A DNA stretch of 64,000 bases from Akkermansiaceae bacterium (GTDB lineage Bacteria > Verrucomicrobiota > Verrucomicrobiia > Verrucomicrobiales > Akkermansiaceae): contig JAPKCM010000008.1 of the NCBI GenBank assembly GCA_028822935.1, positions 1-64,000 of the forward strand. Direction: 5' to 3'. A model generated the notes under the pieces. The model was not told the origin of the DNA. It ran no database searches and saw nothing but the letters and a program-made list of their open reading frames with translations. The translations under genes and the position numbers were made by a program. Within the stretch, counting starts at the first letter, position 1. Each line of letters starts with the position of its first letter. This document shows, piece after piece, positions 1 through 64,000 of this stretch.

Positions 1-14
1 GGGCTTGAGAGGGG

Positions 15-86
15 CAGGTCCGCAGGGAGTCGAACCCCGATCTATGGTACCGGAAACCATTGTTCTATCCATTGAACTACAGACCC
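15..86 (-). tRNA. tRNA-Arg (anticodon CCG)
   Basis: On the minus strand a full cloverleaf can be drawn. The acceptor stem starts GGGTCTG and pairs with CGGACCT (one G-U at the first pair). The anticodon stem is ATGGT/ACCAT around the 7-base loop TTCCGGT, giving anticodon CCG, which reads the arginine codon CGG. The T-arm contains GTTCGAC. The three bases after the discriminator are CCC, so the CCA tail is not encoded and would be added by the nucleotidyltransferase. Confidence 0.93.
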
Positions 87-330
87 TTTCCGAATCGGTT
101 GACACTATCCTGGGGCCGATTGAAGTCAACACTTGAAGGATTCGATTAAGGGGAATGTCTCTAAAAGAGGAGGTAATCTGATGTTCCTTTTCGGTAAAAA
201 AAAATAGGAATACTTCGCTATCGGGTGAAATGGCGCTGGCGCGTAATCGCTCGTTAAGAGACGCTTAGCCGGATTATTGCAGTAGTGTCGATGTGTTATG
301 GTAATTACGTAATTATTTTCTGGTAAGTTT
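87..330. other. Intergenic region with a minigene-like ORF and an AT palindrome
   Basis: About 240 bases between the tRNA and the DUF882 gene with no gene of normal size. Two features stand out. At 181-207 an 8-codon plus-strand ORF (MFLFGKKK, then TAG) follows a very strong Shine-Dalgarno sequence (AGAGGAGG). At 302-315 there is a perfect 14-base palindrome, TAATTACGTAATTA, about 45 bases before the likely start codon of the next gene, where an operator could lie. The function of both is unknown. Confidence 0.4.
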
Positions 331-357
331 TTGAGAGAAAATGCAGATTTTACCCTC

Positions 358-972
358 ATGCCGCTGACAGGTAACAGTTTAACTCATATTTTTTTTAGCA
401 GACGTAATTTTCTCAGTAAGTCTGCGGTTGCAGTTACCGGGCTGGTGGCTTCAACAAGTGTGAGTAGCGCGTTCCTTTTTCGGAACTCTCGGCCGTTCGA
501 TGTCAGTTTTTTGCCGTTGGCTTGGGTTCGTCATCAAGGTGAGCAGCAGGTTCAAGCATATGGAGTGTATCTCCGGGCTCTTCGCTTAAAGTTCGTCACG
601 CCAGAGCAGGTGCTTAATGCTCACGCACGTATGAAAGGTTCACTTTGGAACAATCTTCCGGAGCGTCACAGCTGGAGAGCGATGGGTCAGACGTTGAAGG
701 TGGCGGATCGCATTGGAGCCCAAGTGGGCATGCCGGTGAAAGAGGTCACTTCCGCTTATCGCAGTCCGGCCTACAATCGTCGCTGCCCGGGTGCCAAGAC
801 GAACTCATGGCACATGAGAAACTACGCTCTGGATCTTCAGTTTGGAACGTCTCCAAGAAATATCGCGGCCGCTGCCCGTAAGTTGCGTGAGCGCGGTTAC
901 TTTAAAGGAGGAGTGGGGCGCTATAGCGATTTTACACACATTGATACGCGTGGATCGAATATCGACTGGTAG
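358..972 (+). CDS. Exported DUF882 / peptidase M15-like protein
   Basis: Predicted to act in the periplasm on peptidoglycan peptides. With the ATG at 358 the N-terminus carries a twin-arginine-type signal (SRRNFL at residues 14-19, followed by a hydrophobic stretch). The C-terminal half has the zinc-ligand pattern of the M15/DUF882 (YcbK-like) fold: SAYRSPAYN, then NSWHMRNYALDLQF with the SxHxxxxAxD motif, and FTHIDTRG near the end. At about 204 residues the length fits the family. The reading frame also allows a TTG start at 331; 358 was preferred because it gives a cleaner signal peptide. Family membership is clear. The substrate, and whether it is active as a carboxypeptidase, are inferred from the family. 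Confidence 0.85.
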   Translation: MPLTGNSLTHIFFSRRNFLSKSAVAVTGLVASTSVSSAFLFRNSRPFDVSFLPLAWVRHQGEQQVQAYGVYLRALRLKFVTPEQVLNAHARMKGSLWNNLPERHSWRAMGQTLKVADRIGAQVGMPVKEVTSAYRSPAYNRRCPGAKTNSWHMRNYALDLQFGTSPRNIAAAARKLRERGYFKGGVGRYSDFTHIDTRGSNIDW

Positions 973-996
973 ATTTTACCGCTGAATTTTTCAAAG

Positions 997-1028
997 ACGT
1001 CGGCTTCCTTCGGAGTGGGCGTTTTTTT
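997..1028 (+). terminator. Probable Rho-independent terminator after the DUF882 gene
   Basis: An imperfect hairpin (ACGTCGGCTTCC, loop TTC, GGAGTGGGCGT) is followed by a run of seven T. It lies 25 bases after the DUF882 stop codon and before parE, which separates the two genes. Confidence 0.55.
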
Positions 1029-1073
1029 GCGTCTTGACGGAACCTTTGATTTCTAAGAACTCTTAAGGAAGCC

Positions 1074-2921
1074 ATGGCCGCCAGTTACACCGAGGACGAC
1101 ATTAAGAGTCTGGACTGGAGAGAGCACATTCGTCTCCGTCCCGGAATGTATATTGGCAAGCTGGGTGATGGGTCTTCGCCTGACGATGGAATCTATATTC
1201 TCCTGAAGGAAGCGCTCGATAATGCGGTGGATGAGTTTGTCATGGGGCACGGTAAGGAGATCCGCATCCACATCGATGACGAGAGTCGGGTGGAGGTGCG
1301 TGACTACGGTCGCGGGATTCCTCTGGGTAAGTTGATGGATTGTGCCGCCAAGATTAATACCGGGGCGAAGTATGATAGCGAGGCCTTCAAGAAGTCGGTC
1401 GGCTTGAATGGGGTGGGTATCAAGGCGGTGAATGCCTTGAGCGGATTTTTCGAAATCCAAGCATGGCGGGAAGGTGTGACCAAGGCGATCGAGTTCAGTA
1501 GGGGCGAGGTTGTTGAGGAGATGAAGGAGCCCAAATCAGATTGTGCCGCGCAGGGAACTCGGGTGGCTTTTGATGTTGATCGCACTGTTTTTCCGAAGCG
1601 CACCAAATTTCGCGTGCCCTTCGTGGAGAAGATGTGCCGCTATTATTCCTATCTCAATCCAGGCCTGGCACTCGTGCTAAATGGAAAAAAATTTCGCTCT
1701 AAGAATGGCCTTCTCGATCTTCTGCGTGAGGAGTTGGACGACGAAGCTCTTTACGCGCCGATTCTCTTGAGTGGGGATGATATCGATGTCTGCTTCACGC
1801 ATACTGCGGGAGGGAGTGAAGATTACTACTCCTTCGTCAATGGTCAAAATACGCACCAGGGTGGAACTCATTTGGCGGCCTTTCGTGAGGCACTTGTTAA
1901 GGTGATTCGAGAGTTCTACAAAAAAAGTTACGACCCCTCAGATATCCGGGCGGGGATCATGGGTGCGATTTCGGTTCGGATCGAAGAACCGGTCTTTGAG
2001 AGTCAGACTAAGACGAAATTAGGAAGCGCTACAGTGTCCCCCGGGGGTGAAACGGTGCGGACCTTCATTGCCAATTTCCTGAAAGAGAATCTTGATAACT
2101 TTCTTCACAAGAATCCGGTGGTCGCGGAGGCGATTCAGAAACGGATCATGGCCGCGGAGAGAGAGCGCAAGGAACTCAGCGGGGTGAAGAAATTGGCTCG
2201 TGATCGTGCGAAGCAAACGAAAGTTCACAATAAGAAGCTACGGGATTGTCGCGCTCACTTCAATACGAAGCACAAGCGCCGACTCGATACGACGGTGTTT
2301 CTGACCGAGGGTGATAGTGCCAGTGGTTCGATCACGAAGTGTCGTGATGTGGAAACGCAGGGTGTCTTTTCGCTGCGAGGGAAGCCACTTAATACCTTTG
2401 GGCTCTCGAAGAAGGTCGTTTATGAGAACGAGGAATTTGCCTTTTTGCAGGCCGCACTTGGGATCGAGGACGATATTGAAAGCCTTCGTTTCAATCGGGT
2501 GGTGATCGCAACGGATGCGGATGTCGACGGCATGCACATTCGCTTGCTGCTCTTGACCTTCTTCTTGCAGTTTTTTCCTGAGCTGATCAGGGAAGGGCAC
2601 CTCTATATTCTCCAGACGCCGCTCTTCCGGGTGCGGAATAAGAAGGAGACGAGATATTGCTATGATGAGGCCGAGCGGGAGGAGGCGATGGCAGATCTGG
2701 GCCGCAATCCTGAGATCACCCGATTTAAGGGTTTAGGTGAAATTTCGCCCGATGAATTCAAATTTATGATCGGCAACGATATCCGTCTCGATCCGGTGCA
2801 GATGGAAGAGGGGAAGGGTCTCAAAGAAATGCTGACCTTTTACATGGGGAAAAACACCCCGGATAGGCAGATTTTTATCATCGAGAATCTTCGAGAAGAC
2901 GTTGATTCTGCGGAAGTCTAG
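1074..2921 (+). CDS. parE: DNA topoisomerase IV subunit B (GyrB/ParE type)
   Basis: ATPase subunit of a type IIA topoisomerase that decatenates or relaxes DNA together with the ParC-type protein encoded at 5223. Visible parts: the GHKL ATPase fold with [10 protein letters not shown] (ATP-lid Asn), DYGRGIP and [14 protein letters not shown] in the first 130 residues; the transducer domain; then the TOPRIM domain with TEGDSASGS and [11 protein letters not shown]. At 615 residues it matches the short ParE-like form without the long GyrB insertion. The ATG at 1074 follows TAAGGAA. Its partner is not adjacent: a secreted-protein gene lies between them. Whether the enzyme should be called topo IV or a second gyrase cannot be settled from motifs alone, but the short length and the partner's sequence favour topo IV. 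Confidence 0.93.
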
Positions 2922-3027
2922 ACTGCAAGTGACGCGCCTGCCACAAAGTAGGGTTTGCGCGAAAAGAGAGAGGGACTATACAGAACGCGATTTGTGTTGT
3001 CACAGTTTTAAACCCTTTTTTGAATCG

Positions 3028-5082
3028 ATGAAAAAAACCTGCCTTGCTCTTGTTCCTTTAATTCTCACTCCTTTCGCCTCGGCGGTGGAGTTCTACGCTG
3101 CGGATTTCTCTGTCGATGGACAGGGTTCGACGCATGACAGCCAAGGCGATGCCATTGAGGCAAGTCCAATCATGGGAACCAATTGGTCGATTTTTTGGGC
3201 CGAGCCACCTGCCACTGACGGTTCCACAAACTCCTTTATCACCTCGGGTGGGAATCTGATTTCTGATGACTGGGGTGGAGCAGGCTCCTATGAAAGCGCA
3301 GCGATCGATGTGAGCACGGTGTCATCCGTGAGTATCACGACAGTCGGGGTGACGACGGGAGTAGCCACCTTCAATAGCGGCGCGGAGTTTTTTACGTGGT
3401 TTTATATTTTGGATGGAGTGCGGACCGAGGGCTTGACGACGATCGATGACGGAGATTTGAGTTACAGCGCGTCTGTGGATGTGACCGGGGTGAACTCGAT
3501 GACGGTGGGATTTGAGTTTTTTATCAATGGTTCGAGGGATGGTTTTGAAATTTCAACGGTTCGTGTTGATGATGTAGTACCCACTGCGCTGACCGTTTCG
3601 GTGAATCCCACTTCAGCATCGGAAGTGGATGCCAATCCAGTGTCATCCGGCATGGTGACCCGAGATGGCGATACGGCTGCTGCTCTTGATGTGAATCTCG
3701 GGAGTTCCGATACAAGCGAGCTGGTTGTTCCAGCGACGGTGACGATTGCCGCGGGGCAGGCTTCGGCCACCTTTGATCTGACGGTCGTGGATGATTTTGA
3801 TCTGGACGGAGATCAGGAAGTGACAGTTTCGGCCAGTGCCGCCGACTTTGTCACGGGATCGGCTACCTTCAATGTTCTTGATGATGAGGTCGCGCTTCCG
3901 CCGATTACGGTGAGTGTGGATCCAGGTAGCTTTAGTGAGTTGGGCGGAAGTGCTACTGCCACAGTGAGTGTGGAGGAAGCTCCTGCGGCGAACCTCGAGC
4001 TTTCGATTTTGATCAGCGATACCGGTGAGGCTACTGCTCCCGCGACCGTGACCATTCTTTCTGGTCAAACTTCGGCAACGGTGACGATCAACGGAGTCAA
4101 TGATCTCCTTTCAGATGGAATTCAGATTGTCATCATGACGGTTTCGGATGCTGGAAATGCCTATGAAGACGGCTCGGCGACATTTAATGTAACGGACGAC
4201 GAGCAGTTCGTGGTTCCCGCGATTGTGATCAACGAGTTGCGAACCGATAACATTGGAACCGATACTGAAGAGTATGTTGAGATTTACGGTGCGACGCCGG
4301 GTTATTCTCTAACGCGGGTTTCCTTAATTGTCCTGGGTGACTTTGGGGCGAATGATCTCACTGGCACCGTAGAACGCGTCTATTCTTTGGCCGGTAATAC
4401 TGCTACAGGGAAATATTTCGTGATTGGTAATCAAAATATGACCGGTGCCACTCCAGACTTAGCCCCTGGGACGAATATCTTTGAGAACAATGATTCGCTG
4501 ACCTTCATGCTGGTGAGTGATTTCACCGGGACTTTGAATGACGATCTGGATGCCGATAATGACGGAACGTTGGATTCCACGCCATGGGGCACGATCATCG
4601 ATGCGGTTTCGATCGTGGAGCCTGGAAGCGCGCCGGATTCCGTGGGCTTTGGATACGCCGAGGGTTTAGGTTTCACTAATATTGCGGGTGAATTTCTCAC
4701 TCCGGTGCATGTTTTCCGGAATCCGGATGGGACGGGAGGATGGGTTGAAGGACCGCTTGGTGCAGAGGGCGAGATTGCCTTGGACACGCCGGGTGCGGAA
4801 AATTCCGATGCCATTAAGCCTCCGGTTACGGTTGATCCTGAAATTCTCATTCTAACGGTCAACGGAGCGACGGGGGCAGGTGAGATGGTCGTTACGGGCT
4901 TGGGGGTGAAGACCTTCAATATCGAATTTACCGATGATCTCAATCAAGCGAGTCCCTGGACGGTGCTGGCCGCTGGTTACACGGAAGCTGACAATCCTGA
5001 TGGCACGGTGACCTTCAGTTTCACGGACGCGGGAGTTCCTGCAACCGGGACCCGCTTTTATCGGATTATCGAGGTGCTGTAG
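3028..5082 (+). CDS. Secreted Calx-beta / lamin-tail-domain protein
   Basis: A 684-residue exported protein. The start is set at ATG 3028, which gives a classical signal peptide (MKKTCLALVPLILTPFASA). Domains in order: an N-terminal beta-rich region (about 22-185); two Calx-beta-like repeats (about 187-290 and 290-392), each ending in the acidic pattern GSATFNVxDDE; a lamin-tail-like domain beginning VINELRTDN (about 394-595); and a C-terminal beta module (about 600-684) ending FYRIIEVL. Such proteins are usually cell-surface or matrix proteins that bind calcium or other macromolecules. No catalytic motif was seen. The gene sits between parE and parC with its own terminator, so it is probably an insertion into an older topoisomerase pair. 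Exact role unknown. Confidence 0.8.
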   Translation: MKKTCLALVPLILTPFASAVEFYAADFSVDGQGSTHDSQGDAIEASPIMGTNWSIFWAEPPATDGSTNSFITSGGNLISDDWGGAGSYESAAIDVSTVSSVSITTVGVTTGVATFNSGAEFFTWFYILDGVRTEGLTTIDDGDLSYSASVDVTGVNSMTVGFEFFINGSRDGFEISTVRVDDVVPTALTVSVNPTSASEVDANPVSSGMVTRDGDTAAALDVNLGSSDTSELVVPATVTIAAGQASATFDLTVVDDFDLDGDQEVTVSASAADFVTGSATFNVLDDEVALPPITVSVDPGSFSELGGSATATVSVEEAPAANLELSILISDTGEATAPATVTILSGQTSATVTINGVNDLLSDGIQIVIMTVSDAGNAYEDGSATFNVTDDEQFVVPAIVINELRTDNIGTDTEEYVEIYGATPGYSLTRVSLIVLGDFGANDLTGTVERVYSLAGNTATGKYFVIGNQNMTGATPDLAPGTNIFENNDSLTFMLVSDFTGTLNDDLDADNDGTLDSTPWGTIIDAVSIVEPGSAPDSVGFGYAEGLGFTNIAGEFLTPVHVFRNPDGTGGWVEGPLGAEGEIALDTPGAENSDAIKPPVTVDPEILILTVNGATGAGEMVVTGLGVKTFNIEFTDDLNQASPWTVLAAGYTEADNPDGTVTFSFTDAGVPATGTRFYRIIEVL

Positions 5083-5103
5083 TTCACGGAGATATTGATT
5101 TTC

Positions 5104-5139
5104 AATCCGGGATGGCCGTCTGGCTGTTCCGGATTTTTT
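5104..5139 (+). terminator. Rho-independent terminator after the Calx-beta gene
   Basis: The stem AATCCGG / CCGGATT encloses a second small stem (GCC/GGC) and is followed by six T. It lies 21 bases past the Calx-beta stop codon and before parC. Confidence 0.8.
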
Positions 5140-5222
5140 GTTTCCCGCGGAGGGTGTCCAAATTTTAGAATTGGCACGGAGTGACTGATCGTTCACTTTT
5201 CTAAGGAAATCTCTCTTGATCC

Positions 5223-7202
5223 ATGGAAGAAGCGAATGAGCCACGTGAAAAGATCTCCCTGGGGGGCATGTATTCCAACTACTTTCTGGATTACGCCAGC
5301 TACGTCATCATGGAGCGGGCGGTCCCGCATTTGGGCGATGGATTGAAGCCGGTTCAGCGTCGGATTTTGCATTCGATGCGGGAGTTGGAAGATGGGCGCT
5401 ACAATAAGGTGGCCAATGTCGTAGGGAATACGATGAAGTATCACCCTCACGGTGATGCTTCGATTGGCGATGCCATGGTGCAGCTGGGTCAGAAGGATCT
5501 ACTCATTGATACCCAGGGAAACTGGGGGAATATTCTTACGGGTGATCGGGCGGCAGCTCCACGATACATCGAGGCGCGTCTCACGCCCTTTGCCTTGGAG
5601 GTGGCCTTTAATCCGAAAACGACAAACTGGACGCGTAGTTACGACGGAAGGAATAAAGAGCCGGTTACGCTGCCCATGAAATTTCCGCTCTTGCTCGCGC
5701 AGGGTGTGGAGGGAATTGCGGTGGGATTGGCGTGCAAGGGACTGCCTCACAATTTTTGCGAGTTGATCGAGGCCTGTATCGCAGTCTTACGAAAGCAGCC
5801 TTTCGAGCTTTTCCCTGATTTCGCGACCGGGGGATTGGTCGATGTTGGCGACTATCGTGATGGTTTGCGTGGGGGGAAGGTGCGCGTTCGCGCCAGAGTA
5901 GAAATTGAGAAGTCCAAGTTACTTCGAATTACCTCGGTTCCTTATGGGACGAACACGGGCGCATTGATGGACTCAATCGTCAGTGCCAACGACAAGGGAA
6001 AGATTAAAATTTCCAAGATTGAGGACAATGTTGCGGAGAAAGTCGATATTCTTGTTCACCTTCCTACGGGAGCTGATGCGGAGACGACCCGGGAGGCGCT
6101 CTATGCCTTCACTGACTGTGAAATTAGCATCTCTCCAAACTCTTGTGTGATCTCCGATGGGCGCCCGCAGTTTCTTGGGGTGAGCGAGATTCTCAAAGCG
6201 TCCGCCGATTCTACCAAAGATCTCCTCCTTTTAGAATTGGAGATCCTTCTCGGGGAGCTTCAGGAGAAGTGGCATTTCAGTTCTCTGGAAAAGATTTTCA
6301 TCGAGAATCGCATCTATCGCGACATTGAGGAATGTGAAACTTGGGAGGCGGTTATCGAAGCGATTGACCAGGGGTTGACTCCCTTCAAGAAGCTGCTGAA
6401 GCGAGAGGTTACGGTTGAGGACATCACCCGGCTTACTGAGATTCGGATCAAGCGGATCTCCAAGTTCGATGCCTTCCGTGCTGACGATGAAATTAAAGGC
6501 TTGGAGGATCGGATCGCCGAAACCGAAAAAAATATTCGGAATATCACCCGCTTCACCATCGCCTATTATAAAAACCTGCTCAAGAAGTATAGCAAAGGGC
6601 GCGAGCGGAAGACGGAGATCGCGGAGTTCGGCGTGGTGAAACGTTCGGCGGTGGTTGTTGCCAACGAGACTCTTTATCTTGATCTTAAAAACGGGTTCGC
6701 GGGCTATGGCCTTAAGAAGGATGATCCGGTCGAGAAGTGCTCGACGCTCGATGACATTATTTCATTCTCCCAAGACGGAGAGATGAGGGTGATGAAAGTC
6801 GCCGACAAGGTGTTTGTCGGAAAGCGGCCGGTCCATGTGTCGATTTTTCGTAAGGACGAGGAGAAGATTTACTCGATGATGTATCGCGAGGGCAGGGATG
6901 GCCCCATCTACGCAAAGCGTTTTCGTGCGGGAGGAGTGACCCGGGACAAAGTTTATCTTATGGGCAAGGGGACGAAGGGGACGCGTGTGCTTTACTTCGT
7001 GGTTCATCATTCTGAGGAAGCGAGTGGCGATAATGTGGTCACGGTGCATCTGAAGCCCGTCCTTCGTCTGCGAAACGTCTCCCGCGAGTTCCATTTTGGG
7101 GAAATTGCGGTGAAGGGACGTGCCTCGAAGGGGAATTTGGTGACCAAGCACACCGTTGACCGGGTCGTGCGCACGAGTTCTTCCGAACCTTCTGAAAGTT
7201 AA
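5223..7202 (+). CDS. parC: DNA topoisomerase IV subunit A (ParC type)
   Basis: DNA breakage-reunion subunit and partner of the ParE protein at 1074. The N-terminal winged-helix domain contains LKPVQRRILHSM and YHPHGDASIGDAMV. The catalytic tyrosine is Tyr115 in AAAPRYIEARLT, which forms the covalent bond to DNA. A coiled-coil arm lies around 400-450 (IKGLEDRIAETEKNIRNITR). The C-terminal part is short: 659 residues in all, against about 750 in E. coli ParC, so the beta-pinwheel domain is reduced. The lack of a GyrA-box-like motif fits topo IV rather than gyrase. The ATG at 5223 lies 140 bases after the preceding gene, so it may have its own promoter. Confidence 0.92.
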   Translation: MEEANEPREKISLGGMYSNYFLDYASYVIMERAVPHLGDGLKPVQRRILHSMRELEDGRYNKVANVVGNTMKYHPHGDASIGDAMVQLGQKDLLIDTQGNWGNILTGDRAAAPRYIEARLTPFALEVAFNPKTTNWTRSYDGRNKEPVTLPMKFPLLLAQGVEGIAVGLACKGLPHNFCELIEACIAVLRKQPFELFPDFATGGLVDVGDYRDGLRGGKVRVRARVEIEKSKLLRITSVPYGTNTGALMDSIVSANDKGKIKISKIEDNVAEKVDILVHLPTGADAETTREALYAFTDCEISISPNSCVISDGRPQFLGVSEILKASADSTKDLLLLELEILLGELQEKWHFSSLEKIFIENRIYRDIEECETWEAVIEAIDQGLTPFKKLLKREVTVEDITRLTEIRIKRISKFDAFRADDEIKGLEDRIAETEKNIRNITRFTIAYYKNLLKKYSKGRERKTEIAEFGVVKRSAVVVANETLYLDLKNGFAGYGLKKDDPVEKCSTLDDIISFSQDGEMRVMKVADKVFVGKRPVHVSIFRKDEEKIYSMMYREGRDGPIYAKRFRAGGVTRDKVYLMGKGTKGTRVLYFVVHHSEEASGDNVVTVHLKPVLRLRNVSREFHFGEIAVKGRASKGNLVTKHTVDRVVRTSSSEPSES

Positions 7203-7239
7203 TTCTTGTTGAACGCCGAGGATTCATTAAGGTGTTCAT

Positions 7240-7383
7240 GTGAACAAAATAAACTGGGAAGTTCGTCTAACCTGGGCCCGGTGGCGCCTCAATATTCTTC
7301 GTAATCGGGTGTGGAGTCTTCGCCGAAAACTGCGCTTGAGACAGGCTCGCGACGTCCATCAATTGGAGTTTCCATTTCGCTAG
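7240..7383 (+). CDS. Small basic hypothetical protein (47 aa)
   Basis: A short ORF starting with GTG just after AAGGTG. It encodes about 47 residues, rich in Arg and Trp (MNKINWEVRLTW..., then repeated R/L residues), and ends at TAG. It falls in the 260-base gap between parC and the secretin gene and has the same codon style as its neighbours. It could be the first gene of the secretin operon. No family recognised; support is codon pattern and position only. Confidence 0.4.
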   Translation: MNKINWEVRLTWARWRLNILRNRVWSLRRKLRLRQARDVHQLEFPFR

Positions 7384-7462
7384 AATGATCTCAGGGTGAC
7401 ATTTCCTGATTTTCGGCTTATCGGATGGCAAAATCCCCGTTATATCCTCTGGTCCTACGATT

Positions 7463-9973
7463 ATGGGTGAATTGACCGTTTCAACTCGCCGCTTCATTGC
7501 GGCTTCGATTCTCGCTTCTGGCGGACTACTTCCTGCACAAGAACTTCTTGTGGATAGAGAGGTGTCCGAGCGAGCACAAGCTAGTCAAAGTTCCTATGAG
7601 CTTCTCCGGCAAGGGGACGTTGCATACCGGGGCGGTGATTTTAAAACCTCAGTTGCAAGATATGGCGAAGCGCTTGGGAGGCTTCCGCGTCAAGGTTCGG
7701 AGACGCGCGATTTGAGAGTTTCTGTCGTGGAGCGCTTTTCGCAAGCGGCGGTGCAACAGGCGCGGGTTCTTTCTCGCACTGGAGATTACGCAGCGGCCAA
7801 CGATTTATTGGATCAAGTGGATGCGGAAGATGTCGATCCTGGGAACCCGGAAGCGGCAGAGATGCGGAGCAAGATTGACGATCCAATCCACACAAATCCT
7901 GCTCTGACCAAAGAGCATAGTGCCAATATTGATCGCGTGCGACGCTATCTTTACGAGGCAGAAGGCTTCATGGATTTAGGGCAGTTCGATCAGGCTCAAA
8001 TGACTTTTGAAGATATCCTGCGCATCGATACCTACAATAAGGCGGCGCGCCGGGGAATAGAGCGGGTCAACTGGTATGGTAGTGATTATGCCGTTGCCGC
8101 TTATAACCACACTCGGGCCCAGATGCTTTTGCAGGTCGATAAAACTTGGGAAGATCAAGTTTATTTGGAACTTCCTGGTATCTCGACGGCAAACGGTGAT
8201 TTTGATGGCAGGGGAGTGGTGATCTCGGCGCCCTTAATGAAGCTTCGCTCGATCATGGTGCCGATGGTTGACATGGAAGACACTACTTTGGAGGAAGCTT
8301 TGGAATTCCTGCATGTCATTTCTGTGGAGCAGGACCAGACAACTCTCGCCGAAAATCAGAAAGGGATCGATTTCATCACCCAACTGGGAAGTAACGATCA
8401 TCCCAAGGTGAAGCAGATTCGGGATTCACGGATCAATCTTAAGTTGGAGAATGTCCCACTCGAAGAGGTTCTTAAATACATCACTCAAGCAACTCGGACC
8501 CAGTATCGTGTCGATGAGTTTGCGGTGGTCGTGACACCTACCGGCGCGACTGACGAAAGCTTGATTCGCCGGGAGTTCCGTGTTCCTCCTGATTTCCTTT
8601 CGCGCGATTCCATCAATGCCCAAGGTACTAATGATGATCCCTTTGCTGATGCTGGAGACGCCCCAGTCTCGCTGCTCGCAAAGAGGTTTACCGCGTTGGA
8701 AAAGCTGAAGGCGATGGGAGTTCTCTTCCCGGATGGAGCAACGGCGATTTTTAATTCCCGTGCCAACACTTTGATTGTTCGTAATACGGTCACGAACCTC
8801 GACTTGGTTTCCCAGTTTGTCGCCGCAGCGGCCGAAACGGAACCAGTGGCAGTCGTGATCCGGACCAGTATCATTGAAATTACGCAGGATAAGCTCGAGG
8901 AGTTAGGATATGACACCATTCTCAATGAGATTGGTCTCGGGGGGGGGGATTTATTTCTTAATGGAGGCACCGTGGGTAGTGGTTCCTCGTTGGCTGACCA
9001 GCTCAACGGAAATCCGGTGACTTCGGGGAACCGGAGTGGATCTGAAGCGGTGATCGTTGATGGTTTGGATTCTCTTCTCACCCGGCAACCTTCACAAGCG
9101 GCAACAGGTCGGATAACAGGTGGTTCCGCTGGGCTCGGTAATACTTCTAGCTTGATTATCCCCCCACCGGGCGGTTCCGGTGAGGATCGTGCTCCGGGAG
9201 CGATTGCGGTGCGAGGAATCATCGATGGTTCGCTCCATGAAATTATGCTCCGGGGATTCGACCAGAAAAAGGGAGTGGATCTTATGACCCAGCCATCGGT
9301 GGTGACCCGCTCTGGTCAGAATGCTGTGATCAAATCAGTTCAAGAGTTTATCTATCCTGATGAATATGAACCCCCCGAACTGCCGAATTCCGTTGGTGGA
9401 TCAAGCTTTATTGACCCGATCACGGGAGAATCGGGCAGTGCTAGTGCTCCTACCATCGTGACCCCGGCAACACCCACGAGTTTCCTAACCACTGAACTCG
9501 GAGTGATTCTCGAAGTCGTTCCAACGGTGAGCGCAGATCGTCGTTATATCGAAGTCTCATTAAAGCCGCGGGTGAGAGATTTCCTTGGTTTTGTGAACTT
9601 TGGAACTCCGATCACGGGGCAAAGTAGTTCGTTGGGGGTCAATCTTGCGAATATCGGGAATGCAGGGGCGAATACGTTTACCACGACTTCAAGCGTGGGG
9701 GAAATTACTCCCAATGCGATTCTCAAACCACTGATCCGGAATATTGAGGCCAACACTACCGTGACTATCTTAGATGGCAGCACTATCATCATCGGTGGAC
9801 AAGTCCGTGAGACGGTGCAGAAATTCGAAGATGGAACCCCGATTTTAAAGAATCTTCCTTTCGTGGGACGTTATTTCCGTTCAGAAGGGCTTTCCACAGT
9901 GAAGACAAACCTGATGATCATGGTGCAAGTTGAGCTTCAGGACCCTTCCGGCAAACCATACCGTAATCGTTAA
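7463..9973 (+). CDS. Secretin (type II secretion / type IV pilus PilQ-GspD family) with N-terminal TPRs
   Basis: Outer-membrane pore of a type II secretion or type IV pilus-like machine. Residues 1-26 form a signal peptide (STRRFIAASILASGGLLPAQE). Residues about 30-220 hold TPR-like repeats (ELLRQGDVAYRGGDFKTSVARYGEAL region). About 265-380 is a secretin N0/STN-like domain, and about 440-830 is the secretin channel, ending with the hallmark LPFVGRYFRSE and a final beta-strand (TNLMIMVQVEL). The TPR-plus-secretin layout is common in Verrucomicrobiota, including the Akkermansia pilus-like cluster. The stop codon overlaps the next start (TAATG), so the two are translationally coupled. No pilM/N/O or gspE/F homologue lies nearby; the rest of the machine must be elsewhere. 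Confidence 0.87.
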   Translation: MGELTVSTRRFIAASILASGGLLPAQELLVDREVSERAQASQSSYELLRQGDVAYRGGDFKTSVARYGEALGRLPRQGSETRDLRVSVVERFSQAAVQQARVLSRTGDYAAANDLLDQVDAEDVDPGNPEAAEMRSKIDDPIHTNPALTKEHSANIDRVRRYLYEAEGFMDLGQFDQAQMTFEDILRIDTYNKAARRGIERVNWYGSDYAVAAYNHTRAQMLLQVDKTWEDQVYLELPGISTANGDFDGRGVVISAPLMKLRSIMVPMVDMEDTTLEEALEFLHVISVEQDQTTLAENQKGIDFITQLGSNDHPKVKQIRDSRINLKLENVPLEEVLKYITQATRTQYRVDEFAVVVTPTGATDESLIRREFRVPPDFLSRDSINAQGTNDDPFADAGDAPVSLLAKRFTALEKLKAMGVLFPDGATAIFNSRANTLIVRNTVTNLDLVSQFVAAAAETEPVAVVIRTSIIEITQDKLEELGYDTILNEIGLGGGDLFLNGGTVGSGSSLADQLNGNPVTSGNRSGSEAVIVDGLDSLLTRQPSQAATGRITGGSAGLGNTSSLIIPPPGGSGEDRAPGAIAVRGIIDGSLHEIMLRGFDQKKGVDLMTQPSVVTRSGQNAVIKSVQEFIYPDEYEPPELPNSVGGSSFIDPITGESGSASAPTIVTPATPTSFLTTELGVILEVVPTVSADRRYIEVSLKPRVRDFLGFVNFGTPITGQSSSLGVNLANIGNAGANTFTTTSSVGEITPNAILKPLIRNIEANTTVTILDGSTIIIGGQVRETVQKFEDGTPILKNLPFVGRYFRSEGLSTVKTNLMIMVQVELQDPSGKPYRNR

Positions 9974-11589
9974 TGAGCCAAGTCCCGCCTCTGCCCTCAG
10001 GTAAGCCTTCCGAACCTTCCTCAAGCGAGCCTCTAGACCAGCCCTCCGGTAATCTTCCAGAGGGGCAAAACTCGGGGAATTACTCGCTCGATGAGATCAT
10101 GAAGACTCTCCGTGATGGAGAGAGAAAGAAGGATGAAGACGGGGAAGTTGTGACCCGGGACGATGGTTCGGTGGCGCGTAAAGTCCGTAAAAGGAGGCGG
10201 AGATCTGAACAGAAGGAAAAGGCGGCCCCTGAGAAGGAGAGAAAATCGTTGGTGCTGAGGGCATCGATCCTATTGGGTTTCTTTCTTGTCCTCCTGATGG
10301 TGGCGATTTTCATCGTCGCAGGATTCAATAGTGGTTCCTATGCCGAGCAACTGGAAGCCAAGGCCAAAGAATGGACTGGAGCTGAAGTCAATATCCATGG
10401 TCCTCGCATTACGCCAGGCAGTGTGAGCGCCACCAGGGCGGAGTTCGATTGGGGGAATGATTCGTTCTTGGACCAATTGACCCTTAGGTTGATTTCGGGT
10501 GATATGCGAACATCGAGTTTCGTGGGAGCGAAGCTGGGAGGGCAGCAGGTTGGTGGAAGAAAAGGAACGCTGGAGCTTCAAGCGCCGACGGAGAAGTGGA
10601 GTTCTGCGAAGTCAATAGGACCCGATGAGTTTCCCTTCGATTTCCAGCGCTACTATTGCGATGCTCTGGATGTGAGCTTTGGAAAAGGAAGCTCAACGAC
10701 CATCCGAAAGGCAGAAACAAGCCTTAGGTATTTAAATGGTGAAGGCTATCGTCTGACAGTAGGAGGTGGTGACTTGAGTTTGGCGGGCTGGAATCGATTT
10801 CCGATTGAGAACGCTCTCTTGATGTTTCCTGTAGGCGAGATTGATTTGGTTTCACTTCGCCTTCAGGGTCCCCAAAGCGAGAATCAATTAACGAGTTCTG
10901 TGATGGTTCTTTCAGGGAAGATTCCGCTCGAAGAAGGTGCAAAAGCTCGGCTCAAAATTGTTTCGAACGGGTTTCCATTCGAGGGGATTCTGGGGAATTC
11001 TCTAGGGCCCATGTTTCCAGGGATGATCCGAAGTATCGAAGAGGGGGTGGTCAGTCTTGAATTGGGAAAACAACAACTCAGCAGCATCGTGATTCCTTTT
11101 AAAGGCAATTATGTGGAGTTGAAGCGCTTTGCATTTCTATCAGATCTGGAAGAGCTTTTTGGAGATGATGGCACGGGTGCCTTTTACTTCGATTCCGGGA
11201 TTTCAGGGACTTATCAATGGACGCCGGAGGCTGCAGGGATTAAGGATTTTAAGGTTGCTAATAAGAACTTCCGGGTAGACGGAAACGTGATTGCTTCCAA
11301 ACACGGCGAATTGCGAGGGCAGCTCCGCCTTTGGATCTCGCTTGGATTCATCAATGGAGATCCCATCCTGAAGATTCATCCGGGTTTCAATAATCGACTC
11401 AACGGTTATGCTTACGTCGATGTCACACTTGGCGGGACGGTAGCTTCTCCTTTGGATAATTTTAAGCAGGTGACTGGACTTACTGACTCTCTACCGGAAG
11501 GAGAAAATGACAAGAGACTGGGATTTGAGGATATTTTTAATGATATCACTTCCCCGGCTTCCGATCCTGATTCTAAGGACGGTAAATGA
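9973..11589 (+). CDS. AsmA-like membrane protein of the secretin operon (unknown function)
   Basis: A 538-residue protein with one transmembrane helix at about 94-117 (ILLGFFLVLLMVAIFIVAGF). The N-terminal 90 residues are cytoplasmic, disordered and charged, with a basic patch (ARKVRKRRRRSEQK) after a DEIMKTLRDGERKK helix. The large periplasmic part is beta-rich and resembles AsmA or GspN-like proteins (pattern ...EVNIHGPRITPGSVSATRAEFDW), but no diagnostic motif is certain. It overlaps the secretin stop codon, so a link to that secretin is likely: it could be an inner-membrane partner taking the place of GspC/PilP. That role is inferred from position. Confidence 0.65.
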   Translation: MSQVPPLPSGKPSEPSSSEPLDQPSGNLPEGQNSGNYSLDEIMKTLRDGERKKDEDGEVVTRDDGSVARKVRKRRRRSEQKEKAAPEKERKSLVLRASILLGFFLVLLMVAIFIVAGFNSGSYAEQLEAKAKEWTGAEVNIHGPRITPGSVSATRAEFDWGNDSFLDQLTLRLISGDMRTSSFVGAKLGGQQVGGRKGTLELQAPTEKWSSAKSIGPDEFPFDFQRYYCDALDVSFGKGSSTTIRKAETSLRYLNGEGYRLTVGGGDLSLAGWNRFPIENALLMFPVGEIDLVSLRLQGPQSENQLTSSVMVLSGKIPLEEGAKARLKIVSNGFPFEGILGNSLGPMFPGMIRSIEEGVVSLELGKQQLSSIVIPFKGNYVELKRFAFLSDLEELFGDDGTGAFYFDSGISGTYQWTPEAAGIKDFKVANKNFRVDGNVIASKHGELRGQLRLWISLGFINGDPILKIHPGFNNRLNGYAYVDVTLGGTVASPLDNFKQVTGLTDSLPEGENDKRLGFEDIFNDITSPASDPDSKDGK

Positions 11590-11663
11590 TAAACAATCAG
11601 CTCTATCCTTGTCGTTGTCTTGTCGGTGGTTTAAACATACTGCTGAAACATTAAGTTTTTGAG

Positions 11664-13724
11664 ATGCCTAATCCTTTCGGTTCCACTTTTGAGTCTTTTG
11701 GGGCTCCCCGCGGTCCTCTTGTCGAGACCGTTCACCAAGATCAATTTGAAAATCTTTCGAAGCTCCTCGATAGTGGCGATGGCCAGTTGATGTTGCTTCG
11801 TGCCCCTCGTGCTGGTTATGGTAAGACAATGCTTTTGTCTCGACTGAAGCAGGCCCGACAGGCGGGTTCTCTTTTCGTTCCAATCCATCTTTCGGACGGA
11901 CGACGGGTAGAGGGTGAGTTTATTCTCGAGGAGATTTTGACCCAAATGTCGGAAGTGCTTCCTGCTGGGGGTGGTTTGACCCGGCTGGACCTGCACACAC
12001 GACGTCTCTTTGCCCAAGGCCTGATTCCGATGGTCTATTCAGGGGAGGTTCCTTGCCAGGACCGTGAGGGTGCGCTGGCAAGTCTCTTGAATCGCCCCAC
12101 CGAGGCTTTTGATTTTCACCATGAAGGGGCGGCTATTGCGCAGTGGAGCCGCGAGAATTTTTCTTTGCTGGGGCCTCGGCTATCCGCAGTTCTGAGCAAG
12201 GCCAGTGGGTCTTCAGGACGCGATGTTGGGTATTGGGCTGATCTCTTTTTCAACTACGCCATCCGTCCGCCCAGCGATGTCGCACGGGCGAGTGATTTAA
12301 TGGATGCGGTCTTTGGTGAACGCAGTCGTTTTCACTCTGGTGCCGGCTTTCTGGAAGGATTGGGTTCGTTCCTGAATCTGATTACGCTGATTGAGCCTGT
12401 AGTGTTGATCCTGGATGAAGTTGAGGGGCTTTCGAGTGATTCTGATGCTGCTCTGAGGGCGGCGAGTTGTTTGACCTCCCTGTGGGAGTCTGCTCCGCGG
12501 GTGAGTGTGATCCTTTCCGTCAATGATGATGTCTGGGATTCGGCTTTTGTTCCGCGTCTTCCGCTAGGCTTGCGCGATCGTTTGGAGGATATTGTCATTC
12601 GTCTGGATTCTTTATCCGAAGAGGAGGCAAAAGCCTTAATTACAGTCCGGGCAGGAGACGAATCGGCTAAGATTTTCGACAGAGTCGATTTCGATGTTGA
12701 TGCGCTCTATCCCCGCGGTGTTTTGCGTCAAGCGAGAGAGGCATGGGACCATCGGGATGAAGAAATCCCAGCGAAAAATCCCGAGTTGGCGGTTCCTCCC
12801 CCAGTCCTCGTTGTCGAAGAGCAAACGATAGAAGTGGCACCTCCGCCAACGGTGGTATATCGCCAACCTGTGGAGGTAGCTAGTGAGGCGCAGGTTTTAC
12901 AAGAGCCCACTCTGAGAACGAGCCCTTCCCAATTCGGAACTCATCCGTCTGCCAAACTGGCTACCGATCTTAGGATCGATACTCTTGATATCGATGATCA
13001 GGATGTCGATTTCGCCGTTCCAACATCTTCCCCCCGGCAAGCGCATGCTGCGCCCTTTGCCGCGGCTGCCGCTTTCGGTAATCCTCCTCAACCCTTGAGG
13101 GCTCCGTATCCGCCGGCTCCCGTAAAGCGGGCAAGTTTACCCCGAGGGTATGCGGTTCAACGTCTGGTTCGGTCGGTCAACTATCCGCAACAAGCGGCAG
13201 TCCCCTCGGTTGCTCCACCGCAGGCGATGATGCCTCCCCGGCAAGGACAGATAATTTCTCCCTTCACGAATACGCCGGTGGGTCAGTCTTCTCCGCAGTC
13301 GGCTCAGTCGGCTTTCGTGCAACAGTCGATCGCTTCGCCTTTCTCAATCAATAATGCTCCGGAGCAGAGCGCTCCTGCTCAGGCATTGCCTCCTGCCAGG
13401 CCGATGGAAGAGCCCGCTCCCCAGCAAGCCGCTCCAGCGATGAGTAGTCCCTTCAGTGTCGCGTCGGGATCACAGGCGAATCTCCCTCCTACTCCCCAGC
13501 CTTTTAGACAAGGCCAATATGAGGGGCAGCAAGCGGCTGTTCCTCAAGTGCATGCACCCGAGCAGATTCATCCTGTGACGCCGGCTCAGCAACCCGTGCA
13601 GTATCCGCCGGCCCAATATCCACCTCCGCAACAAGCACCGGTGGATCAAACCTCTCGTCTTGCTGAGAACGCCGATGCGATCGACGATCTTCTTCGCCAG
13701 TTTCGGATACGGAACGGTCATTGA
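11664..13724 (+). CDS. P-loop ATPase with Pro/Gln-rich C-terminal tail
   Basis: A 686-residue cytoplasmic protein. Residues 48-55 (PRAGYGKT) are a P-loop whose first position is Pro instead of Gly or Ala. Walker B is VVLILDEVEG at about 246-255, followed by a sensor-1-like stretch ending SVNDDVWDS. The ATPase part (about 1-370) resembles AAA/STAND-type NTPases without a close family match. Residues about 375-665 are low-complexity, rich in Pro, Gln and Ala, and probably disordered. The C-terminal 25 residues (RLAENADAIDDLLRQFRIRNG) look like a short helical docking motif. It is 74 bases downstream of the AsmA-like gene and probably belongs to the secretin operon. Function unknown. Confidence 0.65.
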   Translation: MPNPFGSTFESFGAPRGPLVETVHQDQFENLSKLLDSGDGQLMLLRAPRAGYGKTMLLSRLKQARQAGSLFVPIHLSDGRRVEGEFILEEILTQMSEVLPAGGGLTRLDLHTRRLFAQGLIPMVYSGEVPCQDREGALASLLNRPTEAFDFHHEGAAIAQWSRENFSLLGPRLSAVLSKASGSSGRDVGYWADLFFNYAIRPPSDVARASDLMDAVFGERSRFHSGAGFLEGLGSFLNLITLIEPVVLILDEVEGLSSDSDAALRAASCLTSLWESAPRVSVILSVNDDVWDSAFVPRLPLGLRDRLEDIVIRLDSLSEEEAKALITVRAGDESAKIFDRVDFDVDALYPRGVLRQAREAWDHRDEEIPAKNPELAVPPPVLVVEEQTIEVAPPPTVVYRQPVEVASEAQVLQEPTLRTSPSQFGTHPSAKLATDLRIDTLDIDDQDVDFAVPTSSPRQAHAAPFAAAAAFGNPPQPLRAPYPPAPVKRASLPRGYAVQRLVRSVNYPQQAAVPSVAPPQAMMPPRQGQIISPFTNTPVGQSSPQSAQSAFVQQSIASPFSINNAPEQSAPAQALPPARPMEEPAPQQAAPAMSSPFSVASGSQANLPPTPQPFRQGQYEGQQAAVPQVHAPEQIHPVTPAQQPVQYPPAQYPPPQQAPVDQTSRLAENADAIDDLLRQFRIRNGH

Positions 13725-13764
13725 ATTGGAATCAGGCATCAAAAAAAGGTAGGTGGCTTCGATC

Positions 13765-14054
13765 TCAGCGAACGGGGGCAGGCCAGTTTGATCTCCACCA
13801 TTCTGAGAGCACTTTCCAAGGAGCGGCTATCTCTCCTGATGGAAAAGCAGTTATTGGAGAGGTCGGTGACGCGACCGGCCCAAGCTTGAAGGGTGGGTTC
13901 TTGGTTGAGGATGACTTTGGCAATGGCGGTGATCGTTTCGAGATGGCAGAGATGATAAGCGCTCTTGAAGAGGTAGTTAGGGGCCTTGACCGCTTTTGTA
14001 GTATTCGAGATAGGGTTGTTGGATGGGATCTGTGCACTTGCCCGGAAGATTCAC
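13765..14054 (-). pseudogene. Disrupted small gene downstream of midA (about 95 codons)
   Basis: No intact frame covers this stretch, but three minus-strand frames join into one protein-like sequence if one base is removed from an AAAA run (near 13993) and one from a TTTT run (near 13847). The reconstructed product would start at GTG 14054 (VNLPGKCTDPIQQPYLEYY...), continue through KAPNYLFKSAYHLCHLETI and end ...WKVLSEWWRSNWPAPVR. It lies just after the MidA gene on the same strand. No family recognised. It may be a decayed gene or an assembly artefact. A plus-strand ORF over the same bases looks less protein-like. Confidence 0.35.
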
Positions 14055-14086
14055 TTTTTTATTCTCTTTTTTTGAACGCCGTTTTT

Positions 14087-15010
14087 TCAGATCCAAGATC
14101 TTGATTGCTCGAGAACTTTGAACGCCTCATCAGCACCGGACAAACCAGCATTGGGGCAGAAGTCAGCCTGGGTCAGGAGGGGGGAGGCAGTGAAGTCAAG
14201 TTCCTTTCCCCACGATACGAGATCATCGAAGTTGAGGTCGAAGGTTAGGTCCTGGTGACCGGGGTTTTGGTAGGCCTCCGGTGGAAGGAGGAGCTGGTGA
14301 TGGAAGTAGGCCCGCAAGGTTCCTGCAGGGCGCCGATGGTAGTTTTTTTTGGCACTTCCGCCGTAGTCGATGGTGAGGATTTTACCCCGTTTCAGAGCTG
14401 AGAGTTCGTCCTTCATCCACTGGTGGATAGATTCCGCAATTTCGATCCGCTGCCCTTCGTTCCAATTGTGGTCGAAGAGATTCGATTGAGGAAGAGGGTG
14501 GGCTTCCTGCCAAGTTTCGTTGAGGGAGGAGTCGAGAAAGAGTTCTTCGAAAGAGGATGGGATCTTCCGAAAAATTCTTACTGGAAAAGCGTCGAAGAAC
14601 TCATTGGAAATGATGAGGGCGGCTGGTCCCGTGGAATTTAGAGCCTCCGTCAATGTGGCGTGCCACTGCGCTTTGGAACCGATGCGCTCTTGCTGTCTTC
14701 CGCGAAGGTGGGGGGAGATCTCAACGAGGTGGTATCGAAGCTTTCGGCGCTGAAAGAAGCTCAGTTCCTCTCGAATATCGGCAGCCAAAGTGCCGTCGCC
14801 CGGACCGAGTTCGATGACCGGGAGGGCGGAGTCAAAATGGGACCACTGTGTTGTGATCCACTTTGCGATGGATCGGGCGAGCTCTTTGGTGAGCTTTGGG
14901 GTGGTGGTGAAATCTCCCCGGGCTCCAAGGATGGGGCGGGGAGAGGTGTAATATCCGGACGGGCCATAGAGGGCCCGGGTCATGAAGTGATCAAAGCGTT
15001 CCTGCGACAT
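14087..15010 (-). CDS. MidA/NDUFAF7-family SAM-dependent methyltransferase, copy 1
   Basis: A 307-residue class I methyltransferase of the DUF185/MidA family. In mitochondria NDUFAF7 methylates an arginine of complex I; bacterial targets are not settled. Visible signs: an N-terminal F-x-x-F-M-x-x-ALYGPSGYY motif with GARGDFTTTP, the SAM-binding loop VIELGPGDGTLAADI (about residues 66-80), ISNEFFDAFPV (about 134-144, equivalent to the family's N-E-x-x-D-A motif), and ILTIDYGG. It is encoded 6 bases downstream of the Aas-like gene and probably co-transcribed with it. A second, longer MidA-family gene is at 23903-25018. Confidence 0.85.
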   Translation of the reverse strand: MSQERFDHFMTRALYGPSGYYTSPRPILGARGDFTTTPKLTKELARSIAKWITTQWSHFDSALPVIELGPGDGTLAADIREELSFFQRRKLRYHLVEISPHLRGRQQERIGSKAQWHATLTEALNSTGPAALIISNEFFDAFPVRIFRKIPSSFEELFLDSSLNETWQEAHPLPQSNLFDHNWNEGQRIEIAESIHQWMKDELSALKRGKILTIDYGGSAKKNYHRRPAGTLRAYFHHQLLLPPEAYQNPGHQDLTFDLNFDDLVSWGKELDFTASPLLTQADFCPNAGLSGADEAFKVLEQSRSWI

Positions 15011-15016
15011 CTAACA

Positions 15017-17167
15017 CTAGCGTAGCGCTTCGACGAGGGCTTGGCAGGCCTTGATGTCGAGTTTGCCAGAGGCAAGAACGGGGATCTCATCCGTGGGAAC
15101 GATCACTTTGGGGCACCAAAGCGAGGGAAGTCCGTCGTCGAGGAGCTTGTAGCGGATATCGAGCGCTTCTTGTTCCAAGGCGTTACTGGCAATGGTGGAA
15201 AGCAGAAGAATCGCTTCCCCTTTCCTCTCATCAGGGACTCCGACGATGGCGATTTTTCGTTCGGACTCGTTGTCGAGACCGAGGACCTTGTTGACGGCTG
15301 CTTCTACTGTTTCGTGAGGAACCATTTCACCCGCAATTTTCGAGAAGCGGGAAATGCGGCCTTCGATGTAGAGGAAGCCATCGTCATCGACGTGACCGAC
15401 ATCGCCACTCTTGAACCAGCCGTCCTTGAGTATTTCTTTGGTGAGGTCGGGTTTGTCGAGGTAGCCTTGGAAAACATTCTGTCCCTTGATCCAGATGATG
15501 CCTGATTCGTTGAGTTCTGTGGGCTCATCAGTGGCGGCATTGGTGATCTTGAGGGCGACTCCCGGGAGAGGAGGGCCGACAGAGCCGGGACGGTGCGCGG
15601 GGATGATGGGGGTGCCGTCGCCGGAATCTTCAAGCGGGAGGTTGACGTTCGCACCAGGGGAGGTCTCGGTGAGGCCGTAGCCTTCCATGGGGAGTTTGCC
15701 AAATTTGTCCTCGAAAGCATTGGCGAGATTGCCGGGGAGTTTCTCGGCTCCCGTGATGACGATCTTGAGCGAGGAAAGTTGCTCGGGCTCGATGCGGCGC
15801 ATGTAGCCACGGAGGAAGGTGGGCGTTGTCAGGAGGAGGGAGACCTTATGCTTGTAGATGAGTTCGGCGAGACGCTTGTTGTCGAGCGGGGTCGGGAAGG
15901 TGACGAGATCGATTCCTTCAATAACAGGGAACCAAAGGGTCACGGTGCAGCCGAGTGAGTGGAAGAGAGGAAGGCAGCCAAGGAGTTTCGCGTCGCTGGG
16001 CAGGTTGAGACGTGAGCCAAATTGCGTCACATTTGCCAAGAGATTGCGGTGGGAAAGGGGGACGCCTTTTGGCTCACCGGAGGAACCCGAGGTGAATAGA
16101 AGGATCGCTTCGTCGTCGCCCTTTTTCCCCCCGATTCCAAGAATCTTGGTGAGGAGAGAGGTCGGGAGAATCTTGGAAAGGACGACCCACTTGATAATGC
16201 GCTTCTTGATTTGTGGCAGAATGCGCTCGATGAAGATGAGGTCACGGGTTGGCGGCCAAGGGAAGTCGGGGACTTTGCGGACGAAGGGATCGGCGGTGAT
16301 GAACTTATCGAGGCCGGCCTGATTGATACTTGATTGCACCGCTTCACGGGAGGCGGTGAAATTGAGGTTCACAGGGATCTTCCCGGCTAAGAGGACGGCG
16401 AGGTTTGCCACCATGCCGCCTTTTCCGGGAGGAAGGAGAATGCCGACCCGTTTTCTCTTGGTCGCTGCTTTGATCTCCTTACTGAGGGCGATGGATGCTC
16501 CGAGGATTTTATCGTAGGCGAGTTCCGAATCGTCGGTGCCATCGAAGAGAGTGGAGTTTTGGCCGTGCATTTTGAGGCCATTGATCAGAGCGACGGTGAG
16601 GGAACCGTTGAAGAATTCACGCTTTGAAAATGATTCTTCACAAGCCGTGAGAAGAGCCTCATTGTATTTCGCGACGGTCGCTTTTCCTGCGGGAATGGCT
16701 TCACCGAAGTTGAGGACTCCGTCGGGAAGTTTGGAGGTGTTTTCGACAGAAAGGCAGCACTCAGAGGGAACCGAGATATCGAGAGGGGAAACCGGTAATC
16801 CTAGTTGGCAGAGGGAGGAAAGGGTGTCGCTGGGTATTTGACAGGCAGTGGCCGGGAGGCAGACCACTTTTCCCGGGACAAAGATGAGGAGTTCATCGCC
16901 GCTGATTTTCAATTCGAGGCTTTTACCGACCTCTGCGAGTGACTCGTCATTTTTGGAGAAGGCTGCCCCGCTTTTTCCACTTCCTTCCAAGTAGGCCTGG
17001 AACGCGGGGTCGAGAGCAGTAGAGTCTTCTACCAGCCAAGTGACATTGCGCTTGCCGACCGCGGAGAGAAGTTCGCGGGCTTGAGCGATATCGAGGCGGC
17101 CGGGAATGATCAGGGCACCCGTGGAGGGAAGGCGTTCAAGGGAATGCACATGGAAGGAGCTACTCAT
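15017..17167 (-). CDS. Aas-like acyl-ACP/acyl-CoA synthetase with a degenerate N-terminal domain
   Basis: A 716-residue AMP-forming enzyme that activates fatty acids. The AMP-binding P-loop is LLFTSGSSGEPKGVPLSH (356-373), followed by GYGLTETSP, the hinge FKSGDVGHVDDDGFLYIEGR, and a C-terminal ASGKLD whose Lys matches the adenylation lysine. The first 160 residues look like what is left of the PlsC acyltransferase half of Aas: GALIIPGRLDIAQARELL stands where active enzymes have the NHxSxxD motif, so acyltransferase activity is probably lost. Region 165-235 is the usual start of the ligase half. Likely role: recycling of free fatty acids or lysophospholipid-derived acyl groups. Substrate inferred. 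Confidence 0.82.
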   Translation of the reverse strand: MSSSFHVHSLERLPSTGALIIPGRLDIAQARELLSAVGKRNVTWLVEDSTALDPAFQAYLEGSGKSGAAFSKNDESLAEVGKSLELKISGDELLIFVPGKVVCLPATACQIPSDTLSSLCQLGLPVSPLDISVPSECCLSVENTSKLPDGVLNFGEAIPAGKATVAKYNEALLTACEESFSKREFFNGSLTVALINGLKMHGQNSTLFDGTDDSELAYDKILGASIALSKEIKAATKRKRVGILLPPGKGGMVANLAVLLAGKIPVNLNFTASREAVQSSINQAGLDKFITADPFVRKVPDFPWPPTRDLIFIERILPQIKKRIIKWVVLSKILPTSLLTKILGIGGKKGDDEAILLFTSGSSGEPKGVPLSHRNLLANVTQFGSRLNLPSDAKLLGCLPLFHSLGCTVTLWFPVIEGIDLVTFPTPLDNKRLAELIYKHKVSLLLTTPTFLRGYMRRIEPEQLSSLKIVITGAEKLPGNLANAFEDKFGKLPMEGYGLTETSPGANVNLPLEDSGDGTPIIPAHRPGSVGPPLPGVALKITNAATDEPTELNESGIIWIKGQNVFQGYLDKPDLTKEILKDGWFKSGDVGHVDDDGFLYIEGRISRFSKIAGEMVPHETVEAAVNKVLGLDNESERKIAIVGVPDERKGEAILLLSTIASNALEQEALDIRYKLLDDGLPSLWCPKVIVPTDEIPVLASGKLDIKACQALVEALR

Positions 17168-17304
17168 AAGACGTGGGGAATCTGCGGAACGGCATTAGGA
17201 ATACACGAATCTGGCTGGTAGTTAACGAAAAAGGCTACGGAAGCGGCTTTCTTTCTTCCTGCGCGATCCGTGGGTTGTTAGATCACAAGGATACGATATC
17301 CCCC

Positions 17305-17592
17305 ATGAGTAACATTCAAGGAAATGGCGACGCCCAAGATCGCTACTGGAAAGCCAACCTTCGGTGGTTGATAGTGATCTTAGGAACATGGTTTTTTGTG
17401 TCCTTCGGATGTGGAATTCTCTTTCGGGAATGGCTCGATGAGAACCTCTTCAGAGTCGGGACGGCGCCTTTTGGCTTCTGGATGGCGCAACAGGGATCGA
17501 TTATCTCATTTGTGCTGCTCCTGATCGCCTACGCCAAGATCATGAACGGGCTCGACGAGAAGTTTAAAGTGGATGAGGAGGATTCGAAATGA
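17305..17592 (+). CDS. DUF4212 small subunit of a sodium:solute symporter
   Basis: A 95-residue protein with two transmembrane helices, the accessory subunit of VC_2705-type symporters. The start is placed at ATG 17305 ([20 protein letters not shown]); the frame is open upstream to 17173, but that part does not resemble the family. Family features: [20 protein letters not shown], then [22 protein letters not shown] and a final NGLDEKF. It overlaps the large subunit by ATGA, which ties the two together in translation. Confidence 0.9.
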
Positions 17593-19364
17593 GTCAGGAT
17601 CTTTGGAACTACCTTTTTATCGGAACATCTTTCGCGCTCTACATCGGGATCGCTTTTAAGCAAAGGGCAGGGTCTACGAAGGAATACTACGTTGCTGGTG
17701 GCGGGGTTTCTCCGTTTGCTAATGGCATGGCGACCGCGGCCGACTGGATGAGCGCGGCGACCTTTATTTCGATGGCGGGGACGCTGGCGAGTAGCGGATA
17801 CGACGGTTCTCGTTTCCTGATGGGCTGGACGGGGGGATTTGTCCTTTTGACGGTCTTGATGGTGCCCTTTCTTCGAAAATTCGGAAAAGCGACCGTGCCG
17901 GACTTTATCGGTGATCGCTATTATTCCAAAGCGGCCCGTTTGGTCGCGATCGTCTGCGCGATTTTCATCTGTCTGACTTATATCATGGGCCAGATGCGCG
18001 GAGTGGGGATCGTCTTTTCTCAGCTCTTCGGGATCGGAATTCCTGCTGGGGTCATCATTGGCGCTACGATTGTCTTCTTTTACGCCGGGCTCGGAGGGAT
18101 GAAGGGGATTACCTACACGCAAGTGGCGCAGTATTGCGTGATGGCTTTTGCTTACACCATTCCGGCGATCTTCATCGCAATTGCTCTGACGGGTGATGTC
18201 GTCCCGCAGCTCGGTCTCATCGGAGACTTCACAAAGGGGGGTGATCCCACGCCCTTTCTCGAAAAGCTGAATAAGATCAACACCGATCTCGGTTTTAGTA
18301 AGTACACGGACGGGTCGCTCTCGAAGATCGATATGTTCTGCATTACCGCTGCGCTCATGTTCGGAACGGCGGGGCTTCCTCATGTCATCGTGCGATTTTT
18401 CACGGTGAAGAATGTCAAGGCGGTGCGTCGTTCGGCTTGCTGGACGCTTTCCTTCATCGCCGTTATCTATCTCACCGCGCCGACCATCGGTGCTTTCGCG
18501 CGCGTGAATCTCATCGGGGAGCTACACGACACCTCGTATAAAGATGCGCCCGCGTGGTTCCAAGATTTCGAAGAGACCGGGCAGATGGCTTGGATCGATA
18601 AGAATGGCGATGGCAAGATCCAGTATTTCGGCCCGGGTAAATCCGAGTCAGGAAAAGATGGAGCCGTTTTCGCGGGAAAGGCGCCCATTTTCGCCGAAGT
18701 CCTCGGAGCGAGCGGGGAGAGGTTGCTGACAAACGATCCCGTCAGCGCGAGCCCAAACGAGCTTTGGTTTGGAAAAGACATTATGGTGATGGCGAATCCG
18801 CACATGGCGGGCTTGCCGAAGTGGGTCATCGCGCTGCTCATGGCGGGCTGCATCGCGGCGGCGCTTTCGACCGCTGCCGGGCTACTTCTCGTCCTCTCGA
18901 CCTCAATCTCGCACGATCTGATGAAGAAGGTCGTGAAGCCGGATCTTACTGATAAAGAGGAGATTAAATGGGCGCGCCTCGCCTCGCTGGGAGCGCTCCT
19001 AGTGGCCGTTTGGTTTGGTATCAATCCTCCTGGGACCTTCGTTGCTAAGACCGTGGCATTCGCCTTCGGGTTGGCGGCATCCTCATTTTTCCCAGCGCTC
19101 TTGTTGGGCATCTTTTCGAAGAGAATGAACAAAGAGGGCGCGATCGCAGGAATGGTGACGGGCATTCTGTTTACCTTAGGATACATTATCTACTTCACGT
19201 ATCTTGGAGGAACAAAGTCGCAGTATCTCTGGGGTATTTCTCCTGAAGGAATCGGCTTTATCGGAATGATGGTGAACTTCATCGTCTCGATCGTCGTTAG
19301 CCGCCTCACCCCTGCGCCACCGCAGGAGATCCGGGATCTCGTGGATCGTGTTCGACACCCCTAG
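17589..19364 (+). CDS. Sodium:solute symporter large subunit (VC_2705 / acetate-permease-like)
   Basis: A 591-residue polytopic membrane protein of the SSS family, about 13 helices, probably carrying a small carboxylate such as acetate with sodium. Recognisable parts: [30 protein letters not shown] (helix 2 region), [16 protein letters not shown], and [16 protein letters not shown]. Between helices there is a long soluble insertion (about 320-395) with an EF-hand-like loop, [11 protein letters not shown], which seems usual for this subfamily. The gene pairs with DUF4212 upstream. Substrate inferred from the family. Confidence 0.88.
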
Positions 19365-19369
19365 GTTGA

Positions 19370-20545
19370 ATGGCTGAAGCTGGAGTCGATTTTTCGGACC
19401 CTTTTCGCGAGACGCGCAAGGAGGGTCCTATTTTGAAATGTCCCTTTCAGGGTGAGTCGGTTCCCATGATTCTTGGGCATGCCGATCTTCGCGCTGCCGC
19501 GAAAGACTGGCAGACCTTTAGTTCGGACGCACCCTTTCGCGTGCCCATTCCCTCGGAGGAATCGATGCGCACGATGCGCCAACTTCCGATCGAGCACGAT
19601 CCGCCGGAGCATGGCGAATATCGTGCGTTGGTGGAGCCGTTTTTTAAAAGAGCGCGGCTGCCTGAAGTGATTGCGCAGGTTGATTCTTTGATCGATGGGC
19701 TCCTTAGCGAAGCTCTCGCAAAGGAAGAGGTCGAGATCGTGCGCGGCTTTGCCTTGCCGCTGCAATCCCGTGCGCTCACTTATCTTTTGAAGGTCCCCGA
19801 ATTCGAGGCGGAGACCTGGATTGGGTGGGGGATTCATGTCTTCCACGATGGCGAGGCAGAGGGTGAAAAAGGAGGGGCGCTGGAGAACTACCTTCGTGCG
19901 AAATTTGACCAGACTGAAGGATCATCCGATGATGATTTTTTTAGCACCCTTTCGCGGTCGACCTACCAAGGTCGTCCGCTGACCCGCGACGAGCAGATGG
20001 GCTTCGCTAATCTTACTTTTGCAGGCGGGCGTGACACCGTCATTCACACCGTGTCTTCAGTGATCGCATATTTTGCCGAGCATTCTGAAGCCCTCGCGGA
20101 ACTGCGCGCTGATCCGAAAAAGATCGTGCATGCGAGTGAGGAGTTTTTTCGGGTCGTCAGCCCGCTCACTCACATTGGACGGGTGTGTCCGGTTGCGACG
20201 AACGTGCACGGAGCGGAGGTGCCTAAAAAAGGTCGCGTTTCACTCGCTTGGGCTTCCGCGAATAAAGACGACGCCGTTTTCGAAAATCCCGAAGAAGTGC
20301 GGCTCGATCGAAAGCCGAATCCGCATGTCGCCTTTGGCTTCGGTCCCCACCTCTGTCTCGGTGCAGCGCATGCTCGCTTGTTGGTCAGGACTTTGCTCAC
20401 AAAGCTTTCCCGGCAGATCGCTTCGATCACCGTTCTGTCTGAGGAGAAAAACGTGGAGGAGCAAGAGCGCTATGAGCGTTCGGTTGGTTACCTTTCGTTA
20501 AAGGTTCGCTTCACGCCAACACCGGAATACGACCGTCCGGAGTGA
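19370..20545 (+). CDS. Cytochrome P450
   Basis: A 391-residue soluble haem mono-oxygenase. Motifs: the substrate-contact helix EHDPPEHGEYR, the I-helix oxygen-activating GGRDT, the ExxR pair in EEFFR, and the haem loop FGFGPHLCLGAAHAR with axial Cys at about 329. It starts 5 bases after the symporter stop codon and is probably in the same transcript; this could mean that it acts on the imported compound, but that is speculation. No ferredoxin or reductase gene is adjacent, so electron donors must be encoded elsewhere. Its 3' end overlaps the convergent zinc-ribbon gene by 35 bases. Confidence 0.92.
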   Translation: MAEAGVDFSDPFRETRKEGPILKCPFQGESVPMILGHADLRAAAKDWQTFSSDAPFRVPIPSEESMRTMRQLPIEHDPPEHGEYRALVEPFFKRARLPEVIAQVDSLIDGLLSEALAKEEVEIVRGFALPLQSRALTYLLKVPEFEAETWIGWGIHVFHDGEAEGEKGGALENYLRAKFDQTEGSSDDDFFSTLSRSTYQGRPLTRDEQMGFANLTFAGGRDTVIHTVSSVIAYFAEHSEALAELRADPKKIVHASEEFFRVVSPLTHIGRVCPVATNVHGAEVPKKGRVSLAWASANKDDAVFENPEEVRLDRKPNPHVAFGFGPHLCLGAAHARLLVRTLLTKLSRQIASITVLSEEKNVEEQERYERSVGYLSLKVRFTPTPEYDRPE

Positions 20546-21053
20546 GGGCTTCCGCAGGCGGGCCTTCGAAATGATCACGGACAAAGCGGTCCCATTGGTC
20601 GCGGGTGGAGACTGAAATTTGCTCCTGCATTTTAAATTCACAGACGCCGCACATCATGCGAGGAAAGGGGTCGAAGACCATTTGATCGCCAAAGGCGAGA
20701 GCGGCAATGGAGTAGTCCTTTAGATCTTGCACGGGCGTTTGACAGGTCAGGCATTCTTTAAGCCAATCGGTGTGGTGCTCGTTCTCCGCCAATTGTTTCG
20801 ACCGTGCGTCTAGATCGACATTTGCGTGAAAGAAGGTTTCCAGATTGAACCGGGATTCCTCGGAAAAGGATTCCACCATTTCACCGTGACAGTTTTGGCA
20901 AAGGGCATACTCGAAAACGCATTCGGGCCCGCGAAAGGCCTTGCTGATGATGTGGGGAACCGCCAGTTCATCAAACTTCGATTCGCAATTCAGGCAGCGT
21001 TGGAAAGGGCCATCAAATTCGACGGAATGAAAAATGCGCGGAAACTCGCTCAT
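20511..21053 (-). CDS. CxxC-rich putative zinc-binding protein
   Basis: A 180-residue cytoplasmic protein with four CxxC motifs (CLNCESK, CQNCHGEM, CLTCQTP, CGVCEFK), enough for two zinc sites. No other domain recognised. It is convergent with the P450 and overlaps its end by 35 bases. Function unknown; conserved-looking codon use and motif spacing support a real gene. Confidence 0.75.
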   Translation of the reverse strand: MSEFPRIFHSVEFDGPFQRCLNCESKFDELAVPHIISKAFRGPECVFEYALCQNCHGEMVESFSEESRFNLETFFHANVDLDARSKQLAENEHHTDWLKECLTCQTPVQDLKDYSIAALAFGDQMVFDPFPRMMCGVCEFKMQEQISVSTRDQWDRFVRDHFEGPPAEALTPDGRIPVLA

Positions 21054-21124
21054 GCGAAAACGTTACCGAGTCCTCGACGGAGGTCTAGTCTGGTCTTCCA
21101 ACTTTTCCTGGAATAGAAAAAGGG

Positions 21125-21982
21125 ATGCTCAAACGACGCAGTCTTCTCGCCGGCAGTCTTGGTGCGCTAGCACTCAGTTCAAAGGGAGCTGAGGCGCAGT
21201 CAGAGCAGAAGTTTCGCCATGCCGTGATGGCTTGGTGTTATCAGCCGATGAAGCCAGTGAATCTCGCTCGTGCCGCACTCAAGGTAGGGGTCCGAGGGAT
21301 CGAAGGCCTGCCGCAGGCTGCTTACCCCGCTGTGATGGCAGCCGGGATGAAAATTTCGATGGTTTCAGGGGCACACAGCTTTAAGGAAGGACCGTGCAAT
21401 CCGGAGTTTATCGATAAAGTGCGGGCCGGACTGCTTCACGGGATCGAGCTGGCGAAGCAAGTGGGGAGTAAAAAGCTGATCACCTTTCCCGGAATGCGCT
21501 TTCCAGGAATGGATGACGAGGAAGCCGTAAAGCGCTGTGTTGCGCTTTGGAAAGAAGTGGTTCCGGCTGCGGAAAAAGCGGGCATCACCCTCGTGCTCGA
21601 GCATCTTAGTTCGCGCGATGACTCCGCCCCCATGAAAGGCCACCCCGGATGTTTCGGCGATGATGTCGATTTTTGCTTCGATCTCGTGCGGCGCGTTGGC
21701 TCGCCCAATTTCAAACTCCTCTTCGATATTTACCACGTCTCGGTCATGAATGGCGACCTCATCCGCCGCATTCGAGACCACCACGAGCTGATTGGCCACT
21801 ATCACACGGCGGGAAATCCGGGGCGCGGGGAACTCGACGACAAACAGGAAATTCAATTTGCTCCGGTCATTGCAGCCATCGAAGCTACTGGATACGATGG
21901 CTGGTTGGCGCACGAATTTATCCCGACTTGGGACGATCCCATCGCAGCGCTCAGTCACGCCGTGAAAGTCTGCGGGGGATGA
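21125..21982 (+). CDS. Exported hydroxypyruvate-isomerase-like TIM barrel, copy 1
   Basis: A 285-residue xylose-isomerase-like/Hyi-family TIM barrel. The N-terminus (LKRRSLLAGSLGALALSSKGAEA) is a signal with a twin-arginine character, pointing to export. Metal-site residues expected for the family are visible: Glu in VLEHLSS, Asp in FDIYHV, His in YHTAGNPGRGE and Glu in LAHEFIPT. In other phyla Hyi is cytoplasmic; exported forms are common in Planctomycetota and Verrucomicrobiota, where a role in sugar catabolism is assumed. A related protein (about one-third identical by eye) is encoded at 56620-57495. Confidence 0.83.
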   Translation: MLKRRSLLAGSLGALALSSKGAEAQSEQKFRHAVMAWCYQPMKPVNLARAALKVGVRGIEGLPQAAYPAVMAAGMKISMVSGAHSFKEGPCNPEFIDKVRAGLLHGIELAKQVGSKKLITFPGMRFPGMDDEEAVKRCVALWKEVVPAAEKAGITLVLEHLSSRDDSAPMKGHPGCFGDDVDFCFDLVRRVGSPNFKLLFDIYHVSVMNGDLIRRIRDHHELIGHYHTAGNPGRGELDDKQEIQFAPVIAAIEATGYDGWLAHEFIPTWDDPIAALSHAVKVCGG

Positions 21983-22027
21983 TTTGTTGCCAAATCCAGG
22001 GAGCGGAGCCGCTAAGAAGACAAGACG

Positions 22028-22225
22028 ATGAAGAAAAAGTAACTCCTTATTCTAACCGGAATCCTCCTGTTGGTTCATGATCCCATTCCCTTTATCGATG
22101 AGGGAATTCTGCTTGCTCTCTTTATAAAACCCCTGTCGGAAATCCTGAAAGAGCGCAAAAACCGCCGAGTCGGTCCAAAATCCCGGAAAACCGACCGAAA
22201 GGGGCCGATAATTGAGATTGATTAA
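22028..22225 (+). pseudogene. Small membrane protein gene interrupted by TAA at codon 5
   Basis: The frame from ATG 22028 reads MKKK, then TAA, then continues open for 60 codons as LLILTGILLLVHDPIPFIDEG..., ending at TAA 22223. The downstream part is clearly protein-like: a hydrophobic helix, a DPIPFIDE motif, a second short hydrophobic stretch and a basic tail (KERKNRRVGPKSRK). No ATG, GTG or TTG lies in frame between the TAA and the hydrophobic helix. A single substitution such as CAA or AAA to TAA would explain it; a one-base homopolymer error would not, because the frame is kept. Otherwise a non-standard start would be needed. No family recognised. Confidence 0.5.
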
Positions 22226-22279
22226 CTTCCTTTCATGGAAAGAATTTGCCCGAGGATTACGTAATCTTTACCAACACCC

Positions 22280-23857
22280 ATGTCTGAAGATCAAATTCCT
22301 AACGAGCAAGAAGAAGCGTCAAGCGATGGCAAGGCCGGTCTTGTGTTTCTCACTCTCTTTATCCTGACTCTCGTAGGCGTTCTCGTCGCCATGCCGTTCT
22401 CCGGTAAGGTAGAGCAAATTGCCACCTTCCTATCGAGCGACGACAAGTATCTCGCCGTTTTCGGAAACATGCACCCGCTCGTGTTGCACCTTCCGATCGG
22501 AATCGTTTTTCTGACACTCGTGATGGAGGTGTTCGGCTGGATTTCCTTCGGGAAATATCGCCCGGTGACTACGATGGCCCTCTTTTTCGCTGTCTTTACC
22601 GGTGCCTTGGCCTGTTTTACGGGCTATGTTGAATTGATTACCGATGTCAAAAGCATGGCTAAATGGAATAACCACATGTGGGCGGGAATCGCTTTCGTGG
22701 GAGTTCTGGGATTGGCTCTTCTTTCCCGTGTTTGGGGTGGAGGCAAAGGAAGCCGGAATCCTGTTTATGCCATTCTCCTTCTGATTTCAGCGGGAGTGAT
22801 GGGCTTCGGTGCTCACCTCGGAGGTGAAGAAATTCATGGCGATCCACTCACGCCCATTTTTGAAAAAGGAAAGGAGAAGTCCTCCGATGGTGGCGTCAAT
22901 AAAGAGCCTAAAGATCGTCTGGCCTATGCCGAGGTGGTCGTTTCGATTCTTAAGAGTAAGTGTCTTGCGTGTCATTCCGTCGATACCAAGAAAAAGGGAG
23001 GCCTCCTCATGGATTCTTGGGAAGGGCTTCTTGCGGGTGGAGACGAAGGTCCTTCCGTCGTTCCTGGTGATCCCAAGGAAAGCCTCATATTCTACCGCAT
23101 TCATCTCCCGATCGACGACGAGGACGGAGAGCACATGCCTCCGCCCAAGAAGGATCAGCTTGAGAAGCACGAGATCGCAATTCTCGATTGGTGGATCGCG
23201 ACTTTGCCAAAAGGCGACATTCTTGAGGACAAGACTCTTGAACAAATGGGTGCCTCCGCAGAGATCATCGAGGCTGCCAGCAAGTTGATCAGCCCTGAGG
23301 AGCTGAAGGCGATGGCAGATGCGCTGGCGGAAGAGGAGCGACTTGTGGAAGAAGCCAAAAAGGCGAAACGCGAAGCCCTTGACGCCGCACTCGGCGAGCT
23401 GAAGCAAGACGCGCAGCTCAAGACCGCGATTAGCTACGTTTCTCAGGATTCCTCCGATTTGGAGTTTACTGCGATCAGTCTTCGTGAGTCGATGACCGAC
23501 GATCATTTCGCCAAGTTGGGATCCGTTTGCGAATCGCTGATTGCGCTCCAGCTGGGGTCCACTTCCGTGACCGAGGCCGCCCTTGAAGCCCACCTTCCAA
23601 AGATGTCCAATCTTCGGAAGCTCAACCTGAGCCAAACATCGATCACCGACAAAGGTCTTGATGCCGTTGCTCAGCTTTCGAATCTCGAATGGCTCAATCT
23701 TTATGGGACTGAAGTCACCGATGCTGGGCTTGCGAAGCTCAAAGGTCTCACGAAACTCGAGAAGGTTTATCTTTGGAATTCCAAAGCGACTGCTGAAGGA
23801 GGGAAGGCACTCCAGAAGGAGCTTCCGAATCTTAAAGTGATCTTCGGGATTCAGTAG
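22280..23857 (+). CDS. Membrane protein with cytochrome c-type haem site and leucine-rich repeats
   Basis: A 525-residue protein. Several transmembrane helices fill residues about 18-195 (DUF2231-like, with HPLVLHLPIGIVFL). A planctomycete-type cytochrome c domain follows, with the CLACH haem site at about 228-232 and the MPPPKKDQ axial Met region. Then come an Ala/Glu/Lys-rich coiled coil (about 335-375) and C-terminal leucine-rich repeats (about 425-515: LRKLNLSQTSITDKGL, LEWLNLYGTEVTDAGL). This combination of parts is typical of Planctomycetota and Verrucomicrobiota. The role is probably redox-linked in the periplasm, but no substrate is known. Confidence 0.85.
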   Translation: MSEDQIPNEQEEASSDGKAGLVFLTLFILTLVGVLVAMPFSGKVEQIATFLSSDDKYLAVFGNMHPLVLHLPIGIVFLTLVMEVFGWISFGKYRPVTTMALFFAVFTGALACFTGYVELITDVKSMAKWNNHMWAGIAFVGVLGLALLSRVWGGGKGSRNPVYAILLLISAGVMGFGAHLGGEEIHGDPLTPIFEKGKEKSSDGGVNKEPKDRLAYAEVVVSILKSKCLACHSVDTKKKGGLLMDSWEGLLAGGDEGPSVVPGDPKESLIFYRIHLPIDDEDGEHMPPPKKDQLEKHEIAILDWWIATLPKGDILEDKTLEQMGASAEIIEAASKLISPEELKAMADALAEEERLVEEAKKAKREALDAALGELKQDAQLKTAISYVSQDSSDLEFTAISLRESMTDDHFAKLGSVCESLIALQLGSTSVTEAALEAHLPKMSNLRKLNLSQTSITDKGLDAVAQLSNLEWLNLYGTEVTDAGLAKLKGLTKLEKVYLWNSKATAEGGKALQKELPNLKVIFGIQ

Positions 23858-23865
23858 CGCTGAGA

Positions 23866-23903
23866 ATCAAGACAGAGGCTGAGAGCCTCTGCTACGCTTT
23901 GAT
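23866..23903. repeat. Hairpin element between convergent genes
   Basis: A perfect 8-bp stem, CAGAGGCT/AGCCTCTG with a GAG loop (23873-23891), is flanked by a second pairing arm (ATCAAG at 23866-23871, CTTTGAT at 23897-23903). There is no T-run, so it may be a dispersed palindromic repeat rather than a classical terminator. It separates the cytochrome/LRR gene and the convergent MidA gene. Confidence 0.5.
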
Positions 23904-25018
23904 CAGGGGAAGGCGCGTTCGACCTTTCCCTTCAGCAATTCCAGGACGTAAAAACGATTCCCGAATTGGCTGGGGTGGATGAGAGTTTGAAATTGCCTGA
24001 GTTCGGCAGCATCCGGGGGACTTGTTGAGGTGAGCCATTCCTTGGCGCAGTGAGTCAGAAAGCGGCTCTGGCTCATCACTGGCGCGACTTGGAGGCCCTG
24101 CTGAAATGCCGTTTCCTCAACAGCGGAAAAATTAACATCGGCGGTGATGTCCTGTTCGCCGGGGGAATCCAGGGGGTGCGCTTTCATCGAGTGCTTCGAG
24201 TAGCAGCGCACCGTTCCGGCGGTGCGGGAGGGATGATAGAGCGAGGCTTTATCGAGCCCGTAATCGACAAAAGTCATCAACCCGCGCTCCAGGCATTTGG
24301 AGAGAGGTTCGAGGAATCCTTCCAGGTCGGGATTTCCTTCCGTGACGTAGCCCTCGGGATATTCTCCTGGGAGCGTGAAGCGGGTGGGTTGGGTGTCCCA
24401 AGTGAACTCTTTGTCCCAGATGACGGTGGCTTCATGCCAGCTTCCTTTGGAAAAAAGATAGAGGGGAACGGGAAGAGCATCGAAGACCTCATTCGCCACA
24501 ACCACTCCGAGAGCTACCGCGTTTTCTGGCGGTTCAGAGAGGACGCTGAACGGGGGGGGAAGAATTTTTTCGAGGTGGGCTCGTTGCTCGGCCAGGGGTT
24601 CGATGATGCAGTAATGAGTCGCCTTTTTTATCTTCTCTCCCAGATTGGAATAGATGTCTTTCGCGAGTGATCCGTTGTGAGCGCCTACTTCGAAGATTGT
24701 CAGATGATCGGGGGCTCTATTGGCCTTCCAGAATTTCTCAATCCTTCCCGCCAAGAGTTTTCCGAACATCGGGCCGACCGAGACACTGGTCATGAAATCG
24801 CCATTCTTGGAAACGGTCGTAGCGTGGGGGCGAGCATAGTAGCCCAGGGTGGGGTGGTAGAGGCAGGTCCCCATGTAGTCTTGAAAGGAGAGCTTGCCAT
24901 TGATCTCGATGCATTCTCTCAGTTCACGCGCCAAGTCAGAGATTGCCCCGTCTGAAGATCGGGGGTAAGGAAAGGCATGCCGGAGCCCTTCTAGATCGGG
25001 GAAACAATCAACGCTCAT
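23903..25018 (-). CDS. MidA/NDUFAF7-family methyltransferase, copy 2
   Basis: A 371-residue member of the same DUF185 family as the protein at 14087. Motifs: LSFQDYMGTCLYHPTLGYY, NGDFMTSVSVGPMFG, the SAM loop FEVGAHNGSLAKDI (here GAHNG instead of GPGxG), VANEVFDALPV and FVDYGLD. The N-terminus is about 30 residues longer than copy 1; an internal TTG at about codon 29 is a possible later start. With the ATG at 25018 its start codon overlaps that of the divergent PBP gene by two bases. The longer form is closer to typical MidA in length. Confidence 0.83.
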   Translation of the reverse strand: MSVDCFPDLEGLRHAFPYPRSSDGAISDLARELRECIEINGKLSFQDYMGTCLYHPTLGYYARPHATTVSKNGDFMTSVSVGPMFGKLLAGRIEKFWKANRAPDHLTIFEVGAHNGSLAKDIYSNLGEKIKKATHYCIIEPLAEQRAHLEKILPPPFSVLSEPPENAVALGVVVANEVFDALPVPLYLFSKGSWHEATVIWDKEFTWDTQPTRFTLPGEYPEGYVTEGNPDLEGFLEPLSKCLERGLMTFVDYGLDKASLYHPSRTAGTVRCYSKHSMKAHPLDSPGEQDITADVNFSAVEETAFQQGLQVAPVMSQSRFLTHCAKEWLTSTSPPDAAELRQFQTLIHPSQFGNRFYVLELLKGKVERAFP

Positions 25019-27494
25019 GAGTCAGAAAGGTAACAGAAGGAGAAAACGACGATTATACAAGCGTAAGAGCTTTTGGATCTTCTGTGCTATTTGCCTACTC
25101 ATTGGGGGGAGCGGGCTGCTTGTCATCGACGAGAAACTGAATCCTTATCGTGAAATTGCGAACAATTATAAACTGGAGCGCATTGGTGAAGTGGAAGTTC
25201 CCAGTTTGATTCTGGATCGAAAGGAAAGGGAGATCGGGCGCATGTATGTCGAGAACCGCAGTAAAATCCCTCTTTCGGAAGTTCCCCCGGTCTTTATCGA
25301 CGCCATGATCGCCCAGGAAGACCAGCGCTTCTACGAGCACGATGGCGTGGACTGGGTGGGCGTGGCCCGGGCTGTCTATCTCAACTTAAAAAGCGGTGGC
25401 ATCACCCAGGGAGCGGGAACGGTGACAATGCAGCTGGGCCGTAATGCCTTCGATCTCCTCGGTGAGGCCCGACGCAAGGAGCAATCCGGCTACGAACGTA
25501 AAATAGTGGAAGCTTTTCTAGCGATTCGCATTGAGGAGCACCTTCACGAGGAATTTAAGTCCGAGTATCCAGATAATAGGCAGCGGAAGAAGGTCGTGAA
25601 AGACCAGATTCTTGAATTCTATCTCAATCGTGTTCCTTTCGGAGCTGGCTTTTACGGGGTCCGTTCGGCCTCGTTGGGTTACTTTGGAAAAGAACCTGTC
25701 GATCTCGAGGTCCACGAATGCGCCTCTATCGTGGCCTGTCTCAAGAACCCCAGGAGATTGAATCCGCTCCGCCACCCAAAGAATAATAAGACAGCGCGCG
25801 ACCACGTGCTGCGTCGGATGGCCTTGGAGGGAATGATCACGGATACGGAACGTAACCGGATGCTTCAGCTCCCCATCGCGGTGGCTCCGAATCCCATCAT
25901 TCGAGGGAAATCTCATCTTTATGAACGCATTGCTCAGGACGCCCATCGGCTTGTTGGAGAAGAGACTCTCTCTCAGGGCGGTTATGTCATCCGCACGAGC
26001 ATTGATTTAGATATTCAGAACTCGGCAAAGAATCGACTTTCGAGCCAGTTGGCTGAGATCGAATCGGATCCCGATTACGCTCATCCCAAGCATGCCGATT
26101 TCAACAGAGAAATAGATAAGGTCCCTGCCTATATTCAGGGGGCCGTCTTGATGGTCGATCATGAAACGGGCGAAGTCCTGGCTCACGTGGGGGGGCGCGA
26201 TTACGGCGACTCGCAGTTTGACTTTATTCAGTTGGGACGTCGACCGATCGGGACTGCTTTTTTTCCCTTCATTTATGCGGCTGCTTTTGAGGGGGGGTGG
26301 AATCCCGCATCACCTCTTCAAGATGAGCAGATGAATAATCGGGCGCTCATGGTGGGAGGAACCGAAGGCGTGGTGGGAGAATGGGGGATGGAAGTGCGAG
26401 ACCCGCAGTATGAGGGACAAATTACTGCGAGGCGTGGCCTGGCCAGCTCGAAGATCGCCGCTTCGGTTCGCTTAGGAATCGATGTGGGCTTGGATCGAGT
26501 CGCCGAGACCGCGAGAACCTTCGGCTTAGATATCCTGGACGAGAGACTTCGAAACCGGATGTTGGTGGGTTGGGATAAGATAAGTCTTCCTGAACTCACC
26601 CTTGGCTACACAGCCTTCCCTCGTGGGGGAAATCGGATTACCGAAACCTTTTATGTCCGAGGGATTTGGGATCGGGATGGCAAGCCCGTGTTCACTTCGA
26701 ATCATCTCAATAGCAGCCCGCGAGAAGAGAGTGCCTGCACGGATGCGACTGCTTTCCAAGTGCACACTATTTTGAATGACGTCGTGAAGCGAGGGAACCT
26801 TTCCGACGCTTCATCGGGTCTCTCGGAAGAGCTATTTGAAGGGGGAGCGAAGACCGGAACTCCCTATGGTTTTACCGATGCCTGGATGGTGGGATACAAC
26901 AGCCGGATCACCTGCGGAGTCTGGATTGGGTTCCACAAGAGCACTCGAAAGGCAATTCATGGAGATGCCTTTGCCAAGAACTTGGCCTATCCCCTTTGGG
27001 AAGAGACCATGAATTCGGCTCTTCCTGATTTCCGGGGAGCAACGGTGAGCCAACCGGATTCTATCGAGCGGGTGACTGCCTGTCGCACTTCTGGAATGCG
27101 TCCCACCCGTTACTGTAATGAAGCCGTTGAAGATCCTTTGACGGGTTCATTGAGTTTTCGCTCAACCAGCTATTCTGAGTATTTTAGAAAAGGAGAGCAA
27201 GTGGGGATCTGTTCTATTCATGGAAGCAGTGGGCAAGCGGATCAGTTTGCGAGGAATACCCTCCAACGTGAGGCTCTGCCGGTCGTTCCAGTGAAGTCCA
27301 AAGCCCCTTTACTTCTAGGCTCTGATCCGTATCAAAGTGAGAAACCTAGTCTCGCGCCCGAAGATGAGAATTCCGGGGTAGAATTTTTGCAAAATCAAAT
27401 CACCCTGGTCGTCGAAGATCAGGTAAAGGGAGAGCGAGAGGCTCTTTTAATACTGTCCCGCCCACCTCGCTTTGAACTCCCTGTTGAAGAGTAA
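25017..27494 (+). CDS. Class A penicillin-binding protein with degenerate transpeptidase motifs
   Basis: An 825-residue bifunctional-type PBP (PBP1A-like). Basic N-terminus, then one transmembrane helix (about 18-37). The glycosyltransferase domain (about 75-260) looks intact: EDQRFYEHDGVD with Glu101, TVTMQLGRN, RKIVEAFLAIRIEE and QILEFYLNRVPFG. The transpeptidase domain (about 375-650) keeps KTGTP (612-616), but the SxxK active-site motif in GRRPIGTAFFPFIYAA reads T413-A-F-F416, and the SxN site reads Ser478-Lys-Ile480. Ser and Lys are the acylation residues, so transpeptidation is probably lost and the protein may act only as a glycosyltransferase. A short tail follows. The start codon overlaps that of the divergent MidA gene. 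Confidence 0.88.
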   Translation: MSQKGNRRRKRRLYKRKSFWIFCAICLLIGGSGLLVIDEKLNPYREIANNYKLERIGEVEVPSLILDRKEREIGRMYVENRSKIPLSEVPPVFIDAMIAQEDQRFYEHDGVDWVGVARAVYLNLKSGGITQGAGTVTMQLGRNAFDLLGEARRKEQSGYERKIVEAFLAIRIEEHLHEEFKSEYPDNRQRKKVVKDQILEFYLNRVPFGAGFYGVRSASLGYFGKEPVDLEVHECASIVACLKNPRRLNPLRHPKNNKTARDHVLRRMALEGMITDTERNRMLQLPIAVAPNPIIRGKSHLYERIAQDAHRLVGEETLSQGGYVIRTSIDLDIQNSAKNRLSSQLAEIESDPDYAHPKHADFNREIDKVPAYIQGAVLMVDHETGEVLAHVGGRDYGDSQFDFIQLGRRPIGTAFFPFIYAAAFEGGWNPASPLQDEQMNNRALMVGGTEGVVGEWGMEVRDPQYEGQITARRGLASSKIAASVRLGIDVGLDRVAETARTFGLDILDERLRNRMLVGWDKISLPELTLGYTAFPRGGNRITETFYVRGIWDRDGKPVFTSNHLNSSPREESACTDATAFQVHTILNDVVKRGNLSDASSGLSEELFEGGAKTGTPYGFTDAWMVGYNSRITCGVWIGFHKSTRKAIHGDAFAKNLAYPLWEETMNSALPDFRGATVSQPDSIERVTACRTSGMRPTRYCNEAVEDPLTGSLSFRSTSYSEYFRKGEQVGICSIHGSSGQADQFARNTLQREALPVVPVKSKAPLLLGSDPYQSEKPSLAPEDENSGVEFLQNQITLVVEDQVKGEREALLILSRPPRFELPVEE

Positions 27495-27499
27495 ATCAT

Positions 27500-28756
27500 A
27501 TGTCAGCTGATCCTGTAGCCTCCAGCACTCCAATTCGTTGGATGCCTTTCCAATGTCCCTCTTGTTTCGGACTCCTCCGGGTCACCCGGGAGGAAGCGAA
27601 CTCTCATGGGCGGTGCCCTTCGTGCGCGGCGCGTCTTCTTATCCCATCCTTAGAGGAGGTGAAGGTAGCCTTTCAAAAGAATACTTCCCAAGCTGATCAG
27701 GAGGAATCCTCATTGCAGAACTCACCCGCTTTAGAAAGGGAAGCGCCAGAAGCTGCCAGCTATGCCAAGGCCGAGATGGTTGAACCGTCCGATGAAAAGG
27801 AACTTGAGCCGGGCTGGAATTCATCCCCGCGCCGCAAGAAACACTTTGTGGGGCAAAAGGACAAAACATTGGATTGGGAAGAGGACCAAGAGACGCAGAG
27901 TCGCCCCTTTCCTTGGTTGATCGCAGGGAGTGCTGTTATGTTTCTAGTTCTCCTTGGCGGAGTAGGGGTGTTCTATTTGCGAAGTCAGACTACATCTTCC
28001 GAAGATTCAGTGAGTTCTGGTGTTCCATCATTGCTCGATGTTGCGAGAGCCGAAAGCCGTAATTTACAAGCAGAGACCTTGCCTCCCGAAGAAGATATGG
28101 TGGTGCAGAGCGTTGAGGATTTCGAGCAGTTCGACCTAGAGGTGGTGCAGAAAGTGATCAAAGGATTTTTGAATGCCGAGACCGTGACCGAACGCGGAAA
28201 GTATGTTCGTTTTTCTGAAGAGGTCGTTCCCTTGATGAAGAAATTCTACGGTGGAGAGGACCTTGAGCCCGAGGGATTCCGCTCTCTTGACCAGTCCAAG
28301 ATCGCTTATCGGGATGCCTATCTTTCCAGCTTTGTGCAGATGAAGGACTTCACCAACTCGCCCATTGCGATCGAGAGGAAAGGGGACCTCTATCTCGTCG
28401 ATTGGGAAAGCTGGGTCGGCTATGGTGATTTAAAAGTGGAGGAAATGATCGTGCAAAAACCGACCGAGGATGTGACGATGCGAGTCATTTTCCAGAGGAA
28501 AAATTACTACAATTTTTCCTTCATCGATGACAAGAAGTGGGCTTCCTTCCGGCTTACCTTTCTCAAGCAAGAGCGTTCGTTGTGGGCCTATGTGGACAGA
28601 GAAAGTGAGGCAGGTAAGAAGTTGTTGATGAATGCAAATTTAGGAGCTGAGCAACCCGGGCTGGTGAAGGTGAAATATCCTAAAAATGCACGCGCTGACG
28701 ATCAGGTTATCTTGACCGATTTTATTACGAGTGGCTGGATCTTCAACGAGAGATAA
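27500..28756 (+). CDS. Zinc-ribbon membrane protein, unknown
   Basis: A 418-residue protein. Two CPSC knuckles (residues 19-22 and 39-42) form an N-terminal zinc ribbon. A charged linker and one transmembrane helix at about 134-153 follow, then a periplasmic domain with no recognised family (about 190-418). It lies 5 bases after the PBP gene, and its stop overlaps the next start (TAATG), so PBP, this gene and the next likely form one operon. Function unknown. Confidence 0.75.
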   Translation: MSADPVASSTPIRWMPFQCPSCFGLLRVTREEANSHGRCPSCAARLLIPSLEEVKVAFQKNTSQADQEESSLQNSPALEREAPEAASYAKAEMVEPSDEKELEPGWNSSPRRKKHFVGQKDKTLDWEEDQETQSRPFPWLIAGSAVMFLVLLGGVGVFYLRSQTTSSEDSVSSGVPSLLDVARAESRNLQAETLPPEEDMVVQSVEDFEQFDLEVVQKVIKGFLNAETVTERGKYVRFSEEVVPLMKKFYGGEDLEPEGFRSLDQSKIAYRDAYLSSFVQMKDFTNSPIAIERKGDLYLVDWESWVGYGDLKVEEMIVQKPTEDVTMRVIFQRKNYYNFSFIDDKKWASFRLTFLKQERSLWAYVDRESEAGKKLLMNANLGAEQPGLVKVKYPKNARADDQVILTDFITSGWIFNER

Positions 28757-30144
28757 TGATGAAGAATGTTCACCCTTTTTCTGTCGACGATAAGGCGCTT
28801 CAACTGAATTTGGATGCTTCGATTTACGGCACTTTTGCCGAGATTGGAGCGGGACAGGAAGTGGCCAATCGATTTTTCAGGGCTTCGGCTTCCGCTGGGA
28901 CTGTCGCAAAATCGATCTCCGCTTATGACATGACGATCAGTGATGCACTCTATGGCAAGACCTTGCGATACGTTTCGCAGGAGCGTCTGACGGACATGCT
29001 GAACTACGAGTATGAGCTTCTCGAGGAACGCTTGAGCGAATCACGGGGAGATCGTTCCAAGTTCTTCTCGTTTAGCAATACCGTGAGAGCCCGGGGTTAT
29101 CAGGATGAGGAAGAATGCCATGGGTGGCTTGGGATTCGTTATCAATCGAAGTCTCACGGCCCTTCTGGAACAATCATCCTCCATACTCGGCTTTTGGATC
29201 GTGAAAATGTGGATCAAATGGAAGCTCTTGGAATCTTGGGCGTGAATTTGGTGTGGGCCGCCTATCATCATTCGAAAGATCTCACGGCATTCGTGAAATC
29301 ATTGGTGGATTTCCTCGTTCCTGATCGCATTGAGATCGATATGCTGAAATTTCTCGGTGAGCCGTTTTCGATGGTTGATAATCGCCTTTGCGCGCTTGAG
29401 TTGGTGAGCCAGGGTCTGACTCCGGCGACAGTTTTTTTGCCTGATGGAAATGTGGTTCAGGCAGCGGAAGCATTCTACAGAACGCCGCTCTTGGTGGTGC
29501 GAGGTAGTTTCGTTCCAGTGACCAAGCTTCATCTTGATATGTTCGAGCAGGCCGGGAAATCTTTCCCGCCAGAAGGAGCTTCGGAAAATGCTAAACCCTA
29601 TCGGGAAGTGTGCGAAGTCTCGCTCAGTAACCTTCTTCGGGATGGGGAAATCGATCTCGTTTCTTTCATCGATCGGGTGACTGTCCTGCAAGCATTGGGA
29701 AAAGTGGTGATGATCTCGAATTGTCCTGAATTCCATCGTGTCGCGGCCACCCTCCGACTCTACACGAGGGAGCCTGTGGGGCTGGTGCTTTCGATCGGTC
29801 TGCTCAACGAACTCTTTAAGGGGAAATGGTCCGAATCGCTCGCGGGAGGAATCTTGGAATCGTTCGGGCGGCTCTTTAAAACCGGGATCAATCTCTTGGT
29901 TTACCCTTGGGAAAATAGTAGTACCGGCGAGAGGGTTACTGCCGAGAATTTTCGATCTCCCAAGAATCTCAAATATCTCTATCGGCACTTTCTCGAAGAC
30001 GGGAGGATCTCGGGAATCCCATGTGGCGACCCCAAACTGCTTCAAAAAACCGGCCGCGACATTCTAAAAGCGGCCCGCGATGGCGCAGATTGGGAAGACT
30101 GGGTTCCGGAGGAAGCTCGACCTTTGGTCAAAAGTCATGCTTAG
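28756..30144 (+). CDS. Conserved cytoplasmic protein (family often labelled TonB-dependent receptor or NMN adenylyltransferase)
   Basis: A 462-residue protein without signal peptide or membrane helix. The start (ALQLNLDASIYGTFAEIGAGQEVANRFF..., then SISAYDMTISDALYG) is the hallmark of a widely conserved family that databases often mislabel. Nothing in it supports a TonB receptor: there is no signal, plug or barrel. Later stretches (GLTPATVFLPDGNVVQAAE, VLVVRGSF-like, VVMISNCPEFHRV) suggest a nucleotide-binding fold, but I cannot name a reaction. It overlaps the previous stop codon and is followed 9 bases later by the antiporter gene. Confidence 0.8.
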   Translation: MMKNVHPFSVDDKALQLNLDASIYGTFAEIGAGQEVANRFFRASASAGTVAKSISAYDMTISDALYGKTLRYVSQERLTDMLNYEYELLEERLSESRGDRSKFFSFSNTVRARGYQDEEECHGWLGIRYQSKSHGPSGTIILHTRLLDRENVDQMEALGILGVNLVWAAYHHSKDLTAFVKSLVDFLVPDRIEIDMLKFLGEPFSMVDNRLCALELVSQGLTPATVFLPDGNVVQAAEAFYRTPLLVVRGSFVPVTKLHLDMFEQAGKSFPPEGASENAKPYREVCEVSLSNLLRDGEIDLVSFIDRVTVLQALGKVVMISNCPEFHRVAATLRLYTREPVGLVLSIGLLNELFKGKWSESLAGGILESFGRLFKTGINLLVYPWENSSTGERVTAENFRSPKNLKYLYRHFLEDGRISGIPCGDPKLLQKTGRDILKAARDGADWEDWVPEEARPLVKSHA

Positions 30145-30153
30145 TCATCGGGC

Positions 30154-31410
30154 ATGAACTTGCTCGATACTGCAGCTATCCTCTTGAGTCTCGCGGCGAT
30201 CTTTGGATATATCAACCATCGGGTGTTTAAGCTGCCCACCAGTATTGGAATTCTCCTGATTGGCCTTGTGCTGAGCGTCCTTATACTTCTTCTAGGGGAC
30301 CAATGGCCGGGGCTTGTGACCCAGGCCGATTACTTTGTCACCCAGATCGATTTTAATGAAACGGTGATGGGCGTGATGCTCAGCTTCCTTCTTTTCGCGG
30401 GGGCCTTGCATGTGAACCTCGGAGACCTTCGGGGTCAAAAAGGAGTGGTGGCGATACTCGCAAGCGTGGGTCTCGTGGTTTCCACATTCCTTGTAGGAAC
30501 TTCGGCCTACTTTATCTTCCCGTGGTTTGGAGTGAATTTATCCTATCTCTGGTGTCTCGTTTTTGGCGCATTGATTTCTCCCACCGATCCGGTGGCAGTT
30601 TTGGGAATCCTCAAGAAGGCGAAGGTTCCCAAATCTTTGGAGACGAAAATTACGGGCGAATCTCTCTTTAACGATGGGGTAGGGGTCGTCATCTATCTGG
30701 CTCTTGTCGGGCTCGCAGCCGGAACCCGGGAAGCCAGTATCATGAGTGTGGGTGACCTCTTCTTAAAGGAAGTGGGAGGGGGGATTCTTTTGGGTGGGGC
30801 GCTCGGCTTTGTCGCTTATTGGATGCTCAAGACGATTGATAACTATCAAGTGGAGATTCTGATCACCCTGGCCTTAGTGATGGGGGGATACCAACTAGCG
30901 AGTGCTTGGCACTTGAGTGGTCCGCTGGCGATGGTTGTGGCTGGATTGATGATCGGAAACCAGGGTCGTCTTCTTGCGATGAGTGACACGACGAGGCATC
31001 ACCTTGATCTTTTTTGGGAATTGATCGATGAAGTCCTGAATGCCCTTCTCTTCCTCCTCCTCGGTCTTGAGATCTTCGTGCTGAACTGGAGCGGACAGGC
31101 GTTCTCAGCGGGTCTCATTCTCATCTTTGTCGTTCTCGGCGCCCGGATGGTGGCCGTAACTCTTCCCGTAATTATTCTAAGAAAGACGCGGGAGTTTTCT
31201 CCCGGAGTCATCCGCATCCTCACTTGGGGAGGACTACGCGGAGGAATCTCAGTGGCTCTTGCCTTGGCTCTACCAAAGGAGGGGCTTGAGGAAAGCGGAC
31301 GCCAAGCAATTCTGATGGCGACCTACCTTGTGGTGATCTTCTCGATTGCCGTCCAGGGACTCACTCTCAAATCGGTCGTGGATAGGCTGCTCAAGAGAGA
31401 GGTGACCTAG
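30154..31410 (+). CDS. Na+/H+ antiporter, CPA1 (NhaP) family
   Basis: A 418-residue membrane protein with about 12 helices. The ion-binding motifs are in the expected helices: SPTDPVAVLGILKKAKVP (helix 5) and GESLFNDGVGVVIYLAL (helix 6). A late GGLRGGISVALALALP also matches CPA1 proteins. It exchanges sodium (or potassium) for protons across the inner membrane, serving pH and salt balance. The cytoplasmic tail is very short. It is the last gene of the run starting with the PBP, and it ends 4 bases into the convergent remnant gene. Confidence 0.9.
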   Translation: MNLLDTAAILLSLAAIFGYINHRVFKLPTSIGILLIGLVLSVLILLLGDQWPGLVTQADYFVTQIDFNETVMGVMLSFLLFAGALHVNLGDLRGQKGVVAILASVGLVVSTFLVGTSAYFIFPWFGVNLSYLWCLVFGALISPTDPVAVLGILKKAKVPKSLETKITGESLFNDGVGVVIYLALVGLAAGTREASIMSVGDLFLKEVGGGILLGGALGFVAYWMLKTIDNYQVEILITLALVMGGYQLASAWHLSGPLAMVVAGLMIGNQGRLLAMSDTTRHHLDLFWELIDEVLNALLFLLLGLEIFVLNWSGQAFSAGLILIFVVLGARMVAVTLPVIILRKTREFSPGVIRILTWGGLRGGISVALALALPKEGLEESGRQAILMATYLVVIFSIAVQGLTLKSVVDRLLKREVT

Positions 31411-31843
31411 TGTTTTTCGACCCTGATGAGATTGGGAACCGGCTTCAAAAAATCGTAGAGAGTGCCGTAATACATGCAGCGAAATCTCTGAGTAAAGATA
31501 GCTCGCACCATGTTGGTATTGCCATGGTTGAGGAGGGGCAGCTTGTAGGCTTTCTCATGAAGGTTAGCTCCGGAAGGCAGAAATGGTGTTCCCTTACAGA
31601 GGGGACACCATGCCGACCGGCGTTTGATGAGGCCTATGATCCAAACGAAAATGGTGAGGGTCAGGATGCCAAGGAGAAAGACTGCCGATAATTTTGTTCC
31701 TTAATGGAGGTAAACACCAGTAATCCGAGGATCAGGAGGTAGCAAGCCCCACCCAAAAATGCGGCATAAATGAAGGGCTTCTTTTAAGGAACGGACTGCG
31801 CCCGTTTTTCAAACCGGAGCTTTTTCTTGAGGGAAAAGGCCAT
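31407..31843 (-). pseudogene. Broken membrane zinc-ribbon protein gene (stop codon plus frameshift)
   Basis: From ATG 31843 the minus strand reads MAFSLKKKLRFEKRAQSVP, TAA, then in the same frame KKPFIYAAFLGGACYLLILGLLVF. A one-base loss in an A-run (AAAA near 31694) then shifts to LSAVFLLGILTLTIFVWIIG, followed by CPLCKGTPFLPSG... and FRCMYYGTLYDFLK to TAG 31407. So two transmembrane helices and a zinc ribbon can be rebuilt. In the ribbon the second knuckle reads CMYY where CxxC is expected. A stop, a frameshift and a lost Cys together favour a decaying gene. The plus-strand ORF here is a shadow. It lies downstream of the TPR gene. Confidence 0.6.
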
Positions 31844-31892
31844 AATGTTTAAGAAATCTTGATTTAGAGAGTGCTGATGACAAGTCGAAGCT

Positions 31893-34304
31893 TCAATTTC
31901 GCTCGGGTCCTTTGAGTTCTTTTTTTGACCATGAGGGAAACTGGTTTGCTTGTTTGCTGCGATAGGAAATGGCTTTCTTGACATCGCCGAGCTTCTCAGC
32001 GGCTTGAGCTCCCCAGAAAAGTGCTTCAGGGGTGACCGCCGGATCATCCACCGCGATTTGGAGAGTGGTTTCGAAATGAGCCAAGGCTTCAGGAATCATT
32101 TCCTGGATGAAATCGACTCTGCCCAAGACGAAGTGGAGGCCTGCGTTGTGGGCTCCAGGAATGGTGAGATCGAGCCCGGCCTGAGCCGCTTTGCGGGCTT
32201 CTTCAGGTTGGCTTAAGCCGAGAAGCGCTTGGGCAATATCAAGTTGGTTATCTGCTTTCCAGCGCTCTTCAGTCTCAAGTAAGAGAACGATTTTGGCCGA
32301 TTGGAGAGCCTCTTGATATTGATTCAGCTCGTTTTGGCCCTTTGTGAGGGTTCGCCAAATATTGATTTCGGTTGCCTTGGGTTTGTCGGGATCTGTGGCC
32401 ATCTCGAGATATCTGACGGAATCGGTGAAATGACCTCCGTGAAAGAGTTGAACGCCAAGCCAAGTCAGCATCTGTTTAGGAATGTTCTTACCGGGATAGT
32501 CGCTCAGCAAGATTCTGAGCACTTCGTTCATGTCGTCGGCTTTTCCTTGGGAGAAGAGGAGGAGCACGAGAATATTTCCAGCGGGTTTGTTGTAAAACTC
32601 AGGAATCATTTCCTGGGATTTTTCGAGATAGGGCCGGGCATCATCATACTTCTCAAGCTTGAAGAAGCCCCACCCAATCCAGTAGTTAGCATTGGCCATG
32701 GTGTCGATCGGGAGGTCATCAAATTCGGCTAAAAGGCGGCGATAACGCTCGACCATGACGGCAAATTTTTTCTCCTCCCTGAGGACACGGGCACTCCCTT
32801 GGAGAGCGAAGGAACGGATTTCAGCATCCGTCTCTAATTTTAAAAGCGCTTCGTAGTCGCGGAGTGATGACATCCGATCTCCCAAGGCGGAATAGGCTTC
32901 GGCTCTCTTCGCGAGCACTCTCCCTCGACGAGGATCATCCGGGAATGCTTCCGTGAATTCGGTGAAATTACGGGTTGCTCCATGGTTGTCGCCAATTTCA
33001 GCCTGGCACCAGCCGCGCTTGAAAAGGAGGTCCGACCGGCGCTTGCGTGGGATGAGGGCGGAGTCGACCTCACTAAAGGCATTGGCAGAGGCCTCAAATT
33101 CTCCCAGATTATAGAGCGTTTCAGCTTTAAGGAAAGCGGCCATATGGAGGTTAGGGCTGACACTGAATAGCTCGCCGTAGAGTTCAAGGAAGGTATTGAC
33201 CCGTTCTGGCAGGTCCGGCTGTCTGAGTTGGTAATCGCACTCGAGGCACCGGAAGGCCGCATCAAATGCTTCCGGGGTGTTGGGGATGGATCGATCGACT
33301 CTCCGAAATGCGGAGCGGGCATCTCGAAAGCGCTTTAAACGATAGAAGGATTTTCCCGCGGTCATCGATCGCCGGGCTTCCGTTCTTCCGGTGGCTCCAA
33401 AATCCCCCCTGCGGAAGAGGTCGATGACTTCGTTAAATTCTTCCTTTTTGTAGAATAAGCTCATCAATCCAGTCTGGGCCATCGCCTTGTTGTGCGCAAT
33501 TTTGCGACGTTGGTCTTGGGTCAGGCTGGGATTGGTCAGGGAGACATCGAGAACCTGGTGGAGGTAGTCCTGGGCATCATCGCCACGACCCAGCTCTACG
33601 GCAGAAAGGCCGGTGTAAAAGATCGCTTGCGAGCGGTAGATGTTTGAAATGGTCGCGATAGTGAGGGGCTGTAAAATCTCGATGGCTTTTTCGAAATTCT
33701 CCATTTGGTAATATTGATACCCTATCATGAATTGAGCCCAGGAGGCGTGCGGATGTCCTTTGGCGGTAGTGATTTTTGAAAGCGCGTCCAAGATTCCCCA
33801 GTCGTCGGTGCCGATCTTTCTGAGGCACTTGAGTCGCATGCTGAGGGCGCTGAAACGGAGTTCCTGATCGCTGAGGTTTACGGCACTCTGGTCAAAGTAT
33901 TTGGCGGCGTTTTTCCAGTCTTGTTCGGTGTAAGAAAGCAACGCGAGCTTGTTTGCGGCAAGACCGACAATGTTACCTCGCCGGTAGCGGCTGAGGATGT
34001 TTTTGAAAGTGCGCTCGGCATCATCGATGCGTCCTAGGCTCTGCTCCGAAAATCCCATGTGGTAGTAGGCGTTGGCCGCGTTAGTTCCGTTGGGATAGAG
34101 ATCGAGGTAGTTCTTAAACAGGACAATGGCGTAATCCATGTAGCGCGTTTTCTCGTGACGGTCTTCGACGTCCCTGCCGTAAATAAAGTAGCGTTCCGCT
34201 TTGTCGTAGAGTTCCTGCCCAGGCGCCTCAATCTGTCCCTGCACCGGAGAGGTGAGGCAGATTAGCGAGAATACGAGCTGCAGCAGAACGATTGGAAAGC
34301 GCAT
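31893..34304 (-). CDS. Exported TPR-repeat protein
   Basis: About 803 residues, beginning with a signal peptide (start set at ATG 34304: MRFPIVLLQLVFSLICLTSPVQG). Nearly all of the mature protein is tetratricopeptide-type helical repeats, many with the A-Y-Y-x-G and F-x-x-A-x-x-x-F pattern (NAYYHMGFSEQSLGRIDDAERTFKNI, and similar). TPR proteins of this type act as periplasmic scaffolds or assembly factors. The partner is unknown. The frame is open 18 codons further upstream, but that extension lacks a signal-like n-region. Confidence 0.82.
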   Translation of the reverse strand: MRFPIVLLQLVFSLICLTSPVQGQIEAPGQELYDKAERYFIYGRDVEDRHEKTRYMDYAIVLFKNYLDLYPNGTNAANAYYHMGFSEQSLGRIDDAERTFKNILSRYRRGNIVGLAANKLALLSYTEQDWKNAAKYFDQSAVNLSDQELRFSALSMRLKCLRKIGTDDWGILDALSKITTAKGHPHASWAQFMIGYQYYQMENFEKAIEILQPLTIATISNIYRSQAIFYTGLSAVELGRGDDAQDYLHQVLDVSLTNPSLTQDQRRKIAHNKAMAQTGLMSLFYKKEEFNEVIDLFRRGDFGATGRTEARRSMTAGKSFYRLKRFRDARSAFRRVDRSIPNTPEAFDAAFRCLECDYQLRQPDLPERVNTFLELYGELFSVSPNLHMAAFLKAETLYNLGEFEASANAFSEVDSALIPRKRRSDLLFKRGWCQAEIGDNHGATRNFTEFTEAFPDDPRRGRVLAKRAEAYSALGDRMSSLRDYEALLKLETDAEIRSFALQGSARVLREEKKFAVMVERYRRLLAEFDDLPIDTMANANYWIGWGFFKLEKYDDARPYLEKSQEMIPEFYNKPAGNILVLLLFSQGKADDMNEVLRILLSDYPGKNIPKQMLTWLGVQLFHGGHFTDSVRYLEMATDPDKPKATEINIWRTLTKGQNELNQYQEALQSAKIVLLLETEERWKADNQLDIAQALLGLSQPEEARKAAQAGLDLTIPGAHNAGLHFVLGRVDFIQEMIPEALAHFETTLQIAVDDPAVTPEALFWGAQAAEKLGDVKKAISYRSKQANQFPSWSKKELKGPERN

Positions 34305-34447
34305 AGAACGAAATAGAAAGGCCGGAGAGGATGCCACAGCACGGAAAAACTGGCACATCGTTCGAGAAAGAGCAACAATTCGTATTGCTCGATGTCATTC
34401 ATGGACGGCCCTTGCCGAATTCAGTGGTGTCCCTTAAAAGCCCTCGC

Positions 34448-34750
34448 ATGGAACACCATGTTTACTTCTGGCTGAAAAGCGACTTTCAGAACGATGCCTC
34501 GCGCGCTTCTTTTGAATCAGGCATTAATACCCTTTGCACCTCTCCTTTCATTGGCCAACACCACTGGGGGAAGCCTGCGGCAACTGCGGATCGTCCGGTA
34601 ACTGATCACTCGTGGGACTACGCCATTTCGCTGAAATTTGCCAACATAGACGACCATGATTCATATCAGGAGGGAGATCCCATCCACGACGCTTTTATCG
34701 CCGGATTCAAAGACAGATGGGCCAAGGTTCAGATTATGGATATCGCCTGA
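34448..34750 (+). CDS. Dabb (stress-responsive A/B barrel) domain protein
   Basis: About 100 residues, one Dabb domain: MEHHVYFWLKSDFQND... with later HHWGKPAAT and VTDHSWDYAISLKFANIDDHDSYQ...DPIHDAF. Such dimeric alpha-beta barrels occur in stress proteins and some cyclases. The start is ATG 34448, because the upstream part of the open frame is unlike the family. A hairpin (34777-34809) follows. Confidence 0.85.
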   Translation: MEHHVYFWLKSDFQNDASRASFESGINTLCTSPFIGQHHWGKPAATADRPVTDHSWDYAISLKFANIDDHDSYQEGDPIHDAFIAGFKDRWAKVQIMDIA

Positions 34751-34776
34751 TCAAACCCTTGTAGCACCAAAGACAA

Positions 34777-34809
34777 ACGGAGGTGCGGGATTAGGACCCA
34801 CACCTCCGT
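34777..34809 (+). terminator. Hairpin after the Dabb gene
   Basis: A perfect 9-bp stem, ACGGAGGTG / CACCTCCGT, with a 15-base loop, 27 bases past the Dabb stop codon. There is no T-run, so it could be a weak terminator or an mRNA-stabilising hairpin. The rest of the gap up to 34969 holds only a second weak hairpin and the ribosome-binding region of the next gene. Confidence 0.45.
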
Positions 34810-34969
34810 CTGATTGTCTGCGAAAGGACATCGTAATTACCACATCACAATGTCCGTTTAAAGAAATAGGCGATTTTCAGATCGGCACAAGAGGAAAATG
34901 TCACTTGGGGCGTCTTATTCCAAAAGAGGAGCCTTGAGACCTCTTTAGATCAAGGGTAGGTTCCCCCCG

Positions 34970-35578
34970 ATGAAACGAATCTTACAAGTTTATTGCCTTG
35001 CGGTCCTGATCGTGGGTTTGGTGTCGTGTTCATCGAGTCAAGTTGATACCGGCGAGGTCAAAGGGGCCGCAGTAGAAACCGGGGGCGAGTTTCATCTGAA
35101 CCAGAAGAATCCTTTTGAGTGGAGTTCGGAAGACGTCCAGCAGGGCCGCGGGGGAACTTATGAGGGGGGCAAGCGCAGCCAATTCGATGCAAAAGGGGAA
35201 TCCTCCTACGCCAAGAGCCGCAAAGCTCCGGGATACTTCAGCAGGGATTTTCAATCTGCGGCATGGAACGGAAATAAGAATTATTCTGCCGGTTCCTACG
35301 ACGCCGGGAAAAAAACCAGCACAGCGGGAAAGAAATCCTGGTTCGGTTGGAAAAAGAATAAGGATGCCAATAAAGTGGCACGCGCTGCGGGGCAGAATTT
35401 TCAGACAGGAGGCTACACCACGGCAGCGGCTCGCGAGTCTGGCAATATCGTTGCCAGCCCTAATAGTCCCTACGCCGATTCGCAGCGTATTGGAGCCAAG
35501 CCAATAATCATCTACTCGCAGGAGAGTTATCGTCAAATGACGATGGACCAGAGTCGCAGCCTTCTGGGGAAACGCTAG
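34970..35578 (+). CDS. Lipoprotein, unknown function
   Basis: A 202-residue lipoprotein: MKRILQVYCLAVLIVGLVSC with a lipobox cysteine at about residue 20, followed by SSS. The mature part is hydrophilic, rich in Gly, Lys and Ser (repeated GKK/AGKKS), with a conserved-looking end, GAKPIIIYSQESYRQM. No domain recognised. It is probably anchored in the outer or inner membrane. Confidence 0.75.
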   Translation: MKRILQVYCLAVLIVGLVSCSSSQVDTGEVKGAAVETGGEFHLNQKNPFEWSSEDVQQGRGGTYEGGKRSQFDAKGESSYAKSRKAPGYFSRDFQSAAWNGNKNYSAGSYDAGKKTSTAGKKSWFGWKKNKDANKVARAAGQNFQTGGYTTAAARESGNIVASPNSPYADSQRIGAKPIIIYSQESYRQMTMDQSRSLLGKR

Positions 35579-35587
35579 ACGGTGCTT

Positions 35588-37672
35588 CTATTGATCCTGC
35601 GCCTTGAGTGTCGCGCGGGCTTTTACGAGGGGGGTAAGGTCGGCGCAACTTGGCTTTTCCTCAAGGATGCCCTTGATGATCGCTGCTTGTAGCAGTCTCA
35701 GCGCTTCGTCTTTTTTTCCCTCACGAGCGCTTTTGAGTCCGAGTCGTTTCAGAAGTTCAAAGGTGGAATCATCAGCGGCGAAAGCGAGGGCTTTTTCGTA
35801 GGCTCGGTAGCCTTTCTCGGTCTCTCCCGATTGGCCGAGAGCCTGACCAATCTTGATCCAAGCGGAGGTCTCACCAAGGGCGAGGGAGCGTGAAATGAGG
35901 GGTTCCTTTTCCGATAGCAGTTCCTCAAAGGCGTGAAGTTGAGGATCGGTCGGTGTGATTTCAAGGGCGATTTGGCAGGCGCGTAGGCGATGAGGAAGTG
36001 GCAGAGTGGTATCTTTGATTGCTGGGAGGAGGATGCGTCCGTCATCCTCACGACGGGCTTTCTTTTCAAGAGGAGCGATCATTTCGGGCCGGTGGAGCGA
36101 GATCGCCATCTCCTGGAGCACGCGTTCCTCGAGAACTGTTTTTTTCTGGAGTTGCTTAACCGCCACATCGTAGACGTCGGGTTTTTTTAAGAATGCTTCG
36201 GCCTTTTCTACCGCATCCTTCGCTGTGAGATCGGGATTTGTCTCCCAAGCTTTCGAAGTCCAAAGCGCCATCGTCATTCCTCGCCCGGGAAAGAGGGCAC
36301 CCATGTCTCCAATCATTTCGTGGGCCGTAAAACCGGGGCGGACGTGACGGCTCAGGCGAAGTGCCGTTTCTAAATCGAAGACCCGTTTGGCCAGCCCCAC
36401 CGTGCGCTGACGATGTCCCACGCGTTTTGGGATGTCCTTAAGGAGGGGAGAAAAAATCTTTTGCGCGGATTCTTTGTCACCACTGGAGATGAGCTTGTTC
36501 GCCAAATAAAGTCGCGCCTCGAGGACCTCATCGCTTCCCGCATTTTTACTGATCCTTTCGAGATAGGTGATCGCTTCCTTCTTTTGATTGTCTGCGAGGA
36601 GAAGGGCGAGGACGCGGCGATGGTTTCCGGTGTCGTGAAGAATCTCGATCGCTTCCGGATTGTGGTCCAGCGCATAGAGGATCTTGGCAAAGGTCTTGGG
36701 ATATTCATAGCCGTCGGCCCGCAGAGCTTCAATGTCGGCAGGGGCAAGACCAAGGAAATCCTTCATCACGGCGATTAACTCCGGAGTCAGATCCTTCGAG
36801 TCGATGAGCGCGTCAAATTTTCCGGCGATGATCAAGCTGTCCTCCTTTACGTCCTGTGGAACGTCCAGTTGACTGGCTTCGATCCACTTTCCCTCCTCCC
36901 TGAGCTTAAAATGAAGGACTTCGAGGGGCTGTTGATTTCCGGCCGGCAAGGTGGCGAGATCCCGGGCGATGTCACCGGTGTCCTTGAGGCCGGCTTGGAG
37001 AATGGCGTGGGCCTCCCTGAGCTTGTCTGTGAGCATCGCTCCGCGGGCCATTCCGAGAAAGAACTCTCTTCCAAAGGGAGCTTGGTGAGTCTGTGCTTCC
37101 TTCAACGTGGCGAGCGGCTGAGGCAAAGCGAGATTGATGGCGATCCGGAGTTCGTGCAGTCCTTCGTTTGCGAGAGTCGCGACCAGAAGTCCGCGGCATT
37201 TGAGCCCCATCGGAATCTTGAGCATTTCGCCATCGAGACGATCATGGAAAAGAATGGTGCTCGCAAGGACTCGCAAAATTTCTGGTGAGAAGCGCTCTTC
37301 CCGAGTCCAGCGATCGAGAAAACGGAGCGCGATCTCGAATCCCCCTTCCTCGTCGAGGAGCGGTAGAAGGGTGCTTTTCTTGTTCGTGGGCGTGGCCTTC
37401 ATCGCGGCTTCCGCAAGACCGAGAAGCGCCTCGGGAGAATCAGGTTTGAGGCCCAGCTGGATGCGCTTGTGGAGAAAGGTGGCCCGCGTGCGAATCTCCG
37501 GATCATCGCTTTCCAGAAAACGGAAAACGAGGGGAAGTGCTTCATCGCCTGCCGCCCAGAGTTCCTTGGTGAGGGCGTCCCGCTCGGAAGACGAACCCTC
37601 CATGAATGTTTTGGTCGCCTCCTCAACACTTGGGAGGGCCCACAGGGGCGCCAGCAATAGGAGAGAGATCAT
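35588..37672 (-). CDS. Exported helical-repeat (HEAT/TPR-like) protein
   Basis: About 694 residues. The start at ATG 37672 (MISLLLLAPLWA) has an AAGGG site about 9 bases upstream; two GTG codons (37681, 37705) are alternatives that would add a basic n-region. After the signal come a HEAT-like start (AGDEALPLVFRFLESDDPEIRTRATFL) and then TPR-like repeats to the end (GYRAYEKALAF, EALRLLQAAI). No catalytic motif seen. It is convergent with the lipoprotein gene at 34970, 9 bases away. Function unknown. Confidence 0.75.
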   Translation of the reverse strand: MISLLLLAPLWALPSVEEATKTFMEGSSSERDALTKELWAAGDEALPLVFRFLESDDPEIRTRATFLHKRIQLGLKPDSPEALLGLAEAAMKATPTNKKSTLLPLLDEEGGFEIALRFLDRWTREERFSPEILRVLASTILFHDRLDGEMLKIPMGLKCRGLLVATLANEGLHELRIAINLALPQPLATLKEAQTHQAPFGREFFLGMARGAMLTDKLREAHAILQAGLKDTGDIARDLATLPAGNQQPLEVLHFKLREEGKWIEASQLDVPQDVKEDSLIIAGKFDALIDSKDLTPELIAVMKDFLGLAPADIEALRADGYEYPKTFAKILYALDHNPEAIEILHDTGNHRRVLALLLADNQKKEAITYLERISKNAGSDEVLEARLYLANKLISSGDKESAQKIFSPLLKDIPKRVGHRQRTVGLAKRVFDLETALRLSRHVRPGFTAHEMIGDMGALFPGRGMTMALWTSKAWETNPDLTAKDAVEKAEAFLKKPDVYDVAVKQLQKKTVLEERVLQEMAISLHRPEMIAPLEKKARREDDGRILLPAIKDTTLPLPHRLRACQIALEITPTDPQLHAFEELLSEKEPLISRSLALGETSAWIKIGQALGQSGETEKGYRAYEKALAFAADDSTFELLKRLGLKSAREGKKDEALRLLQAAIIKGILEEKPSCADLTPLVKARATLKAQDQ

Positions 37673-37741
37673 CCACTTCACCCTTTTCGAATATAGACAG
37701 CGCACTGGTTTGTAACGACGAAAGGTGCTACTTTCTTGGGC

Positions 37742-38569
37742 GTGGATAAACCCGAAGAGGAAAAATCACTGCGTGAGCGTCTGTGGAAAATCATTTTTGA
37801 GGCGGAAACTCCTTTAGGAAAAGCATTTGATGTCGTCCTTCTGGGAGCGATTGTTTTGAGTGTCCTTGCGGTCATGCTGGAGAGTGTGGACCACATTGCA
37901 GCCGAGTGGGGGCCGCAACTACGAGTGGCCGAATGGGTTTTGACCGGCATGTTTACCCTCGAGTACTTTCTTCGGATTGCGCTTGTGAGGCGACCGTGGC
38001 GCTACATGCGATCCTTCTATGGGGTGGTGGATCTTCTTTCCTGTCTGCCTTCTTATCTTTCGCTCTTTTTCGTGGGAACCCACTCCCTTCTGGTGATCCG
38101 TATTCTCCGGCTTCTTAGGATGTTCAGGGTGTTGAAAATGATGAGCCATATCCGCGGGGCGGAGACGATTATGCGAGGACTGGCGGCGAGCCGCGCTAAG
38201 ATTACCGTTTTCTTTATCTCGGTTCTTCTCATTGCCGTTCTGGCCGGAACCTTGATGTATCTGGTAGAGAATGGCCAATCAGGGACGCAGTTTACCAGTA
38301 TTCCGATGAGTATTTATTATGCCATCGTTTCTATCACGACGGTGGGTTTTGGAGACATGGTAGCGGTCACGGTTCTCGGTAAAATGATCACCTCGGCCCT
38401 TGTTCTCGCTGGTTATGCCATTATCGCGGTGCCCACTGGGATCGTGACGGCTGGAATCATGCAGGGCCAGTTGGGTGATGCCACCACGGACGCCTGTCCA
38501 AGCTGCGGAGTGCACGGCCATCTTCCTGATGCGAAATTTTGCCGCCGCTGTGGCGAGAACTTGGATTAG
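37742..38569 (+). CDS. Voltage-gated-type potassium channel with C-terminal zinc ribbon
   Basis: A 275-residue inner-membrane channel with six helices (S1-S6). S4 is RILRLLRMFRVLK (about 120-132), carrying the voltage-sensing arginines. The pore filter is TTVGFGD (about 199-205). The C-terminus ends in a zinc ribbon, CPSCGVHGHLPDAKFCRRCG (about 250-269), with four cysteines, instead of the usual regulatory domain. The first codon is a GTG at 37742 or a TTG two codons earlier; neither has a strong ribosome-binding site. It lies in front of menB. Confidence 0.88.
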   Translation: MDKPEEEKSLRERLWKIIFEAETPLGKAFDVVLLGAIVLSVLAVMLESVDHIAAEWGPQLRVAEWVLTGMFTLEYFLRIALVRRPWRYMRSFYGVVDLLSCLPSYLSLFFVGTHSLLVIRILRLLRMFRVLKMMSHIRGAETIMRGLAASRAKITVFFISVLLIAVLAGTLMYLVENGQSGTQFTSIPMSIYYAIVSITTVGFGDMVAVTVLGKMITSALVLAGYAIIAVPTGIVTAGIMQGQLGDATTDACPSCGVHGHLPDAKFCRRCGENLD

Positions 38570-38608
38570 GGCATTGCGAAGAAGGCAAAGCGACCCGATG
38601 ATCGCAGC

Positions 38609-39424
38609 ATGTGGAACGCAGCCGCTGAATTCGAAGACATCAAATACGAGAAGACGGAAGATGGCGCGATCGCCAAGATCACCATCAATCGCCCGGAAGT
38701 GCGCAATGCCTTCCGCCCGGTCACCGTCGATGAACTCCTGCAGGCCTTCGAGATGGCCCACCGGGACCAAGACGTGGGAGTGATCATTCTTACTGGAGAA
38801 GGGGAGAAGGCCTTTTGCTCAGGCGGCGACCAAAAAGTGCGCGGTCATGCCGGCTACCTTGGGGCCGACGGAGTTCCCCGGCTCAATGTGCTTGATCTGC
38901 AGAAGAAAATTCGAGGCCTTCCAAAACCAGTTGTGGCCATGGTGGCTGGCTACGCCATCGGTGGTGGGCACGTCCTTCACATCGTGTGCGACCTGACGAT
39001 CGCCGCCGAGAATGCCCGCTTTGGTCAAACCGGCCCCAAGGTGGGAAGCTTTGATGGTGGCCTGGGTTCCAGCTACCTCGCCCGCATTGTGGGTCAGAAG
39101 AAGGCGCGCGAAATTTGGTATCTCTGCCGTCAATACGACGCCCAGCAAGCGCTCGATATGGGCTTGGTTAACACCGTGGTTCCGCTCGACCAGCTCGAGA
39201 GCGAGACGGTGCAATGGTGCCGCGAAATGCTCGCTCATTCTCCGCTCGCCCTGCGTTGCCTTAAGTCTGCCCTCAATGCCGACTGCGATGGCCAAATGGG
39301 CCTGCTCGATCTCGCCGGAAATGCCACTCTCCTGTATTACATGAGCGAAGAGGCGAAGGAGGGAAAAGAGGCCTTCATTGAAAAGCGCGCTCCAGACTTC
39401 TCCAAGTTTCCTCGGGTGCCCTAA
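38609..39424 (+). CDS. menB: 1,4-dihydroxy-2-naphthoyl-CoA synthase
   Basis: A 271-residue crotonase-fold enzyme that closes the naphthoquinone ring of o-succinylbenzoyl-CoA in menaquinone synthesis. Family signs: [11 protein letters not shown] (MenB-specific GGDQxxRG), [20 protein letters not shown] (oxyanion-hole Gly), [14 protein letters not shown] with the MenB Asp, and the C-terminal [17 protein letters not shown], typical of MenB. The length is normal. menA follows two genes on, so naphthoquinone synthesis is at least partly clustered here. No menD, menF, menH, menC or menE was seen in the window. Confidence 0.95.
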
Positions 39425-39429
39425 GTCTG

Positions 39430-40788
39430 ATGAAAACGTCCGTTGTTGTCCCTTTTGTCACCCTGTTTGTGGGTGCGGGACGGGGCTATTTCGCTGGTTC
39501 AAGTCAGGTCGCTGGAGAAAAAGAAGTGGCCCCGGCGATTTCCAGTCATAGCTCTAGCGGAACTCGCCCGTCGCCCGGTTCATCGGCTCCCTCCCCTAGT
39601 ATTTCGTTTTTGAAATTCGCCGAGAGGATTCTGTTTTCAGATTGGGATGAGCGAAAAGGAATTCTCGCAGAAATCTCTCCAGAAAACCGTCGCGCTCACC
39701 TCGAGTTTCTTCTGAAACAATCCGGTCCTTATGGCCTCGATTACAAGGAGGCAAGAGTCATCAACGATTTGCTCGATGAGCTTGTGAACGAGGACCTGGA
39801 GGGGACCTTGCAATGGGTTTTGGCAAGTGATCACAAGGGGAACCGTGATTATCTTTTTGGAGAGATTTTCGAGGACAAAGAGGCCGCGGCGTGGATCAGG
39901 GAGAATTTTGAATCTCTTTTTTCCAAGGCTCGGTCCATTGAGCAACCGCATGAAATTTTAAGAAAGCTGATCGGGACGCAGATTGAGGGCGATGTTCTTA
40001 AGGCTATCCAGCTTTCGGAAAGGCACCTTGTTGACCATGAAGGGATGATCGATTTTCCGAGCGGGCTTCAGGAAAAAGCTGTCGGGCATGGCTGGGAAAC
40101 GGCTTTTGAATATTACAAAGACAATTGGAAAGAGAACAATTCGTCGAGTGACCATTCTTGGAGTGGAGAATTCCCGATGGATTTCGATTTTACTTCCTTC
40201 GCAGGGGAATGGAAAAAGCACGAGAGCGCGTTGCGCTTCAAGGGGCAAAAAGGACGATTCTATGAGCCGCCAACATACATCTGGAAAGTTTGGTCCGAGC
40301 AGGAGCCGGAAGCAGTCTTTGAGTTTCTGACAAATGGCGGAAGCCTCACCTTCGAATTTGGTTTCTTTTTTGACGCTTTTGCGAAGAGCGCTACTCCGGA
40401 GGAGGTATTTGAGTTCAGCAGCAAGGTGGTTTCTGGTCCACCTGACGAAGAGATTGATCTAGATCGAAAGTTGTTTAAGTGCATGTTGAATAATCCTCGG
40501 AATCTCAAATCATTGATGGCTTGGTCTCAGGGGAATGATGCGACTCCAGTGACTCAGGCCCTTATTAAGGGAATTTTACCCGTAGGCAGCAGGAGGGGTG
40601 AAACGGGTCTTGCGATTCTCAAAATGGTCCATAAGGAGCAACAACTTTACGTTGTCCGAGATTCCTATACCATAGATGGGGATTTTCGGATGTGGGATCG
40701 TGGCCGGGAGTGGTTCAACGAACCGCTTAAATTCCTGGGTCATTCGGAATCTGAAATCAATGCCGCGATCGGCGAGAAGAGTGAATGA
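39430..40788 (+). CDS. Exported or membrane-anchored protein of unknown function between menB and menA
   Basis: A 452-residue protein. The N-terminus (MKTSVVVPFVTLFVGAGRGYFAG) is a signal or anchor, followed by a Ser/Pro linker. The rest is mostly helical, with aromatic and acidic residues (FAERILFSDWDERKGILAEISPENRRAHLEFL). No domain recognised. It starts 5 bases after menB, and its stop overlaps the menA start (ATGATG), so it is cotranscribed with both, but nothing links it to quinone chemistry. Confidence 0.7.
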   Translation: MKTSVVVPFVTLFVGAGRGYFAGSSQVAGEKEVAPAISSHSSSGTRPSPGSSAPSPSISFLKFAERILFSDWDERKGILAEISPENRRAHLEFLLKQSGPYGLDYKEARVINDLLDELVNEDLEGTLQWVLASDHKGNRDYLFGEIFEDKEAAAWIRENFESLFSKARSIEQPHEILRKLIGTQIEGDVLKAIQLSERHLVDHEGMIDFPSGLQEKAVGHGWETAFEYYKDNWKENNSSSDHSWSGEFPMDFDFTSFAGEWKKHESALRFKGQKGRFYEPPTYIWKVWSEQEPEAVFEFLTNGGSLTFEFGFFFDAFAKSATPEEVFEFSSKVVSGPPDEEIDLDRKLFKCMLNNPRNLKSLMAWSQGNDATPVTQALIKGILPVGSRRGETGLAILKMVHKEQQLYVVRDSYTIDGDFRMWDRGREWFNEPLKFLGHSESEINAAIGEKSE

Positions 40789-41642
40789 TGAAATCCTGGC
40801 TCCTCGCATCCCGACCCAAGACGCTTCCGGCGGCGATTGTGCCGGTGTGGTCTGGTTCTTTGCTGGCATGGCACCTGACGGGGGAGTTTGACCTTCGCCT
40901 CGCGATCCTTACGGTTTTTGGCGCGGTCTTTATCCAGATCGCGACGAATTTTTTCAACGATGTCATCGATGCTGAAAAGGGAGCGGATACCGAAGCGCGA
41001 CTCGGGCCTCAGCGGGCCACGGCTTCCGGGCTCTTGTCGAGGCGCGCCGTTTATCTTGGGGCTGCCTTGATGCTCCTCTTGGCTTCCATCGTGGGCTGCC
41101 TTTTATTCCTCGAGCGCGGATGGTGGATCATCGCGATTGGGGTGCCTTCGCTCTACCTGAGTTACGGTTATACCGGCGGGCCGCTTCCGCTTGCTTATCG
41201 CGGCTTGGGCGAGGTCTTTGTCATTCTCTTCTTTGGCTTGGTTGCGGTCGGGGGGACGGTTTTTATCCAAACGGGTCAGTGGCTTGCGGAGAGTTGGATC
41301 CTGGGACTTCAGATCGGTTTTCTTTCCGCTGCTCTAATCGCCATCAATAACTACCGTGATCTTGAAGAAGATCGCGCGGTGCAAAAGAGGACGATCGTGG
41401 TGCGCTTTGGTCGACCCAAGGTCAAAATGCTGATCCTTGCGATGACCGTGTTGCCCTACCTTCTCATCCTGGCTCACGAGATGTCCGGGTGGTTTATTGC
41501 CGCCAGCATCCCGGGATTACTCTTCTTTGTGATCGTCTATCGTCTCATTAGTCCTTCGCGGGTTCCCGCGGCTTTGCTGGGAATTGCCGCGCTTCATCTA
41601 ATCGTTTTTGTTCTCGTTCAAAATATCGTCATGATATTTTGA
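40785..41642 (+). CDS. menA: 1,4-dihydroxy-2-naphthoate polyprenyltransferase
   Basis: A 285-residue UbiA-family membrane enzyme with about 8-9 helices, which attaches the polyprenyl tail to dihydroxynaphthoate, the step before methylation to menaquinone. The two Asp-rich motifs are NDVIDAEKGAD (about 57-67) and NNYRDLEEDR (about 186-195), which bind the prenyl diphosphate through Mg2+. It starts 4 bases before the preceding stop codon. Together with menB it shows that the organism makes menaquinone. Confidence 0.92.
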   Translation: MMKSWLLASRPKTLPAAIVPVWSGSLLAWHLTGEFDLRLAILTVFGAVFIQIATNFFNDVIDAEKGADTEARLGPQRATASGLLSRRAVYLGAALMLLLASIVGCLLFLERGWWIIAIGVPSLYLSYGYTGGPLPLAYRGLGEVFVILFFGLVAVGGTVFIQTGQWLAESWILGLQIGFLSAALIAINNYRDLEEDRAVQKRTIVVRFGRPKVKMLILAMTVLPYLLILAHEMSGWFIAASIPGLLFFVIVYRLISPSRVPAALLGIAALHLIVFVLVQNIVMIF

Positions 41643-41700
41643 CCTTGTCTGTTTTTCGGGGTAATCTGACTTCAGTCTTCAGAGGGTCATTTTTCACATT

Positions 41701-42201
41701 TTGAAACCGAACGGTCAGGTCTTAACCCGCCAATATCAATCCATCTTCTGGGTCCGCTTAGAAGGAAAGGGAACCTTTATGGACAGCCCTTGTATCAAGG
41801 AAGCGGTGGAGCGCAAAATCTCAGAGGGCGTTCGCGAGATCGTGGTCGATCTGGAAGCGTGCACCGGAATGGATTCCACTTTCATGGGGATGCTTGCCGG
41901 AATCGCGGCCAAGCTCCGTGGCCCTGAGGGGGGCACCTTGAGTGTCGTTTCTCCGGGTAAGAAAAATCAAGATTCTTTGGAAGAACTCGGTCTCTCGCAG
42001 CTTCTGCAGATCGAACCGGAAGAAGGTCCGTGGATCGGAAAGCTGGACGAAGTTCGCGCTGACCTGAAACCGATTGGTGGAAGCTCACCTGGAAAAGAAG
42101 GCCACATCCTAGAGTGTCACGAAAATCTCTGTGAGGCAGACTCGCAAAATAACGAGCGCTTTCAAGCCGTTCTCGATGTTCTTCGGGCGAGTGGAAAATA
42201 A
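41701..42201 (+). CDS. STAS-domain protein (anti-sigma-factor antagonist-like)
   Basis: A 166-residue protein. Residues about 10-100 form a STAS fold with the phosphorylatable-serine motif GMDSTFMGML (Ser equivalent to that of SpoIIAA), after REIVVDLEACT. A C-terminal extension (about 115-166), rich in acidic residues, has no known domain. It starts with TTG at 41701 and faces a Ser/Thr kinase gene on the other strand 3 bases away, so a kinase-STAS signalling pair is possible. Target unknown. Confidence 0.82.
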   Translation: MKPNGQVLTRQYQSIFWVRLEGKGTFMDSPCIKEAVERKISEGVREIVVDLEACTGMDSTFMGMLAGIAAKLRGPEGGTLSVVSPGKKNQDSLEELGLSQLLQIEPEEGPWIGKLDEVRADLKPIGGSSPGKEGHILECHENLCEADSQNNERFQAVLDVLRASGK

Positions 42202-42204
42202 AAG

Positions 42205-43605
42205 TTATTCGCGATAGGCCTTTTCCAGTTCACTCAGGGTAATGCGTCCATTTTGATCGAGATCGAAGGTGGCAAAGCTTTCCTCAAGACGTTTCCGAAT
42301 TGCAGGAAACGAGGTGTGAGAAAATTCTTTGATCGAGAGCATCTTGTCCAAGTTGTAGTCTCGCTCCTCGAGCAGTTCATCCGGGGACTTCGGGAGGTGT
42401 AGTTTTTCGACAAGCGTCTTCTCTTTATTGGTCGATGGGGTCTTCGGAGAATCCTTTGGCAGACTCGCGGAGGGAGTTGAATAGATCGCCGGGACCATTT
42501 TTACAACTTCTTGGGGATCTGCCCCCTTGGGCCAGTAGATGAAAGCGATGATGAGGACTGCCACTCCAAGCAACGGCCAAAGCCATCCTGAAAGATGGGT
42601 GGAATTGTCGGTGATGAGAACCGGGTGAGTGAGGAGAGGGACCCCTGTGGTCCGGGGAGGGAGAACCTGAACGGTGGTAATGGTGGCCGGTGTTTGCGGG
42701 CCTTGCACCGCCGGAGCGGCCTTGAGGCGCACCGGATGGGTGATCATTTGGACTCCTTGAGGAGCGGGGGGATTGAAGGTTCCTTGTCGGATGCCCACGA
42801 GCTGACTCAGCGCTACTTCACAGGAATTGGGTCGGTTGTCAGGCTGGCGAGCCATTAAACTCATGATCCAGTTGCAGAGAGTTTCTGGAAGGTCGGGCCG
42901 ATATTCGCGCAGGTCCTTGCAGTAGCCTTGAAGATGAGAGGCCATCACCTGAGCGACCGATTCGCCATTAAAAGGATACTCCCCGGTGAGGGCATAATAA
43001 AAAACGCCTCCGAGAGAATAGAGATCGGTGCGCGCATCGAGCGGGCGCTGCTCAAATTGCTCGGGTGCCATGAAATAGATGGAACCAAAGAGGGAGTTGC
43101 CGTGGGCAATCGTTTGGATCGATGGCTCAAGGGTGAACTTGGCCAGTCCGAAGTCGAGAAGCTTGAGCTGCATCCGGCCGCTGGGCAGCCAGGTGATCAT
43201 GATGTTGCAGGGCTTGATATCCCGATGAAGTAAGTGGCCATCGTGCGCGGCGAGAAGGCCTTCGAGGCACTGTTCGGCGACACTGAAAAAATCGGTTTCG
43301 ATGAGGGGTGCTCGGGAAATCAAAGTTTCCAAGGTTTCTCCATCGAGAAGTTCCATCACGACGAAGGGGCCGTCCCCGTCTTGCCCGATGTCGAAAAGGC
43401 TCACGACGTGAGGAGAATTGAGCGCGGAGAGGGAATGGCACTCTCGCATCAAATCATCGACCTGATCTTGGGTGCTCCCTTCCTCCGTAAGGAGGCGCTT
43501 AATGGCGACCTTTCGCCGAAGCTGGTGGTCGTAGCCCTCAAAAACCGCGCCTAGGCCTCCTTGGCCAAGCTTGCGTTTGATTTCATAGCGATCCTTTGGG
43601 TCCAT
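42205..43605 (-). CDS. Hanks-type Ser/Thr protein kinase with C-terminal EF-hand
   Basis: A 466-residue membrane-bound kinase. Kinase domain, residues 7-270: GQGGLGAVFEG (Gly loop), VAIKRL with Lys36, HRDIKPCN (Asp129), DFGLAKF (151-157), and YFMAPEQFEQRPLDARTDLYSLG. A linker and one transmembrane helix (about 348-368, LWPLLGVAVLIIAFIYW) follow, then a periplasmic-side tail ending in one EF-hand, DLDQNGRITLSE (about 449-460). Eukaryotic-like kinases usually end in PASTA or WD40 sensor domains; an EF-hand sensor is less common. The STAS gene on the other strand is a plausible substrate. Calcium sensing is an inference. Confidence 0.9.
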   Translation of the reverse strand: MDPKDRYEIKRKLGQGGLGAVFEGYDHQLRRKVAIKRLLTEEGSTQDQVDDLMRECHSLSALNSPHVVSLFDIGQDGDGPFVVMELLDGETLETLISRAPLIETDFFSVAEQCLEGLLAAHDGHLLHRDIKPCNIMITWLPSGRMQLKLLDFGLAKFTLEPSIQTIAHGNSLFGSIYFMAPEQFEQRPLDARTDLYSLGGVFYYALTGEYPFNGESVAQVMASHLQGYCKDLREYRPDLPETLCNWIMSLMARQPDNRPNSCEVALSQLVGIRQGTFNPPAPQGVQMITHPVRLKAAPAVQGPQTPATITTVQVLPPRTTGVPLLTHPVLITDNSTHLSGWLWPLLGVAVLIIAFIYWPKGADPQEVVKMVPAIYSTPSASLPKDSPKTPSTNKEKTLVEKLHLPKSPDELLEERDYNLDKMLSIKEFSHTSFPAIRKRLEESFATFDLDQNGRITLSELEKAYRE

Positions 43606-43749
43606 ACAGCTTGGGTGAAATCTCTCTAGAGAAGGGAGATAGACCGTTTCAGTGGAAAAGAAAGCTTGGAAGCGGCTTGGTGGGAATATTTCGATTGCCT
43701 CATTACGAGTTGATGGCTAGGTTGCGCGCCCGACCGAAAATTCTAATGC
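43606..43749 (+). promoter_or_regulatory. Upstream region of tRNA-Ser
   Basis: A 144-base gap between the divergent kinase gene and the tRNA. It holds an inverted repeat ATCTCTCTAGAGAAGGGAGAT just before the kinase start codon, and a TTGATGG followed about 20 bases later by AAAATTCT, a weak candidate -35/-10 for the tRNA. No gene seen. Confidence 0.35.
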
Positions 43750-43839
43750 GGACAGATGGCAGAGTGGTCTAATGCGCTCGCTTGGAAAGCGTGTGTGGCA
43801 GCGATGTCACCGTGGGTTCGAATCCCACTCTGTCCGCCA
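43750..43839 (+). tRNA. tRNA-Ser (anticodon GGA)
   Basis: A class II tRNA of 90 bases with CCA encoded. Acceptor stem GGACAGA / TCTGTCC, discriminator G, then CCA. The anticodon stem CTCGC/GCGTG carries the loop TTGGAAA, giving anticodon GGA for UCC and UCU. A long variable arm (about 16 bases, GTGGCAGCGATGTCAC) is the serine hallmark, and the T-arm has GGTTCGAATCC. Confidence 0.96.
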
Positions 43840-43872
43840 TAACCCCGTGCCAGCTTGCTGGCACGGGGTTAT
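43839..43872 (+). terminator. Terminator hairpin after tRNA-Ser
   Basis: A perfect 15-bp inverted repeat, ATAACCCCGTGCCAG / CTGGCACGGGGTTAT with a 4-base loop, starts at the last base of the tRNA and is followed by TGGTTTTC. Its strength and position fit transcript termination of the tRNA. Confidence 0.8.
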
Positions 43873-44029
43873 GGTTTTCTAGGCTGGGCCTGCGAGGATT
43901 AGCGAGGGAATGAGATTTGAACGGTTTCCTTCTACGCACTTTGAGCTGCTGTCGGTGGGACGAGTGACTGAGGAGAAGAGGGTCGACTAAGGTAATGAGA
44001 GGGGAAAGTCTTGTAGAATCTTCCTCAAT

Positions 44030-44779
44030 CTATTTCACCACCACGGGCTCGATGCGCTCACTTGTGATTCTTACGATGACGGTGTATTTTTTTCCTTCCT
44101 GGCCGGTGCCCAGGAGGACCGAGTGGCCTTCTTCGGTGCGCCAGAGGTGAGAGCAGAGAATGAGCCCGTCCTGCAGTTCATCGGAGTTTGGATAAGGCGC
44201 ACCTTGCACCGGGCGACCATGAAGCATGGTGAGAACGGAAGTCATTTCTTCCCAATTGTTCTTCAACATGCCTCCGTAGGACCCTCGTTCAACCACTTTA
44301 CTCCGCAGGGTCACTTCCCGGAGGGTGTCGTTCTTGGTCCAGCCGAAGTAGAGGTAGCAGTGGAGCCCGCCGATGGTTTTCTTGGTGCGGTAAGCCCCGT
44401 TGAGTCCGATGCGCGCCATCATGACATCGGCCGCATCGCCTTCGACCATTTTACTCACTTTAAGTTTGGCAATGACGTCTTTTCGCGTGTCTCCGAATTC
44501 GAGGGTGTCAAAAGCGGCCCCTTTTGGCGGAGCTGGAGCATCGATTGCGGAAGGCCTGGCGAGGGGATGGTTTTCAACGAGCCATGCCTGATCTACTTCG
44601 TGAAGCTTAGCGATGGGGAAGCTGACGATTCGGCTTCCTTTTTTAAGGGTGACCAGATTTCCGTCGTTCGAGATGTGGTCCGCTTCAAACTGTTGGTCAC
44701 CCTTGGCGCTGCGCCAGAGTCGGGCTTCGAGGCCGATCGTGGCTGTCGCAATTGTCAGTAAGCAAAGAAACTTGGTCAT
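44030..44779 (-). CDS. Exported SHD1-domain-like protein
   Basis: About 249 residues, with signal peptide at the ATG 44779 (MTKFLCLLTIATATIGLEA). The N-terminal 50 mature residues (ARLWRSAKGDQQFEADHISNDGNLVTLKKGSRIVSFPIAKLHEVDQAWLVEN) match the SHD1 pattern of Planctomycetota and Verrucomicrobiota exported proteins: W-x-x-x-x-G, charged turn, L-x-x-x-D-x-x-W-L. The rest (about 85-249) is unassigned, with repeated beta patterns such as GGLHCYLYFGWTKNDTLREVTL. Partner unknown. Confidence 0.75.
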   Translation of the reverse strand: MTKFLCLLTIATATIGLEARLWRSAKGDQQFEADHISNDGNLVTLKKGSRIVSFPIAKLHEVDQAWLVENHPLARPSAIDAPAPPKGAAFDTLEFGDTRKDVIAKLKVSKMVEGDAADVMMARIGLNGAYRTKKTIGGLHCYLYFGWTKNDTLREVTLRSKVVERGSYGGMLKNNWEEMTSVLTMLHGRPVQGAPYPNSDELQDGLILCSHLWRTEEGHSVLLGTGQEGKKYTVIVRITSERIEPVVVK

Positions 44780-44854
44780 GGAATCTGAAGATAGAACGTT
44801 CGAAGGGTTGTTTTTATTCTCCTTTGCCACAAGGTTTTTCCAGCGGATGAGATC

Positions 44855-45792
44855 ATGGAGAAGCAAGGATTGTTGAGCAAATGGTTGGGTCTCCTCTCAC
44901 GAGACGGCTCGGCGGTGCAATCTTGCGGTAATCGGGTAGAGCTCTTCTTTGAAAGGGATGATGCTTTTCGTGAGATGCGTGAAGCGATCGGAGCGGCGGA
45001 GATCTACGTCTACCAGGAGATGTATATGTTTCTCTCTGATGAGGTGGGGTGGAGGTGCGCGTCTTTCGGCCGGTCGCTCCTTGGCGAAAACGAAGTAGGA
45101 TTTTGGGGCGCAATCACCGCAAAAATCTCATCGTCGATGACCGTTTCGCTTTTACCGGAGGAATGAATCTGGGTTCGGTTTGGTCGCGCTCGATCAAGGG
45201 GGAAGGGGCCTGGTGGGACACTCATCTTTCCATTGAGGGTCCGGGCGCAGCAGCTTGTGATCAGTTTTTCTAAGAGACTTGGCAAAAAGTGGGCGGAACT
45301 TCTCCCACAGAGACGGGGGCGTATCGGAAGGATGAGGCTGGTCCGTGGGAGAGTGATCTCCTCGTAGTGGGTGGGAGCGGCTTTGGAAAGCGGGGGGCGA
45401 TTCGGCGGCTTTATTCCACCACGTTTGAAATGGCGCAGAAGGATGTTGTTCTCACGGTGCCTTACTTTGTTCCGCCCCGCCGCATGCTCAATCGCTTGCG
45501 GAAAGCGGAGGCCCGTGGCCTCGATATCGATCTGTTAGTGCCCCGGAACTCAGATGTTCCGCTGGCGGATTGGGTGTGCGAAGGGCTCTATCCTTCGCTG
45601 ATGGATGCCGGGGTGAAGGTTAGAGAATACACGGGATCGGTTCTGCATGCGAAGTCGATGGTCGTCGATGATCGCTTGGCCGTGGTGGGGAGCGCTAATT
45701 TTGACATCCTTTCGATTTCGATGAACTGGGAGCACTCGGCACGAGTGTGTTACGGAAGCTTTAAGGATTGTCAGGACCTCGAATTGCGCTGA
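44855..45792 (+). pseudogene. Broken cardiolipin synthase (phospholipase D family)
   Basis: Recognisable phospholipase D-type sequence split over two frames. Frame 1 (from ATG 44855) reads to YVYQEMYMFLSDEVG. The next family element, VEVRVFRPVAPWRKRSRI, begins at once in another frame, so about 45 residues usually lying between were lost; the junction has short G/T-rich direct repeats (GAGGTGGGGTGGAGGTG). The first HxKxxxxD (NHRKNLIVDD) and GGMN are present. Then DQFF-TAA-ETWQKVGG shows an in-frame TAA where the family has FxETW. The second HKD motif (VLHAKSMVVDD) is intact, ending at TGA 45792. The enzyme would normally make cardiolipin at the membrane. A deletion, a frameshift and a stop argue that this copy is inactive. 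Confidence 0.75.
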
Positions 45793-45802
45793 GCATCCTG
45801 CC

Positions 45803-46762
45803 GTGCTCAACAAGGAAGATTTGACCACCTTTTTTAAAGGTTTTGCGATGGGAGCGGCCAACGTCGTTCCCGGTGTTTCCGGAGGAACCATCGCCTTCAT
45901 TACGGGGATCTATGAACGATTGATTGAGGCTTTGAAATCCTTTGATCTGGAAGCTGTTAAACTGGTTTACTTATTTAAGATATCAGAGCTGTGGGCGAAG
46001 ATCGATGGTCGTTTTTTGCTCTCACTGGGCCTCGGGGTGATCACGGCGTTTGCGACTTTGGCTCGCACCTTGAAGTATGGTCTGGAACATCATCCGACCT
46101 TGGTTCTCTCGCTCTTCTTTGGGCTGATTGCGGCGTCGATTCCCTCCGTGGGAAAGATGATTCGGCACTGGTCTCCGGGAGTGGTTGCGGTATTTTTGGT
46201 GGGCTTGGCGATCGCGGTGTCGATGGCTTTCATGACTCCAGCGAATGAGAACACGAATCCAATCTACTTAGGGACATGCGGGGTGGTGGCGTTATGCAGC
46301 ATGATTATTCCTGGAGTGAGTGGCTCCTTCGTGTTGCTGCTTCTAGGGAATTACAAACTCATTATGCTGGATGCCTTGAGCGCTTTCTTTTCAGGAAATC
46401 TCGCTGCGTCCTTGCCGATTCTGATTCCCGTAGGGATTGGTGCGGTGGTGGGTTTGCTGGGACTTTCGCGCTTTTTGAGTTGGTTATTTCGCACGCATCA
46501 CGACAAGGCAGTTGGGGCGATTACGGGATTCGTGGCAGGCTCGCTGATGATTATTTGGCCGTGGAAAACGGAGCTCACCCAGGAGTTCTTGAAAGACGGG
46601 GAAACGAAAACGAAGACGATTGGCTACGAGAACTGGAGGCTCCCGGACTTTTCGCAAAGTGGAGTGTGGTTTGAAGTGGTCGCTGTTCTTGTGGGCATTG
46701 GTCTCATTATGGCGGTCGAGTTTTTTGCGAAGAAGAAACCAGAAACAGAAGAAGAAAAATGA
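45803..46762 (+). CDS. DUF368 family membrane protein (undecaprenyl-phosphate translocase, PopT type)
   Basis: A 319-residue protein with about 9 helices. The N-terminal GFAMGAANVVPGVSGGTIAFITGIYE is the DUF368 signature, repeated in weaker form mid-protein (CSMIIPGVSGSFVLLLLGNY). DUF368 proteins have been shown to recycle undecaprenyl phosphate across the membrane. The start is GTG 45803, 11 bases after the broken cardiolipin synthase. A short basic tail (FAKKKPETEEEK) ends the protein, and its stop overlaps the mtnP start. Confidence 0.9.
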   Translation: MLNKEDLTTFFKGFAMGAANVVPGVSGGTIAFITGIYERLIEALKSFDLEAVKLVYLFKISELWAKIDGRFLLSLGLGVITAFATLARTLKYGLEHHPTLVLSLFFGLIAASIPSVGKMIRHWSPGVVAVFLVGLAIAVSMAFMTPANENTNPIYLGTCGVVALCSMIIPGVSGSFVLLLLGNYKLIMLDALSAFFSGNLAASLPILIPVGIGAVVGLLGLSRFLSWLFRTHHDKAVGAITGFVAGSLMIIWPWKTELTQEFLKDGETKTKTIGYENWRLPDFSQSGVWFEVVAVLVGIGLIMAVEFFAKKKPETEEEK

Positions 46763-47616
46763 CACCGGCAATTGGCATTATCGGAGGGAGTGGCGTCTCG
46801 GGATTCGACGGGCTCGAAAAAATGGAGCGTCGGAAGATATCAACTCCTTTTGGAGATCCTTCGGACGAATTGATCGGGGGAGAGTTTGAGGGGCGACAAG
46901 TCTGGTTTCTTTCGCGGCACGGACAGGGTCACACCATTTTGCCCACTGAGGTGAATCACCGGGCGAATTTTTGGGCGTTGCGGTCGGTGGGAGTGCGTTG
47001 GGTAATCTGTGCGACTGCGGTAGGGAGTTTGAAGGAAGAATATCCGCCGCGTTCAATCGTGCTGCCCGATCAGTATTTTGATCGGACGAGCCAGCGCGCG
47101 AATCACACCTTTTTTGGGCAGGGCCTCGTGGCGCACGTTGATTTTGGTGATCCCATTAGCGCTGGATTGCGGGCGATCTTGCTGAAGGCAGGGCAGGCCG
47201 AAGGAGCGGAGATTCACGATGGGGGAACCTACGTCTGTATGGACGGGCCTGCTTTTTCGACTCGGGCAGAATCTCATTACTATCGCCATTTTGGCTTCGA
47301 TATAATCGGAATGACAAATTTGCCGGAGGCAAAGCTGGCCCGGGAGGCTGAAATCGCCTTGGCAACCCTCGGAATGGTGACTGATTACGATTCCTGGCGT
47401 GAGGAGGATGAGTCGGTCACGGCTTCCTCGGTGGTCGAGCATCTCGCGGCCAATGCTGAGATGAGTGAAAGGGTGCTCAAACGAGCGATTCCTTTGATTC
47501 CGACAGTCCCTAATTGGCCTGAGCATACTTCGTTGGATTCAGCGATTTTCACCCCGCGCGAGAGCTGGTCGGAAGCGGCACGAGAGCGTCTCGGGGCAAT
47601 CTTGAATGGGCGCTGA
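46759..47616 (+). CDS. mtnP: S-methyl-5'-thioadenosine phosphorylase
   Basis: A 285-residue nucleoside phosphorylase that splits methylthioadenosine, a by-product of polyamine synthesis, to adenine and 5-methylthioribose-1-phosphate. Family motifs: IGIIGGSGVSGFDGL, SRHGQGHTILPTEVNHRANFWAL, ICATAVGSL, CMDGPAFSTRAESHYYR and IGMTNLPEAKLAREAEI. The conserved length and the GPAFSTRAE motif separate it from purine nucleoside phosphorylase. It overlaps the DUF368 stop codon by four bases. Confidence 0.93.
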   Translation: MTPAIGIIGGSGVSGFDGLEKMERRKISTPFGDPSDELIGGEFEGRQVWFLSRHGQGHTILPTEVNHRANFWALRSVGVRWVICATAVGSLKEEYPPRSIVLPDQYFDRTSQRANHTFFGQGLVAHVDFGDPISAGLRAILLKAGQAEGAEIHDGGTYVCMDGPAFSTRAESHYYRHFGFDIIGMTNLPEAKLAREAEIALATLGMVTDYDSWREEDESVTASSVVEHLAANAEMSERVLKRAIPLIPTVPNWPEHTSLDSAIFTPRESWSEAARERLGAILNGR

Positions 47617-47664
47617 ATCAAGCCGTGACATGAGGGTGTAAAAAGGGTAGGAATTACTCTGCTC

Positions 47665-48498
47665 ATGAAACGCCGCGATCTTCTCCAAATGACCCCAGGT
47701 GCAGCCTTGGGACTTTCTGCGTGTTCAAGCAAAGACGCGTTAGCGTCTCTCGTGAGTTCGCCTGCTTCTGGGCGTGGGCAATCTCCGCCCCAAAGCGTCA
47801 AGATGCTGGCGAATACCCAGTATCGTCCGCCTGCTTATGCGAATCAGGGATTGCGGAATCCGAACATGAATCTGCCGACCGCTTTCTCGGGGAGTGCGAT
47901 TTCCTACTCACGTGGATCTTCGGCTTACGCCAATGTGGCAATGACCTTCGACGACGGCCCGCACCCAACGAACACGCCGCGTCTTTTGGATATGCTTCGG
48001 AAGCGGAATATCCGGGCTACTTTTTATGTCATCGGCGGAAATGTGGATCGCTATCCGCATATCGCCCGCCGCATTGTGGCTGAAGGTCACGAGATTGGGA
48101 ATCACACATACACTCACCGGAAGCTTACCTCACTGAGCGAATCCGAAGTTCGTAAAGAGATGCGCCGCACTCAAGACGCGATTGTGCGAGCGACCGGAGT
48201 GAAGCCTCGCACGATGCGCCCCCCTTATGGAGCGCTACTTCAGCGACAGCGACAGATGCTTTTTTCCGAATTTAACTACCCCACGATTATGTGGTCGGTC
48301 GATCCTCAAGATTGGAGACGCCCAGGACCATCAGTGGTCACTTCACGGATCCTTTCTGGTGCTAATAATGGCGCGATTATCTTGGCGCACGATCTTCATG
48401 CACCGACGGTCACGGCGATGCCGGCGACCTTTGATGGACTCCTCTCACGGGGATATAAGTTCATTACCGTTTCCCAACTGCTCGCGCAGAAGGGCTAG
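47665..48498 (+). CDS. Exported polysaccharide deacetylase (NodB family)
   Basis: A 277-residue carbohydrate esterase family 4 enzyme that removes acetyl groups from a surface polymer such as peptidoglycan. The N-terminus (MKRRDLLQMTPGAALGLSAC) shows twin-arginine-like RR and a lipobox Cys, so it is probably a lipoprotein. NodB motifs: TFDDGPHPT (metal and base Asp), GNHTYTHRKLT (zinc His pair), MRPPYGAL, and a late IILAHDLH. Length and motifs fit an active enzyme. The polymer is not known. Confidence 0.88.
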   Translation: MKRRDLLQMTPGAALGLSACSSKDALASLVSSPASGRGQSPPQSVKMLANTQYRPPAYANQGLRNPNMNLPTAFSGSAISYSRGSSAYANVAMTFDDGPHPTNTPRLLDMLRKRNIRATFYVIGGNVDRYPHIARRIVAEGHEIGNHTYTHRKLTSLSESEVRKEMRRTQDAIVRATGVKPRTMRPPYGALLQRQRQMLFSEFNYPTIMWSVDPQDWRRPGPSVVTSRILSGANNGAIILAHDLHAPTVTAMPATFDGLLSRGYKFITVSQLLAQKG

Positions 48499-48536
48499 AG
48501 CAAATTGCTCCTACCAAACTAAAGTTTTCACCCCTG

Positions 48537-50252
48537 ATGTTTGGCGAACGATACTTCGCAACGCGACAACGCCTCACGGACGTTGTGGTGGGCGTTCGCA
48601 AATTAGGCGAATCTTGCGGTGCTGACGTATCAGCTCTCGCCGATGAGGGTGAGTATCTCAAAGGGCTGCGCAGCCCTTTCCTCTTTGTCGTTTGTGGTGA
48701 GGTCAATGCCGGGAAATCGACTCTCCTGAACGGCCTTTTCGGTCAGGATCTTTGCAAAACAAATGTCCTTCCTGAAACGAAAAAAGTGCATTGGTATCGC
48801 TGGGGCGAAACGGAGAGAAATATCGATGTCACCGACACGCTGCAGGAGCGGTACCGGCCGATTAAGTTCCTTCAGGATTTTAATATCGTTGATACTCCAG
48901 GCACAAATTCGGTGGTCAGAGGGCATCAGTCCATCACCGAGCGCTTCTTGCCGATCGCGGACCTTTTACTTTTCGTCTTTCCTGTAAGTAATCCTTGGGG
49001 TGCGGCCACTTGGGATTTCATCTCCAAGTTGGGTGCGGATAATTTGGAGAATGTCGCCTTCGTTCTGCAACAGGTCGACCTTCGGGATGAGAGGGATGTA
49101 AATTTAATTATCGAACACGTCCGCTCGCTGGCGGTTCAAAAAATTGGAGTTCATCCTGATGTTTTCCCTGTTTCGGGAAAGATGGCAAGCAATGCCAAGC
49201 ATGCGCTGCCTTTCAGCGACAACCTTTGGCGTAAAAGCGGATTTCCAGCCCTTGAGAATTTTATTTCAAAGCGAGTCTCTGGAAATCCCGGGAGGCGTCA
49301 AGTGCTCTGTGAAGTACGTGACTCGACTCAGGTTGCGCTCCGCCGGATCGAGAAAAAGATTGAAGAAGACACCATTCAGCTGGATCGTGATCAGTCATTC
49401 TTGCGAGAGCTTGAGACGGAGGTTGATCAACGGTGTGAAGGTCAGGCGACCAACTTTTCCTCCAAGTTTTCCGGTCTCACCGATGTCTTCATGAACGAAG
49501 CTCGTGAAGCGGTGAAGATGCTCCGAAAGAATATCACGATTCCACAGAGTTTTCTTTCTCTTTTCAGATCGGAGAAGATTCCATCGGAGTTGGAGGCTGG
49601 TCTTACGGAGTCGGTGAAGGTTGCGGTGGAGAAACGTGCGAATTTCGATGGCCAGGAGCTCGTTGAGAATTGTCGCAGTCACTGGACCACAGTGGTGCCT
49701 CGCATCAAGGAACGACTCGAGGTGGCCATTCCAGATTTCGACAAAGAGACGGACTCGCTGATGGACACGCGTGAGCGCTTTGTTCGGCGCTTGGGGCGTT
49801 CTTCCAAGCAAGCGGTCGCCAACTTGAAGTTGCGTGGAAATCTCGACCTTCAGATGGAGGCACGCCGGAGCGTTCTTCGGCGTTTTCTTTCCGGAGCACT
49901 TTGTAGTGTCATTGTGGCCGGTATCCTCGGGGCGCTTGGTTCGCATCCCTGGCCCTTTGTGGCAATCGGAATCAGCTTTCTTTTTCTAGCCGCCGCTGGC
50001 GTTTATGCCGAGAAGTCGAAAAAGGAACTTTGTCAGAATTTCTCGGATCGTATTGAGAGCTACCGTGATCCCTTTGCAGATGCCCTCAGTAATGAATATA
50101 AAGATGGCGTACGGGAATTCTATCTCGAATACGGGGGGCTTTTCGAGAATGTCAGACGTCATATTGCCAAGCACAAACTCGCTCTTAAACCTCGTCTTGA
50201 GCGATGGAATGATCTTTTCTTAGAACTGAAAGGAATCGAACAGGAAATCTAA
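48537..50252 (+). CDS. Bacterial dynamin-like GTPase
   Basis: A 571-residue protein. GTPase domain: G1 GEVNAGKST (54-62), G3 DTPGTNS (119-125). At G4, where NKxD is usual, QQVDL is seen, which occurs in some dynamin-like proteins. A long helical stalk with coiled coil follows (about 250-430), then two close membrane helices (about 445-490: ALCSVIVAGILGALGS and FVAIGISFLFLAAAGVY) and a C-terminal helical region. Bacterial dynamin-like proteins remodel or mend membranes. It is encoded alone, without the usual second dynamin-like partner, so how it acts is unknown. Confidence 0.85.
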   Translation: MFGERYFATRQRLTDVVVGVRKLGESCGADVSALADEGEYLKGLRSPFLFVVCGEVNAGKSTLLNGLFGQDLCKTNVLPETKKVHWYRWGETERNIDVTDTLQERYRPIKFLQDFNIVDTPGTNSVVRGHQSITERFLPIADLLLFVFPVSNPWGAATWDFISKLGADNLENVAFVLQQVDLRDERDVNLIIEHVRSLAVQKIGVHPDVFPVSGKMASNAKHALPFSDNLWRKSGFPALENFISKRVSGNPGRRQVLCEVRDSTQVALRRIEKKIEEDTIQLDRDQSFLRELETEVDQRCEGQATNFSSKFSGLTDVFMNEAREAVKMLRKNITIPQSFLSLFRSEKIPSELEAGLTESVKVAVEKRANFDGQELVENCRSHWTTVVPRIKERLEVAIPDFDKETDSLMDTRERFVRRLGRSSKQAVANLKLRGNLDLQMEARRSVLRRFLSGALCSVIVAGILGALGSHPWPFVAIGISFLFLAAAGVYAEKSKKELCQNFSDRIESYRDPFADALSNEYKDGVREFYLEYGGLFENVRRHIAKHKLALKPRLERWNDLFLELKGIEQEI

Positions 50253-50267
50253 CAGGATCCTGTTTTT
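50251..50267 (+). terminator. Short hairpin with T-run after the dynamin-like gene
   Basis: AACAGGATCCTGTT followed by TTT just past the stop codon; a small palindrome with a T-tract and another T-run (ATTTTT) eight bases on. A weak terminator is possible. Confidence 0.4.
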
Positions 50268-50294
50268 GGATTTTTCGCATTTTAATCTTCACTG

Positions 50295-51320
50295 ATGACA
50301 CCTCCGACCTTTTCTTTTCCACCGCCTCCCCTCGAAGCGGTTCTTGATGGGGATTTACTGCTTCGGGTTTTTCGGTCCATGCTGACGGCGCGGACTCTGG
50401 AGAATAAATTGTCGAGTCTTTACAAGGGCGGGAAGATCGTCGGGGGTGTTTATTTGGGGACTGGTCAAGAAGCGTTGAGCGCTTCACTGGGTGCTTCTTT
50501 GACTAAAGGAAGAGACTACTTTTCTCCGCTGATTCGTGATCAGGCCGGACGCACCGCCTTTGGCGAGGATATGCTGGATGCCACGCGGACCTACCTCGGG
50601 TCGGCGAAAGGACCGATGCGGGGCCGAGACGGGAACATTCATCGGGGTCGGCCTCATCAGGGAATGCCTGCGATGATTAGCCACTTGGGGGCCGCTGTTT
50701 CAGTGATTTCCGGCATGCTCATCGCAAAGCGGATGAAAGGGGAACTCGACGGAATTGTAGGAGCGACCTCAATTGGTGATGGCGCGACGTCGACAGGATC
50801 GTTTCACGAAGGGCTGAACATGGCTGCGGTTGAAAATCTCCCTCTCGTGGTTGTTATCGCGGATAATCAATTTGCCTATTCAACGCCACGGAATCGCCAG
50901 TTCGCGTGTGAGAGTCTTTTGGAACGGGCCGTCGGATACGGCGTGGGGGGGGTGGAGGTTGATGGAACCGATCTCAAAGCAACTCTTGCCGGGATCCAGC
51001 AAGCAGTCACATCGGCTCGTCAAGGATTTGGTCCCCAGCTTGTGGTGGCTCGTTTACTGCGGCTCTGCGGCCATGGAGAGCATGACGATGCATCGTATGT
51101 CCCGCAGGAATTACGAGATTCTTTGATGGGCCGTGATTGTCTCGAAGTGGGGGCTAGTCAGATCATTGAAGATGGTTTAACAACTGCGGAAGAAATCGAG
51201 GCTTGGAGAAAAGAGGCGGTGGAGGAGGTTCAGGAAGCCGTCGCCACTGCCCAACGTGAGTGTGGACCTGATCCTTACAAAGAGAATTGGCGAGCGACAT
51301 CGGTAGAAGGGATGCAGTAA
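50295..51320 (+). CDS. pdhA: 2-oxoacid dehydrogenase E1 alpha subunit (pyruvate dehydrogenase type)
   Basis: A 341-residue thiamine-diphosphate enzyme subunit. The TPP-binding motif GDGATSTGSFHEGLNMAAVENLPLVVVIADN is present, with flanking GAAVSVISGMLIAKRMKGE and REVHIRGRPHQGM-like residues (GNIHRGRPHQGMPAM). It joins E1 beta (51325) and E2 (52297), 4 and 6 bases apart, as one operon. The complex decarboxylates pyruvate or a branched 2-oxoacid and passes the acyl group to lipoate; the substrate cannot be decided. No E3 gene lies here. Confidence 0.87.
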   Translation: MTPPTFSFPPPPLEAVLDGDLLLRVFRSMLTARTLENKLSSLYKGGKIVGGVYLGTGQEALSASLGASLTKGRDYFSPLIRDQAGRTAFGEDMLDATRTYLGSAKGPMRGRDGNIHRGRPHQGMPAMISHLGAAVSVISGMLIAKRMKGELDGIVGATSIGDGATSTGSFHEGLNMAAVENLPLVVVIADNQFAYSTPRNRQFACESLLERAVGYGVGGVEVDGTDLKATLAGIQQAVTSARQGFGPQLVVARLLRLCGHGEHDDASYVPQELRDSLMGRDCLEVGASQIIEDGLTTAEEIEAWRKEAVEEVQEAVATAQRECGPDPYKENWRATSVEGMQ

Positions 51321-51324
51321 AAAA

Positions 51325-52290
51325 ATGAGTGTTACCTATATCGATGCCATTCACGAGGCGCAGCTAGAGCTTCTTCGCGAAGACGAGCGCGTCTTTCTTT
51401 ACGGTCAGGATATTGGCAGTTTTGGAGGAGCCTTCAAAGCGACCAAGGGATTTAAGGAAGAGTTCGGATCACGCGTGCTTGATTCTCCTATCAGTGAGGA
51501 TGCGATGGTCGGAATGGCGGTAGGAGCTGCGATCAACGGGATGCGTCCCATTATTGAAATGCAGTTTGCCGACTTTTCCTCGGTCGCTTTCAACCAGCTT
51601 GTTAACCAAGCCGGAACCCATTTTTATCGCACTGGAATTCCGATTCCGATCACGGTGCGAATGCCCTGTGGAGGAACTCCGGGATCGGGGCCGTTTCACA
51701 GCCAGATGATCGAAAGTATCTATGCCCACTATCCCGGGCTCGTCGTGGTCACTCCGGCCACGGTTTCAGATGCTTATCAACTCTTGAAAGAGTCGGTGGA
51801 ACTCGATGATCCTGTCATCTTTTGTGAACACAAATTTCTCTACCGCTGGCTCAAATCAGCAAATCTTAAGGGTGATGCCCTCCCGTTGGGAAAGGCCCGG
51901 CTCACTCGTGCGGGCAAGCATGCCACCGTGGTGACATACAGCGCGATGGTGCATGAAGCAGTTCGCGCCGCTGATCGCCTCGCGAAAGAGGGTTGGGAAA
52001 TCGAAGTGGTGGATCTTCGCAGCGTGAAGCCGCTCGATATCGACACTGTCCTTGCTTCGGTCGCTCGCACCGGTCGACTGCTAGCCCTGGGAGAAGGATT
52101 TCCCTGGGGTGGAGTGACCTCTGAAGTGGTTTCGCGGGTGGTCGCGGAAGGATTTCATCTTCTCGATGCCCCTCCTTTGCGCTTAAATGCCAAGGACACG
52201 CCCATTCCTTATCATCCTGATCTCTGGGCTGCTCACCGCCCGACTCCCGAGTCGATCGTGGAGAAGCTTCGCGAACTTTTAAATCTTTAA
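51325..52290 (+). CDS. pdhB: 2-oxoacid dehydrogenase E1 beta subunit
   Basis: A 321-residue partner of E1 alpha, which completes the TPP active site. Family signs: LLREDERVFLYGQDIGSFGGAFK, RVLDSPISEDAMVGMAVGAA, PIIEMQFADFSSVAFNQLVNQAGT and PCGGTPGSGPFHSQ. The C-terminal half is the transketolase-C-like domain with EVVDLRSVKPLDIDTV. Normal length. It starts 4 bases after the E1 alpha stop codon. Confidence 0.9.
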   Translation: MSVTYIDAIHEAQLELLREDERVFLYGQDIGSFGGAFKATKGFKEEFGSRVLDSPISEDAMVGMAVGAAINGMRPIIEMQFADFSSVAFNQLVNQAGTHFYRTGIPIPITVRMPCGGTPGSGPFHSQMIESIYAHYPGLVVVTPATVSDAYQLLKESVELDDPVIFCEHKFLYRWLKSANLKGDALPLGKARLTRAGKHATVVTYSAMVHEAVRAADRLAKEGWEIEVVDLRSVKPLDIDTVLASVARTGRLLALGEGFPWGGVTSEVVSRVVAEGFHLLDAPPLRLNAKDTPIPYHPDLWAAHRPTPESIVEKLRELLNL

Positions 52291-52296
52291 CACGTC

Positions 52297-53520
52297 ATGC
52301 CCCAGGTTCCCATTATCATGCCCCAACTCGGCGAATCGATTGCTGAGGCCCGCATTGTCCGACTCCTTATTGCAGTGGGGGATACGGTAGTCGTCGACCA
52401 AGAAATTATCGAGGTCGAGACGAACAAGGCCACGATGGGAGTGACAACTCTCTGTGGCGGAACGATCACGGAACTCCGCGGGGAGGAAGGCGAAGACTAT
52501 GCGGTAGGAACTCTTCTCGGAATTCTTGAGGCGAGCGAGGAAGAAATCGAGCGCACGGGTTCTCCTGTCTTGGGCGAGCGAGAGGAAGACACCGAGAAGG
52601 AATCTTCTAAAGACGAAGAGAATCTTCACTTCCGTTCCAATGACAGTAGCTACAAGGAGCCGGTTCTTATTGAACCAAGCGTGCGTGGTTTGCCTGTCCC
52701 GGCGGGAGTCAAAGGAGCGCATTACATTTCTCCACGGATGCGCGCCCGGATGGATGAACTTGGCCTTCAAGCCGCTGATATTTCTGCCATTGCGGGAAGC
52801 GGAGCGGGTGGTCGGGTCACGGTTGAAGATCTCGAAAAGTTTCTGGATTACATTCAAGAATGGCCGCGCAGTAGTGCGTCACCCATGCGCTTGGCTGTCG
52901 CTGACGCGATGCGTCGCAGCTGGACACGCCCTTTTGCTTCGGTGGGTCTCCCTATTCCAATGGACAAACTGTTAGAGTATCGCTCGAGACAGAATCCCAA
53001 ACCCGGTCTCACTCTTTACGTCTTGCGGGCCTTTGCGATCGCCTTGTCGGAAGAGCCCACAACCGCAGGCTTCCTGATCGGCGACAAGGTGGTTCATCCC
53101 CGTGCTTTCGATTTGGGAGTAGCGGTGCAAGTGGAAGACGGGGTGATGGTTCCCGTTCTCCGAAACGTCGATCAACATCGAGTTTCCGAACTCTCGCGGG
53201 AATATGACGAGCTGGTTAAAGCGGGCCGTGAAAGACGCCTCACTCCCAAGCAAACATCCGGCGGCATTGCCACGGTCACCAACTTTGGCACCTTCGGTTT
53301 GAAGTGGGGGACGCCGATTCCGCTTCCGAACGAAACGCTCATCCTTGGATTGGCCGCCGGCATCAAGACGCCGAAGTGGAGTGATGAAGTGGGTGCCTTT
53401 ATCCCCGTCACTGAGACGGAACTTTGCCTGACATTCGATCACCGGGTAGTTGATGGCGGTGGGGCTGGAATGCTTCTTCAGCGGGTGGGCCAACTTCTCC
53501 AGGAGCCTGAAAAACTGTAA
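52297..53520 (+). CDS. pdhC: Dihydrolipoamide acyltransferase (E2)
   Basis: A 407-residue E2 core. The N-terminal lipoyl domain has the modified lysine in EVETNKATMGV. A linker and the E1/E3-binding domain (ISPRMRARMDELGLQAADISAIAGSGAGGRVTVEDLEKF, about 148-187) follow. The catalytic acyltransferase domain ends with TFDHRVVDGGGAGMLLQRV, carrying the active-site His and the DG motif. One lipoyl domain is present instead of the two or three of some pyruvate dehydrogenases. The organisation is standard. Confidence 0.9.
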   Translation: MPQVPIIMPQLGESIAEARIVRLLIAVGDTVVVDQEIIEVETNKATMGVTTLCGGTITELRGEEGEDYAVGTLLGILEASEEEIERTGSPVLGEREEDTEKESSKDEENLHFRSNDSSYKEPVLIEPSVRGLPVPAGVKGAHYISPRMRARMDELGLQAADISAIAGSGAGGRVTVEDLEKFLDYIQEWPRSSASPMRLAVADAMRRSWTRPFASVGLPIPMDKLLEYRSRQNPKPGLTLYVLRAFAIALSEEPTTAGFLIGDKVVHPRAFDLGVAVQVEDGVMVPVLRNVDQHRVSELSREYDELVKAGRERRLTPKQTSGGIATVTNFGTFGLKWGTPIPLPNETLILGLAAGIKTPKWSDEVGAFIPVTETELCLTFDHRVVDGGGAGMLLQRVGQLLQEPEKL

Positions 53521-53524
53521 TCGA

Positions 53525-53646
53525 TCTAAGCGATGAAGGTCCTGCCTGGAAAACAGCAAAAAGAGCGTCCGAGGTTGATGGACGTCTCGCCGAGAAAGTC
53601 GAATGCTAGGATTTGACGCCGCCGACTACTGGAAGATCAAGTAGAG
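53525..53646 (+). pseudogene. Possible short protein remnant after pdhC
   Basis: Two frames join if one A is added to the AA at about 53601: DLSDEGPAWKTAKRASEVDGRLAEKVE, then MLGFDAADYWKIK and TAG. No start codon is visible. It is either a remnant or chance; the codon pattern is protein-like, so it is recorded as weak. Confidence 0.2.
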
Positions 53647-53868
53647 CTAGCTTTCCTGCTCGCCTTCCTGATCCGCCGTCTCCTTAATGTCGGTTAGGGC
53701 GTCAATGAAGTCGCCTAGGATCTCGGTAGGCACCATAATGGTGTCTCGATTTCCGCCGACGTCCTCGGTGATTTTGACGACTTGGCCTCGACGGTTCTCC
53801 TTAAGATCGAGGAAAAATGTTTTCCGATCCGAGATGATTTTTTCGGTATGTAAAATATCCTGTTCCAC
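53647..53868 (-). CDS. PUR-alpha/DUF3276-like nucleic-acid-binding protein
   Basis: A 73-residue protein: ILHTEKIISDRKTFFLDLKENRRGQVVKITEDVGGNRDTIMVP..., a single PUR repeat as in DUF3276 proteins, which bind single-stranded DNA or RNA. The end is acidic (DQEGEQES). A small intact gene on its own; its partner is unknown. Confidence 0.75.
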   Translation of the reverse strand: MEQDILHTEKIISDRKTFFLDLKENRRGQVVKITEDVGGNRDTIMVPTEILGDFIDALTDIKETADQEGEQES

Positions 53869-53944
53869 CTTTTCTTTCCGTTATTACCCTTAAAGGGTCT
53901 CGCTTGGCTTAGATGAAGTCAATGGGAAACTTTGAAGGGTTGTC

Positions 53945-54964
53945 TTAAAGGAACTGAGAGAAGCCGCAGAATAACTTTGAATTTTCAGGCGGGAGTTCCG
54001 GGGCCGGGTCGTCGTTTTCGAGGAACTCCCGGCAGATGGCAAAAAACTCCTCGCGGGTTTTTACTCTCCGAATGGCGAATTCGAACTCGGGCACGTGTCC
54101 CTGCACGATGTAAACGAGGTAGCGCTTCATTTTCTGGACGTGCTTGTGCTCGATAAAATCGCTGTGCTCTCGGGCGGTCTCGTCATAAAGCATGGCGATG
54201 TAGTCGAGAATCATGCGGCCGGTCACCGAGGGGATCTTTTCTCCTAAAAAGGAAGCTCGCAGTTTAGCAAAAACCCAAGGATGGCGAATGGCGCCCCGAC
54301 CAATCATGAGGCCGGCGGCCTGGGTTTCCTTGAGGTAGGCCAGTCCACTTTGGAGGTTGACGACGTTGCCATTCGCGATGACGGGGCAGGAAAGTTCCTC
54401 GACAGCTTGGCGGATTTTTTCGGGATGAACGGGCGTCTGGTAGCGCTCTTTCACGGTGCGACCGTGGATCGTGAGTAAATCAATAGCGTGTTTTTTGAAG
54501 ATACTCAAGAGGTGGCCGAATTCATCGGGTGACTCAAAGCCCACGCGGGTTTTGACGGTAAAAGGAAGGTCGCCGCAGGCCTCCCGAAGCGCACCGAGGA
54601 GTTGGTCAATCTTCTCAGGCTTTCGTAGGAGGCCTCCGCCGGCGTCCTTGCGATAGACAACGGGAGCAGGGCAGCCGAGGTTGAGGTCGATTCCCGCGAC
54701 GGGGTATTTTTTGAGTTCGTTGACGGTTTGGACGAGCGCTCCTTCGTGCTGCCCGATCATCTGGGCGATGATGGGACGGTCCGTGGGATTCTCTGTCACG
54801 GATCGCAGGATGTAGGGATCGAGCTTCGAGTTCTCGTAGACGCGGAAATACTCGGTGACGTAGATGTCTGCGCCGCCGCAAGCCGCCATCACCCTGAGGA
54901 AAGGAAGGTCGGTGACATCCTGCATCGGTGCCAGGAAAAGGGCGGGGCGATCAGGGGGAAGCAT
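53945..54964 (-). CDS. tRNA-dihydrouridine synthase
   Basis: A flavoenzyme that reduces uridines in tRNA. Motifs: LAPMQDVTD (FMN phosphate region), DLNLGCPAPVVYRKDAGGG with catalytic Cys98, VKTRVGF, TIHGRTVKERYQ, CPVIANGNV and MIGRGAIRHPW. The start is set at ATG 54964 (MLPPDRPALFLAPMQDVTD), which is usual for the family and avoids overlap with the sulfatase gene; the frame stays open to 55009. Which uridine it modifies is not known. Confidence 0.9.
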   Translation of the reverse strand: MLPPDRPALFLAPMQDVTDLPFLRVMAACGGADIYVTEYFRVYENSKLDPYILRSVTENPTDRPIIAQMIGQHEGALVQTVNELKKYPVAGIDLNLGCPAPVVYRKDAGGGLLRKPEKIDQLLGALREACGDLPFTVKTRVGFESPDEFGHLLSIFKKHAIDLLTIHGRTVKERYQTPVHPEKIRQAVEELSCPVIANGNVVNLQSGLAYLKETQAAGLMIGRGAIRHPWVFAKLRASFLGEKIPSVTGRMILDYIAMLYDETAREHSDFIEHKHVQKMKRYLVYIVQGHVPEFEFAIRRVKTREEFFAICREFLENDDPAPELPPENSKLFCGFSQFL

Positions 54965-54968
54965 GGCG

Positions 54969-56522
54969 CTATTTTTTTGGAGCACCGGCTCCTTTTTCAT
55001 CGAGGCCACCGGTCATCTTGGAGGCGTTCGCACCCTTGGGAGCTTGCGGCCAGGGAGTCGTTCCGGGGGCCCATGATTGTGGCTGGGTTGCGCGAATGGC
55101 ATCGACTTGCTTTTTGAGCCATTCAGGAACGGCGGTGTTTTCGGCTTGGCCATACACGTAGGGAAGGGGCGGCTCCATGAGGAGGGGCTTGTCGCCGAGA
55201 GGGGATCGCTCACTTGCGGCTTGTGCGAGGCGCGCTTTGAGTTTTTTGACGAGGTCAGGATTTACCGAGGCAAGGTCGGATTTTTCCCCGGGGTCCAATT
55301 TGATGTTATAAAGGATATCTCCCATGAGCTTGTAGTCACCGCTTCGGATGGTCGGAAGGCGGACACTTCCTTCGACATCGTAGATGATTTCGTTTCGAGG
55401 GCTGGGGGCATCACCGAAGAGGACTGGGGACATGTTGAAGGAGTCTGTTTTGAGCTCTTGCTTGGCAGAAGCACCCGCGACGTTGATGAAGGTGGAGAAC
55501 CAATCAGTGACAAAGGTGAGGCCGTCTTTTTTACTGCCGGCCTTGGTGTGCTCGGGCCATCTGACGAGGCAAGGCGTGCGAACGCCGCCTTCGAAGGTCG
55601 TGTTTTTCGTCCCTCGGTAAGGAGCGCTCATTTCTTCTAGGACAGGGCCATTGTCATTTGTGAAAACGACGAGGGTGTTTTTGCGCAGTCCCTTTTGGTC
55701 GAGAGATTTTAAAATCTTCCCTACGTTGGTATCCAAGTTGGCCAACATGGCGTCCCGGATCGCGAGGGGATCGGAGGCATTGCCTTTAAAATTAGGCGGT
55801 GGGTTTAGGGGGCCGTGGACTGCATTGAAGGCGACATACATGAAGAAGGGTTTATCGGAAGTTTGCTCACTGATGACCCGGCTGGCTTCATTGGCGATGA
55901 GATCGGTGGCATATCCTTCTTCTTGCAGGGGCTCTTGATTGCGATGCCAGTCATAGACGGCAAAGCGGGCGGGTGCGTTGTGGACGATCGTCTTGGAGTA
56001 GTAGTCAATTCCCCAGGCGTAGTGGCCATATTGATGTTGAAAGCCCTGACCCATGGGGAGATTTCCCGGGAACCACTCACCGAGATGCCATTTTCCAATC
56101 AAGGAGGTGAAGTAGCCCGCATCGCTGAGCGCTTCCGCGATAGTGCGTTCTTCGGAGGGGAGGGCATGGATGCGACGGGTCTCCTCGCCGTCCGCTGTCC
56201 GGGCGAGGGTGAGGCCGAGCTTTTTGAGATAGGAAGGTTTTCCAAAATCCTCCGAGCGCCAATCGCTCCAGTGTCGGAAGGCGTAGCGACCGGTGAGGAA
56301 AGCGCCACGGGTCGGGGCACAGACCGAGTGGGTGTAGTGCTGAGTCAGACTCAGTGATTCCTTGGCGAGTTGATCGAGGTTTGGAGTGAGCTCTCTGGGG
56401 TTTCCATTGAAGCCCGGTTGGGCCCAGCCCATGTCATCGGACATGATGAAAAGGATATTGGGTCGCTCAGCTGCGGAGAGCGTGAAAATGCCGAAGGCAA
56501 AAAGAAGGAATAGAATTTTCAC
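54969..56522 (-). CDS. Exported sulfatase (formylglycine type)
   Basis: A 517-residue arylsulfatase-A-like enzyme. The start is set at GTG 56522 (VKILFLLFAFGIFTLSA), a clear signal peptide; the frame is open further upstream without one. The catalytic motif CAPTR (Cys68, the formylglycine position) and GKWHLGE are present, with metal residues in NILFIMSDDMG and VVFTNDNG. The substrate is probably a sulfated polysaccharide or glycan, as in marine Verrucomicrobiota. No sulfatase-maturating enzyme lies nearby. The tail is rich in Pro, Gly and Lys. Confidence 0.9.
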   Translation of the reverse strand: MKILFLLFAFGIFTLSAAERPNILFIMSDDMGWAQPGFNGNPRELTPNLDQLAKESLSLTQHYTHSVCAPTRGAFLTGRYAFRHWSDWRSEDFGKPSYLKKLGLTLARTADGEETRRIHALPSEERTIAEALSDAGYFTSLIGKWHLGEWFPGNLPMGQGFQHQYGHYAWGIDYYSKTIVHNAPARFAVYDWHRNQEPLQEEGYATDLIANEASRVISEQTSDKPFFMYVAFNAVHGPLNPPPNFKGNASDPLAIRDAMLANLDTNVGKILKSLDQKGLRKNTLVVFTNDNGPVLEEMSAPYRGTKNTTFEGGVRTPCLVRWPEHTKAGSKKDGLTFVTDWFSTFINVAGASAKQELKTDSFNMSPVLFGDAPSPRNEIIYDVEGSVRLPTIRSGDYKLMGDILYNIKLDPGEKSDLASVNPDLVKKLKARLAQAASERSPLGDKPLLMEPPLPYVYGQAENTAVPEWLKKQVDAIRATQPQSWAPGTTPWPQAPKGANASKMTGGLDEKGAGAPKK

Positions 56523-56558
56523 AGGTGAAGATTGCCCGATCCCGAGAGACAGACCCAC

Positions 56559-56586
56559 AAAAAAATGAGGAAGGGAACCCTTCCTC
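56559..56586 (-). terminator. Terminator between the isomerase-like and sulfatase genes
   Basis: A perfect 9-bp stem, GAGGAAGGG / CCCTTCCTC with a 2-base loop, followed on the minus strand by a T-run of seven (A-run 56559-56565 on plus). It ends the transcript of the isomerase-like gene. Confidence 0.8.
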
Positions 56587-56619
56587 ACCTGATCATTCTA
56601 TTTGAAAAATATTGTGCCG

Positions 56620-57495
56620 TTACACGGTGCAGATCTCGACGGCTTCTTTGAGGGAGGTGAGAGGGTCGAGCTTGGGCCGGAATTCCTGACCGAGATATCC
56701 GGTGTAACCGGTGGCGGCGAGGGCTTTGGAGATACCACGATAGTTGAGCTCTTGATTGTCACCAATTTCATTTCGGCCCGGAACACCTGCGGTGTGGTAG
56801 TGGGAGATGGCGTCCTTGTGCTTGGTGAAGGTGGCGATGCAGTCGCCTTCCATGATCTGCATGTGGTAGATGTCGTAGAGGAGCTTGAAGCGGTCGGAGC
56901 CGACGGCGTTGACGAGATCGACGCCCCACTGGGTGCGGTCGCACATGTAGTCTTTGTGGTCCACCTTGGAGTTGAGCAGCTCCATGGAGATCGTTATATT
57001 GTGCTTCTCGGCGAGAGGCATGATACGCTTGAGGCCTTCGGCGCAATTTTTGAGACCTTCGTCATCGTCCATGCCACCTCGGTTTCCCGAGAAGGCAATG
57101 AGTTGAGGAACGTTCCCTGCAGCAGCGGCCATGGGGATACCTTCTTCGTAGGCTTTGAAAAGAGCGTCGTGATTTTTCTTCCGGTTGAAGGAATTTCCGA
57201 TGCTGCCGATTCCTCCTGGAGTCTTCAGGCGGCCCATGGCGCATTGGAGTCCGTGCTTGGCAACGACAGCCCATTGGTCGGGAAAGAGGATCTCAATGGA
57301 TTCGATTCCGATCTTTTTGACCTCAACGCTAAATTCATCGAGCGGGATTTTTCCAAAACACCAGTGACACACGGAGTGTTTGAAGTTTGCGGAGGGGCCG
57401 GCGGCTTTTTCGGCGGCTTTGATCTGTGATCCCAATGCGGTGAAGAGAGCGGCAGTTCCCGAAGAAAGGGTGGCGAGTGACTTACGACGATTCAT
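56620..57495 (-). CDS. Exported hydroxypyruvate-isomerase-like TIM barrel, copy 2
   Basis: A 291-residue protein of the same family as that at 21125. Twin-arginine-like start MNRRKSLATLSSGTAALFTAL. Metal residues: Glu in SMELLNS, Asp in YDIYHM, His in YHTAGVPGRNE and Glu in LGQEFRPK. The near-identical blocks between the two copies (KLLxDIYHxxxMxGD, HYHTAGxPGRxEI, ATGYxGxLxxEF) show shared ancestry. It lies upstream of a sulfatase, so sugar use is a reasonable guess. Confidence 0.85.
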   Translation of the reverse strand: MNRRKSLATLSSGTAALFTALGSQIKAAEKAAGPSANFKHSVCHWCFGKIPLDEFSVEVKKIGIESIEILFPDQWAVVAKHGLQCAMGRLKTPGGIGSIGNSFNRKKNHDALFKAYEEGIPMAAAAGNVPQLIAFSGNRGGMDDDEGLKNCAEGLKRIMPLAEKHNITISMELLNSKVDHKDYMCDRTQWGVDLVNAVGSDRFKLLYDIYHMQIMEGDCIATFTKHKDAISHYHTAGVPGRNEIGDNQELNYRGISKALAATGYTGYLGQEFRPKLDPLTSLKEAVEICTV

Positions 57496-57782
57496 AATTT
57501 TGTTTATTCTACTCTTTCTGAGACGTTCTTTTCGAGAAAAAAGATGGATTGCTTTGGGAAGTAGACATCACTGAGAAGCGAGATGATACGATTCGATTGT
57601 TAATTTAAGGAAGATTGACCTCTTTTCGACAAGCTCCTAGGTGATTAAGGATTCCGGATAGTAAACATCGTTTTTGTTTAATTGGCGGGTGATGTGTATT
57701 TCTGAGATTGTTTTTAGGAGGCTATTTCTTCAAGTTATGTCGCTCACCTGCTGCATCGACTCATCCCACCCCATCCCAATCA
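57496..57782. other. Intergenic region before the frameshifted exoprotein gene
   Basis: About 290 bases with no gene. It contains AT-rich tracts and one TTGACC (about 57615) with a poor -10, as well as TTTTTGTTTAATTGG near 57680, which could be promoter parts for either neighbour. Confidence 0.3.
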
Positions 57783-58584
57783 ATGAAACCCCACTTCCCC
57801 TCTCGTCACGGCGCTGGGAACTCTTCTCTCCGCCCATGGACAGTCGATTCTTGTTGATTGGACACAGACTTGGAATTTTATGCTCCCATTCACCGGTGTT
57901 CTTCCGTCGGAATCTGGAATCACGACTCCGCACCCGGACGGGACCACTCCTTGGTTTTCCAGCGAGAGTGAATTTAACGCAAATTACAGCGGTCCTTCAT
58001 TTTCGGTGTCAAGTGCAGACTTCGACGCTGGTTCGGGAGACGGACCATTTGGGTATGGAACGATCAACTACTTTGGCGACCCGCTTCCAGCGCCTGCAGA
58101 ATTCACGGATGTGAGCACCGTGCTTGCAACGCCGGAAGATGGAGCCGGGCTGATGATGGGTAATGTCACGCGTGACTCCCTGCTCGATCTGGCTCCGTGG
58201 ATTCGTGAGGCGGTTTCGGATGCTTCATCATCGGGAGACAGTCCGCCGGTTTGGTTTGCGATGATTTTTGGCGGGGCTGGATTGCTGGTGATCTTGATCG
58301 GGCTGTTTTCGTTGGGTTATCGGGTAACCCTTTCGAAGCGTCATTCGCGGCTTCATCTGGAGCGGCGATGGACGATTTTTGTGGTGAACTCGCTGTACGA
58401 TGGGAGCGAGTTTACGGAGTTAGAAGTGAAGCAGAATGGGCACGTGAATGAGGAGCCGCGATACCGGCTCAGCGGATTGCTGAGAGGCGGGAAGAAGGTA
58501 TCGCTCGCGCGCTATGCCTCGGCGGAGGATGTGGGACAGCTTTATGCCCGGGTGGCGGAGATGATGCCGCGGGAGTCGCGGTGA
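57783..58584 (+). pseudogene. Frameshifted and possibly chimeric secreted/membrane protein gene
   Basis: ATG 57783 opens MKPHFP, and removing one C from the CCCC at 57797-57800 (or from CCCC at 57789) continues with LVTALGTLLSAHGQ, a good signal peptide. The frame then runs on through SILVDWTQTWNFMLPFTG... (about 100 residues of an acidic, Gly/Ser-rich secreted domain). Without correction the intact ORF starts only at ATG 57880. From about 58140 the protein changes in character: a 50-residue linker, one transmembrane helix (PPVWFAMIFGGAGLLVILIGLFSLGY), then a basic cytoplasmic-type domain. A deletion may have joined two genes. No family recognised. Confidence 0.5.
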
Positions 58585-58632
58585 TTTTTGCTTGTCCTCT
58601 GATAGCGGACGGGACGTCTATTCTTCTTATTC

Positions 58633-61182
58633 CTAGTTTGCGACGATATTGACGAGCTTGCCGGGAATGACGATGACTTTGCGCACGGTTTTTTCGGTGG
58701 TGTGGGCGGAGACGTTATCGTCGGCGAGGGCTTGTTTCTCGAGGTCCTCTTTTGAGATGTCGGCGGGGACGGTGAGGCGGGCGCGGAGCTTGCCGTTGAC
58801 CTGAACGATGATCTGGATTTCGGATTCGACGAGGAGAGATTCGTCGAGGACGGGCCAGGTTTGTTCGCTGAGGAGTTCGGTTTCTCCGAGGGCGGAGTTG
58901 ATCTCTTCGGCGAGGTGAGGCGCGAAGGGGCTGAGGAGCTTGAGGAAGGTGAGGAAAAGGTCGCGTGGGACTTCTCCTGCACTGGTGTAGGCGTTGGTGC
59001 ACTCCATCATGGCGCTGATGCCGGTGTTGAAGCGGAGGGTGTTGATCGCTTCTTCGACGCGCTTGATGGTTGCGTGAGTGATCTTGGCGAGGTCGTCGTT
59101 TTTACCTTCGGCGATTTTTCCGCTGAGCTGCCATTTGCCTTCGGCGTCTTCGGAGCAGGCGACGCGCCAGACTTTAGCGAGGAAGCGGTGGACGCCTTCA
59201 ACGCCTTTCATGGCCCAGGGTTTGTCCTGGTCGAGAGGGCCCATGAACATTTCGTAGAGGCGGAGGGAGTCGGCTCCGTAGAGCTCGACGACGTCGTCCG
59301 GGTTGACGACGTTGCCGAGGGATTTGGACATTTTTTGTCCGTCCTCGCCCATGATGAGGCCGGGGGCGAAGTATTTCTTGAAGGGCTCGGAGGATTTGAC
59401 GTGGCCGAGGTCGTTGAGGACTTTGTGCCAGAAGCGGGAGTAGAGGAGGTGGAGGACGGCGTGTTCTTTACCGCCGACGTAGAAGTCGACGAAACCGTCG
59501 TCATTTCCCCAGTAGTTTTCGGCCTCGGGGCTGATGAAGTTCTCGGTGTTGTCCGGATCGCAGTAGCGGAGGTAATACCAGCAGGAGCCCGCCCATTGGG
59601 GCATGGTGTTGGTTTCGCGTCGGAGCTTGTCGGAGTAGTCGATCCAGTCGGTGCAGTTGACGAGGGGACCGCGGGGGTCGCCGGTGGGCTTGAAGTCCTC
59701 CATCTCGGGTTGGAGAAGGGGGAGCTCGGATTCGGGCACGCTGGAGTGTTGGCCGGTTTCCTTATCCCAAAGAAGGGGGAAGGGCTCGCCCCAGTAGCGC
59801 TGGCGGGAGAAAAGCCAGTCGCGGAGTTTGAACTGGATTTTCTTGGAGCCTTTTTTGTTTTCGACGAGCCAGTGGATGATCTTCTTTTTGGCGTCTTTCG
59901 TTTTGAGGCCATCGAGGAAACCGGAGTTAATGGCGGTGCCAACTCCGACTGTGGCCGCGACCTCTGGGTTGGTTTCGCGACCAGAGGTCGCGGCCACGGT
60001 AACGACTTGCTTAATTTCGATATCAAATTTTTTCGCGAAGTCGAAGTCCCGCTCATCGTGTCCAGGCACTGCCATGATGGCTCCGCTGCCGTAACCCATC
60101 ATGACGTAGTCGGCGATCCAAACGGGAATTTTTTCGTCGTTGACGGGGTTGATGGCGAAGGCTCCGGTGGCGACGCCGGTTTTGTCTTTGTCGAGGCCGC
60201 GGTCCATGTCGGACTTGCTGGCGCAGGCTTTGACGTAGGTTTCGACGGCCTCTTTGTTTTCATCGGTCGTGATCTTCGCGACAAGTGGGTGCTCGGGCGC
60301 GAGGACCATGTAGGTGGCGCCGAAGAGGGTGTCGGGTCGGGTGGTGAAGACGGTGATGTCATTGCCTTCGACATCGAAGGTGACTTCGGCTCCTTCGCTG
60401 CGGCCGATCCAGTTGCGCTGGAGGGACTTGATAGACTCGGGCCAGTCGAGGGGTTCGAGTTCATCGATGAGTCGCTGGGCGTATCTCGTGATACGGAGCA
60501 TCCACTGCCGGAGCGGGCGGCGCTCGACAGTCTCGCCTTTTTTCTTCCACTCTTCGACTTCCTCATTGGAGAGGACGGTGCCGAGGGAGGGGGACCAGTT
60601 GACGGGGGCTTCGTGGATGAAGGCGAGGCGGACTTCGTCGATCTCTTTCTGCGCCCAGCCTTTGGCTTCGAGCTCGGAGACGGGCTTCGCTTTTTGGTCT
60701 TCGTCGCAGAAGTAGGAATTGTAGAGCTGGAGAAAAATCCACTGGGTCCAGCGAACGTATTTGGGGTCGGTGGTGTTGATCTCGCGGTCCCAATCGTAGC
60801 CGAATCCGAGTTCCTGGAGCTGGCGGCGGAAGTTCTTGGTGTTGGCCTCGGTGGTGACACGGGGATGTTGATTCGTCTTGATGGCGTATTGCTCGGCGGG
60901 GAGTCCGAAGGCGTCCCAACCCATGGGGTGGAGGACGTTGAAGCCGTTCATGCGCTTGTAGCGGCCCATGATGTCGGTGGCGGTGTAGCCCTCGGGGTGG
61001 CCGACGTGGAGGCCGGCACCGGAGGGGTAAGGAAACATGTCGAGGATGTAGTATTTCGGCTTTGAGGGATCGAAGCCTTCGTCACCGGGACCGGGGGTGC
61101 GGTAGGTTTTGTTTTCGGCCCAGTGGGATTGCCATTTGGGTTCGAAGAGGTCGAAGGGGTAAGGCTTGCGTTTCTCGGACAT
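58633..61182 (-). CDS. leuS: Leucyl-tRNA synthetase
   Basis: An 849-residue class I synthetase charging tRNA-Leu. The start is ATG 61182 ([18 protein letters not shown]). Signature HVGH is at residues 59-62 ([16 protein letters not shown]). The editing (CP1) domain has [11 protein letters not shown] and the GHDERD region. KMSKS is in [10 protein letters not shown], and WYYLRY is before it; the C-terminal anticodon-binding domain is intact. Odd feature: at about residues 396-411 the coding DNA holds a perfect 17-bp inverted repeat (59951-59967 / 59981-59997), reading [18 protein letters not shown] in a loop that varies between species. The total length is normal, so the loop is replaced and not lengthened. 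The long ORF on the other strand is a shadow. Confidence 0.95.
59951..59997. repeat. 17-bp inverted repeat in leuS
   Basis: GTGGCCGCGACCTCTGG (59951-59967) and its exact complement CCAGAGGTCGCGGCCAC (59981-59997) with a 13-base spacer. It has higher GC than its surroundings and is in frame in leuS. It resembles a mobile palindromic element settled in a tolerant loop of a gene. Confidence 0.85.
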
Positions 61183-61499
61183 GATGTTGGCGGGAGGGAA
61201 GCTGGTTTTCAGGGGGAAAACACGCAAAAAATGGCTTTTGGAGTGAGGGAAAACCACAGATGGATACAGATGGATGGGATGCCGGGGTTGAGGGAGAGGG
61301 GGAGGAACCACAACCGTAGCGAAGTGGGGATAGCCAACCACAAAACTTACGAAAGGGACGAAACTTGCTTGGGGAGGCTTTCTCCTTTGCTCTTCGAGCT
61401 ACGGCGCGACAATTGCCCCAGGTTGGGTATGTTTAGCCCCTGTGGGGTGTTTCTTGCGAGATGGAGGGGAACCAAAAGCGAAACTTTCGCTACATCGGC
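61183..61499. repeat. Non-coding region with degenerate dispersed repeats
   Basis: No gene in about 315 bases. Three short blocks look like known kinds of verrucomicrobial intergenic repeats: ACCACAGATGGATACAGATG (61254-61273) with its own tandem unit; CCACAAAACTTACGAAAGGG (about 61339-61358); and TTTGCTCTTCGAGCTACGGC (about 61386-61405). The first is tandem (ACAGATGGA/ACAGATGGA). Resemblance is from general knowledge of such genomes, not from a search. Confidence 0.4.
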
Positions 61500-62933
61500 T
61501 TAGGCGATGATTTCTTTGATGGGGTCGGCGCCTTCGACTCCGACTAGTTTTTCATCGAGGCCGGCGTGGAAGTAGGAGAGGACGTTCGGGTCGAGTCCGA
61601 GTTGGTGGAGGACGGTGGCGTGGAGGTGCTTGACGTGGAGTTTGTTTTCGACGGCCCGGGAGCCGAGTTCGTCGGTTTTTCCCACGCTGATTCCGCCTTT
61701 AATTCCGCCTCCGGCCATCCACATGGTGAAGCCGGCCGAGTTGTGGTCGCGGCCGGTGCCTTTGGCATACTCCGCAGTAGGTTGGCGGCCGAATTCACCG
61801 CCCCAGACGACGAGGGTTTCATCGAGGAGGCCGCGGACTTTGAGGTCTTTGAGGAGTCCGGCGATGGGTTTGTCGGTGCGGCCGGCGTGGCGCTCGTGGT
61901 TGGTGACAAGGTCGCCGTGGGCGTCCCAGTTGTCGTCGTTGTGTGCGCCGCCGGAGTAGAGTTGGATGAAGGGGACGCCGCGCTCGACGAGGCGACGGGC
62001 GAGGAGGCATTTTTTGCCAAAGTCGGAGGTTACTTCCTGGTCCATGCCGTAAAGGGATTTGGTGGCATCCGATTCCTGTGCGAGTTCGATCGCTTCGGGT
62101 GCGGTGGACTGCATCTTGTAGGCGAGTTCGTAGCTGGAGATGCGGGCGGCGAGGTTGGAGTCGCCGTAGCGGTCTTCGAGGTGGTGCTCGTTGAGCTGGT
62201 TGAGCGATTGGATGAGGCGGTATTGCTCATTGCCGCCCATGCCGTTGGCATTTTTGAGATCGAGAATGGGGTCGCCTTTTGAGCGGAAGACGGTGCCTTG
62301 GTAGTTGGCGGGCATGAAGCCGGAGGACCAATTTTTCGCGCCGGAAATGGGGCCGCCGGTTTTGTCGAGCATAACGACGTAGCCGGGGAGGTTCTCGTTG
62401 ATATTGCCGAGGCCGTAGTTGACCCAGCTTCCGAGGGAGGGCTTACCGCCGACGAGGGAACCGGAGTTCATCATGAGCATGGCGGAGCCGTGGATGGGGG
62501 ACTCGGCCTGGAGGGAGTGGATAAAGGCGATGTCATCGACGCACTCCGCAAGGTGTGGGAAGAGGGTGGAGACTTGCTTGCCGCACTGACCGTGCTGGTG
62601 GAAGTCCCACTTGGGTTCGACGATGCGGCCTTCGTTCTTTTTTCCTCCACGTCCGAAGGTTTTGACGGCGATGGTTTTGCCATCGAGGCCTTTCATCTTG
62701 GGTTTGTGATCGAAGGTATCGATGTGGGACGGGCCGCCATACATGAAGAGGAAAATGACGCTCTTTGCTTTGGCTGGAAAATGCTTCTCAGGAATGCCGG
62801 AGGCGAGGGTTGCGGCTTGGGCTTTGGAAAAGAAGCCTTCTTTGGCAAGCATGCCGGCGAGGGCGACTTGGGTGAAACCTCCTCCGACAGTGGAGATGAA
62901 TTCGCGGCGGTTGGTACGGTGACAGAAAGACAT
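61500..62933 (-). CDS. DUF1501 protein (exported, Tat type)
   Basis: A 477-residue protein of the DUF1501 family, predicted alkaline-phosphatase/sulfatase-like fold, common in Planctomycetota and Verrucomicrobiota, usually beside DUF1553. The N-terminus (TNRREFISTVGGGFTQVALAG) is a twin-arginine signal. Family signs: VIFLFMYGGPSHIDTFDHKPKM, SPIHGSAMLMMNSGS, GVPFIQLYSGGAHNDDNWDAH (metal-type residues) and VVWGGEFGRQPT. Its biochemical role is unknown; the DUF1553 gene upstream on the same strand is its usual partner. Confidence 0.9.
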   Translation of the reverse strand: MSFCHRTNRREFISTVGGGFTQVALAGMLAKEGFFSKAQAATLASGIPEKHFPAKAKSVIFLFMYGGPSHIDTFDHKPKMKGLDGKTIAVKTFGRGGKKNEGRIVEPKWDFHQHGQCGKQVSTLFPHLAECVDDIAFIHSLQAESPIHGSAMLMMNSGSLVGGKPSLGSWVNYGLGNINENLPGYVVMLDKTGGPISGAKNWSSGFMPANYQGTVFRSKGDPILDLKNANGMGGNEQYRLIQSLNQLNEHHLEDRYGDSNLAARISSYELAYKMQSTAPEAIELAQESDATKSLYGMDQEVTSDFGKKCLLARRLVERGVPFIQLYSGGAHNDDNWDAHGDLVTNHERHAGRTDKPIAGLLKDLKVRGLLDETLVVWGGEFGRQPTAEYAKGTGRDHNSAGFTMWMAGGGIKGGISVGKTDELGSRAVENKLHVKHLHATVLHQLGLDPNVLSYFHAGLDEKLVGVEGADPIKEIIA

Positions 62934-63114
62934 TTGAATTATAAGACTTGAAATTTAAACACGAAGGGTGAGCGACTTGGTTGTGGTGCGATACGGCGAT
63001 TACCGTTGGCTATCTTCGCTGTGCTTCGGTTGCCCGTCCTTGGGCTCGGTTGGGGAGGTTGATCCGCAGATTTCACAGATTGACGCTGATGGTAGGGGGG
63101 GTGTGAGAACCCTT
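62934..63114. repeat. Spacer with degenerate dispersed repeat
   Basis: About 180 bases between the DUF1501 and DUF1553 genes, no gene. It contains GATCCGCAGATTTCACAGAT (63061-63080) continuing TGACGCTGATGG, a form of the ATCCGCAGATT...ACGCAGATT repeat family seen in many genomes, and AAACACGAAGGG near 62957. Support is by eye only. Confidence 0.4.
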
Positions 63115-64000
63115 TTAATCTAGATGGATGGTTTCGTTGAGGTTGAGGATGAGGAGGCAGAGGCGGGAGAGGATTTGCTCGTCGGGGACTTGGTGTTTGG
63201 TTTTTAGGTCTGCAACCAAGGTGAGGAGGTTTTGCAGCTCTTCTGTCTTTGGAGCCCGGCCGGTGGCGAGCTGGAAGGCTTCTTTGATTTGGGTTTCGAG
63301 GGGGCCCTGGAGGCGTTTGGCGAAGGAGAGTGAGATCTCGTTCATGAACTCGCTGTTGAGCATGGTCAGGGCCTGGGTGGGAACGATGGTGGCAAAGCGG
63401 GAGGGACAGGAGATATCGCGTTCGGGGGCATCGAAGGCGGAGAGGATGGGGAGCTTGATGGAGCGTTTTGCGTGGATGTAGACGGCGCGGCGATAGGGAT
63501 TGCGGTCCTTGGTTTCGCGCCACACATTGTGGGGTTGGGAGGAGGTGGCGAGGACGGCTTGAGGCATTTTGGGGCGCACGGGAGGCCCGGCCATTTCGAG
63601 ATCGAGTTGGCTGGTGAGAGTGAGGTAGCTGTCCCAGATTTCTTCGGCGCTCAAGCGGCGGGCGTTGTGTCGCCAGTGGAGCTTGTTGGTGGAATCGACC
63701 TGGAAGGCGTCTTCGCGATGTGCGGTCGACATTTGGTAGGTGGAGCTGGTGAGCATGAGCCGAAGAATGTGCTTTTGGCTCCAGCCTGATTTGATGAACT
63801 CGGCAGCGAGCCAATCGAGAAGGGGTTGATTGGAAATGCCGGTGCCGAAGACGCCGAAGTCGTTGGCTGATTCGACGAGTCCCTTGCCGAAGCAATATTG
63901 CCAAAGGCGGTTCACTTGGACGCGGGTGGTGAGTGGGTGCTCGGGATTGGTGAGCCAGGTGGCAAAGGCGAGGCGGCGTCCGCTGGTGCCGGTTTTGGCA
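63115..64000 (-). CDS. DUF1553 (PSD1-type) protein, truncated by the window edge
   Basis: At least 295 residues at the C-terminal end of a DUF1553 protein; the frame continues past base 64000, so the start is missing. Signs: GRRLAFATWLTNPEHPLTTRVQVNRLWQ, DFGVFGTGISNQPLLDWLAAEFI, YQMSTAHREDAFQVDSTNKLHWRHNARRLSAEEIWDS and the late LCLLILNLNE end. These usually carry an N-terminal cytochrome-like PSCyt1 domain outside the part seen. It precedes DUF1501 in the same direction, as is typical. Confidence 0.9.
   Translation of the reverse strand, partial: AKTGTSGRRLAFATWLTNPEHPLTTRVQVNRLWQYCFGKGLVESANDFGVFGTGISNQPLLDWLAAEFIKSGWSQKHILRLMLTSSTYQMSTAHREDAFQVDSTNKLHWRHNARRLSAEEIWDSYLTLTSQLDLEMAGPPVRPKMPQAVLATSSQPHNVWRETKDRNPYRRAVYIHAKRSIKLPILSAFDAPERDISCPSRFATIVPTQALTMLNSEFMNEISLSFAKRLQGPLETQIKEAFQLATGRAPKTEELQNLLTLVADLKTKHQVPDEQILSRLCLLILNLNETIHLD

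Follow-up and report, generated by a model that had tools for sequence, protein, structure and literature searches.

The stretch of DNA analysed here (the window; the first 64,000 nucleotides of contig JAPKCM010000008.1 from an Akkermansiaceae bacterium) encodes leucyl-tRNA synthetase (LeuRS) in leuS, whose open reading frame (ORF) product matches PF13603, the LeuRS editing-domain family (Table 1). For comparisons, we used the coding part at 58636-61182 (849 aa). The initial annotation of this DNA had reported a perfect 17-bp inverted repeat with a 13-base spacer, translated in frame within leuS, and the arms, the ORF and the Pfam match all bear this out. The arms (59951-59967 and 59981-59997) pair perfectly across the 13 nt, and with one mismatch allowed the repeat reaches over 59948-60000, with 20 bp per arm. 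It consists of a full repeat unit and a truncated, inverted one, with the GTGG tags facing outward. The second unit is translated as part of PEVAATV and scores only 23.8 bits, as a stretched match to our covariance model R1 at 59948-59998; the full unit is itself one of the 11 copies used to build that model.

Table 1 Features of the leuS locus in the window.
Feature	Position	Strand	Evidence
leuS, leucyl-tRNA synthetase, host gene	58633..61341	-	ORF; Pfam PF13603, PF00133, PF08264
Complete 33-nt repeat unit (GTGG tag; GCGACC/GGTCGC stem; TCT loop), translated in frame	59968..60000	-	covariance model R1, 51.4 bits, E 6.2e-11
Second unit, inverted, cut after loop (tag, left stem, loop only)	59948..59967	+	20-nt arm, 95% complementary to full unit

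We compared the window with 150 simulated ones (order-3 Markov model, spacer up to 60). None held a perfect inverted repeat of at least 17 bp, and one held a 14-bp repeat. The real window contains one other perfect inverted repeat of at least 14 bp, an 18-bp repeat at 43837-43874. This one has a 2-nt spacer, adjoins the 3' end of an apparent tRNA gene and is followed by a T-rich stretch; it is probably an ordinary terminator.

A 62-nt query from the leuS site recovered further copies elsewhere in the window's own genome (G000; 4.59 Mb in 156 contigs, a 96.1% complete assembly). The initial annotation had suggested searching the genome for a 47-base unit at coding and non-coding sites; copies were found at both kinds of site, but the unit that recurs is a 33-nt hairpin (consensus ACCGTGGCCGCGACCTCCGGTCGCGTnGCCAAn), with 22 of its 33 columns invariant among the 11 aligned copies. 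Among the 150 of 7751 candidates that were scored with R1, at least 13 strong copies (E < 1e-6) lie in G000, on 11 contigs, and at least 19 when E values up to 1 are admitted. GTGG forms the 5' end of 10 of the 11 aligned copies (GGGG in one), and its last three bases are paired in the predicted fold. Single units form a hairpin with a short loop, with RNA z-scores of about -3. The leuS pair is the only one with outward tags, all remaining strong copies being single units. At E 1e-4, R1 also matches related hairpins in relatives (one in G009, seven in G018, three in G024 and 15 in G043), all below 41 bits, compared with 51-58 bits for eleven G000 copies. A scan of the contigs of named genomes, from which own or near-own records were possibly excluded, returned two exact matches, in Nocardia and in a Zixiibacteriota MAG, which we read as chance.

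Five of the at least 13 strong copies are intragenic, in leuS, alaS, mutS and, twice, uvrA (gene names assigned by NCBIfam), and a weak copy (E 0.014) lies in metH. The proposal that this palindromic repeat is able to settle in genes, in frame, thus held up. All six genic copies, including the weak one, are read in the same frame and encode VAATSGR, with AAAISGR in one uvrA copy and VATTSGR in metH. Another nine copies, eight of the at least 13 strong ones and a weak one, follow an ORF stop in sense orientation; in six of the nine the distance to the stop is no more than 5 nt (counting ORFs of at least 120 aa, taken from open frames alone). We read the shared frame as selection for a mild peptide; since the orientation is uniform, the choice is among three frames, not six. 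The two uvrA copies are about 1.8 kb apart in one frame (C138:97298-99142; L071, L064).

We then read the leuS loop in relatives. Matches to leuS were present in 38 of 38 genomes searched, and the loop was read in all 30 leuS loci returned by the genome search. In 16 of the 18 other same-genus loci, the loop between QVV and G-A-NS has 14 residues (type QPTGDQDWQGYTDP), so that sister species carry a different peptide there. Neither of the two outcomes that the initial annotation had named as refuting its reading, a lack of further copies in the genome and a conserved peptide at this loop in relatives, was therefore observed. The window's loop has 20 residues, six codons more, and nine same-genus leuS genes total 843-844 codons against 849 in the window; the earlier statement that the element fills the loop without changing its length therefore does not hold. 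Compared with Thermus thermophilus LeuRS, the window is two residues longer across the loop. Because four representatives of other families (L113, L115, L175, L176) share a DWQG or DWKG core, we take the native loop of this type to be ancestral. Length also differs at other genic copies: the alaS loop has 12 residues in G000 and 7-8 in 16 same-genus loci, and mutS is 3-4 codons longer in G000 than in most of the 16 relatives read (17 of 29 loci, those fitting a search pattern, were compared). The mutS of the close species G007, the nearest by this gene, is without the repeat; its leuS match stops at codon 208, at a contig end. The net gain is about 12-15 nt from a 33-nt repeat and 18 nt from the 53-nt leuS pair, smaller than the repeat itself, which indicates that native residues were lost each time. 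In G004, the same leuS loop holds another long insert of about 60 residues (L163), unrelated and, by eye, neither repeat nor REP-associated tyrosine transposase (RAYT).

In four species (G018, G009, G026 and G057), this leuS loop is occupied by a complete RAYT that is in frame and has inverted repeats at its ends. In G018 and G009, which belong to the window's genus, LeuRS appears as two pieces of one open frame (1068 and 1064 aa), the gap between them is filled by a Y1_Tnp match, and the RAYT-type domain starts directly after QVV(S); this is the only strong leuS match in either genome. PF01797 scores over its cut-off in all four proteins and splits their editing domain. Perfect inverted repeats of 23 bp (G018), 22 bp (G009), 27 bp (G026) and 29 bp (G057) bound the inserts. 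G057 belongs to another family, and its RAYT and 29-bp ends differ from those of the other three. All of the 12 domains that we aligned share N-H-V-H and a tyrosine (these 12 were chosen with NHVH in the search pattern), and the RAYT profile matches TnpA-REP 4er8 at 5e-6. The HUH motif and the predicted Y1-family catalytic tyrosine thus identify the domain in the relatives' leuS as a RAYT.

For the RAYT domain, comparisons between G018, G009 and G026 gave pairwise dN/dS values of 0.037, 0.067 and 0.033 at dS 1.2-1.9 (above 1 throughout and near saturation in one pair), similar to those of the LeuRS flanks (0.026-0.102). The leuS RAYT in these three same-genus cases is under strong purifying selection, which goes beyond mere avoidance of stops and frameshifts. 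In addition, the 22-bp ends are identical across the three species, while we estimate the chance of zero synonymous change in both arms at no more than 2e-5 per pair. This suggests that the ends are kept as DNA, or homogenized.

A search of 58 genomes with a 20-bp core of these ends, allowing up to one mismatch, found it at 23 places in G009, seven in G018, seven in G043, two in G021, two in G026 (both being its leuS ends) and one in G039; it was absent from the other 52 genomes, G000 included. The reversed control pattern occurred once, in G039. The leuS RAYT in G009 and G018 is therefore flanked by genome-dispersed repeats. No other RAYT match from the profile search described below (E 1e-10) adjoins an end-core copy in the assembled G009 and G018 genomes, two of the G018 matches lying at contig ends, which makes the RAYT encoded inside leuS the best candidate mover of the end-repeat family there. 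Two other Y1_Tnp matches in G009 are located about 1 and 2.4 kb from an end-core copy (C20, C11). Of the five relatives with more than one end-core copy, two (G021 and G043) keep the native leuS loop and have no leuS RAYT. At the alaS loop, G009 and G018 carry the leuS-RAYT end repeat where G000 carries its own type. A pyruvate carboxylase frame in G009 (L328, C11:21500-25500) contains the leuS-RAYT end repeat three times, twice in frame and once inverted.

To survey other hosts, we searched the 58 genomes with a profile of 12 in-gene RAYTs (E 1e-10), obtaining 93 matches in 32 genomes, 31 of them in open frames of at least 500 aa. Pfam or NCBIfam identified the host for 25 of the 31, and one case cut by a contig end (G047) brings the number to 26: metH (8), leuS (4), carB (3), alaS (2), an Eco57I-type methylase (2), a glycosyltransferase (2), and one each of recG, GcpE (ispG), adenosine deaminase, a type I restriction R subunit and a DUF5107/TPR protein. 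The six long-frame matches of the 31 without a verified host may be spurious frames. Six of the 26 host proteins (L168, L210, L213, L216, L221 and L223) had no PF01797 entry at 1e-5; for these the RAYT call rests on our own profile and, in L221, also on NF047646. In alaS and recG, the inserts begin to match the profile only at positions 73-77 and are thus of another RAYT type. Inverted ends of at least 11 bp were not found for several in-gene RAYTs. The arrangement was found in four genomes in the case of leuS and in eight in that of metH, and the matched stretches are free of stops (some of the genomes are fragmented), so a single assembly chimera cannot explain it. In the 96.1% complete G000 assembly, no RAYT of this family was detected at E 1e-10; there are two PF01797 matches, on contigs C154 and C126, both of which are without any of the at least 13 strong repeat copies.

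A tree of 34 RAYT domains, including 11 hand-picked stand-alone RAYTs, showed a close correspondence with the host gene. The labels leuS, metH, carB and stand-alone required four changes (minimum three), as against a mean of 12.9 in 200 shuffles, none of which was as low. All eight metH RAYTs fall together on one side of a branch (100/99), along with the uncounted ispG and TPR RAYTs, and the three carB RAYTs do so at another (97/93). The leuS label needs two changes, with G057 apart, and the leuS RAYTs form no single confident clade. Within metH, RAYT and host trees conflict: the hosts of G020 and G026 share a 95% identical C-terminal flank and are grouped (97/95), yet their RAYTs are only 32% identical, and the G020 RAYT clusters instead (100/99) with its G043 counterpart, the host flanks of these two genomes being 69% identical. 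The clustering by host gene and the metH conflict suggest repeated, site-specific movement of a site-bound lineage between species, to which hidden paralogy and long branches could add apparent conflict.

We consider the leuS element quite probably a non-autonomous mobile repeat of the REP type, settled in frame in the LeuRS editing-domain loop. This reading is based on the dispersed G000 family of at least 13 copies at E < 1e-6; on the short-looped hairpin of its single units; on the genic copies lying in one frame and the rest behind ORF stops in sense orientation, as published REPs do; on the native leuS loop of sisters and the repeat-free mutS of G007; on the same leuS loop holding whole RAYTs with 22-29-bp inverted ends in four relatives; and on an alaS loop occupied by different repeat types in G009/G018 and G000. 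Repeats of this kind are presumed to travel in single-stranded form, with a RAYT as their transposase. Genic insertions would survive where the loop tolerates them, if they lie in sense and in the frame giving the mild peptide VAATSGR; native loop residues are lost, perhaps but not necessarily in the same event. Since the own assembly has no RAYT of the searched family, the mobilizer too can only be inferred: a RAYT that was lost, unassembled or divergent would have moved the G000 family. This absence weakens the mobile-repeat reading, as do the two PF01797 contigs without strong copies, the GTGG tag that is partly paired in the predicted fold where the published tag is unpaired, and the single tags-outward pair; movement itself is deduced here from sequence comparison.

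Three other explanations deserve weighing against this one. The leuS pair could be what is left of a complete RAYT transposon, once in frame and bearing GTGGCC-type ends, after internal deletion of its transposase. Its tags point outward, as in the four leuS RAYT elements, it occupies the same loop and, like the elements of G018, G009 and G026, has its left boundary one codon past QVV, and its second unit is truncated on the inner side, which is what an internal deletion would produce. All other strong copies, however, are single, which implies that singles move without an intervening RAYT, and the ends of the pair differ from the leuS-RAYT ends of G009, G018 and G026, whose pattern has no match in G000. 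We therefore hold such an origin to be possible but rather doubtful; that the window pair descends directly from a leuS RAYT like those of these three species was rejected because of the different end sequence, absent from G000. Slightly less probable still, and in our judgment unlikely, is that these are ordinary REPs with an RNA-level role, as terminator-like or stabilizing hairpins behind genes, and that genic copies are harmless by-products of their spread. The stability of the hairpins and the eight of at least 13 strong copies in sense downstream of ORF stops agree with such a role, which is also compatible with a mobile repeat, but it does not account for five strong copies that sit in conserved enzymes and share one frame. 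That the inverted repeat is a chance feature of a coding loop, which indeed varies in length and sequence across the order, has next to no probability: none of the simulated windows reproduced it, and the dispersed copies in G000, with E values down to 6e-13 elsewhere in the genome, refute it.

Inteins and homing elements reside in frame at fixed sites of essential enzymes, are patchily distributed and form site-bound lineages. RAYT transposons might live like inteins that do not splice, an idea for which we see not quite an even case: as a loop domain of an essential enzyme, site-bound lineages (leuS, metH, carB, alaS) would move between species into the same in-frame loop, and dispersed REPs, the window's leuS pair included, would be their non-autonomous satellites or stripped relics. 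Embedding would guarantee expression of the transposase, and its frame-breaking loss would be lethal. The RAYTs described here are likewise in frame, at fixed sites and patchy, but their ends are palindromic DNA repeats and there is no sign of splicing. Inteins themselves were rejected, as no Hint family occurs among the listed Pfam matches of 27 RAYT-bearing proteins.

Tagged REPs, in-gene ones included, were described by Di Nocera et al. 2013 (PMC3733652). According to the part of that article available to us, GTAG-tagged REPs are dispersed palindromes of 20-40 bp, mostly close behind genes and with an unpaired tag, some of which lie in frame in conserved enzymes such as tRNA synthetases; Opitutus terrae leads in the number of GTAG repeats within genes, two of its uvrA genes being hit twice, and most of its GTAG-20 repeats are tagged GTGG (PMC3733652). 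The G000 family, a 33-nt hairpin with at least 13 strong copies, eight of them extragenic and behind genes, is likewise a dispersed palindrome of this size that in part lies in frame in conserved enzymes; its two uvrA copies echo the doubly hit uvrA of O. terrae, and its GTGG end is like the usual tag of GTAG-20 (PMC3733652). In-gene REPs are thus already known, and the leuS repeat, in frame within an enzyme of this sort, adds one more case to a phenomenon described in the available text (PMC3733652). Loop replacement, a single preferred frame and RAYTs inside host genes are seen here, and that text contains no such description (PMC3733652).

The initial annotation had likened the element to the repeats of Rickettsia. 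Rickettsia RPEs are also palindromic DNA translated in frame inside protein genes, but, by the description available (PMC3733652), they bear a CGTC tag and have no transposase link; identity with them was rejected, the end here being GTGG, and the nearest documented kin are the GTAG/GTGG-tagged REPs of the RAYT system. In REPIN/RAYT (TnpA-REP) systems, an HUH and tyrosine transposase is tied to hairpin repeats and to inverted pairs (PMC8049555, PMC8266576, PMC6006769), and the hairpin ends of the relatives' RAYT elements are similar in build to the G000 repeat. Among the strong copies in G000, no inverted pair spreads as a unit; the leuS pair stands alone, with its second member truncated. As far as the accessible portions of these papers go, known RAYTs are separate single-copy genes, whereas here they are internal parts of host enzymes, and a few unexpectedly long Y1 proteins were dropped as gene fusions or annotation errors (PMC6006769). 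Searches of the open-licence literature turned up no account of a RAYT translated as part of a housekeeping enzyme.

The very name of REPs calls them 'extragenic', and RAYTs have been described as separate, domesticated genes, and the in-gene cases contrast with both. Loop-replacing REPs and RAYTs that are read through in LeuRS, MetH, CarB and AlaRS would explain their persistence, as they are carried in genes the cell cannot lose. Overlong proteins dismissed as annotation errors may be real, and in-gene RAYTs yield fusion proteins that can be tested at the bench. In G000 itself, the start of contig C154 holds a larger Y1_Tnp frame of at least 324 aa that runs off the contig start (L078), a possible candidate for the mobilizer of its repeat family.
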